DNA of 33,228 nt from a virus, in IMG/VR virus record IMGVR_UViG_3300006028_000024, positions 1 through 33,228 of that record; one strand, given 5' to 3'. The notes below the pieces were generated by a model, which was not told where the DNA came from, ran no database searches, and saw only the letters and a list, made by a program, of their open reading frames with translations. This document shows, piece after piece, positions 1-33,228 of this stretch. The position numbers and the translations under genes were made by a program. Numbering within the stretch: position 1 is the stretch's first letter; each line of letters starts with the position of its first letter.

Positions 1-2
1 AA

Positions 3-218
3 ATGAGTACACAGTGGCTGTCGGAGTCGCAAAAGGTGAAGCATTACAGGATCAACAACACGGTGTTTGATAGGTTGCCTGCTACAAAGATCTGTGTCCT
101 CTGTGGTGCTATCCCTCCACAACTACACTCTTTAGGATGTTCCGGCGAGCGATGCCCAAATTGTATGAGAGTCCTTTTCATCTGTGCTTGTAAGTTGTCA
201 AAGGAGGCGATCTCATGA
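3..218 (+). CDS. small zinc-ribbon-like protein, probably lacking its true N-terminus here
   Basis: A 71-residue frame with cysteine pairs CVLCG (about 31-35) and CPNC (about 51-54) plus a trailing C-x-C, the spacing of a small zinc ribbon; no family is recognised. No ribosome binding site is visible before the ATG because the sequence begins there. If the window is circular, the frame opening at 33201 continues straight into this one, adding ten residues and a good Shine-Dalgarno (ATAGGAG). The stop overlaps the next start (ATGA), so the two genes are translationally coupled. Role unknown; a zinc-binding nucleic-acid or adaptor protein is possible. Confidence 0.7.
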   Translation: MSTQWLSESQKVKHYRINNTVFDRLPATKICVLCGAIPPQLHSLGCSGERCPNCMRVLFICACKLSKEAIS

Positions 219-472
219 CTGGCGTAGTTATCATCATTGTGTACTGCATCCATTGTTGTAGGAGGCAACGGCTCACAGCTACTCCGCATTTGATGGACCA
301 GTTTTACCACAAGTACGACTGCGATACTAGACGGTTTCCCAGCTATCGGAGACAGGCCACCTTTAGACCTGTTCCTGGCAAGCCTTACGCCAGTTGGGAG
401 GATGAGCAGACACATGAAACAAAGGAATACCCTTACTACGAATACGGAGTACATCGTGACATAGCAGTATAG
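215..472 (+). CDS. hypothetical protein with short hydrophobic N-terminus
   Basis: 85 residues. The start is fixed by AAGGAGG at 201-207 and the ATGA overlap with the preceding gene. The first 12 residues are hydrophobic (TGVVIIIVY) and run into C-I-H-C-C-R-R, which could be a very short membrane anchor with a juxtamembrane cysteine cluster. The remainder is charged and rich in Tyr, Arg and His. I do not recognise a family. It belongs to the small-gene operon that continues into the DUF2958 gene, whose AGGAGG begins inside this gene's stop codon. Confidence 0.65.
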   Translation: MTGVVIIIVYCIHCCRRQRLTATPHLMDQFYHKYDCDTRRFPSYRRQATFRPVPGKPYASWEDEQTHETKEYPYYEYGVHRDIAV

Positions 473-481
473 GAGGATAGG

Positions 482-781
482 ATGTTATTACCTGATAACG
501 TTAGACAGCAACTACCGCCATTGTATGCACAAGAGAAGGTCAAGGACCCAATCGTCTACGCCAAGTTCTTCTTCCCAGGTAGCCACTTGACATGGTACGC
601 GACCGAGTTCGATGGCGAAGACGAGTTTTTCGGCTGGGTGTACGGAGACTTCCCAGAGATGGGCTACTTCTCGCTGTCTGAGATGGAGTCAGTACAGGTA
701 GCCGGCTTACGTACCCAGTGTGATCAGTCCTTCCAACCAACACGGCTATCCATCGTGAAGGCATCACACGGCGAGAAGTAG
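482..781 (+). CDS. DUF2958 family protein
   Basis: 99 residues with the family's hallmark order: an N-terminal LPPLYAQE, then IVYAKFFFPGS, TWYATEFDGED, FFGWVYG and GYFSLSE-ES. This matches the DUF2958 family, common on plasmids, ICEs and phages, whose biochemical role is unknown to me. AGGAGG at 471-476 sets the start. It is the last gene of the first small operon and is followed by an inverted repeat at 835-881. Family assignment rests on remembered consensus and is fairly secure; function is not inferable. Confidence 0.85.
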   Translation: MLLPDNVRQQLPPLYAQEKVKDPIVYAKFFFPGSHLTWYATEFDGEDEFFGWVYGDFPEMGYFSLSEMESVQVAGLRTQCDQSFQPTRLSIVKASHGEK

Positions 782-834
782 TAAGCATAGCGCTTGTTTT
801 AAGCTCAGCAATTTATATTATAATATTAAAGTAT

Positions 835-881
835 CTACAGTTGTTAGCCCTCCACTAGTCACGTGCAGCTAACAACTGTAG
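835..881 (+). repeat. 14-bp perfect inverted repeat, hairpin or operator
   Basis: Arms CTACAGTTGTTAGC (835-848) and GCTAACAACTGTAG (868-881) are exact reverse complements separated by 19 nt containing CACGTG. It follows the DUF2958 gene and precedes the promoter-like boxes of the next operon. There is no T-run after the right arm, so a classical rho-independent terminator is unlikely. An operator, RNA hairpin or replication/partition site is possible. Confidence 0.7.
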
Positions 882-941
882 GTATTGTATATCTACAAGA
901 AAACAACCTGGGACCCTCTTTATACTTCCACTAATGTATCC

Positions 942-972
942 TATAATAGATATATACACTTCAAACTATAAT
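942..972 (+). promoter_or_regulatory. paired TATAAT boxes upstream of the HTH/FtsK operon
   Basis: Two exact TATAAT boxes lie at 942-947 and 967-972, 25 bp apart, just before the gene at 991. Neither has a good -35 at 17 bp. A similar doublet occurs at 32091 and 32110. They are plausible -10 elements for the rightward operon, but the missing -35 boxes make this uncertain. Confidence 0.4.
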
Positions 973-990
973 AAGTAGGAGATGCATCCC

Positions 991-1209
991 ATGACAGATA
1001 AGTACGATGAACTAGTCGATAGATTAGCTGATACATATACGTATCCTGATCTCGCTTCATTACTGAAGAAGTCAGAGGCTTGGGTACGACAAAAAGTAAA
1101 CCAGCTAGGTATCGAGCCGGGTCAAGACCCAAACGACAAACGTATTGCGGTGTTTAGTAAAGAGCAGGTGATCGACTTCCTGCGAAGGACTCGATTTCCT
1201 CTCCTTTAA
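991..1209 (+). CDS. small helix-turn-helix-like DNA-binding protein
   Basis: 72 residues from the ATG at 991. An in-frame ATG at 982 abuts the TAGGAG (976-981) with no spacing, whereas 991 gives 9 nt and is preferred. The segment TYPDLASLLKKSEAWVRQKV resembles a helix-turn-helix, followed by NQLGIEP, a basic turn and a last helix (FSKEQVIDFLRR). This is like excisionase or MerR-type winged helices. Layout is similar to the gene at 31755 (HTH, basic wing, final helix). It heads the membrane-protein/FtsK operon, so a regulatory role there is a reasonable inference. Confidence 0.6.
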   Translation: MTDKYDELVDRLADTYTYPDLASLLKKSEAWVRQKVNQLGIEPGQDPNDKRIAVFSKEQVIDFLRRTRFPLL

Positions 1210-1254
1210 CCCTCATGCAAAATGCACGTGACACGCAGACACAGGAGGATACTC

Positions 1255-1599
1255 ATGCAACACATCACTCAGATCACTCCATTAACTGACACGTCCATGT
1301 ATAACGAACCTCGATGTTTCGCGATCCATCCCAAGCGTAGGTCCTACGCGTACGGTCTGTATTGGCAGCTGCGCGGACGAGACTTGTTGAGAGAAGGGAT
1401 GTCTTTGGAAGAGATTGCCTCTCGAACAGAGTGGTGGTATCAAGGCTGTATAGCAATGTGGAATGACGAAGATGAGGACGAGCAGCAAATGCAGATGCTA
1501 GAGTGGAAGTACGAACGTAAGGTGAGAGAGATGCTAGGGTATCGTTACAGTACAGACGAGTTTGGATGCGAGTGGGAAGTGTACGTAGAGGACCACTAG
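1255..1599 (+). CDS. hypothetical acidic protein
   Basis: 114 residues counted from the ATG at 1255, preceded by AGGAGG at 1243-1248; an upstream in-frame ATG at 1222 has no such site. The middle reads like a short helical motif (GMSLEEIASRTEWWYQG), reminiscent of a helix-turn-helix. It is followed by a strongly acidic stretch (WNDEDEDEQQ) and a charged C-terminus ending in an acidic YVEDH. No known family is recognised. Tight spacing (11 nt) to the next gene, with AGGAGG-like GGAGGG between, places it in the operon with the membrane proteins and the FtsK-like ATPase. Confidence 0.6.
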   Translation: MQHITQITPLTDTSMYNEPRCFAIHPKRRSYAYGLYWQLRGRDLLREGMSLEEIASRTEWWYQGCIAMWNDEDEDEQQMQMLEWKYERKVREMLGYRYSTDEFGCEWEVYVEDH

Positions 1600-1610
1600 A
1601 GGAGGGTAGG

Positions 1611-2516
1611 ATGGCAGACGTAGTTCGATATTGTGAATTGCCAACGTGCGGTGCAGTACTTCCTAAGAGTCATCAAGGGAAGTACTGCAAGGGTACGGAC
1701 CACTACCAAGCACATATGGCACACAAGCGTCAAGCAACCCAGCAGAGGCAAGCTGACGAGCGTCGGATGGTAGTCGCGTCAAAAACGACTACTACCACGA
1801 CTGAACATTTTACTTCTGTGGAAGAGCGTAAGGCTGTTGAACGTAGCGAAATGTTCTCTCAAGACGCCCAAGAACAGTTACGTGATGCACGTACTGAGGC
1901 AGAGAAGGAAGGTCCGGCTGCATCCGTAGAGAGGTGGATGCTGCATTGGGGGCCGTTAGTCGCTGTCGTACTGATTGTGGCAGCCGTTGGCGTAGACATT
2001 ACTGTGTTTCTGATAGGGAAGGATACTAACGTACTCTCTATGGCCGCTGTGTTAGGTATGACGATTGCCTTTGAAGGCATTCTGATGCTACAAACACTAG
2101 CAGTACGTCGGTTGAGATACCAGATTGCCATTGCAGCTACAGAGTCAAAACCGATTTTAGAAGGGCAAATGTGGTGGGCCGCTATCAGTTGGTTTGCCCT
2201 TGCGGTTATCTCTGCCATTGCACAGTTCGGAGCGCTGACGGGAGCTAGTACAACTGTGATGTTCTCCGTCATCGGTTTGATCGTAGCCGTTAGGGCGGTA
2301 GGTACAACCGCAGGAGACTTTATCATTGCGTTAGGGATGCCCATTGAGGTGAAGACACCAGCAATGGTAGCAGCCAACCTTAAGCAAGAAGCGAACGATC
2401 TAAGGGAGTTGGCTGGAGCGTACAAAGAGAAGTTACTTGCCGAGAGGGACGTTCGCCAGTTGTTCCTAGAGATGCAGCAGCCAAGAGTTGAAAGTATCAC
2501 AGAGGAGGGCCAATAA
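1611..2516 (+). CDS. zinc-motif, four-TM membrane protein
   Basis: 301 residues from the ATG at 1611 (GGAGGG at 1601-1606; the longer in-frame start at 1566 lies inside the preceding gene). N-terminal Cys/His motif (C8-x4-C13, then C27 and nearby His) suggests a small metal-binding knuckle. A charged Gln/Arg/Glu-rich region (about 38-105) follows. Then come four hydrophobic segments, roughly 110-132, 140-162, 182-203 and 207-232. The C-terminal tail is charged and probably helical. It is followed one base later by a second polytopic membrane protein and then an FtsK-like ATPase. This order recalls the small membrane proteins beside TraB/FtsK translocases of actinobacterial elements, but I see no named homologue. 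Confidence 0.7.
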   Translation: MADVVRYCELPTCGAVLPKSHQGKYCKGTDHYQAHMAHKRQATQQRQADERRMVVASKTTTTTTEHFTSVEERKAVERSEMFSQDAQEQLRDARTEAEKEGPAASVERWMLHWGPLVAVVLIVAAVGVDITVFLIGKDTNVLSMAAVLGMTIAFEGILMLQTLAVRRLRYQIAIAATESKPILEGQMWWAAISWFALAVISAIAQFGALTGASTTVMFSVIGLIVAVRAVGTTAGDFIIALGMPIEVKTPAMVAANLKQEANDLRELAGAYKEKLLAERDVRQLFLEMQQPRVESITEEGQ

Positions 2517-3038
2517 ATGTCAGCAGAACATGTAACACATCGCAGACAGCAGAGTCCAATACTGTTATTGGCTGTCGGCCTCTTCTGTGCAGGTATGTGG
2601 ATCGGGATAGTACTATTGCAATTGCAAACCTCAATGGCACTGATGCTATCCGGTAAAGAGGTAACAGTACAAACGGCTAATTGGGGAGTGTTTGTACTGT
2701 TCTGGGAACTAGTAACGGGTCAACTATACGGTGCTTTATTAGTCGCAGTCACATGGGCGTACATGGTGGAGTTGGTTACGCTGATCTTCGCGGTAGCACT
2801 GAAGTTTGCTATGGAAGCAGCTTCTCAATCACACCAGAAACTTCCGAAGTGGTGGGTGATAGCCTCTATAGTATTACTGCTGTACAATGCTTACTCTGAC
2901 TTTTCCTACGGTACCTTGTATGTAGGTAGTTGGGTAGGTAACCTTGCGTTCTCGCTTGTATGCGGTATGGGAGTGTGTTTCCTTTTACCAATTGCTTTTA
3001 GGCTTATTGAAGGTGCCATAGACGGCTGGAAGAGGTAA
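2517..3038 (+). CDS. polytopic membrane protein
   Basis: 173 residues starting directly after the previous stop (TAA then ATG), with GAGGAGGGC just upstream. Hydrophobic segments lie at about 16-40, 53-75, 76-100, 113-130 and 138-165, joined by short loops; a short basic N-terminus (HRRQQ) precedes the first. No catalytic motif is seen and no family is recognised. It ends two bases before the FtsK-like gene, so it likely acts with that ATPase at the membrane. Confidence 0.65.
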   Translation: MSAEHVTHRRQQSPILLLAVGLFCAGMWIGIVLLQLQTSMALMLSGKEVTVQTANWGVFVLFWELVTGQLYGALLVAVTWAYMVELVTLIFAVALKFAMEAASQSHQKLPKWWVIASIVLLLYNAYSDFSYGTLYVGSWVGNLAFSLVCGMGVCFLLPIAFRLIEGAIDGWKR

Positions 3039-3040
3039 CT

Positions 3041-4696
3041 ATGGATAAGTTCAGAACGCAAGTTACAACCGGTCTAACGACTGGCTTAACTGTCTTTGGT
3101 TTTGCGGCTGGAGCGGGACATCTACCGCTCCCAGCTGCAATTGTCATCGGAATAGGATCTGGCATAGTAGCAGGTGCCGGTAGTACCGATGTGCTGCAAC
3201 TGGTTGGAGTAAAAGACACTGAGTACGATCCGACTACTTGGGGGTCTCAAAAAGATACTCTCGACGATACTAGTACACCTGCTGTTGTTGGTAAGAAACG
3301 TAGTTTACTGGACCGAGCATTTGGCAGGTTTCCCATTGGGGAAGAGAGTGTAATAACTAGCGATAATGTGCAGTCGCTGCGAGACATGGGGGTAGCTCCG
3401 AACGATCTCTTGCCGACAAGGAGTCCAGCGTTCAGACAGATGTGGAAGCAAGTCAGTGAGGAGCAAGAGATACTGGGGTATGACGGCTGTGACTGGATTA
3501 GAGCGAAGCCAGAGCACACACTGTCTATTGGTATCATCGGTCGTCCAGGGCAGGGTAAGTCTACACTGCTTCGATACTTAGTTGCCTGCGCTCTGAAGAG
3601 AGGAGCAGAGGTTAGAGGTTGGGACATGCATTGTAGTGTAGCTGCTGACTTGAGCGATGTGCTCAACATTTACGATGACCCTGATGATATTGTGACAGAT
3701 GCTCAATGGATCATCGATACGCTGACAGCTCGCAAGGCACTGTACAAGACAGTACAGAGAAAAGAGTCCAGAGCACAGAGTCAGTGGGAGGCTCTACCAG
3801 AGCTGCTCTATATCATCGATGAGTTCACGGCGCTCATGACTGCGCTCAAAAGAAACAAGAAGGCCACAGAAGCAGTACAAGAAGCAGTGCTACGACTTGT
3901 GACAGAGGGCAGGAAGTTTAAGATGAGGTGCATCATTGCAGGGCAGTCGCTGCCAGCATCTCTGTTCGATGGCAGCGGAGCTCGGGACAACCTACAGACT
4001 CGTTATGCGTTCGGATCGAGGGATGCACAGGCTCGTATGTTAGGCATAGATGAGGATGCGATCGAGAACCTGCTCCCACTGATCGAGGGAGAAGAGGCTG
4101 CCGGCTATGCAGTCCTCGATGGAGGTCCTCTGAGAAAAGCTGTGATTATATCCGTACCTCTCACTACGGTCGAGGACATCAGAGCACTCGCACAGAGATA
4201 TACTGCATCAACTAGAGTGCAGAGAGTGCCTCAATTAGAGCCCAGTAATGTAGAGCGCTCAAGAGAGTCCAGAGTAGAGATCCCAGAGCAAGTCGCTGCA
4301 CTCAATTACGATGCAGTGATCAAGAGCAGATATCCAGTGCAGAAATTAGAGTCCAGCGCAGTAAAACAGAGCGATCTAAGATCGAGAGCAGTGATGGAGT
4401 GGATCGAACCAGAGCCAGAGATCACGAACGATGTGTCAGAGTGGTTCTACTCTAGAGTCGAGAGGGATCAGTACTCTGAGGTAGCTGCGTGGGAGTACTG
4501 GGTTGACTACTCTAAACGCTGTCACAGTGCGGGTATACAGCCACAGGCAAGTACCGCTTTTGGTTCAGAGTTGAAGAGGTTGATGAAGGCAGAGTTCGGA
4601 CTTACATCAACTACTCCATCTGGATCCAAGCCGGATGGCTCTAGAGGTCAGAGGACTGCTTACGTTGGAGCGAAGTTAGTGGATCGAGGTGAGTGA
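3041..4696 (+). CDS. FtsK/HerA-type DNA-translocase ATPase with C-terminal winged-helix-like domain
   Basis: 551 residues. Residues 10-50 are hydrophobic and Gly/Ala-rich, able to form one or two membrane hairpins. The motor domain has a Walker A GRPGQGKST (about 167-175), a Walker B LLYIIDEFTAL (about 256-266) and a downstream CIIAGQSLPASLF, the FtsK/SpoIIIE/TraB pattern. The last 70 residues (from about 481) have the layout WxYWxxY...C...G...FGxxLKR, then a Gly/Arg-rich turn and Y-V-G. This resembles the winged helix ending D5-type primases and is analogous in position to FtsK gamma. It forms an operon with two membrane proteins and is followed by a terminator. A separate TerL exists, so this is not the packaging motor; segregation or conjugative-type transfer is more likely. 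Confidence 0.85.
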   Translation: MDKFRTQVTTGLTTGLTVFGFAAGAGHLPLPAAIVIGIGSGIVAGAGSTDVLQLVGVKDTEYDPTTWGSQKDTLDDTSTPAVVGKKRSLLDRAFGRFPIGEESVITSDNVQSLRDMGVAPNDLLPTRSPAFRQMWKQVSEEQEILGYDGCDWIRAKPEHTLSIGIIGRPGQGKSTLLRYLVACALKRGAEVRGWDMHCSVAADLSDVLNIYDDPDDIVTDAQWIIDTLTARKALYKTVQRKESRAQSQWEALPELLYIIDEFTALMTALKRNKKATEAVQEAVLRLVTEGRKFKMRCIIAGQSLPASLFDGSGARDNLQTRYAFGSRDAQARMLGIDEDAIENLLPLIEGEEAAGYAVLDGGPLRKAVIISVPLTTVEDIRALAQRYTASTRVQRVPQLEPSNVERSRESRVEIPEQVAALNYDAVIKSRYPVQKLESSAVKQSDLRSRAVMEWIEPEPEITNDVSEWFYSRVERDQYSEVAAWEYWVDYSKRCHSAGIQPQASTAFGSELKRLMKAEFGLTSTTPSGSKPDGSRGQRTAYVGAKLVDRGE

Positions 4697-4717
4697 TCCG
4701 ACAACTGAACGGTATAG

Positions 4718-4757
4718 AAAAAGAGTGGAGATCGAGAGATAACCACTCTTTTTGTTT
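4718..4757 (+). terminator. rho-independent terminator after the FtsK-like gene
   Basis: Arms AAAAAGAGTGG (4718-4728) and CCACTCTTTTT (4743-4753) pair perfectly over 11 bp around a 14-nt loop; the right arm ends in T5 followed by GTTTT. It lies 22 nt after the stop of the ATPase gene. Confidence 0.85.
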
Positions 4758-4814
4758 TGGAGTCACCTCACTCCCCTCAGTTACTTCACTGGAGTCGATC
4801 GAGAGGAGTCAATC

Positions 4815-5027
4815 ATGAAGTGGACAGAAGCACAGAGGGCGTCTGCTAGGCAGAGAGCATTAACTCAGTGGAGAGATCCAGCGTATGCAGCGAAGACAAG
4901 ATCCAGCATGCAAGTAGAGCCTCTTTGGTGGCCTCTGTATCTCTTGATCGCTGGACTCGACGTCGGAGCGCTCTGCTTGATTGCAGTGGTGGTTGGATGG
5001 ATCTTCAAGGCACTTATGTTGATATGA
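4815..5027 (+). CDS. small single-pass membrane protein
   Basis: 70 residues from the ATG at 4815, with GAGAGGAG at 4801-4808; an in-frame ATG at 4752 lies in the preceding terminator and is not credible. The N-terminal 30 residues are Arg/Gln/Ala-rich and cytoplasmic in character (basic). A single hydrophobic segment spans about 38-68 and runs to the C-terminus. There is no family match. It sits between the FtsK operon terminator and the convergent late block, so it may be expressed separately. Confidence 0.6.
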   Translation: MKWTEAQRASARQRALTQWRDPAYAAKTRSSMQVEPLWWPLYLLIAGLDVGALCLIAVVVGWIFKALMLI

Positions 5028-5151
5028 GATACGTTGTAAACTCATGTTATTTAACGCTCTACCGGTTATCTACTAGGACTATAATAAGCAGCGATATAAA
5101 TTAGCAGGACCAGAGAAGACTCAGTAAAATCCAAGTTTAAACGTCTTATCA

Positions 5152-5505
5152 TTATGGTGTTGTTTGTGAGGACGTGATTTGCACAGTGGTAGTAGTGGTA
5201 GTTTGCTTGTTCAAGTCTTCTTTGAAAACTACGGAGTCATCTTCTACTGTGATATGCATACCTCTCTGATCCAATACCTTCTGGATAGTTACCACAGTGC
5301 TTTTTAAGCGGGTAATCTCCTTAGTATCATGAGCTACCTGCTTCTCTAACGTCTCTATTTGTACCTTAAAAATCTCTATCAACTTCGCTTGCGTCTCTGT
5401 AGTAGCGTTACTATAACCAGAGCGAAAGGCAAAGAATCCACCAATTAGTATGCAGATCGCGAGTACAGGACTGAGTATGGACAGGAAGCTACTGAGGTCC
5501 GGCAT
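5152..5505 (-). CDS. TM plus coiled-coil protein, spanin- or holin-like
   Basis: 117 residues. One hydrophobic segment (about 9-28, LSPVLAICILIGGFFAF) is followed by a long helical, charged region (about 33-85) with coiled-coil character, and a low-complexity Thr/Gln tail. Its start lies inside the end of the upstream gene (17-bp overlap), indicating coupling. Position at the very end of the late operon and the anchor-plus-coil layout fit an accessory lysis protein (inner-membrane spanin-like) or a membrane-anchored tail-end gene. No sequence family is recognised, so this is inference from layout. Confidence 0.6.
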   Translation of the reverse strand: MPDLSSFLSILSPVLAICILIGGFFAFRSGYSNATTETQAKLIEIFKVQIETLEKQVAHDTKEITRLKSTVVTIQKVLDQRGMHITVEDDSVVFKEDLNKQTTTTTTVQITSSQTTP

Positions 5506-5719
5506 CCTTTTTCTCCTGCTCCATCAGGGTGACTAGCCTCTCTACTGCGTTGGCACTTGTGGTGGCTGCATCTGCGCTCTGTTTTGCTATCTCGGATAGC
5601 GTATGCTGGAGGCCTCTGACATAAGTACCGCTGCGCTTAGCGTGGTAAGCAAGTAACCCAACTACGACGAATAGCCAAATGTAAAAGACGACAGTCAGGA
5701 TAATTTGTACGGTACTCAT
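5489..5719 (-). CDS. small TM protein, holin-like candidate
   Basis: 76 residues. Near-N-terminal hydrophobic segment (about 5-25, IILTVVFYIWLFVVVGLLAY), then basic HAKRSG and an amphipathic helical C-terminal half rich in Ala/Ser/Thr/Glu. GGAGGTAG precedes the start. It overlaps the next gene by 17 bp, and together they form a two-gene membrane cassette at the end of the late operon, the usual place for lysis genes. Holin identity is only positional; a single TM plus coil is also compatible with a small structural accessory. Confidence 0.55.
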   Translation of the reverse strand: MSTVQIILTVVFYIWLFVVVGLLAYHAKRSGTYVRGLQHTLSEIAKQSADAATTSANAVERLVTLMEQEKKDAGPQ

Positions 5720-5732
5720 GCACTACCTCCTA

Positions 5733-6272
5733 CTAGGAGCCGATAATGAAGATGGTTCCTGATGTACCAGTGGTACAGGTCATACGTAATGTGTCGAATG
5801 CTGAACGGGCCATACCGGTGCTATACTGGTTGATATAAGTCTGTGGATTTTTGGTACCCCCACTCAGAGCTTGCGTAATCTGGATCGAGAATGTAATAGC
5901 TGTGCCGGATGAGAGTCCTTCGGCCTTACCGCCTTGCAACTCTGTGGTCCACCAGTGTGAAAGGCTCGTGAATGGAACTGGTAATGTCAGCGTTTGCGCT
6001 CCACCCGACTGGTAGTTGTTTGCAATAACGAAACATATCTTGACAGTACCTTGCAAAGGTTGCCACAGAGTACAAGTACCGGACACAGAGCCTGTGACTT
6101 GTACTGGTGCTGGGTTATCCTTCAGCCCTAACACAGTGAGAATGCCAGCCGTCGAACTTAGACTTGAGTCAGAGACTGCGTACTGTAAGTAGTTTTCAAC
6201 GTTATTCAGGAATGACGCGCTAATACCTGGCGCTGAACCATCAGTAAATGGACCGGTCAGTGTATAGACCAT
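5733..6272 (-). CDS. phage distal tail / baseplate-associated structural protein
   Basis: 179 residues, beta-rich and rich in Ser/Thr/Gly. The N-terminus (GPFTDGSAPGISASFLNNVE) is a style frequent in phage minor tail proteins, where a short N-terminal helix docks onto the tail and a beta domain follows. No signal peptide and no enzymatic motif. AGGAGG at 6275-6280 (read on the minus strand) supports the start. It follows the GH18 tail protein by 9 nt and is probably an appendage or fibre-tip component; exact role unassigned. Confidence 0.6.
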   Translation of the reverse strand: MVYTLTGPFTDGSAPGISASFLNNVENYLQYAVSDSSLSSTAGILTVLGLKDNPAPVQVTGSVSGTCTLWQPLQGTVKICFVIANNYQSGGAQTLTLPVPFTSLSHWWTTELQGGKAEGLSSGTAITFSIQITQALSGGTKNPQTYINQYSTGMARSAFDTLRMTCTTGTSGTIFIIGS

Positions 6273-6281
6273 ATAGGCCTC

Positions 6282-8330
6282 CTAGATCGTGATATCGAGT
6301 GAAAATGTCAATGTTTCCGAGTTGGTATGCGTATGGTTGTACAGACCTCTTGCAATAAGCGTGCCGCTGTTTGCTATCAACGATGCGGCACCTCCAAAGA
6401 AACCGAACTCTTGTACATTGATGTTGATGGCATCCGCTTGCGACATAAACATGGTGATGATAGCTTCACCTACGTTCGCTCCAGCAGAGTACCCCGCAAT
6501 CCGCTTGCGAAACACCTCATTAGCCAATGACGTATCTGTCACAGCTGGCGCTGTAGTCCCAGTTCCAATCGCTCCGTACGTGACAAGCGATGAGATAGTA
6601 CCTTTGATCAGCGCATCCCGGATGAGATTGAGGCCTGCATTCGTAATGGTAACGTTAACTGTGGTACCCCCAGTACTTCCACCACCACCGCCTCCACCAC
6701 TACCTGCACCACCAGGAAGTATAGTTGGCCACTTATTGGAACTGCCAATATAGAAGATCGCGATATTCGAGATACCGTTATCTAAACAGACCATGATCTT
6801 CTCATTGATGGTAACTTGGTCTGTATACACGTAGGTCTTACCACCTGTGGACCACATCATCTCGCCTGAGGTCTTCTCTCTGATAGCACCACTAAAGCCA
6901 GTCCAACCGGAGGCATCACTAAAACCGAAGGCACCAACATTCTCACTGACACTGCCAAAAGTCGTGTCATCGTTGTTGATGTAATACGCCTCGCTTGTTA
7001 CGGCAACCACAAGTTGGTTGATGTTGGTAATCTGTGTCTTCATGAACGCAATAACTTGCGCCATCCACACAGATGGAGCCATAGCGTAGTCTGGGCCTGG
7101 ACTTGTTGAGCTGCCAGTGAGAGTATCAAAGAAGTGGTCGTACGCTTGTACATTAAAGTAGTCCACCGGAAGGTTATTGAGGTCAGACCAGTTCCACTTA
7201 ATACTACCCTGCGCTGTGAGAGTCGGGCCGTCAACCATGAGTTTGAGGCCAGCCGCGTGAAGTGAGTTACCCAACTGTGTAATGATCGTCTTGAGCTGTG
7301 TCCAGGTCGTCGCAGATGCTGTAGTTGACCACCCTCCGTGTAACTCCATATCGAGGTCAATGCCAGTAAACCCATTTTGCGTACAGAAAGTAGTCAGTGT
7401 ATTACAGAAGTTTCCGAGTAGCGTTGAGTTATTGGCTAGCGATGAAATGGCGGTACGTGATCCATCAGGCCACTCAGCTCCTGACACTGTGATAAATTGC
7501 TGGTTCGAGTGTGTTTTCACAGTTGCAAAGTTCGTTGAACTTGCGCCTGCTGGACCCCAACTGCCACCGTTGAAGACTTCAAACGCTACAGTTTCTTCAA
7601 TAAGGACACCAGCAGTCCCAAGATGGCCATTACCTACGTACCAATACTCTGGTCGGATGATATTTAGCGGAGTAAGCGTCGTGATGTTGGTCATCGCATC
7701 TGTAGACGCTGGGAAGATGTAACCTCCAAGTGTGGAGAGATTAGTCGTCGTGTTGTTAGTAGCCGTAAAACTGTCAGTGAGAATGCTAGTAGCAGCTGTA
7801 CCTACACGTTCGATCAAGCCATATTGACCATACCACGCCGCTGGAGAGATGGAAACAGTATACCCCCACAGTGATGGCTCGGTTGTTCCGTCAAGCCAAT
7901 AGCGGATCTGTACTTGAGTCCCTGTTACAGCTACTCTCACCCAAGCAGCAGTACCCGCCGTAACTGAAACAGTACCCCCACTTGAGTAGTCAAACTCTGT
8001 ACCCCCAGAAAAAGCAGTTACATAGTAGTGACCTGTCTGGTTGATGCCAGCAGCAATATTGTCATTAGCAGTGACATATCGGAAGAAGAAACCGAACAGG
8101 TCGGAGTTTGAGCCTGGCGTAAAGCGAGCGAGAAAGTTGAAGTCTTGGGAAACGCCAGTACCTAGCAACAACTTGCCGTAAGTAAGGCTATCGTAAGCGT
8201 AGTGGAGTTGGTTGGTGCTGACACTGTAGTTCGCTGTAGTCCCAGCGTTCACAACCCACACCTGACCATCACTAGATGTTCCTGGACCGGACGCTACGAT
8301 CCTACTAAAGTTATCTGTACCTAATTGCAT
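6282..8330 (-). CDS. multi-domain tail protein with GH18 glycosidase domain
   Basis: 682 residues. About 1-200: beta-sandwich, lectin/LamG-like in pattern (AWVRVAVTGTQVQIRYWLDG). About 220-530: GH18-like barrel, with the active-site strand FTGIDLDMELHG (catalytic Glu about residue 329) and the later strand VDYFNVQAYDHFF expected of GH18. The first Asp of the DGxDxDxE motif is Thr here; the three core acidic residues remain. About 538-556: poly-Gly/Ser linker. About 557-682: fibre-tip-like domain. Known GH18 members cleave chitin or beta-1,4-GlcNAc bonds. Here it probably degrades host envelope or exopolysaccharide glycans during adsorption, or cleaves wall glycans. Start supported by TAGGAG. 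Confidence 0.8.
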   Translation of the reverse strand: MQLGTDNFSRIVASGPGTSSDGQVWVVNAGTTANYSVSTNQLHYAYDSLTYGKLLLGTGVSQDFNFLARFTPGSNSDLFGFFFRYVTANDNIAAGINQTGHYYVTAFSGGTEFDYSSGGTVSVTAGTAAWVRVAVTGTQVQIRYWLDGTTEPSLWGYTVSISPAAWYGQYGLIERVGTAATSILTDSFTATNNTTTNLSTLGGYIFPASTDAMTNITTLTPLNIIRPEYWYVGNGHLGTAGVLIEETVAFEVFNGGSWGPAGASSTNFATVKTHSNQQFITVSGAEWPDGSRTAISSLANNSTLLGNFCNTLTTFCTQNGFTGIDLDMELHGGWSTTASATTWTQLKTIITQLGNSLHAAGLKLMVDGPTLTAQGSIKWNWSDLNNLPVDYFNVQAYDHFFDTLTGSSTSPGPDYAMAPSVWMAQVIAFMKTQITNINQLVVAVTSEAYYINNDDTTFGSVSENVGAFGFSDASGWTGFSGAIREKTSGEMMWSTGGKTYVYTDQVTINEKIMVCLDNGISNIAIFYIGSSNKWPTILPGGAGSGGGGGGGSTGGTTVNVTITNAGLNLIRDALIKGTISSLVTYGAIGTGTTAPAVTDTSLANEVFRKRIAGYSAGANVGEAIITMFMSQADAININVQEFGFFGGAASLIANSGTLIARGLYNHTHTNSETLTFSLDITI

Positions 8331-8339
8331 ATTGTACTC

Positions 8340-10850
8340 CTACGGATACAGTGTCTGACTTGGATATAACGTCGTATTTGGGTTAGGTGGAGTATTTGAT
8401 ACGATCTTACAGATCGCTGATAGCGTAAGGTTGGCGTAAGCATGAACTGCAAGGTTCAATGTTTGTCCTACTCCTACATTGAGAATGGACGGTTGTTGCG
8501 CAGCTTCAATCAGGTTTCCAAAGAACGAAACCCAGGTCGCATCGTACGGACCTAAGACAGCATTCACGTTGTACCACAGGTTGATTTGGTCTACGTTATC
8601 TGTGATCTGTACTGACTCGATTAGCATATTTTGGTTGATGATGTTGAACATCGGTAGGTTGACGAGAGAGTACTGGCCTGGTTGGAATCCTTGCTGCAAC
8701 GTGAAGAAGTTGAGCTGCGTACCATTCATGCCATATCTTGCTACAAGGTTCGACGCAAGAGTATACCCTTGTTGCTGAGTTGTGAGAGACGTGTCATTCT
8801 CAACTGACTCGACGACACCGCTATTACCACCACCTTCCACAATCTGTTCAGTGGTCACAAGGTTCAAATCCTGCGAAATAATCACAGTTGGGTATTGGCC
8901 TATGTAGGTAATAGTCAGCGTATTACTCGATGTCAGTTTCGTACCACTACTATCCTGAGTAATGGTCTCACTACCCTGCTGCCAATAGAAATCCTTGCCA
9001 GTATTGATACCTTTCGCACCGAACGTCTTGTTCGACCCATCAAGCGTAATGCTCAATAGGCTGGAAAGTTGGAAGCCCATCGCCCAGGACGTAGAGACTC
9101 CATCACCGACACGCTTCTCAACTTGAGTAATCGTCTGAGCAGTTCCACCAAGCACGTACTGAGTATTGCGGTACAGAGGATTCTGGCGATCTACAACAGG
9201 GGGACTGTGGCCCATTTCGATCTGAGTACCGTCAATTACCAAATTGCTCGGGTAGTAGAAGTACGGTGCGAACCACAGTTGTTTATACTGATCGATTTGC
9301 CAGAAGAACGGGGTACCACTCGCTTGTGATTGAGACGCTAACTTATCTAATACATTGGCAACTGTAGCGTACACAAACGTCGCATTCGGTATCTGTTGGA
9401 GCTGCGGATCTGGATAGACATCTGGCCCAGGAAATAATGTAGGCGAGGGATACTGGCCGAGGTCTACGATACCCCCTGCAGTTACACCCTCTACAGCTAG
9501 ATAGTTCGCTAGAATCTGTTTAACAATTCCACCCGTTGTGTTCTGCGTATATGATGCGGCTATGACACGTTTATCAGCTAACCAGTGCTGGTCAACACAC
9601 TGGATATCGTGAATCAGGTAGGCATTGAACCCAACCTTCGTCTCTTTCGGGTTAGAGAGGTATCCGCTAAAGACCGTCACGCCATTATAGTAAATATAGA
9701 CTGCTTGATACTGCTGGAAGTGGACCGTTGTGTCGGTAAAGACCTTGAAACTCGCTGTTGACCTACGACCAATCGCTAACTGAATCTGAAGCGTACCACG
9801 AATGATAAATACTGGGTTACCATCAATCTGTACCACAATGCCAGGACCACCAGCCACCATACGCGGAATGAACGTACTCTTACCTGCAAGAGTTGCATAT
9901 AAGAATGCTGGCAAAGCACCGGATAGAGTACCAACACCCCTAAATGTCACAGATGCATGCCATGCAATCGACATCGTGGCCGTAAGAGTTCCAACCCCAG
10001 CTAGAGTATCTGTCCATGTCACATGCATCGTACCCGTAAGCGTACCAACTCCATGGATGGTTGCACCGAACGTAGTACTCATCGTACCTGTTAGGGTGCC
10101 TACTCCGTGGATGGTCTTGCTCAGAGAAGTTTTGAGGGTAATAGTGGAGAGAGTAAGCGTACCTACTCCATGAATCGTCTTGGAGAGAGCAGTTTTAGCA
10201 GAGAGTGTCGGAGAGAGAGTACCAACCCCATTGATGGTAGTGGACAAAGCTCTTGTAGTAGCTACATAGCCGGGAGTTACTTGTGCTCCTGTGGTATCGC
10301 CTTGCGTAGCAGAAGTAGTAACAGTGATGAAGACAACCGCTGAACCGGAACCGGAACTGTTCGATGTGATATTCAGCCAACAGTCCATATACAGTTTGTC
10401 GCCTGTATTGAACTCCATCGAGCTAAGCGATGCAGTAAATGTCTGTTGGGTGTAGCCGGTCGTCATTGCGACGCCAGTTGTCGAACATGTTCCTATAGAT
10501 GTGTAAGTTCCACCACTACTGCGCTTATAGAAGCGAGTCGACACATTGACAGTACCAGTACCGTTCGAGAAGCGAATGCGGACAGTGCTTGACCATGTGC
10601 CTGCTGAAATCGTCTTGGCCTCAAGCGTAGTTACGTCCCACAACCACCCGTTACCACTTGGAGATCCTATACTTCCTGCGGCTGCCCAAGCTCCGCTATT
10701 TCCGAGTCCGTAAACTTCTCCCCAACCCGTACTAGTACCTATAAGTGAAGAGTCCCCAGCAATGGTTCCGCCAGTTGTGGATGCAAGGGAGGCAGCAGTT
10801 GAGAGGGTAGAAGTAGCAACGTTTGAGAGGTAGACAGTAAGTGCTGTCAC
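8340..10850 (-). CDS. tail hub / baseplate protein with N-terminal sugar-binding-like and GVGTL-repeat region
   Basis: 836 residues with a GTG start after GAGGAC. About 1-190: Ser/Thr/Gly-rich beta domain, jelly-roll-like (KLYMDCWLNITSNSS). About 200-310: six GVGTL repeats, each 18-21 residues. About 330-690: a hub-like core beginning IQLAIGRRSTASFKVF, with a VFSGYLSNP strand and NVLDKLASQSQ. This matches the layout of siphophage distal hub proteins that bind the tape measure end and plug the tail. The C-terminal part is beta-rich. The combination of hub and repeats in one chain is unusual. Hub assignment is from pattern, not a named match. Confidence 0.7.
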   Translation of the reverse strand: MTALTVYLSNVATSTLSTAASLASTTGGTIAGDSSLIGTSTGWGEVYGLGNSGAWAAAGSIGSPSGNGWLWDVTTLEAKTISAGTWSSTVRIRFSNGTGTVNVSTRFYKRSSGGTYTSIGTCSTTGVAMTTGYTQQTFTASLSSMEFNTGDKLYMDCWLNITSNSSGSGSAVVFITVTTSATQGDTTGAQVTPGYVATTRALSTTINGVGTLSPTLSAKTALSKTIHGVGTLTLSTITLKTSLSKTIHGVGTLTGTMSTTFGATIHGVGTLTGTMHVTWTDTLAGVGTLTATMSIAWHASVTFRGVGTLSGALPAFLYATLAGKSTFIPRMVAGGPGIVVQIDGNPVFIIRGTLQIQLAIGRRSTASFKVFTDTTVHFQQYQAVYIYYNGVTVFSGYLSNPKETKVGFNAYLIHDIQCVDQHWLADKRVIAASYTQNTTGGIVKQILANYLAVEGVTAGGIVDLGQYPSPTLFPGPDVYPDPQLQQIPNATFVYATVANVLDKLASQSQASGTPFFWQIDQYKQLWFAPYFYYPSNLVIDGTQIEMGHSPPVVDRQNPLYRNTQYVLGGTAQTITQVEKRVGDGVSTSWAMGFQLSSLLSITLDGSNKTFGAKGINTGKDFYWQQGSETITQDSSGTKLTSSNTLTITYIGQYPTVIISQDLNLVTTEQIVEGGGNSGVVESVENDTSLTTQQQGYTLASNLVARYGMNGTQLNFFTLQQGFQPGQYSLVNLPMFNIINQNMLIESVQITDNVDQINLWYNVNAVLGPYDATWVSFFGNLIEAAQQPSILNVGVGQTLNLAVHAYANLTLSAICKIVSNTPPNPNTTLYPSQTLYP
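9920..10245 (-). repeat. degenerate tandem repeats encoding six GVGTL units
   Basis: In-gene repeats of about 54-63 bp. The encoded units begin GVGTL, with the preceding residues NG, HG, HG, HG, AG and RG. Unit lengths are 20, 21, 18, 18 and 20 residues. A seventh degenerate copy (LAGKSTF) follows. The middle units (HGVGTLTG) are nearly identical, which indicates recent internal duplication. Confidence 0.85.
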
Positions 10851-10853
10851 AGT

Positions 10854-11270
10854 TTAGTCCTCGGTAATGACGAGAGCGCCAATGGCGAATGAGGCGACAA
10901 CGCCTGTATTCACAGTTTGTGATGTAATCGTGTTCCACCACAGTAGGTTACCGGCTGAACTTGCATCAAAGATACCAATCGCTACAATGGTCCCCCAATT
11001 AGCAGTAGGAGTAGCAAACGTAACTGTTCCGCTATTACTAATCTGTGCAGGTGCGGATGGTGCTCCGCTAATCGATGACCAGCCGGAAGAAGATGTGATA
11101 CCTACACGTGCATATGACCCACCACTAACTTCTGTTGAACCTGTGTTGTTGTCATCCGTGGGTGCTGTTGTGAAGAGTGCCACATAGGTTGTAGTAGGCG
11201 CTGCTGGGAACGTAGTCCCCTTCATCCAGTTTAGAATAGCGTTTTCGAAGTATTGTGACTGGCCAGCCAT
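10854..11270 (-). CDS. phage tail fibre-like minor structural protein
   Basis: 138 residues of a widespread phage type. The N-terminus reads SQYFENAILNWMKG, followed by TTYVALFTTAPTD, SYARVGI, WGTIVAIGIFDA and a C-terminal FAIGALVITED. I have seen this arrangement in many phage minor tail/fibre proteins that form small beta-rich trimers. AAGGAG precedes the ATG. It lies between the tape measure and the hub protein gene. Family pattern is convincing; detailed function (fibre or collar) is not known. Confidence 0.7.
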   Translation of the reverse strand: MAGQSQYFENAILNWMKGTTFPAAPTTTYVALFTTAPTDDNNTGSTEVSGGSYARVGITSSSGWSSISGAPSAPAQISNSGTVTFATPTANWGTIVAIGIFDASSAGNLLWWNTITSQTVNTGVVASFAIGALVITED

Positions 11271-11281
11271 GTATGTTCTCC

Positions 11282-14200
11282 TTAGAGGTTGTGTGTTCCG
11301 ACGTTATAGCGAATTTGGTTAGTAAAGTGAGGTAGAAGACCCTGGCTTAGCATGCGTCCGTCTAGGTAGATAGGTGCGGGTTGCACAATGATCTGCGGTT
11401 GACTTGTGGATTGACCTAATTGGTTATTAGGTACGATCTTAGCACCTTGAGGTACATACATCGCTTCTGGACCACGTTCCCCAACCATTGACCATCCACC
11501 AGAAGCCGAATCCGTTCCATTTGCATATCCCTGGTACGCTCCACCGTTCATCATGCTGACTATACCAGGTACGTTAAAGACGCTGCCGTACCGTGACTTG
11601 ATGTAGTTGATAGCGGCAGCAGCATTATCGATTGGGTTGAGAATGTTACCGTGACCTGCTACCATATAGGCAGCGAAGGTTGGTCCAATAGTCTGCATGA
11701 GACCTTCTGAGGGATGGCCAGCCGCGGCATTACTGTCCCAGTTGTTGACGGCGTTTGGATTACCACCACTCTCGTGCATAGCAATGATAGCAAGGTCATT
11801 GGCCCAGTTAGCAGGAACTCCAGTTAGACCTATAGCAGCGTTGATCCAGTCCATAACGCTTCCTGGTACATTGACAGCTTGTCCCGGACCTGCTGAACCT
11901 CCTCCTCCACCACCCGCCCCTGGTTTAGGCAGTATGCCATTCAGGAACCCTACTGCCCAACCCTTGATAGAACTAAGTGCGCTAGAGGCGAGAGACTCTA
12001 TACCACCGGGCATTTTCAAGTCAAGGTGGAGTGTCGAGATAATGTGGTCTACGATAAACTGTGCCCCCTGCGTAAGCCAACCTCCAATGTCACCTAATGC
12101 CTTCTGCACAGTGGAGAAGAGATCTCCTATACCTCCGGCATATCCTGGGATATTGGACATTGACAGTAGAGACTTCGTATCGTTGTGGTTGAGTACACTA
12201 GTTCCCTTGGGTAGTGTCACAAGTTCTGGACCTTCTTCACCAACAATAGCTAGTCCACCAGGATGACCATCTGTACCTTGTGCATAATGAGGAATTCGGC
12301 CAAGGTGTATCTCAGGTATAATGTTCGAGGCACCTAGCGCCTTTGCTATGTTGTTCAGACCTTGACCAAAGAAGTTGACGAAGTTCTCAACGGCGGTAAT
12401 ACCACTATTGAGTTTGTCCACGATACCGTTTATCATATCGTGGAACGTATTGGTAACGCTATCTTTAATAGAGTTGAACTTGTTAACGATAGTTTGGCCA
12501 AAGGCAGTTATACCGCTCACTACCTCATTCCAACGGTCTTGGAACCACTTTCCTATACCGCCGAGTAAGGACACAATACTGTTCCACATGGTTTGGAACC
12601 AGCGAATGACTCCATTGACCAAGTCAGGGATGATGCTGTGGCCGACGAGCATATCGTACAGATGCTGGAAGTATCCGATGATACCTTGCACAAAGCCTAC
12701 TACAATGCCACTAATGAGACCCCAAGCTGCTGAGAATAGACCGACTATGACGTTCCATATACCTTTGAACATTGTTACGATGCCGTTCCAGATAATACCT
12801 AAGTCAGCACCTAGCTTGTTAAACTTACCTGTGAACAGATCGACAAAGAAGTCTATAAACCCACCAGCTATTTGTACAAAGCCACTGATGATCTGTATAA
12901 CTCCACCAAACGCTTGTGTTATACCGACTATCATGCCTGCGAAGCCTTTTACAACTCCAGCAATAGTAGCGACGAGTATACCTAATGCTACTACTATAAT
13001 GCCTAAGATGATACCTCCCAGAAGTTGGAAGAATGGAAGAGTAGGTTTCATCGCGGTCATCAGATCGTTCCATGCTGGTAAGATCTGAGTCTTGAAGGTC
13101 ACTACTAACTGATCCCAAACTGGTTTGAAAGTTGCAACTAGAAATGCACCTATCTGCTGAAAGATCGGTAACACTGTTGTCTTCATAAAGTTACCGACGT
13201 TGGTAAGTGCTGGGAGGAAGTTAGCTTGAAGCATCGTCCACAATTGGCCGATGTCCTTCACAAGTCCATTGATGAAGTCCCTGAACGGAGCATTCGTCTG
13301 GTAGAAGTGAGTGAAGACGAGAGCTACACCGGCTACTGCTGCACCTATAGCAAGAAGAGGCCAAGTGGCTATAGCTACTTCAACGGCAAAGGTTGCCATA
13401 GCGGGTATAAGCACGGTTAGGAGCATAGCACCTAAGCCTGCTAGTACTGGGGTAATGATTTGTGCGTTGGTGTGGAAGAAGTTTATAGTGTCACTGAGAG
13501 CGTGAGTCGATGTTGCCCAATCCGTAAAGCCTTTAATGACTGGCATTACCCTGTCTAGTATTTGCCCTAGCACAGGTAGTAACATCGTACCTATCTTAAT
13601 GCCTAGCACTTCGAGAGTTTCTTTTGCCTGGTCCATCTTGAAGTTGAAGTCGTTCTGGACATCGGACCAACCTTGTACTGCGGAGTCACCATTCTTCATC
13701 GCATCCGTAATTGACTTAATGTTCGCTTCGTACGTAGACATATTCTGTCCACCTACCATCAATGCGACATTAAGACCGGTAGCACCACCCATAATGGCCT
13801 TGAGTGCGTCTTGCCCCTGCTTAGAACTGAGAGGGAACTTCTTACCGATGTGGTCTTCAATCTCCTGAAGAGTAGCGGCGAATCCTTTATTCTGTAGGTC
13901 ATTATGGACTTGCTCTGCGGTTAAGCCTATATCTTTAAGTGCAGTTGATCCACTGCTTGTTTCTGTGTTCAGTGCTCTAAACGCATTGGCAAGGTTCTGT
14001 GAAGCGTGTTGTGCATCCATACCGGCATTGGTCATCGTAGCCAATGCACCAGCGACTTGAGGGAAAGAGATATGCAAGGAAGAAGCTAGTGGTAATACAG
14101 CACCCATTGACTTCGACAGGTCTTCCATGTGAGTCTTACCGCTAGCAACCGTAGTCACAAGGGCATTCATAGCTGCTGTCGCGTCTGTAGACTTGAGGTG

Positions 14201-14662
14201 GTAGTCCGTAAGGATAGTCGTGAGAGCATCTGCCACTGTGCCTAGATCCGCATTACCAACCTTCGCGCCTTCAGCGGCTATCTTTAGTACATTAAGTCCA
14301 TCAGCTCCGTGATAGCCAGCGGACTCAATCATATACATACCATCAGTAAGTTGCTTGGTTGAAGTACCAGTGTCGATAGCCATCTGTAGGATGCCGTCCC
14401 CTACCATCTTGATATTCTTCTGAGCCTCACCCGCACCTGTCACAAGGGTCGTCATACCACTTTGGAAGTCTCCAGCCATCTTAACGGACGCAACACCCAT
14501 ACCCACAATGGCCGTACCTGCAATAGCAAGTCCACCAAGTGCTAAATTCTTGAGGGTACCACTAGCACTATCAGCGGAGCTACCAACACCCTGCAACTCC
14601 GCCTTTGCTTGGGATGCTCCTTGCACAGAGACGTTTGCTACTAGGTTTGCTGCTACTACCAT
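11282..14662 (-). CDS. tail tape measure protein with lytic transglycosylase domain
   Basis: 1126 residues. The N-terminus is typical of phage tape measures (GDFQSGMTTLVTGAGEA, about 70-86, then long Ala-rich helices). There are hydrophobic segments near 410-460 and 540-610. A Gly-rich linker follows. A C-terminal SLT-type lysozyme fold starts near 935, with the catalytic Glu in AMHESGGNPNA (Glu about residue 964), GLMQTIGPTF and the repeat-like AAINYIKSRYG. The SLT domain cleaves peptidoglycan glycans during genome entry. Tape length sets tail length; about 1100 residues suggests a long flexible tail (of order 150-170 nm by the usual rule of thumb). RBS AAAGGAAG. Confidence 0.9.
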   Translation of the reverse strand: MVVAANLVANVSVQGASQAKAELQGVGSSADSASGTLKNLALGGLAIAGTAIVGMGVASVKMAGDFQSGMTTLVTGAGEAQKNIKMVGDGILQMAIDTGTSTKQLTDGMYMIESAGYHGADGLNVLKIAAEGAKVGNADLGTVADALTTILTDYHLKSTDATAAMNALVTTVASGKTHMEDLSKSMGAVLPLASSLHISFPQVAGALATMTNAGMDAQHASQNLANAFRALNTETSSGSTALKDIGLTAEQVHNDLQNKGFAATLQEIEDHIGKKFPLSSKQGQDALKAIMGGATGLNVALMVGGQNMSTYEANIKSITDAMKNGDSAVQGWSDVQNDFNFKMDQAKETLEVLGIKIGTMLLPVLGQILDRVMPVIKGFTDWATSTHALSDTINFFHTNAQIITPVLAGLGAMLLTVLIPAMATFAVEVAIATWPLLAIGAAVAGVALVFTHFYQTNAPFRDFINGLVKDIGQLWTMLQANFLPALTNVGNFMKTTVLPIFQQIGAFLVATFKPVWDQLVVTFKTQILPAWNDLMTAMKPTLPFFQLLGGIILGIIVVALGILVATIAGVVKGFAGMIVGITQAFGGVIQIISGFVQIAGGFIDFFVDLFTGKFNKLGADLGIIWNGIVTMFKGIWNVIVGLFSAAWGLISGIVVGFVQGIIGYFQHLYDMLVGHSIIPDLVNGVIRWFQTMWNSIVSLLGGIGKWFQDRWNEVVSGITAFGQTIVNKFNSIKDSVTNTFHDMINGIVDKLNSGITAVENFVNFFGQGLNNIAKALGASNIIPEIHLGRIPHYAQGTDGHPGGLAIVGEEGPELVTLPKGTSVLNHNDTKSLLSMSNIPGYAGGIGDLFSTVQKALGDIGGWLTQGAQFIVDHIISTLHLDLKMPGGIESLASSALSSIKGWAVGFLNGILPKPGAGGGGGGSAGPGQAVNVPGSVMDWINAAIGLTGVPANWANDLAIIAMHESGGNPNAVNNWDSNAAAGHPSEGLMQTIGPTFAAYMVAGHGNILNPIDNAAAAINYIKSRYGSVFNVPGIVSMMNGGAYQGYANGTDSASGGWSMVGERGPEAMYVPQGAKIVPNNQLGQSTSQPQIIVQPAPIYLDGRMLSQGLLPHFTNQIRYNVGTHNL

Positions 14663-14664
14663 TA

Positions 14665-14907
14665 CTACTTCCTTTGTTGAGTGGCTTGTTTGTCTCGTAT
14701 CTCTTGTGCTTGACTCTCAGCAGCCATTGCAATCAATGCTTTATCTCTCCACCAAACGGATCGATCCAGCAGTTCCCACGGAGATACATTCAGGTACTTT
14801 GCTGCTTGAATAATGGGGTACCAATCGGGGCAGTACGCTGTTTCTGTCTCTTCGCCAAGCACTAAGTAACGCCGCAGTGCTACGAGTTCTGGGTCTGCGG
14901 CGTCATC
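14665..14907 (-). CDS. tail assembly chaperone T part, reached by -1 frameshift
   Basis: The frame is open from the slip site at 14907 to the stop at 14665 (80 codons). A start codon exists only as GTG at 14862, with no good Shine-Dalgarno, so separate initiation is unlikely. Read from the slip, the sequence (KDDAADPELVALRRYL..., then YPIIQAAKYLNVSPWELL and WWRDKALIAMAAE) has the helical content of gpT-type chaperone tails. A fusion with the upstream 113 residues of the G frame gives about 193 residues. It stops 3 nt before the tape measure start, the conserved position for gpGT in siphoviruses. Confidence 0.75.
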   Translation of the reverse strand, partial: DDAADPELVALRRYLVLGEETETAYCPDWYPIIQAAKYLNVSPWELLDRSVWWRDKALIAMAAESQAQEIRDKQATQQRK

Positions 14908-15245
14908 TTTTCCGGGCGTATGTCTCCCATGATCGCGTCAATGACAGCTTTCCTTACGAAGATGGGGAGTTCTGGAAGACGTTCTGAGGTGATAGGGAAC
15001 ATGACGGTTTCGGCTTCGTCATCGTAAAGGTCCCATTCCTTAATAAGTTGCACTAACACATCGTTGAATGCCTTAAATCCGACCGCAATACTGTCTTCAT
15101 CCGTCATTTTGTTAAGTGCATTCAGGTCAGCAATGGTCTTTTCTGTGAGACGTGAGGGATAGTACACTACGGTCAGTGTGTCTTCCCCAATGGAAAGTGC
15201 TACTGTCGCGGTGTTACTCGCGATTTTGCGTAAGGTAAGTGCCAT
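14880..15245 (-). CDS. tail assembly chaperone G part
   Basis: 121 residues between the tail tube and tape measure genes, the place of gpG/gpGT in siphophages. N-terminal beta strands (TATVALSIGEDTLTVVYYPSRL) are followed by helices with FKAFNDVLVQLIKEWDLYDD. The C-terminal region (DAIMGDIRPEKMTP) contains the putative slippery site. It probably coats the tape measure protein and recruits tail tube subunits during assembly. The main product ends normally at 14880; a minor product shifts -1 into the T frame. Confidence 0.8.
   Translation of the reverse strand: MALTLRKIASNTATVALSIGEDTLTVVYYPSRLTEKTIADLNALNKMTDEDSIAVGFKAFNDVLVQLIKEWDLYDDEAETVMFPITSERLPELPIFVRKAVIDAIMGDIRPEKMTPQTQNS
14907..14913 (-). 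other. candidate -1 ribosomal slip site G-GAA-AAG
   Basis: On the minus strand the heptamer GGAAAAG sits at codons Glu112-Lys113 of the G frame. Slipping back one base re-reads AAG as AAA and GAA as GGA, giving the open T frame with no stop until 14665. It is not the canonical XXXYYYZ heptamer because the first three bases are GGA. GCCGCAGA and CTGCGGCG follow downstream and could form a stimulatory hairpin (CGCCGCAG / CTGCGGCG). Confidence 0.65.
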
Positions 15246-15257
15246 GTATGTATGTCC

Positions 15258-16280
15258 TTAGAGGGAAGCGATCAGATTCGTCACTGTGACTTGCTGACTA
15301 TGACCCCAAGTCGGATCTTCGACTACGGTCAGCTCCCACTCGATAGCGAATACTCCCTGGTCATCAGCAAACGTAGAAGGTTTACCTACTTTCACAGCCA
15401 TGTCGTGTATGAACTCGTTGTAGATGTTGGTAGACCCAGTACCGTCAGTTGCAATGGCCGTGCTACCTTTTGCGTCAACTCTTAAGTAGTAGGTAACTCC
15501 AGTCTGAAGATACCCTAGTAACGCCATCCCGGCAGCGTCAGCCTCCACCTTCAGCTTGAAAGTTGTAGCGGGTGCTGTATCCACATGTGCAGTAAAACCA
15601 ATGTTCGCCCTGTTCAGCACCCAAAGCGGACCATACACACTGTTCATAGCGTACGTACCCTGCAACACACGTGTCAGTTGAGTAGTACCTAGTGCTGCTT
15701 GAGTTGAGTCCAAGTAGACATTGATGTGTTTAGCCGGAGCTGGTGCAATCGCAACTGCTGTTGGAGAGGACGTCAATGTAATAGCGTCCGTAATGGGTTG
15801 GCCGATCAGCGTTCCAGTGACAGTAAAGGCTTTTCTAGTAAAGGTGTATCCAAACTGGTTGAAGATGCCATAGGCAAACCTATGAGCGCGTACGGCATCA
15901 CCTTGCTCTAATGTGAATGTCTGAGGTACGATACTCCCTGTTGTTGGAGGAGAGAATACCCAGTCCTTAGCTGTTGCAGATGGACCAGCGTGTGCAGTAG
16001 CTGTAGTCGCTCCCATAACACTAGCGAGTGGGTAGATGATACCGTTGTAGTCCATATCTCCACCAAGTGTCCCATCCATCCACTCGGTATTCTCTTCTTG
16101 TGTGCTTGGATACTTGTGGCCTGTCGGAGTATAGAAAATGACGTCTCCGTTGATACCAAACGTCCAAGTAAAGCACTCCAGAAGTTTACTAGCAGCTACA
16201 ACTGTGCCCAGAGCGGATGTGGACTCAGCACCTACTTGTACCTTCTGGTTAATAGTAGTTCGTTCTGCGGTCCAGGACAT
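15258..16280 (-). CDS. major tail (tube) protein
   Basis: 340 residues immediately upstream of the tail chaperones. A tail-tube style sequence: an N-terminal QVGAESTSALGTVVAA, then alternating beta strands with TPTGHKYPSTQEENTEW, and duplicated beta-sandwich-like segments. The C-terminal EWELTVVEDPTWG is typical of tube proteins in which a final strand leads into TVTNL. AAGGAGG precedes the ATG. It polymerises into the hollow tail through which DNA passes. Length is toward the long end for siphophage tube proteins, suggesting an added surface domain. Confidence 0.8.
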   Translation of the reverse strand: MSWTAERTTINQKVQVGAESTSALGTVVAASKLLECFTWTFGINGDVIFYTPTGHKYPSTQEENTEWMDGTLGGDMDYNGIIYPLASVMGATTATAHAGPSATAKDWVFSPPTTGSIVPQTFTLEQGDAVRAHRFAYGIFNQFGYTFTRKAFTVTGTLIGQPITDAITLTSSPTAVAIAPAPAKHINVYLDSTQAALGTTQLTRVLQGTYAMNSVYGPLWVLNRANIGFTAHVDTAPATTFKLKVEADAAGMALLGYLQTGVTYYLRVDAKGSTAIATDGTGSTNIYNEFIHDMAVKVGKPSTFADDQGVFAIEWELTVVEDPTWGHSQQVTVTNLIASL

Positions 16281-16315
16281 GCCGGAACCTCCTTACATGT
16301 ATAGTTAGTTTTTAC

Positions 16316-16364
16316 CGGATGCTATAATAGGTAGCAAATTTATATTGCTTCTTACTATAATCCG
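16316..16364 (-). promoter_or_regulatory. imperfect dyad upstream of the tail tube gene
   Basis: A 134-bp gap separates the tail tube gene from the connector genes, unusual in this tightly packed operon. It holds an imperfect inverted repeat (CGGAT ... ATCCG ends; GCAA ... TTGC inside) covering 16316-16364. The dyad includes an ATTATAG half on each strand. It could be an internal late promoter/operator or an RNA hairpin setting tail-gene expression. No convincing -35 is seen. Confidence 0.35.
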
Positions 16365-16414
16365 TGTAGATCAACGGTAGACGAATGTATAACAGTACTA
16401 TCTAGTGTATGTAC

Positions 16415-16846
16415 TTATGGACCTTGCTCTACAATCAAGCGATACATACCACCCATGTTCATCCACAGTTCACCATTCACCAGTTCGTCCAGTTGGAATG
16501 GAGACTGACGATTGCAAGACAGAATCGTCCCACCAGTTACGGCACCAGACGTTGGAGGACTTCCAATAAGGGCATCCACTCTAGAGGCAGCATTCACAAT
16601 GGCAGCGGACTCATTACCTGGTCCGACAGCTTTGACTTGGAAGAGCAAGTCATCCATAATACGGAAGGCGTTAGCAGTAATGACGTCGACACCAGCTTGG
16701 AAGACTAGCACTACGTAAGGTGTCACAGTGCCAGGTGGTGCTAGTCCTCTCCATACTCCTCCAGGTGCATAGCCTGTCAGTGTGCTATCGTTGGAGAGAG
16801 TAGTGTATAGCCACTCGAATCCGAACCAAGTCTCATGCCCTGCCAT
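16415..16846 (-). CDS. tail terminator / completion protein (DUF3168-like)
   Basis: 143 residues. An N-terminal helix (FEWLYTTLSNDSTLTGYA) is followed by PYVVLVFQAGVDV, a central VKAVG strand and a C-terminal LVNGELWMNMGGMYRLIVEQ. This is the alpha/beta layout of gpU/DUF3168-type tail terminators, which cap the tail tube before head joining. The start overlaps the upstream stop by one base (TAATG), so the connector genes are coupled. Assignment relies on gene order and pattern. Confidence 0.65.
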   Translation of the reverse strand: MAGHETWFGFEWLYTTLSNDSTLTGYAPGGVWRGLAPPGTVTPYVVLVFQAGVDVITANAFRIMDDLLFQVKAVGPGNESAAIVNAASRVDALIGSPPTSGAVTGGTILSCNRQSPFQLDELVNGELWMNMGGMYRLIVEQGP

Positions 16847-17184
16847 TACGCTATGCCTACCTTACGAGCGACGAATAGCAGGTCCTCGTCCATGTCCGCT
16901 TGAGTATCCATTAGACCTGGCTCGAAGAACGGCCTTGCAGGTAAGAATCTCGTTCCGTAGTTCTGATACGCTCCATAGTCAGCACCTACGACAACGTCTA
17001 CAGTACCGTCTTCTTGCTTCTCCGTATGCACACTATCTAGCATCTCACCAGTATCTACCTGCCCATTAGCAATAATATGCTGTTGAATGTTCTCTACCGC
17101 TAAGTTAGCCTCATCCTCTGCAAACACTTCGAGTTCAGCGGCTAAGGCTAAGGCGATAGAACCGAAGTGGTTAAACGCTTCCAC
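16846..17184 (-). CDS. HK97 gp10-like head-tail connector / tail completion protein
   Basis: 112 residues with a GTG start sharing a base with the upstream TAG. The signature of the HK97-gp10 family is clear: VDTGEMLDSVHTE, VVVGADYGAYQNYGT and FLPARPFFEPGL. Members sit at the head-tail interface and help attach the tail. It lies between the head closure gene and the tail terminator, the usual order in siphophages. Assignment is secure at the family level. Confidence 0.85.
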   Translation of the reverse strand: MEAFNHFGSIALALAAELEVFAEDEANLAVENIQQHIIANGQVDTGEMLDSVHTEKQEDGTVDVVVGADYGAYQNYGTRFLPARPFFEPGLMDTQADMDEDLLFVARKVGIA

Positions 17185-17549
17185 TATTTCACCTCGCTTG
17201 CTAGCACAGTTAGGAGTGCTGGGTATGATCTAGGTGCTAGAATCACTTGTACCTCTAGCGTTTCACCACTTATGACTAAGTGATCCTGATGTTTGACATC
17301 TGTACCTACTGGCAATTTGACTTGCCACGCGGCTAAAGAACCTATAAGGTAATCGTAGTTCTGTAACTGACCCGCTGTAGGTTCAGACATACCAGCTAGC
17401 ACAGTGGCAATAGTCGTATACGCAGACGAACTGCCTCCAGCACCATCTGATACAAAGGCACCTTTTCTCTGCACAAGGCACGTAAGACTGAGTGTTTGTG
17501 CAGCAGTTTCTGCCTGAATACGTGCAAGTTCTGCGGCGGTAACGCTCAT
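17184..17549 (-). CDS. head closure / stopper-like connector protein
   Basis: 121 residues. After an N-terminal helix, there is a beta-barrel pattern (LTCLVQRKGAFVSDGAGG, TVLAGMSEPT, WQVKLPVGTDV, HLVISGETLEVQVI). This follows the SPP1 gp16-type stopper layout: a strand, a D-G-A-G-G loop and a P-V-G-T-D-V turn. Stopper proteins close the channel below the adaptor after packaging. GGAGGTAG precedes the ATG. It sits one gene after the histidine-rich protein. Family call is by pattern and order. Confidence 0.65.
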   Translation of the reverse strand: MSVTAAELARIQAETAAQTLSLTCLVQRKGAFVSDGAGGSSSAYTTIATVLAGMSEPTAGQLQNYDYLIGSLAAWQVKLPVGTDVKHQDHLVISGETLEVQVILAPRSYPALLTVLASEVK

Positions 17550-17559
17550 ATACTACCTC

Positions 17560-17757
17560 CTATGGTTGCTGTGTCTGAGTAGTAGCGTGATGATGATGCG
17601 CGTGGTGAGCACCCGGATGACTAGAGTGATGGGCATGATGTTCATGATGGCCATGATGGTGTGCAGCATGAGTTACTTTGTGATGATGGTGCATAACATG
17701 ATGCTTGTGCGAACCGTGATGGTGACCACCTCCGTGATGATGATGTGTAGCAGCCAT
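17560..17757 (-). CDS. histidine-rich small protein (31 His in 65 residues)
   Basis: 65 residues, 48% histidine, arranged as short runs of 2-4 His separated by Gly, Ala, Ser, Lys and Thr; the C-terminal eight residues (ATTQTQQP) are His-free. AAGGAG lies 11 nt before the ATG. It fits between the adaptor and stopper genes with only 6- and 10-nt gaps, so it is expressed in the head-completion operon. A metal-chelating or pH-responsive structural or assembly protein is conceivable; no family is known to me. The opposite-strand Met-rich frame is a shadow. Confidence 0.75.
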   Translation of the reverse strand: MAATHHHHGGGHHHGSHKHHVMHHHHKVTHAAHHHGHHEHHAHHSSHPGAHHAHHHHATTQTQQP

Positions 17758-17763
17758 TGATTA

Positions 17764-18417
17764 CTATGCTCCTTTCACTACGTCATCTTGATCTAGTAGT
17801 CTCATCCGTCTAGTACCAAGTGGTGCCATCACATCGTGTCTACGCATCTTTACTACTTTGATCTTAGACCGTTTGCGATAGTACTCAGACAATGCAAGTT
17901 TGGCAGTCATCAACTGTGAGCGTCGGAGATTTTGACCATCCACAGAGATGTCGTAGTCACCGGCTAGAGTTGCAGCCCAGAACTCAAGTAGGTCTGCTGC
18001 TGCAGCATTAGGATCATGCACTTTGCCTGTTGCGAACACAGGAGGTAGTTGTCCTGGTACCGTACCAGACGTAAAGACATTAGACTCGAACGTCCAGTGG
18101 CCAACGTTGAGTTCTGAAGACACTGGAGTGAGTACGATCCACGGAGCACCAGCATTATAACCTTGTAGCACTACGTCCGACTCCCACCACTGATACGCAC
18201 TATAGTAGTCCGCAAAGATAGTAGAGGGCTGGTTAAGGGTACTTGCAGTATTCACAATGCTGGGTGCTATCGTCAGACCTTCGTAGCGGATATCCTCGCG
18301 ACTCTCGTCAAACCTATCCTGTATCTGGTCATCCGTAAACTGTGGAGTACCGCTAGAGGGATCTCCGATCATCAGCCGAACCTGTGTTATTAGAGCAGCC
18401 ATACTAGATCGTGCCAT
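17764..18417 (-). CDS. head-tail adaptor (connector) protein
   Basis: 217 residues. The N-terminal segment, ALITQVRLMIGDPSSGTPQF followed by TDDQIQDRFDESREDIRYE, is typical of gp6/gp15-type adaptors, a helical bundle that binds under the portal. The C-terminal part is helical and basic (LALSEYYRKRSKIKVVKMRR). AAGGAGGG precedes the ATG. It is located downstream of capsid genes and before connector genes, as in other siphophages. Longer than minimal adaptors because of a central beta-rich insertion (about 80-140). Confidence 0.75.
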   Translation of the reverse strand: MARSSMAALITQVRLMIGDPSSGTPQFTDDQIQDRFDESREDIRYEGLTIAPSIVNTASTLNQPSTIFADYYSAYQWWESDVVLQGYNAGAPWIVLTPVSSELNVGHWTFESNVFTSGTVPGQLPPVFATGKVHDPNAAAADLLEFWAATLAGDYDISVDGQNLRRSQLMTAKLALSEYYRKRSKIKVVKMRRHDVMAPLGTRRMRLLDQDDVVKGA

Positions 18418-18428
18418 AACTGCCCTCC

Positions 18429-18668
18429 TTAGGTCTTCTTAGGTGGACGACCACCTTTGTTCTTCACTGGAGTCTCATTGACCTCTACCACGGTTGCTTC
18501 CACCTCTGTTGTTGGATGAAGTTCTGCTACTGCGGAAACCTCTACGTTAACTGAGTGGTGCTTCGCTGTCGGATCGGATATCTCTATTCCACCAGCCGCT
18601 AGCAACCTAGCAATGTGATCCGGGTTATGAACAAGGGTATCAACTCCGTTTGGGCATTTAATCCACAT
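18429..18668 (-). CDS. small protein with AT-hook-like C-terminus
   Basis: 79 residues. The N-terminus is a short fold (MWIKCPNGVDTLVHNPDHIA). Then comes an acidic, Val/Glu/Thr-rich spacer and a basic end KNKGGRPPKKT, which contains the GRP core of an AT hook. Such tails occur on phage capsid-proximal proteins that touch DNA. Similar short proteins often precede the adaptor gene in head operons. Shine-Dalgarno is weak (GGTGAC). Function unassigned. Confidence 0.6.
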   Translation of the reverse strand: MWIKCPNGVDTLVHNPDHIARLLAAGGIEISDPTAKHHSVNVEVSAVAELHPTTEVEATVVEVNETPVKNKGGRPPKKT

Positions 18669-18686
18669 AAGTCACCGACTTACCAA

Positions 18687-19145
18687 CTAGAATGCTCTTG
18701 GCAGTAGCAACGCTGCAATAAACCCAGTCGCACCAGAGAAGTCAATGCTAATGGTGCCATCCGGCTGTATGAACCTCGCTACCTCAAACGGGCCAAAGAC
18801 TCCAATGCCAGTGGTAAGTGTCATAGCAGATGTAGTTAAGTCACCTTTGCCACTCTCGAAGGCTGGTGGTGAGATCGGACTAGATGTACCTGCACCCTGC
18901 TTAGTAAGTCCACCGTCTGAAGTACCTGCACGAATCGTCAGCGTACGACCGGTACCATTAGTATTCAGCACAAGTAGGATAAGACGGTCAGCATTACCAC
19001 TTGCAGGTACACTAGTGGTCGGAATCGCAATCGACATACCGGCTGATGCATCAGTGGCAGTCATACCAGTACCGTCATTCAACATGCTCACAATCTGACC
19101 ATTAGCGGTCAGAACCTTAGGAGCAAGAACTGTTCTATTTGCCAC
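18687..19145 (-). CDS. capsid decoration-like head protein
   Basis: 152 residues with GTG start after GAGGAGAAG. It sits directly downstream of the coat gene and is beta-rich with many Gly/Thr/Ser/Ala (TTSVPASGNADRLILLVLNT, LTIRAGTSDGG, FIAALLLPRAF). This composition and place resemble head decoration/cement proteins that stabilise expanded capsids. No named family is certain. Confidence 0.6.
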   Translation of the reverse strand: MANRTVLAPKVLTANGQIVSMLNDGTGMTATDASAGMSIAIPTTSVPASGNADRLILLVLNTNGTGRTLTIRAGTSDGGLTKQGAGTSSPISPPAFESGKGDLTTSAMTLTTGIGVFGPFEVARFIQPDGTISIDFSGATGFIAALLLPRAF

Positions 19146-19164
19146 GGTTTTCTTCTCCTCTTAA

Positions 19165-20100
19165 CTAGGGGTGCTGTAGGTAAGCAACAGCCAGAGCGTA
19201 TGGACGTACAGTCTTCGCACCGTAGAGAGCAATGCCTTTCACAGCATCGGCAAAGCGAGCAGGTGGTCTGTACGCTTCCACTTCATTCAGACCTTCCGCT
19301 TTCGTCAGTGCCATTGAATGACCAGCGATCACCACGTCTTGGCTGCCAGCTATCCCCTTAGTACCACCAAGGTTAGGAGCATTTAGAGACTCATAGACGT
19401 CCATCCCAGCAATTTTGCCTAGGTACGCTTCTGCTTGTACCTTACCAGCGGACGCGTCAAGCTGATTAGTCATAATCGTGTAGCGAGCGTCTGGAGTATT
19501 GAAGCTAGTGAACCGGATATCCTGAATAAGCAGAGTCGTTACCCAGGGTGGAACCACACACCAACGACCGATCTTAGGTACAGCGTTCTGTGTCAGGTAC
19601 TGGTTGAGTACGACAAGGTAGTCATAGACAGTAGTACCAGACCCTACACCTGTTGAGGTAGCAGTAGCAACAGTTGGTACGGTGAACGAACCGGACGAAC
19701 CAATCAGGTTAGCAGCAATCGCATCTGTATAGAAACCAGCGTAGTACTGGTCCATAGTCAATGCAATCTTGTAACCCGCCCAACTCATAGCCTCAGTCAT
19801 CACCTCTGGATGAGCCTGAGCCTTGTCGACGTCATCTACCTCGAAGTTGTAGTACTTCGCTTGAGAGATCGTCAGCATAGTCTGAGCATCAGTTAACGCT
19901 TGAGGTGCGTTAATGTCAGTATCTTTGGTGTAACTATAGATGTTGATGTCACCGATCGCATTGATGCGAACTGTGTCACCCATCTTCTGGATCTGGCCCT
20001 CATAGTCGCTATTGAACAGATTACCGAACACTAGGTTGACTTTCAGTGCGGCCAACAGTGTATCTGCCCATAGCTGAGGGATAAAATTGTTCAAAGACAC
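19165..20100 (-). CDS. major capsid protein (HK97 fold)
   Basis: 311 residues with GTG start; GGAGG lies 8 nt upstream. The sequence begins SLNNFIPQLWADTLLAALKV and then GNLFNSDYEGQIQKMGDTV. Mid-protein helices include AQAHPEVMTEAMSWAGYKIA (spine-helix-like) and a P-domain segment WVTTLLIQDIRFTS. The C-terminal strand carries ALYGAKTVRPYALAVAYL. This is the style of P22/GP5-type HK97-fold coat proteins common in actinobacterial and Chloroflexi phages. It follows the scaffold gene, as expected. Confidence 0.85.
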   Translation of the reverse strand: MSLNNFIPQLWADTLLAALKVNLVFGNLFNSDYEGQIQKMGDTVRINAIGDINIYSYTKDTDINAPQALTDAQTMLTISQAKYYNFEVDDVDKAQAHPEVMTEAMSWAGYKIALTMDQYYAGFYTDAIAANLIGSSGSFTVPTVATATSTGVGSGTTVYDYLVVLNQYLTQNAVPKIGRWCVVPPWVTTLLIQDIRFTSFNTPDARYTIMTNQLDASAGKVQAEAYLGKIAGMDVYESLNAPNLGGTKGIAGSQDVVIAGHSMALTKAEGLNEVEAYRPPARFADAVKGIALYGAKTVRPYALAVAYLQHP

Positions 20101-20137
20101 GTGTTATGCCTCCATAGCGTACACTTGTACGCTGTAA

Positions 20138-20785
20138 TCATTTCAGTTTTGTCCCATATCTTGGAGAATTCTGTTGTATCCATTGCTGTATCTCTTTACC
20201 TCTAGCGGCGTATTCTGCTTGAGTCATCTTTGAAATCAAATCCCAAGATAACTCCAAGTGGGCACTAGCAGAAGATCTTGATGGGTTGGTAGCACTAACG
20301 CTTGTCTGGTTGACCTTACTATTAACTAGATAGGGTTTCGCCTTCACTAGTTTCTTGAGTAGGTCGTCCGCATTCGTCGGCATACCGCCATCATCGAACT
20401 CCAATTCGCTGAGGTCTATCAGTTTCAAAGCGGCGTCAGCATCGATGATACCTAATTTAGAGGACTGCCTCTCGATCTCGTACCGGACAAGTCGAGTTTG
20501 CATATCTTGCACATATGTCGTGTGCTGTTGTTGGAGTTCTGCATACTGCTGTTGAAGACGTTCGGACTCAGACATCTGAGACTCTTTAGTCTTCTTCTCC
20601 CGATCCTCAAACTCCTTCAACCTCAACCTTAGGTTCTTTGCCTCTGATCGCAGCTTTTTGGCATCAGCAACGGATAGTGTAGTGTTCTCATCTCCCACCT
20701 GGGGATCTGAACTGTGTGTATCGCCTACCGGAGGCTGGTTAACAGCGTCACCTGCCTGAGGATTCGCTGTGGTATCGTCTTGCAT
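20138..20785 (-). CDS. scaffolding protein
   Basis: 215 residues, highly charged. An acidic disordered N-terminus (to about 40) leads into a long coiled coil (about 42-110, with LRSEAKNLRLRLKEFEDREK and LQQQYAELQQQHT). The C-terminal segment is mixed and ends basic (PRYGTKLK), a coat-binding-like tail. It lies directly upstream of the coat gene. Scaffold proteins of this class guide procapsid assembly and then leave. AAGGTGAG precedes the ATG. Confidence 0.8.
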   Translation of the reverse strand: MQDDTTANPQAGDAVNQPPVGDTHSSDPQVGDENTTLSVADAKKLRSEAKNLRLRLKEFEDREKKTKESQMSESERLQQQYAELQQQHTTYVQDMQTRLVRYEIERQSSKLGIIDADAALKLIDLSELEFDDGGMPTNADDLLKKLVKAKPYLVNSKVNQTSVSATNPSRSSASAHLELSWDLISKMTQAEYAARGKEIQQWIQQNSPRYGTKLK

Positions 20786-20822
20786 GTCTCACCTTCTTGG
20801 AATAGTTACGATGTCGGCCATA

Positions 20823-20960
20823 TCAGTAACCGCCATCCTTCGCTGTCTTCTGAGTAACCTGCATCGTCGCAGGTAGTTTCAGTTTCGGTTTACCTACCTT
20901 AGGATTGTTAGTCTTCAGACGCATATCCTTAGGCGTCGCTTTGCTGGGTTTGCCTCCCAT
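20823..20960 (-). CDS. short basic protein between portal and scaffold
   Basis: A 45-residue frame with ATG at 20960 and GGAGGTG 5 nt upstream. It overlaps the last 32 bp of the portal gene in another frame, which argues for coupling. Composition is very basic with many Lys/Pro/Thr (MGGKPSKATPKDMRLKT then NNPKVGKPKLKLP). The Shine-Dalgarno, the filled gap and the coupling make it credible despite its length. It may bind DNA or scaffold; no family is known. Confidence 0.65.
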   Translation of the reverse strand: MGGKPSKATPKDMRLKTNNPKVGKPKLKLPATMQVTQKTAKDGGY

Positions 20961-22425
20961 TGGACACCTCCACAGTAGTTGGTGCAGTAGACGTAGTCGC
21001 AGTTTGAGGTTGTTTGTCAGTAGCCGGTTTAGCAGGAACTTTACTAGGTGCGGGTGCTACTTGAGCGACGAAAGCTTGTTGCGTACTCTTCTCCCCTTCA
21101 ACCTCTGGATCGTACCCAAGCCTCTGAAGCACAGTCGACTGACTCACTCCTAGTTGTAGTAGCAATACTCCTGTCTGTGCTGCTTGCAGGTCGTCTATGG
21201 GTAGCAGGTCTTGCCAATGCAGTTCGATAGGGTAGTCTTCGTACTGTTCAAGTGGAATAAGACCCTCGCACACTAACGCAGCTTTGGATATCTCACGTAT
21301 GAGACGACCGTACAAACGCCTCTTCTGCGTAGTCTTCTCAAGCAAAGGTTGGAAGAGTAATTGCAACGCCACACCACTAATCTGGCCTTTCGGTAGGTCA
21401 GTGAGTCTTCCTAAAGCAACGGCTGGTACTCTACTCTGCTCATCCATGTCCGACCTAATCACAGAGGCAAACTCGATCAGACCATTGAAGTTCTCCATCG
21501 CAGCTAGCTTCTCTAGTTTGCTTACAGTCTCGGGTAAGCAAACTAGGTCGTCTATACCGATTTGGATCTGAGATGCACCTAGTCCAATAGCGTACGTAAT
21601 AGGGTGACCATGATACTTAATGATACGAGAAGTATTGGACTGCACAAAGTTGAGCACTTTGTTCATGTTGATCAGGTCCGATGTAAGATCAGGCATACCC
21701 CAAGCTTCATTAGGGTTAGGTAGGTTCTGGCAGCAGAAGATAGGCGCAAATGGATATAACCACTCCTCGACACTGCCGACAGAATGCCACATGCCTGCTT
21801 GACCTTTACGTTCGTAGTTAGCAATGATCCAACTGTCGTCCAGGTCGTACTCTCCAGCGATACTGGCCATATTGTCTGGATCTACCCTAGAAATGATCTG
21901 TCTGTGCTGTAACCCGTCTGAACTCGAGTACTCAATCACATAGGCAATAGTCAGCGAGCAGTCGTCAGGTGCCGTAACGATGCGTACAAGGCTGGGGTTC
22001 AGTACGACAATGCGAGGGTACCTCATCTTCCCTTGAGAGGGAATCAACTTCAGAAATACTTCTCCACACACTCCACCATTGATAGCCGCCTGTGAGAGTA
22101 AGGACATTTTGTCATCATCATCTCCCCAAATACCATCGAGAAAGTCTTGAACAGGTCCTACACCACCGGTATCCTCAATCTTTAGCACAGGTCCGAACAG
22201 AAAGCTAACACCCTTGTCAACGATAGGGCAACATCTATTAGACAGTACGCTATCGTCTGGTTGGTCAGCAGCTATCTTGAGCGGAGGTTTAAACTCTCCG
22301 TGATACGCCTCCCAAGCGTCTCTCATCCTCCTACGGCGTTCTTGGTCTTCTCTTGGAGTGGTAGCTTGAGCCAAGGACACACTCTGTGTTGAAGGTGAGC
22401 TATTTCGATATGGAACTGCTACCAT
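20929..22425 (-). CDS. portal protein (SPP1 gp6-like)
   Basis: 498 residues. Expected length and helices of an SPP1-type portal: an early ERRRRMRDAWEAYHGEFKPP, ILSNRCC-like early turn (DSVLSNRCCPIVDKGVSF), wing/stem strands with EWLYPFAPIFCCQNLPNP, and the crown region ending in Thr/Gln-rich sequence. The Shine-Dalgarno (TGGAGAT) lies in the stop region of TerL, giving a 3-nt gap. The dodecameric portal forms the DNA channel and binds TerL and the adaptor. Confidence 0.85.
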   Translation of the reverse strand: MVAVPYRNSSPSTQSVSLAQATTPREDQERRRRMRDAWEAYHGEFKPPLKIAADQPDDSVLSNRCCPIVDKGVSFLFGPVLKIEDTGGVGPVQDFLDGIWGDDDDKMSLLSQAAINGGVCGEVFLKLIPSQGKMRYPRIVVLNPSLVRIVTAPDDCSLTIAYVIEYSSSDGLQHRQIISRVDPDNMASIAGEYDLDDSWIIANYERKGQAGMWHSVGSVEEWLYPFAPIFCCQNLPNPNEAWGMPDLTSDLINMNKVLNFVQSNTSRIIKYHGHPITYAIGLGASQIQIGIDDLVCLPETVSKLEKLAAMENFNGLIEFASVIRSDMDEQSRVPAVALGRLTDLPKGQISGVALQLLFQPLLEKTTQKRRLYGRLIREISKAALVCEGLIPLEQYEDYPIELHWQDLLPIDDLQAAQTGVLLLQLGVSQSTVLQRLGYDPEVEGEKSTQQAFVAQVAPAPSKVPAKPATDKQPQTATTSTAPTTVEVSNGRQTQQSDA

Positions 22426-22428
22426 TGT

Positions 22429-23820
22429 TTATCTCCAGAAGTTATGATAGTACGTAACTTCGCTCTGCCGGATGTCCAGATGTGCGACTATATATCTGTC
22501 GCAGTCTAGTGAGTGATCGAACTCTTTCACAGGTTGCTCCCCTCTTATGACTCCCCCACGTGTATCCCACACATATGAGTCGAACTCTTCTAAACCACTA
22601 GTAGGCCTCTTCGCCTTCACCAGCTCTTGGTCACGCTCGACTAGGATGTCTTTGAAGTACAGCAGTCTCGGTTTCCCATCTCCAGCAGGTCGAAGACGTG
22701 AAGCTACAGCCTGAATCCCATCACTGACAGTTTTCTTAGCAGGTGTTGTGTTCAGTTTGAGATGACGTTCTAGAGTGGCTCGGTCCTCAGCATCATGGTC
22801 GCAAATGATAGCTCTTGGGAGTGGATCTGCATACTCAGACACAGTTGCGTTGTACTGTTTGTGTGTAGTCGGCAGTTTGTGGAACCAACCTGATGCAAGT
22901 GCGATGGCTTGTGCGTGGTCTTCCACCAACGTCTTCGTCTTGTAGATCTCACGGTAACAATACAGCCGACCGTCAGGATCAGTGGCATACCACTTGCAAA
23001 CAAACGGATTCGTATAACCAAAGTCAACAGAGAGGTATCTCGGCCAGTCTTTCGGGATCGGAAATCTGTCAATGACGTTACGTGCTCGATTCCAACTATC
23101 TTCATACACTGTTCCCTCAGACGCAGCCCAAATACCATAGCGATACCTGGCAAGTCTCACCCCAGTCAGGCCACCTAACACATCGAGGACATACCGTTTC
23201 CCCTCTTCAGTCCAGTCTTGTGTCTTGAGATCATAGTATCTTGGGTTGTCCTCATGTCTGGACACAAGACGAGCAGTGATCCCTGTCTGCATACGTTCAT
23301 TGAGCCAATGCGTAGGAGAGTCAGGGTTGAAGTCCATAATCAGTTGCTGCCAGGGTATCTTGCCCTTACGCAACCTCATCCGGCAGAACTCAATATCGTC
23401 TACACTACACTCAGTAGCTTCATTAATATAGACAAGGTCAACTTCCAACGACTTCACCTTTGTCGGTTTATCCAAGCCTGACACTAACATGAGCGACCCG
23501 TTAGGATACTCGAACGCTGCCGGACGTATTCTATTTCCACCGAAGTAGTTGACACCCTCTCTCGGATCTAACACATCGTCTCTGAACGTGGCCATAGCTG
23601 ATGCTGACAAGTCTGTGTTGTACTTACGTGCCACTAATGCCTTCGCACCTGGATACTTGAGCAGAAGTATGTGAATGTAGTAGAGAATGCCAAACGTCTT
23701 GCCCGTACCAGCAGGACCATCCAAACCAACCTCAATGTCATGACACTGACCCAGTTCTAAGGCTGCACCACGTAACTCAGGTGAGGGAATACGGACTTCA
23801 GTTGGTTCTAGTAGCATCAT
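22429..23820 (-). CDS. terL: terminase large subunit
   Basis: 463 residues, full length. ATPase: Walker A GPAGTGKT (35-42), Walker B LVYINEATE (about 129-137), with the catalytic Glu. RNase H-like nuclease: LSVDFGYTNP (about 264-273, first Asp) and IICDHDAED (about 336-345). These motifs define TerL, which powers DNA packaging and cuts concatemers. The start overlaps the TerS stop (ATGA), a second ATG three codons earlier/later is possible (23817). Confidence 0.95.
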   Translation of the reverse strand: MMLLEPTEVRIPSPELRGAALELGQCHDIEVGLDGPAGTGKTFGILYYIHILLLKYPGAKALVARKYNTDLSASAMATFRDDVLDPREGVNYFGGNRIRPAAFEYPNGSLMLVSGLDKPTKVKSLEVDLVYINEATECSVDDIEFCRMRLRKGKIPWQQLIMDFNPDSPTHWLNERMQTGITARLVSRHEDNPRYYDLKTQDWTEEGKRYVLDVLGGLTGVRLARYRYGIWAASEGTVYEDSWNRARNVIDRFPIPKDWPRYLSVDFGYTNPFVCKWYATDPDGRLYCYREIYKTKTLVEDHAQAIALASGWFHKLPTTHKQYNATVSEYADPLPRAIICDHDAEDRATLERHLKLNTTPAKKTVSDGIQAVASRLRPAGDGKPRLLYFKDILVERDQELVKAKRPTSGLEEFDSYVWDTRGGVIRGEQPVKEFDHSLDCDRYIVAHLDIRQSEVTYYHNFWR

Positions 23821-24362
23821 GCCTTAGGCTCTTCCCCTAAATACCCATTCGGTACTTCTCTGACGACTACCTGTGCTGAGAACACATTGGCATTCACAGG
23901 CACATCCATACCCATCAGTTTCCTGCGAGCGTCTGAGATAGCGAGGATGCGATCGACAGCGAATAGACGCCCTTTGTAAGTTGGGTCCATTGCTAAGGGC
24001 CACACTTCAGCGTGTAACCGATCTAGCATGTCGATTTCCTCTCGCCTCAGGTCGTCCACAGCAGTTACCACCGTACGTTCTAGTTCGCGTTGGATGGCGT
24101 TGTAGGCTGCTCCAGCACTCGCGTAACCAGACCTAGCAGCCACTTCCGTGTAGGACAGACGTTGTCTGCGCAACTGTATCGCGTGTTCAGCTCGACTAGT
24201 AGCGTTGGCGTCTCTGGAGTAGGGTTCTAGGGGCACAGTGTTGTGGTTGGTCTCTTCGACGTCATCCTCTACAGCAGTCTCGCCGCGTTTCAGTGCCTGT
24301 GCCTTGAGTTGAGCAATGCGAATCTTCTCAATCGATTCTGGGGTGTGTTTATGTGAGGACAT
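23817..24362 (-). CDS. terS: terminase small subunit
   Basis: 181 residues. N-terminal charged region, then an HTH-like segment RLSYTEVAARSGYASAGAAY (about 70-90), the DNA-recognition domain. A long helix pair follows (LERTVVTAVDDLRREEIDML) for oligomerisation, with a variable C-terminus. It immediately precedes TerL with a 4-bp overlap. TerS selects the packaging site (pac/cos). The Shine-Dalgarno is weak (AAAGG, 17 nt from the ATG), so the exact start is slightly uncertain. It begins the late operon on the minus strand. Confidence 0.85.
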   Translation of the reverse strand: MSSHKHTPESIEKIRIAQLKAQALKRGETAVEDDVEETNHNTVPLEPYSRDANATSRAEHAIQLRRQRLSYTEVAARSGYASAGAAYNAIQRELERTVVTAVDDLRREEIDMLDRLHAEVWPLAMDPTYKGRLFAVDRILAISDARRKLMGMDVPVNANVFSAQVVVREVPNGYLGEEPKA

Positions 24363-24420
24363 AGGGTTACAGCCGTTTTACCTTTAATCTATTCGGAACT
24401 CCCTACTGCCATACAGCACA

Positions 24421-24460
24421 AACGGTAGCGTTCACCATATATCGGTTACTAACTACCGTT
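24421..24460. promoter_or_regulatory. 8-bp dyad AACGGTAG...CTACCGTT in the divergent late/early promoter region
   Basis: Arms at 24421-24428 and 24453-24460 flank ACCATATATCGG. This lies between the divergent starts of TerS (minus) and the 46-aa ORF (plus), an obvious place for an operator controlling late transcription. No promoter boxes are convincing on either strand. Confidence 0.45.
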
Positions 24461-24481
24461 GCACCAAAGGAGCTCCCGTCA

Positions 24482-24622
24482 GTGATAAGTGAAGACACCG
24501 TCCTCTACAAATCACTTTTGTATGCATTCGGTCATCGGTACCACAGCGGCAAAAGGCTCCACTCACCAAGGTACTTTACTGACGATGACCTGCTGGATAT
24601 ATTCTATGATACTTGTCGGTGA
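24482..24622 (+). CDS. unlisted 46-residue ORF with good Shine-Dalgarno
   Basis: GTG start at 24482 with AAAGGAG 9 nt upstream; stop TGA at 24620-24622. The frame encodes a hydrophobic N-terminal half (VLYKSLLYAFGHRYH) and an acidic C-terminal segment (SPRYFTDDDLLDIFYDTC). It is divergent from TerS. A long ORF on the same strand in another frame exists but lacks the ribosome binding site. No family; small regulators commonly occupy this place. Confidence 0.5.
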   Translation: MISEDTVLYKSLLYAFGHRYHSGKRLHSPRYFTDDDLLDIFYDTCR

Positions 24623-24738
24623 CAAATCAAGAGATAATCCCGGTAATATCATTTCGAGCAGTCAAACTGCTGTAAACTGCTAGCCAATCTGCTGGTTATG
24701 ATGCTATAGCCCAGGGCTGCGAGCTTTAGCTCCTAGTA

Positions 24739-24781
24739 TGTGGACAAGTTTGGAATAACTATATGGATAACCTGTGGATGC
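24739..24781 (+). promoter_or_regulatory. cluster of three DnaA-box-like sequences
   Basis: Three near-matches to TGTGGATAA (reverse complement of TTATCCACA) in the same orientation: TGTGGACAA at 24739-24747 (one mismatch), TATGGATAA at 24762-24770 (one mismatch) and TGTGGATGC at 24773-24781 (two mismatches). Spacing 23 and 11 bp. Candidate initiator binding region upstream of the integrase, within a 491-bp non-coding stretch (24623-25113). Confidence 0.45.
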
Positions 24782-24829
24782 ATAGCCGTTGAAGTGCCGT
24801 AGTACCTTCCATTGACAGTATCGCGTCTC

Positions 24830-24858
24830 TTGCAATATGCAAACGGATGTGCTATACT
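24830..24858 (+). promoter_or_regulatory. sigma-70-like promoter with extended -10
   Basis: TTGCAA at 24830-24835 and TATACT at 24853-24858 are separated by 17 bp, with TGC immediately before the -10 (extended -10). A similar TGCTATACT occurs at 27791. Downstream lie the terminator at 24931 and the tRNA-like sequence on the other strand. Without read-through past the terminator, the transcript would be a short RNA of roughly 90 nt. It could also serve the integrase. Confidence 0.5.
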
Positions 24859-24930
24859 CTGTTATAGACAACAGTATGAGGGGTTTCCAACAACAGTATC
24901 GTGGAAGCAAGTGGATACTCGGGGCAACAA

Positions 24931-24955
24931 TAAAGCCGCTCATAAGGCGGCTTTA
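24931..24955 (-). terminator. hairpin terminator downstream of the tRNA-like gene
   Basis: TAAAGCCGC (24931-24939) and GCGGCTTTA (24947-24955) form a perfect 9-bp stem with a 7-nt loop. On the minus strand it is followed by TTGTTG after the U-rich right arm, and it starts 8 nt from the 3' end of the tRNA-like sequence. It could also act on the plus strand. Confidence 0.6.
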
Positions 24956-24962
24956 AGAGAAA

Positions 24963-25036
<74 letters not shown>

Positions 25037-25113
25037 AGGCCAGGAGCCACTTGACGAGACATTGTTGACAGTGAAATCCCTCTTCAGACAACAGCATCAG
25101 AAAGAGGGAACCA

Positions 25114-26046
25114 ATGTCACAACTTACCGAAGCCATCGACACCTACATGTATGTGATCGCTGGCCTATCAGAGCACACTCAGATCTCCTACCGCGACAAA
25201 TTAGCCGTGTTCTCAGAGTTTTGTAGCGCTCACACTCTCGACCTCACCGACATCACCCCAAAAGTCTTCAGAACCTTCATCACCTTTGTCTCTAGTCGAG
25301 CCAACCCACGCACAGGGGGGACTATCAGAGGTCATACTATCTCCAGCTATGGCCGTGTGATCAAAGTCTTCTTGCGTTGGGTGTCCACGTATGAGGAGTA
25401 CGCTGGTTGTATCAAGCCAAGTACGTTACGGTCATTGGCGGTTCCTAAACTAGAGGAGCTGACAAAGCCCATCCTCACCCTTGACGAGATCCACAGATTG
25501 TATGAAGCGTGTCAGCAAGAGTGCACCAAACAACTCGCTACCAGGGACACCGCTATCCTCTCACTCCTGCTTGACACGGGTGTGAGGGCATCGGAACTAT
25601 GCGGCTTAACGCTTGTCAATGTCCACCTAGACCAACGAGACTCCTACATCCTTGTGTACGGCAAAGGCAAAAAAGAGCGTGAGATAGGTCTGGGGACTAG
25701 AGCACGTCTCGATATACACAGGTATATCCGTCAGTACCGCAAATACGCCAAACCAGAGGAAGTGGTAGTGCTAGGTCGGTCTGGAGAGCCACTCACCCGC
25801 AATGGTTTAGACCAAATCCTCTACCGTCTCAAAGACTGGGCAAGTGTTACCACTGAAGGTGGGGCTCATTTGTTTAGGCACACCTACGCCACTTTGTACT
25901 TATCGAATGGAGGGGACGTCTACAAGCTCTCAAGGCTCATGGGCCACACACACATTACCACCACAGAAGGCTATGTCAAAAGCATGCGACAGCGGGACGC
26001 TCGTAAAGGACATTCTGTGCTCGATGACCTCTCCAGTGCACACTAG
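25114..26046 (+). CDS. int: tyrosine recombinase / phage integrase
   Basis: 310 residues. N-terminal SAM-like core-binding domain (about 5-105), then the catalytic domain with Arg158 (DTGVRASEL), Lys in GKGKKERE (184-190), His252-x-x-Arg255 (HLFRHTYA), His278 (LMGH) and nucleophile Tyr287 (TTEGYVKS). All six-position signatures are present, so activity is expected. XerC/D-like. The nearby tRNA-like sequence is a likely attachment site; with phage genes on both sides it would be attP rather than an integrated junction. Start after AAAGAGGGAACCA. Confidence 0.9.
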   Translation: MSQLTEAIDTYMYVIAGLSEHTQISYRDKLAVFSEFCSAHTLDLTDITPKVFRTFITFVSSRANPRTGGTIRGHTISSYGRVIKVFLRWVSTYEEYAGCIKPSTLRSLAVPKLEELTKPILTLDEIHRLYEACQQECTKQLATRDTAILSLLLDTGVRASELCGLTLVNVHLDQRDSYILVYGKGKKEREIGLGTRARLDIHRYIRQYRKYAKPEEVVVLGRSGEPLTRNGLDQILYRLKDWASVTTEGGAHLFRHTYATLYLSNGGDVYKLSRLMGHTHITTTEGYVKSMRQRDARKGHSVLDDLSSAH

Positions 26047-26097
26047 GGAGTGCAACCACTGTTGGTACACGCTAGTGGCTAGCATCCAGTTCTCAAG

Positions 26098-26125
26098 CTC
26101 TAGAGGGTCTGCTAGACTACTAGAG
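26098..26125 (+). promoter_or_regulatory. nested hairpin between integrase and Xre-like gene
   Basis: Outer arms CTCTAG (26098-26103) and CTAGAG (26120-26125), with inner arms GTCT/AGAC closing on GCT. No T-run follows, so it is more likely an operator or RNA structure than a terminator, 24 bp upstream of the regulator gene. Confidence 0.35.
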
Positions 26126-26148
26126 AGCGCATAGAGAAGGATCTGTAT

Positions 26149-26397
26149 ATGATACGACTGAGGGTAAAGGAAGCAGTCACAGAGCAAGGGGTGAGTCTTG
26201 CGAAGCTGGCACGGAAAGCTGACCTCGATTGGAAAACTGTCCACCGGCTGATCAAAAACCCCTATGCTGAAGTCTCTACCTTTACCCTCGGTCGGATTGC
26301 AGATGCTTTAGGGGTCTCCGTCCATGCACTCATTGAAGATGGCCCTGGACCTGTACCAAAACAGGAGAGCAACTATGAGTCAGCAGCAAATACATAA
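26149..26397 (+). CDS. Xre/Cro-CI-type helix-turn-helix regulator
   Basis: 82 residues. A Cro/CI fold over residues 1-65: RLRVKEAVTEQGVSLAKLAR, KADLDWKTVHRLIKN (recognition helix) and TLGRIADALGVSVHALIE. The C-terminal tail is short and acidic/polar, so no cleavage domain is present. It lies just downstream of the integrase and overlaps the next regulator-like gene by 23 bp. Probable repressor for lysogeny or for the nearby dyads. GAAGGATC precedes the ATG. Confidence 0.85.
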   Translation: MIRLRVKEAVTEQGVSLAKLARKADLDWKTVHRLIKNPYAEVSTFTLGRIADALGVSVHALIEDGPGPVPKQESNYESAANT

Positions 26398-26635
26398 GAT
26401 GAAATTCCTGTCACTGTGCAACCACCACCATGTAGATGTGCTCATGCTATACCGAAAGACTGGCATCCACCCAACCATTATTGGTGGCATGTTTTGGGGC
26501 TACGGTATGCAGAGAGCTACAGCACAACAGGTGTTAGACGCCCTGAACGAGTTCGCCGGAACAACGTACGCCTTAGACGACCTTGACGTAGTGCTTACCC
26601 CTGAGAGTGCCAACATGTCTCACTACGACCAGTAA
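26375..26635 (+). CDS. small HTH-like protein, probable regulator
   Basis: 86 residues from the ATG at 26375, preceded by AGGAGAG; the longer in-frame start (26324) lies deep inside the upstream gene and lacks a site. Helical pattern with MKFLSLCNHHHVDVLMLYRK and a putative recognition helix HPTIIGGMFWGYGM, then RATAQQVLDALNEFAGTTY. This is an HTH-like arrangement, similar in style to Xre domains with degenerate motifs. It overlaps the upstream Xre gene, so the two are co-translated and may act as a pair. Confidence 0.6.
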   Translation: MSQQQIHKMKFLSLCNHHHVDVLMLYRKTGIHPTIIGGMFWGYGMQRATAQQVLDALNEFAGTTYALDDLDVVLTPESANMSHYDQ

Positions 26636-26665
26636 CGCATATGTAGGGCACCACGATTAATAATC

Positions 26666-26695
26666 TTGACAAGCTTACTCTATTATGATAGAGTA
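26666..26695 (+). promoter_or_regulatory. promoter with 8-bp palindromic operator TACTCTAT-TATG-ATAGAGTA
   Basis: TTGACA at 26666-26671 is an exact -35. A perfect dyad, TACTCTAT (26676-26683) and ATAGAGTA (26688-26695), lies in the spacer/-10 area, and TATGAT and TATATA are candidate -10 boxes with non-ideal spacing. Its half-site ATAGAGT recurs near 28315 and 28558. A repressor bound here would block transcription of the following gene (26716). Confidence 0.65.
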
Positions 26696-26715
26696 TATAT
26701 GAAGGAGCTATACAG

Positions 26716-27423
26716 ATGATCACAAACACAGATATCCAACTCACGTTAGTCGCTCTCCAGCAGCTCCCAGATCTGACTGAGGAACTCCCTGAATTTCTGT
26801 ATGGTCACTTGAGCCAGTGTGTCCTCTCAGCCATCTACTCGTTACAGATGGATGGTGACGTAGAGCGTGCAGTTGTTCAACGCTATACTGAGTGGGCCAG
26901 GCTTGAACCTGCGTATCGATCAGAGAGGCTCAACTTCTTGACTATAGGGACTCAACAACCGCTGGGAGCGTTCATCAGGGACGTCAATGATTGGGGTCCA
27001 GACCTGTTTGCCTCTGATGTACTACGGAATAGTCGACCCATTGGTGGTATCTCACGGGCATTGAGCTGCCTACTGTTTGCGCAGTTGTGTGCGAAGTGGG
27101 AAGTCAAATACTTCCAGGACTGCGATCGCATCCTTCACAACCCGGCGTTTGAACGTGAAGCGAAGAAGATTCGTGGTTGGGGTGGAGGCAGAGCCCTTGA
27201 CTACTTTTATATGATGGTTGGGGATGAAGAGTCAGTGAAGGTTGACAGCCGTATGGAGGACTTTGTCCAACGGACCATCGGCAGGAAACCTCCTGAAGCT
27301 GATATCAAACAACTCATCACCACTGTAGCACCTCTACTCCAACGTACACCCAGACAAATAGACAACCGCATTTGGTACTGGGAACGCGTCCAAAACCGAG
27401 GGAGTACACACGATGACCCATGA
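26716..27423 (+). CDS. HhH-GPD-like protein (DNA glycosylase-type fold)
   Basis: 235 residues. The C-terminal half (about 150-215) has KKIRGWGGGRALDYFYMMVG, aligning with the helix-hairpin-helix LPGVGRKTANVVLNTAFG of EndoIII-like glycosylases. KVDSRMEDF follows, matching their VDTHIFRV with the catalytic Asp. Where EndoIII has Lys the sequence has Gly/Arg, so it may be a mono-functional glycosylase or a non-catalytic derivative. The N-terminal half is helical. Expression is from the operator-bearing promoter just upstream (GAAGGAG ribosome site). The match is fold-level only and moderate. Confidence 0.55.
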   Translation: MITNTDIQLTLVALQQLPDLTEELPEFLYGHLSQCVLSAIYSLQMDGDVERAVVQRYTEWARLEPAYRSERLNFLTIGTQQPLGAFIRDVNDWGPDLFASDVLRNSRPIGGISRALSCLLFAQLCAKWEVKYFQDCDRILHNPAFEREAKKIRGWGGGRALDYFYMMVGDEESVKVDSRMEDFVQRTIGRKPPEADIKQLITTVAPLLQRTPRQIDNRIWYWERVQNRGSTHDDP

Positions 27424-27619
27424 CCAACACCATCACGACCATGACCACGAAGACCCTCCTGTGTACGTGATCGTAGACCAGCACGGTCACTGCATCTACC
27501 TCACGTACCGGGAAGCCCTCATCACCATCGAATGGCTCCGAGACCGACTCCGACAAACCCTACAAGACCAGGAATTCTCCCCGGACTCCCCTCCTGACAA
27601 CCCCCACTCCTCACTCTAA
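27413..27619 (+). CDS. small protein with His/Asp-rich N-terminus
   Basis: 68 residues starting inside the end of the HhH-GPD-like gene (11-bp overlap). The N-terminus MTHDQHHHDHDHEDPP is a His/Asp cluster that could bind metal. Then VYVIVDQHGHCIYLTYREAL and IEWLRDRLRQTLQDQ form a short beta-alpha unit. The C-terminal tail is Pro/Asp/Ser-rich and unstructured. It is co-translated with the upstream gene and may be its partner. No known family. Confidence 0.6.
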   Translation: MTHDQHHHDHDHEDPPVYVIVDQHGHCIYLTYREALITIEWLRDRLRQTLQDQEFSPDSPPDNPHSSL

Positions 27620-27790
27620 GCACAGGCATGTTGTGCATAAAGTGCTATTCGGTCAGCAGGTATGTGGTTTCAATAAATACAAGCAATACATTTTATCCAT
27701 GCAAAATACGTTAAAATTTTTAATTTTTGTATGAAATCAAAAAATTGGTGTCATAGTTTATTAAATAGCATAGAAATATTCTGACGCATA

Positions 27791-27846
27791 TGCTATACTT
27801 GCACTATCGTTAGCAGTATGCTCCGATCAAGAGGCACTGGAGCATA
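27791..27846 (+). promoter_or_regulatory. extended -10 promoter followed by an 8-bp leader dyad
   Basis: TGCTATACT at 27791-27799 is an extended -10, with no good -35 at 17 bp. About 18 bp later, TATGCTCC (27817-27824) and GGAGCATA (27839-27846) form a perfect inverted repeat over 14 nt. The leader RNA could fold, with a possible effect on expression of the gene at 27881. The AT-rich stretch 27660-27790 upstream holds no gene. Confidence 0.5.
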
Positions 27847-27880
27847 TATGGTTTCTACTAGGGCATAAGGAGCTTTTACT

Positions 27881-28162
27881 ATGGTACCAGATGATATGCT
27901 GCACGATTCAGCAGACGATCCTACTGAGGGGGCAAACTCGGATCGATTCGCCTTAATCGATGTACGCAGGTTTTATATTGCGCGGTACTGGTACAGCGAG
28001 GGGATCGATTTGGCTTTCGCCGATGTTCCAATTCCGGCAATTCAACAGCGAGCGTTGAGGTATGCACAGGGCAGTCTAGAGAACATGGGAATAGCCGACA
28101 TAGAGCACATCAAATGGCTTCTTGAGAAGCGTCGAGAGTTCTTCATGACTATCCTGGACTGA
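27881..28162 (+). CDS. hypothetical protein
   Basis: 93 residues after TAAGGAG. An acidic N-terminus (about 1-20) is followed by a compact helical domain (IDVRRFYIARYWYSEGIDLA, then AIQQRALRYAQGSLENMG and IEHIKWLLEKRREFF). No motif I can name. It has its own promoter and leader dyad and is followed by a terminator-like hairpin, so it is a single-gene unit. Might be a regulator given small size and position before the replication region, but this is speculation. Confidence 0.55.
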   Translation: MVPDDMLHDSADDPTEGANSDRFALIDVRRFYIARYWYSEGIDLAFADVPIPAIQQRALRYAQGSLENMGIADIEHIKWLLEKRREFFMTILD

Positions 28163-28168
28163 CTCCTT

Positions 28169-28196
28169 AGGCTAGTGGTGACTGTACTACTAGCCT
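28169..28196 (+). terminator. hairpin after the 27881 gene
   Basis: AGGCTAGT (28169-28176) and ACTAGCCT (28189-28196) form an 8-bp stem with a 12-nt loop. The following TCCACTCT is only weakly T-rich, so termination efficiency is uncertain. Confidence 0.5.
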
Positions 28197-28339
28197 TCCA
28201 CTCTAATTCTGGGGGGTGTGTGTCCACGCCAGCAGATACTCTCCTACCCCTCGGAAATTCCTCAGCAGTAAATTTCAGTTTTCCTCTTTTCTGTGGGGTA
28301 TCAGAGAATAGTAGTATAGAGTTGCGTGGTTAACATACG

Positions 28340-28459
28340 CTTGCTAAAAAAGATAAAAAATATAAACAATTTTAACATAAAGTGGACGTTTCCTAATACC
28401 ATATATATATATCGCCTTTTGGGGGGGATCAGTTTATATTTTTTATCTTTTTTAGCAAG
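28340..28459. repeat. perfect 28-bp inverted repeat around an AT/G-rich core; origin or partition-site candidate
   Basis: Arms 28340-28367 and 28432-28459 are exact reverse complements (28 of 28 bases), each beginning CTTGCTAAAAAAG when read inward. The 64-bp core holds (AT)6 at 28401-28412 and a G7 tract at 28421-28427. The rest of 28163-28599 is AT-rich and non-coding. It lies next to a ribbon-helix-helix gene and the PrimPol-D5 replicase, consistent with an origin, a partition centromere or a secondary-structure regulatory site. Confidence 0.75.
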
Positions 28460-28523
28460 TGATCTTCACCCACTTAATTTATGTGGTCCCCTGTAACTGC
28501 ATTAAAACTACCAGGGTAAACCA

Positions 28524-28566
28524 TTGATTTTTGATGCAAAGTCAATTATAATTATAGTATAGAGTT
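28524..28566 (+). promoter_or_regulatory. promoter of RHH gene, copy A of a duplicated promoter/operator
   Basis: TTGATT at 28524-28529 and TATAAT at 28547-28552 with a 17-bp spacer. Flanking CCATTGATTT and the downstream ATAATTATAGTATAGA are shared with the promoter at 31694. The half-site AGTATAGAGTT (28556-28566) recurs at 28313-28323. Likely autoregulated by a small DNA-binding protein. Confidence 0.75.
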
Positions 28567-28599
28567 AGTACAGTAGAAAACATTCAGGAGAAGGACGCA

Positions 28600-28782
28600 A
28601 TGACTCAGAACGGTACGCATAAGGGGGGGCGTAAGTCTCTTCCAATCGACGAGAAAGCTACTACTGCGAACTGGACCATCACACCCAGCTTTAGAGACGC
28701 AGTCGCAGTCGCAGCTAAGAGGGATGGCTTCGTGAGCACCAGTGAGTGGGTAAGGCAGAAACTGCTCCCACATCTCAAGTAA
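28600..28782 (+). CDS. ribbon-helix-helix (CopG/Arc-like) DNA-binding protein
   Basis: 60 residues after CAGGAGAAGGA. Basic N-terminal arm (KGGRKSL), a beta strand ATTANWTITPS, helix FRDAVAVAAKRDG, turn VSTSEW and helix VRQKLLPHL: the RHH layout. CopG/Arc-like proteins repress promoters or bind partition sites as dimers. Flanked by the 28-bp inverted repeat upstream and a strong terminator downstream, it is well placed to act on either the repeat or the promoter at 28524. Confidence 0.75.
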   Translation: MTQNGTHKGGRKSLPIDEKATTANWTITPSFRDAVAVAAKRDGFVSTSEWVRQKLLPHLK

Positions 28783-28826
28783 GCCGAGCCATCGACTACA
28801 ACAACAGATGTACAAAACTAACAAAA

Positions 28827-28867
28827 AAAATGACCTACCGTTTTTTGCTGAGGGTGTAGGTCATTTT
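28827..28867 (+). terminator. strong bidirectional terminator
   Basis: AAAATGACCTAC (28827-28838) and GTAGGTCATTTT (28856-28867) pair over 12 bp around a 17-nt loop; poly-A before and poly-T after make it a bidirectional rho-independent terminator following the RHH gene. Confidence 0.9.
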
Positions 28868-28910
28868 CTAGTGACGTAACTTGTAGAGCGAAACACCTCC
28901 TTTTGAGTGG

Positions 28911-28946
28911 TCACTTATAATATATCTCATTTATATTATAAAGTGA
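28911..28946. promoter_or_regulatory. near-perfect dyad upstream of the primase gene
   Basis: TCACTTATAATATA (28911-28924) and TATATTATAAAGTGA (28932-28946) pair with one extra base. TATAAT sits in the left arm. The position, about 40 bp before the primase start region, suits an operator controlling replication. Confidence 0.5.
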
Positions 28947-28979
28947 ACTTATACAAAAAATCAAGGAGGGCAGTGAATA

Positions 28980-29009
28980 ATGGGGGACACCTATTATGGT
29001 GGACACTAA
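28980..29009 (+). CDS. possible 9-codon leader ORF overlapping the primase start
   Basis: ATG at 28980 sits 9 nt after AGGAGGG (28964-28970), the best Shine-Dalgarno of the region, and encodes MGDTYYGGH, stopping at 29007-29009. The primase ATG (28996) is inside this mini-ORF and has only a weak GGGGGA upstream. Translational coupling or leader control of primase is possible. Confidence 0.4.
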   Translation: MGDTYYGGH

Positions 29010-31638
29010 CACCACAGATTTATTCGAGTACGAAGCCTCAGACAATGCCTCTACTACTAACCACACTGGCTCGGCACTTGGGCCAACGACTACATCGACT
29101 AAAAGCACGCTAGACCTAGCGAGGGAATACAAAACCAAATACGGAATGTCAGTGATTCCTGTTCCTCGTCAATCCAAGAACCCTGACCTTGGTGGATGGC
29201 AGAACCTACGCATTACAGAAGAGGAGCTGCCGAAGTACTTCGATGGATCACCTCAAAACATCAGTTGGTTGCCAGGAGAGCCAAGCAATGGCCTCGTAGA
29301 CATAGACATCGATAGCTACGAAGCTTTGATGATCGCTGAGATATGTTGCCCGAAAACTCACCTCATCTACGGGCGTAAGGGAAAACCTCGCTCCCACAGA
29401 ATTGTAAGAAGTGTACCACTCCCGGACTCTATCATAGGGAAGAGCGTTTTGAAACTCGAAGACCCCTCGATCAAGGGTAAGGTCGACGAACACGGGAGGA
29501 GCGCCTGCATCGTTGAGCTACGCACTACTAGGTGCCATACTGTGCTGCCAGGAAGCACTCACGAGGATACGGGCGAAAACATTGAGTGGGATGAAGAAGG
29601 AACGCCTACCTCATATGCACCGGACTATCTCATCCACAGCTTGAAAATATGGGCAGCAGCTGCTTTGCTTGGTCGGCACATGCCTGGAAAGGGATCTCGA
29701 CAGGACGCTACCCTAGCTATCTGTGGAGGGCTCTTCCGTCTGTGGCAGGACAAGGACAAGGTGAAGGAGTTCCTTAGCCTGGTGTTGAAGGTTTCCGGCG
29801 ATGAAGAGTACGATGCGCGGATGCAGTGCGTAAACACCACAGAAAGGCAGATCTTTGAGGGGAGGAACTATACTGGGTGGAAGACTCTCACAGAGTACAT
29901 CGATAAGAGGGTTGTGCAGCGTGTCTGTAACTGGATAGGTGACTCTATCGAGATGGAAGAGACCAATCGCAATATGAATCGAGATGCCGACCCAGCTGAG
30001 GACACCAAGTGTTCAGATATTGGGAACGCAGCTCGTTTTGCTGACATGTGGTGTAATGAGCTGAAGTGGGTTCCTGCTTGGAAGTGTTGGATGTTCTATA
30101 ACGGGATACGTTGGGAACACGTAGATGAAGCCTTCGTCATAGGAAAGTCCAGAGACGTAGTGTACAGCCTCTTCGACGATGCGCGAGACCTGAATATGCA
30201 AAAACAGGGGAGCGGTGGTCTCTTGTGGAAGTGGGCAGATAAGTCCTGTGCGGCTGAGCGATTGAGTGCAATGGTGCGTATTGCGAAGGCTGATATGTCC
30301 ATCAGTAGTGAAGTGTTCGACGACGCTGAACGTACACGCTACAGATTGAACGTTCGTAATGGCACTATCAATCTGAAAACTGGCAAACTAGAGCCTCACA
30401 ACCCACTGGACTATACTACGTTAGTAGCGCCCGTTACGTACGATGAAGATGCGCCCTATCCTCTACGGTGGACTAACCATCTAAAGTGGTGTTTCAAGTA
30501 CGATAGAAATGACAAGTCTACCTGGGACGTCTACTGGTACATACACAAAATACTTGCGCTATCAATTACAGGAGACGTCTCCCACAGAGTGATACCTGTT
30601 CAGCACGGAGACGGCAGCAACGGTAAAAGCGTTATCATTGGTGTAATGTCCCGAGAACTCGGTCCTTACGCACACAAAATGAAAAAGGAAACTCTGCTGC
30701 AAAAGCAATACGCCGATGGTGGTGGTGATGCTTCGCCGGACATAATAAAGTTGAAAGGTAAACGCTTTGTGTATGCGAGTGAGACTAACGAGGGTGAGAC
30801 TATGGACGTCTCAAAAGTAAAGGACTGGGCTTCCGGTAGCGAGAAACTCTCCGGCAGAGCGCTATATCAAGACTCTGAAGAGTTCTGGCCACAGTTCATT
30901 TTGTGGATTACCTCTAACCACAAGTTGAGAATACCAGAAACAAAACCGGCCATTTGGAATCGGTTAAGACTGATACATTACAGTAACACTATTGAAACAG
31001 ACAGGATGAACACAAAACTTGCCGAGGAGATTTTCAACGAGGAGTCTAGTGGTATCCTTAACTGGCTCATCGAAGGGGTGCGGTGGTTGTTGGAAGAAGG
31101 TATCAAAGAACCGAGTTCAGTTATCGAGAGCACGCTAGAGTATCGGGATGAGCAAGACGTTTTCAAGCGAAGCTACCTATACATCTTCGATATAAGCGAC
31201 AAATCCGCACACACGCCCCTTAAGGATCTGTATCGGCATTATGAAACACACTGGTCTGGCGTCTCTCGCGGCAAAGTTATGCTAAAGAAGGACTTTACGG
31301 CGAAACTAGTAGAGATGGGTTTCGTCCGAGACAAGCTCAAGGGTACAAGTCTCGATGGGCATAGAGGTATCAAGATAAAACTCCCAGAGGAGGAGAAGCC
31401 AGAAACTCTATACGACAAAGAAGCAAGCCCCAGACTAGTTTCACTCCTCAGAAGGTTGTACCACAACGCGGTAAGCACAGATGACGAACTACGAGTAGTG
31501 GACCTGGAGTACAAAGAGGACATTGCAACCCTGAACGTAACCGGTTGGACGATCATACGCACCGGTAGAGGATACGTGCTCGACACCGACAAACTGCCCG
31601 ACATGTCTGAAGAGGATCGTAAACACATCACTGGGTAG
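28996..31638 (+). CDS. PrimPol-D5 primase-helicase
   Basis: 880 residues. An AEP/PrimPol domain (about 30-220): SVIPVPRQSKNP, LVDIDIDS (acidic pair, about 100-106) and SHRIV (His, about 134). A D5_N-type linker (about 330-480) follows. The SF3-like helicase has Walker A GDGSNGKS (about 538-545), Walker B-like RFVYASETNEG (about 590-600) and sensor ILWITSNHKLRIPE, then an R-finger-like NRLRLI. The C-terminal part (about 730-800) is winged-helix-like. Known members prime and unwind at phage/plasmid origins. It is the only replication protein found here, so replication likely relies on a host polymerase. Confidence 0.9.
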   Translation: MVDTNTTDLFEYEASDNASTTNHTGSALGPTTTSTKSTLDLAREYKTKYGMSVIPVPRQSKNPDLGGWQNLRITEEELPKYFDGSPQNISWLPGEPSNGLVDIDIDSYEALMIAEICCPKTHLIYGRKGKPRSHRIVRSVPLPDSIIGKSVLKLEDPSIKGKVDEHGRSACIVELRTTRCHTVLPGSTHEDTGENIEWDEEGTPTSYAPDYLIHSLKIWAAAALLGRHMPGKGSRQDATLAICGGLFRLWQDKDKVKEFLSLVLKVSGDEEYDARMQCVNTTERQIFEGRNYTGWKTLTEYIDKRVVQRVCNWIGDSIEMEETNRNMNRDADPAEDTKCSDIGNAARFADMWCNELKWVPAWKCWMFYNGIRWEHVDEAFVIGKSRDVVYSLFDDARDLNMQKQGSGGLLWKWADKSCAAERLSAMVRIAKADMSISSEVFDDAERTRYRLNVRNGTINLKTGKLEPHNPLDYTTLVAPVTYDEDAPYPLRWTNHLKWCFKYDRNDKSTWDVYWYIHKILALSITGDVSHRVIPVQHGDGSNGKSVIIGVMSRELGPYAHKMKKETLLQKQYADGGGDASPDIIKLKGKRFVYASETNEGETMDVSKVKDWASGSEKLSGRALYQDSEEFWPQFILWITSNHKLRIPETKPAIWNRLRLIHYSNTIETDRMNTKLAEEIFNEESSGILNWLIEGVRWLLEEGIKEPSSVIESTLEYRDEQDVFKRSYLYIFDISDKSAHTPLKDLYRHYETHWSGVSRGKVMLKKDFTAKLVEMGFVRDKLKGTSLDGHRGIKIKLPEEEKPETLYDKEASPRLVSLLRRLYHNAVSTDDELRVVDLEYKEDIATLNVTGWTIIRTGRGYVLDTDKLPDMSEEDRKHITG

Positions 31639-31693
31639 GGCACCTAGCGTTAAGCAATTTCGAGCAAGATTGAGAAAGATCTGGGGAAATCCA

Positions 31694-31731
31694 TTGATTT
31701 ATAGTGTAAGGTATACTATAATTATAGTATA
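31694..31731 (+). promoter_or_regulatory. promoter of the HTH gene, copy B of the duplicated promoter, with perfect 20-bp palindrome
   Basis: TTGATT at 31694-31699, 17-bp spacer, TATAAT at 31717-31722. TATACTATAATTATAGTATA at 31712-31731 is a perfect 20-bp palindrome over the -10. The 28524 promoter has the same boxes and spacing but only the right half-palindrome. Confidence 0.8.
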
Positions 31732-31754
31732 GAAGATAGAAAGGAGGTAGAGTA

Positions 31755-31997
31755 ATGTCAATCGATTTCAATCAGGAAGAGACTCTACCGGAGTTGATTA
31801 CTGCTGAAGCAGTTGCAGCACACTTAGGGTGGACTATTGATGCAGTTCACGCTAGATTACAGCGAATGGGGCGGAAAACTGCAAAGAACCCTACGGACGG
31901 TCGGAAACGTCTAGTCCGTAAGGAGGACTACATAGAGTTGAAGAAGCTCTATGAAACGTACGGAGTAGGTACCCCCCAACAGTTGGGAGAGAAGTAA
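31755..31997 (+). CDS. HTH (MerR/excisionase-like) DNA-binding protein
   Basis: 80 residues after AAGGAGGTAG. N-terminal acidic tail, then LITAEAVAAHLGWTIDAVHA (helix-turn-helix), a basic wing (MGRKTAKN, GRKRLVRKEDYIELKKL) and a polar tail. Typical of excisionase/MerR-like small winged-helix proteins, as in the gene at 991. It sits behind the palindromic promoter, so autorepression is likely; excisionase activity is possible but the integrase is some 6 kb away. Confidence 0.7.
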   Translation: MSIDFNQEETLPELITAEAVAAHLGWTIDAVHARLQRMGRKTAKNPTDGRKRLVRKEDYIELKKLYETYGVGTPQQLGEK

Positions 31998-32003
31998 ACC
32001 GGA

Positions 32004-32051
32004 GAACGTTACTGAGTCGGGAGTTTGGGAACTTGTTCGCCAGTAACGTTC
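32004..32051 (+). promoter_or_regulatory. 11-bp inverted repeat downstream of the HTH gene
   Basis: GAACGTTACTG (32004-32014) and CAGTAACGTTC (32041-32051), 26-nt spacer. No T-run follows, so a terminator of the usual kind is doubtful; a hairpin attenuator or protein site is possible. Confidence 0.55.
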
Positions 32052-32130
32052 ACCTACCAGTAGGCAAGAGTTTGTACCTCTCATTAATATTATAATAGGA
32101 AACTCTCATTATAATCAAGTGGGACTTACA

Positions 32131-32152
32131 AACTCTCCTTCAAAGGAGAGTT
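32131..32152 (+). promoter_or_regulatory. hairpin burying the Shine-Dalgarno of the next gene
   Basis: AACTCTCCTT (32131-32140) and AAGGAGAGTT (32143-32152) form a 10-bp stem separated by CA. The right arm contains AAGGAG, the ribosome site 10 nt before the ATG at 32159. The stem blocks initiation unless opened. Upstream are TATAAT boxes at 32091 and 32110. A CTCTCATTA repeat lies at 32078 and 32103. Confidence 0.75.
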
Positions 32153-32158
32153 ACTCAC

Positions 32159-32518
32159 ATGTTCACACGACACTACATGCACACAGTCGGTAAAGACTTC
32201 GCTATCTTCTCCCTTAAGAGAGATCGGCAAGTTGTAGACATACCCGGTCGCAAGATGGAAGAGGGTATGCTGTTCGAGTTCTGCCTCCTAAACGGAGATG
32301 AACTGAGTATTACTGGCTGCATCAATGTGTCAGACAACGGCATGTCGATGGACTTACGATACGGTCAGTTCACAGGAATGTGCCACACGCTGATGACGGA
32401 GCATACTAACATCGACTGCATGATACATCACAACTTACGAGACTTCACTACCACCTTCTGGTGGAATCTTTACGACTGCAAGCACCCAGTACAACAACTA
32501 GGTCCAAGACACTACTAA
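32159..32518 (+). CDS. hypothetical protein under hairpin-controlled translation
   Basis: 119 residues. Beta-rich N-terminus (DFAIFSLKRDRQVVDIPGRK), then LFEFCLLNGDELSITGCINV, a Cys/His-containing C-terminal half (MCHTLMTEHTNIDCM, IHHNLRDF, FWWNLYDCKHP). No family recognised; the Cys/His set might bind metal. It begins a three-gene run with the genes at 32537 and 32935. Confidence 0.55.
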   Translation: MFTRHYMHTVGKDFAIFSLKRDRQVVDIPGRKMEEGMLFEFCLLNGDELSITGCINVSDNGMSMDLRYGQFTGMCHTLMTEHTNIDCMIHHNLRDFTTTFWWNLYDCKHPVQQLGPRHY

Positions 32519-32536
32519 CAGAAAGAGGTAATACGA

Positions 32537-32944
32537 GTGGCAAATAACACCTTTACGTACACAGACCACGAGTTCAATGAAGAGTTCCTGAACTTTATGC
32601 AAGAATGCATGGAAACGTACCGAGAAAGAGCCCTTGAGTACAACAACGCAGAGGCTAGTACATCGATGCTAGAGTACTTCCAGCCCGATGTGATAGTACC
32701 CAATCACTTCGTAACTTGCTATATGTACATCAAGCATAAGTTCCAACGGTTCTCGAACTGTTTGCAGAAGTACATTGCGAAGGTGGACTCTGGAGTAGGC
32801 AGCGATAAGAGCTATCGATACGCCGAGGACTCCATCAAGGACCTGGTCAACTACGCTGTGTTTGAAGCAGTCATCTTAAGACTGCACCACAGACACATGC
32901 AGTCGCAAGTAACCATCGAAGAAGGGGTGGAAGTATGCCAGTAG
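32537..32944 (+). CDS. hypothetical protein, distantly DUF1599/Nmad1-like
   Basis: 135 residues with GTG start, GAAAGAGG upstream. Mainly helical: LNFMQECMETYRERALEYNN, then CYMYIKHKFQRFSNCL and a later ESxxDLxxYA-like stretch (DSIKDLVNYAVFEAVILR). This order recalls the DUF1599 nucleotide-modification-associated fold (K..R, then DSxxDLxxYA). The match is weak and from memory; not a confident call. Confidence 0.45.
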   Translation: MANNTFTYTDHEFNEEFLNFMQECMETYRERALEYNNAEASTSMLEYFQPDVIVPNHFVTCYMYIKHKFQRFSNCLQKYIAKVDSGVGSDKSYRYAEDSIKDLVNYAVFEAVILRLHHRHMQSQVTIEEGVEVCQ

Positions 32945-33198
32945 TCAATATGCAAGTGAGGTGTGCTCACTGCCACATAACGGAGTGGAAGTCCATACGA
33001 AGCTTACTAGACCCTACTTCCCTACGCATTGAGACTCACTTGACAGGATGTCCAGCCAATAGTACACAACTCACTTGGGAGTTGAAGCAAGCGGAGTATG
33101 TACTAGTGAAAGAGTCTGCGCTAGACCTGAGCGGTAATCAATGCTCTGTATACGAGTACAGAGTGCCAGTCGAACTACTAGTTGAAATAGGAGCATAA
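32935..33198 (+). CDS. small zinc-knuckle-like protein
   Basis: 87 residues, overlapping the preceding gene by 10 bp; a GGGTGGA segment precedes the ATG. N-terminal RCAHCHIT (Cys-x-x-Cys) with a later HLTGCPANS may form a zinc knuckle (CAHC, H and C). The rest is beta-rich. No family match. Confidence 0.55.
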   Translation: MPVVNMQVRCAHCHITEWKSIRSLLDPTSLRIETHLTGCPANSTQLTWELKQAEYVLVKESALDLSGNQCSVYEYRVPVELLVEIGA

Positions 33199-33200
33199 CC

Positions 33201-33228
33201 ATGAAGGGTATAACACACGTGCCAAACA
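33201..33228 (+). CDS. start of a gene cut by the window edge; probably the true N-terminus of the gene at 3-218
   Basis: ATG at 33201 with ATAGGAG 7 nt upstream, reading MKGITHVPN and one further base. If the ends are joined, the next codon is completed as AAA and continues with no stop into the ATG at position 3. This makes an 81-residue protein with a proper ribosome site. Confidence 0.6.

Follow-up and report, generated by a model that had tools for sequence, protein, structure and literature searches.

The window analysed here, positions 1 to 33,228 of the virus record IMGVR_UViG_3300006028_000024, encodes a head and tail module of siphovirus type, in which PHROGs identified the terminase, portal, major head protein and tape measure, together with a tyrosine integrase similar to XerC and a tRNA; the replication region extends between 28 and 31.6 kb. 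The tRNA lies on the minus strand at 24963-25035, 79 bp from the integrase start; it scored 54 bits and was missed by ARAGORN. By eye it reads as a tRNA-Phe (GAA) whose acceptor stem pairs poorly, and it is probably the phage attachment site, carrying the 3′ portion of a tRNA gene from the host. Elsewhere in the record, an FtsK/SpoIIIE-like ATPase (1566-4696) follows two membrane-protein genes, and the FtsK-like protein of a related phage is 81% identical to it; this region is reminiscent of the transfer modules of actinobacterial integrative elements, placed here within a phage genome. In a tail-region protein on the minus strand (6282-8330), Pfam recognizes a domain of glycosyl hydrolase family 18 (1e-8), and a 65-aa ORF, close to half of which is histidine, is located between the head-tail genes (17560-17757, minus strand).

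The replication region contains a gap of 437 bp between the ORF at 27881-28162 and the ORF at 28600-28782, in agreement with the non-coding stretch of that length described in the initial annotation. The features in and downstream of this gap are compiled in Table 1.

Table 1 Features of the replication region of the window.
Feature	Position	Strand	Description
Element 5′ of the dyad	28279-28323	+	GAGAATAGTAGTATAGAG at its end; possible promoter or operator
Dyad, whole	28340-28459		120 bases
Dyad, left arm	28340-28367	+	CTTGC-TAAAAAAGA-TAAAAAATA-TAAAC
Left-arm unit 1	28345-28353		TAAAAAAGA
Left-arm unit 2	28354-28362		TAAAAAATA
Left-arm partial unit	28363-28367		TAAAC
Dyad, spacer	28368-28431		64 nt; (AT)6 at 28401-28412, G7 at 28421-28427
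Dyad, right arm	28432-28459	-	exact reverse complement of the left arm
50-bp element	28514-28563	+	promoter/operator-like, TTGATT-17-TATAAT; precedes the RHH-primase pair
Probable ribbon-helix-helix (RHH) protein	28600-28782	+	60 aa; model helices at residues 29-41 and 47-58
PrimPol + D5/SF3 helicase	28996-31638	+	P4-family primase, 880 aa; presumed initiator

The large gene had been read as a PrimPol-D5 primase-helicase from its translation, and this assignment is firm. The protein matches the Pfam families Prim-Pol (5e-9) and D5_N (5e-19) and the NCBIfam family TIGR01613 ('phage/plasmid primase, P4 family') with 174 bits against a cut-off of 108.7, and Foldseek aligned its structural model, for which 17 sequences were used, with solved structures of viral PrimPol-D5 helicases (E = 5e-23). 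Residues 742-790 at its C-terminal end are modelled as helix-helix-strand-strand with a pLDDT of about 60-82 and lack a match to the Pox_D5 family, a prediction compatible, at moderate confidence, with a winged helix. The RHH assignment of the small upstream protein is plausible, though weakly supported: the modelled helices fit this fold and NikR accounts for three of its four Foldseek matches, all weak and non-significant, but a family match was found neither in Pfam nor in NCBIfam. Judged from the model, the protein is likely an RHH protein, and it likely regulates the replication genes in the manner of CopG/ORF56. Single-protein scans of viral and genome contigs returned no close relatives of either the RHH protein or the window primase.

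Both promoter-like elements have counterparts. The 50-bp element that precedes the gene pair recurs with 80% identity at 31684-31733 (TTGATT-17-TATAATTATAGTATAGA), ahead of the next HTH gene, and the two copies likely constitute a shared operator. Positions 28279-28320 of the element 5′ of the dyad are 79% identical over 42 nt to positions 4218-4259 (minus strand) of locus L199 in the nearest relative of the window, contig IMGVR_UViG_3300005537_000017 (loci L199/L200), where the counterpart precedes the first gene of the replication region.

The dyad itself is a perfect inverted repeat, as had been noted, with 28-nt arms complementary at 28 of 28 positions, and the (AT)6 and G7 tracts that had been assigned to its core are both present, inside the spacer. 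It is the longest close inverted repeat of the 33.2-kb record, with a score of 28 compared with 14 for the runner-up. The judgement that such a structure is very unlikely to arise by chance was confirmed with random sequences from Markov-1, -2 and -3 models and from a 33-kb model of the local AT-rich composition (60 runs each), in which no inverted repeat was longer than 15 nt in any run. Folded as DNA, the dyad attains -27.9 kcal/mol versus a shuffle mean of -9.3 (z = -7.9). Each arm is built from a 9-bp unit in tandem (lag-9 repeat score of 11, P = 0.001 against shuffles of the arm), and the units of the left arm return in the right arm in opposite orientation; the dyad is therefore more than a hairpin. 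Its iterons consist of A and T only, whereas those of its relatives contain G/C, and this low complexity may inflate the apparent periodicity. The GC skew, including that at third codon positions, changes sign near 28 kb, a signal confounded with gene direction.

This organization resembles several described origins. In the crenarchaeal plasmid pRN1, the minimal replicon has three parts: two genes, for a CopG-like repressor and a PrimPol-SF3 helicase, and a stem-loop of 100 nt (stem 21 nt, loop 58 nt). The stem-loop is required for replication, remains functional when relocated and resembles one in phage BIP-1 (PMC4234260). In the window, from a bacterial virus, a probable RHH/CopG-type gene likewise precedes the gene of a PrimPol-SF3 helicase, and the dyad has similar dimensions (28-nt stem, 64-nt loop). 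A C-terminal winged helix of the initiator also belongs to the pRN1 type, and residues 742-790 of the window primase are a candidate for it. However, in pRN1 the stem-loop follows the replicase gene and has, by its published description, no iterons (PMC4234260), whereas the dyad of the window precedes the RHH-primase pair. Iterons are present in the second group: the PICI/SaPI origins of Pri-Rep initiators consist of an AT-rich region with a set of iterons on either side (PMC6092414), and the related helicase Cch2 of SCCmec binds direct repeats downstream of its own gene (PMC7581432). In the window, likewise, two 9-bp iteron arrays flank the (AT)6-containing spacer, but PICI origins are positioned immediately 3′ of rep, and the dyad lies 5′ of the gene pair, with iterons of A/T only. 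The window combines a gene pair and dimensions like those of pRN1 with PICI-like iterons. A third parallel is the annotated rep_origin of Lactobacillus phage A2 (32208-32717 of NC_004112), in which oppositely oriented repeats likewise surround a TATA-rich stretch next to a P4-type primase; in contrast to the window, it is downstream of the primase and forms a longer, less regular region with 12-bp GGGAGGATGA-type repeats. The gene order of the window recurs in the Thermaerobacter sp. FW80 plasmid unnamed2 (NZ_CP037897, locus L089), in which a 39-nt dyad of 9-bp GTGAACGAT iterons is followed by a small HTH gene and then by the gene of a P4-family primase. There, a helix-turn-helix protein takes the place of the RHH protein, the iteron sequence is unrelated, and the origin role is putative.

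We surveyed D5-primase loci from distant relatives in terminase-related phages, from the records of the Thermaerobacter plasmid, a mycobacteriophage and a Lactobacillus phage, from a further 80 viral and 23 genome loci, and from loci found with the alignment of the window primase and that of locus L092. For scanning, a three-sequence primase alignment was usable, while a seven-sequence one was too divergent. Reduction to less than 70% identity left 36 loci whose flanks were long enough. An iteron dyad, defined as an inverted repeat plus a direct repeat inside the arm, was found at most 350 bp downstream of the D5 primase in 22 of these 36 loci, compared with 28 of 428 other ORF ends (P = 6e-15), and inverted repeats with a score of at least 14 were present in the first 300 bp 3′ of the primase in 12/36 loci versus 12/438 ends of other long ORFs (P = 8e-9). 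Because the controls were other gene ends in the same loci, ordinary terminators fall in the background and not in the excess. Examples of the tandem units in the arms are ATGAATAGT, GACGGCAA, GTGAACGAT, GGCACAGAT and GATGCGAACC; the repeat period is mostly 8-10 bp, and the spacers, mostly of 20-95 nt, often contain TATATA-like runs; repeats and symmetry are kept among relatives, the sequence is not. The strongest of the surveyed dyads belongs to L092, the closest full-length relative of the window primase (34% identity), in which a 38-nt dyad of 10-bp iterons directly follows the stop codon of the primase gene. Nearly all dyads were downstream of the primase, with L089 and L199 as the only clear upstream cases. 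The layout is thus widespread beside the D5-primase family and seldom upstream of the primase gene as in the window, in which positions 31639-31754, 3′ of the primase, contain no dyad and the sole strong one is upstream. Apart from these dyads, a perfect inverted repeat of 102 nt whose arms are 44 nt apart was noticed in locus L148, at about 4.4 kb from the primase on its upstream side; it may be an assembly artefact.

These observations bear on two other functions that the dyad could have. It may act as RNA, namely as a hairpin transcribed from the element at 28279-28323 and serving as an RNase III substrate, regulatory leader or small RNA. The predicted RNA fold is indeed very stable (z = -8.2), and the conserved promoter-like element ends 17 nt ahead of the left arm. 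However, the arms pair perfectly without any G-U pair and contain 9-bp direct repeats that would be superfluous for a hairpin, a terminator T-tract 3′ of the stem is missing, Rfam returned at the dyad only chance matches to plant miRNAs far under the gathering scores, and what relatives conserve is repeats and symmetry rather than sequence. We consider an RNA function improbable.

Somewhat less improbable, though still unlikely, is that the dyad is a binding site of the RHH protein, either as operator of the replication genes or as a partition centromere. RHH proteins bind short repeats as dimers, the RHH-like gene starts 140 bp 3′ of the dyad, and a promoter-like element lies in between. That element, at 28514, begins about 55 bp beyond the end of the dyad and does not overlap it, and its recurrence at 31684-31733 makes it a likelier operator than the dyad. 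CopG-type operators, moreover, do not typically consist of two widely spaced inverted arrays, and the dyads of the survey adjoin the primase directly, with no need for an RHH gene. Both roles had been suggested in the initial annotation; the centromere finds no counterpart in a ParA-type partition ATPase among the proteins scanned, and nothing ties the RHH protein to the dyad repeats.

The nearest relative of the window is similar to it beside the integrase and in the FtsK-like gene, with protein identities of 78-97%. Its D5 primase, encoded at 68-2548 of L199 (minus strand), belongs to a lineage other than that of the window, and no part of the window dyad is present in L199/L200. The relative instead has its own dyad, GTTGGATTAGTTGG ... 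CCAACTAATCCAAC, whose spacer includes TATATATAG. This dyad sits inside an inverted repeat of 25 nt and, as in the window, is located upstream of the primase. We read this dyad from the sequence, since its nesting caused the automatic iteron-dyad test to miss it. Primase and dyad hence differ together between the two phages, as would be expected if origin and initiator had been swapped as one unit. Upstream of its primase, L199 also encodes a 251-aa protein (3433-4185, minus strand) with a weak match to the winged-helix family Pox_D5 (E = 0.04), and the 42-bp element in common with the window lies upstream of this gene. A second iteron dyad of L199 (TATGGGCGATATGGGCGT, 56-nt AT-rich spacer) is situated at 6961-7052, between the orf68 homologue, which it closely follows, and the terminase genes. 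It may be a spare or old origin or have another function, and its distance from the primase indicates that such dyads need not all be the active origin. Another structure common to both phages is a 73-bp hairpin at 819-891 of the window (22-nt arms, 19-nt loop), upstream of a small HTH-like gene, which is 97% identical to positions 7798-7870 of L200, even though the intergenic sequences on its flanks fail to align. It was set aside as an origin candidate, having no evident iterons and being kept in the relative despite the different primase.

The absence of homologous sequence from L199/L200, together with the terminal inverted repeats, would also suit a small MITE-like insertion of 120 bp with 28-bp terminal repeats. 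Against this, the record of 33,228 bp contains no second copy of the dyad, the exact arm has 0 occurrences in 2.9 million viral contigs, and no target-site duplication was detected in the flanks; such an insertion is the least probable of the readings considered. Hardly more probable is an invertible switch with the arms as recombination sites of the XerC-like integrase (25114-26046). Perfect inverted repeats do surround a short AT-rich segment, and the nearby tyrosine recombinase is weakly similar to DNA invertases. The spacer has just 64 bp without a promoter-like match, though, the integrase is adjoined by a likely tRNA attachment site, and a switch would leave both the 9-bp repeats and the association with D5 primases unexplained. 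Lacking copies, target duplications or a promoter, both readings were rejected.

Taken as sequence evidence, these results indicate that the dyad is probably the replication origin of this temperate siphovirus. This reading is supported by the 9-bp period, which matches the dyads of most D5-primase relatives, by the enrichment of iteron dyads beside D5 primases, by the dyad that follows the L092 primase, by the such-like repeats in an equivalent position in the annotated A2 origin, by the anatomy shared with the pRN1 and PICI origins, and by the joint difference of dyad and primase between the window and L199/L200. It is weakened by the upstream position of the dyad and by its iterons of A/T only. 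The initial annotation had suggested an origin extruding as a cruciform; the origin gains from the iteron arms, the D5-primase enrichment and the published origins, whereas the cruciform does not, as the symmetry may simply reflect two opposed initiator-binding arrays and would also be a requirement of two opposed hexamers.

The observed components, that is, the dyad with its iteron build, the initiator family and the strong association between dyads and D5 primases, can be placed in a mechanism modelled on P4 alpha, SaPI Rep and pRN1. The PrimPol-D5 helicase would bind the 9-bp iterons (TAAAAAAKA), possibly via the putative winged-helix region at its C-terminus, and two hexamers would assemble face to face across the 64-bp spacer. 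ATP hydrolysis would then drive melting of the (AT)6-containing spacer, and the PrimPol domain would prime the exposed strands, yielding two forks. The RHH protein may repress the downstream promoter and in this way set the initiator level, like ORF56 in pRN1.

A pair of inverted iteron arrays, separated by a mostly AT-rich spacer and located beside the initiator gene, may represent a general design of PrimPol/D5-helicase origins, a proposition to which we give even chances. If true, the design would be common to phages, plasmids, satellites and archaeal plasmids. The pRN1 authors separate their 'stem-loop' origin from the 'iteron' origins of PICIs; under this proposition, the two would belong together. 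The window would then show that the design can also stand upstream of the initiator and that A/T-only iterons are possible, and the design would recombine as an origin-initiator cassette between otherwise similar phages. An odd palindrome of an uncultured phage thereby becomes a concrete, testable candidate origin, and a simple rule is gained, to look for origins beside D5/PrimPol primases. One common design would make origin recognition by a large initiator family directly testable.
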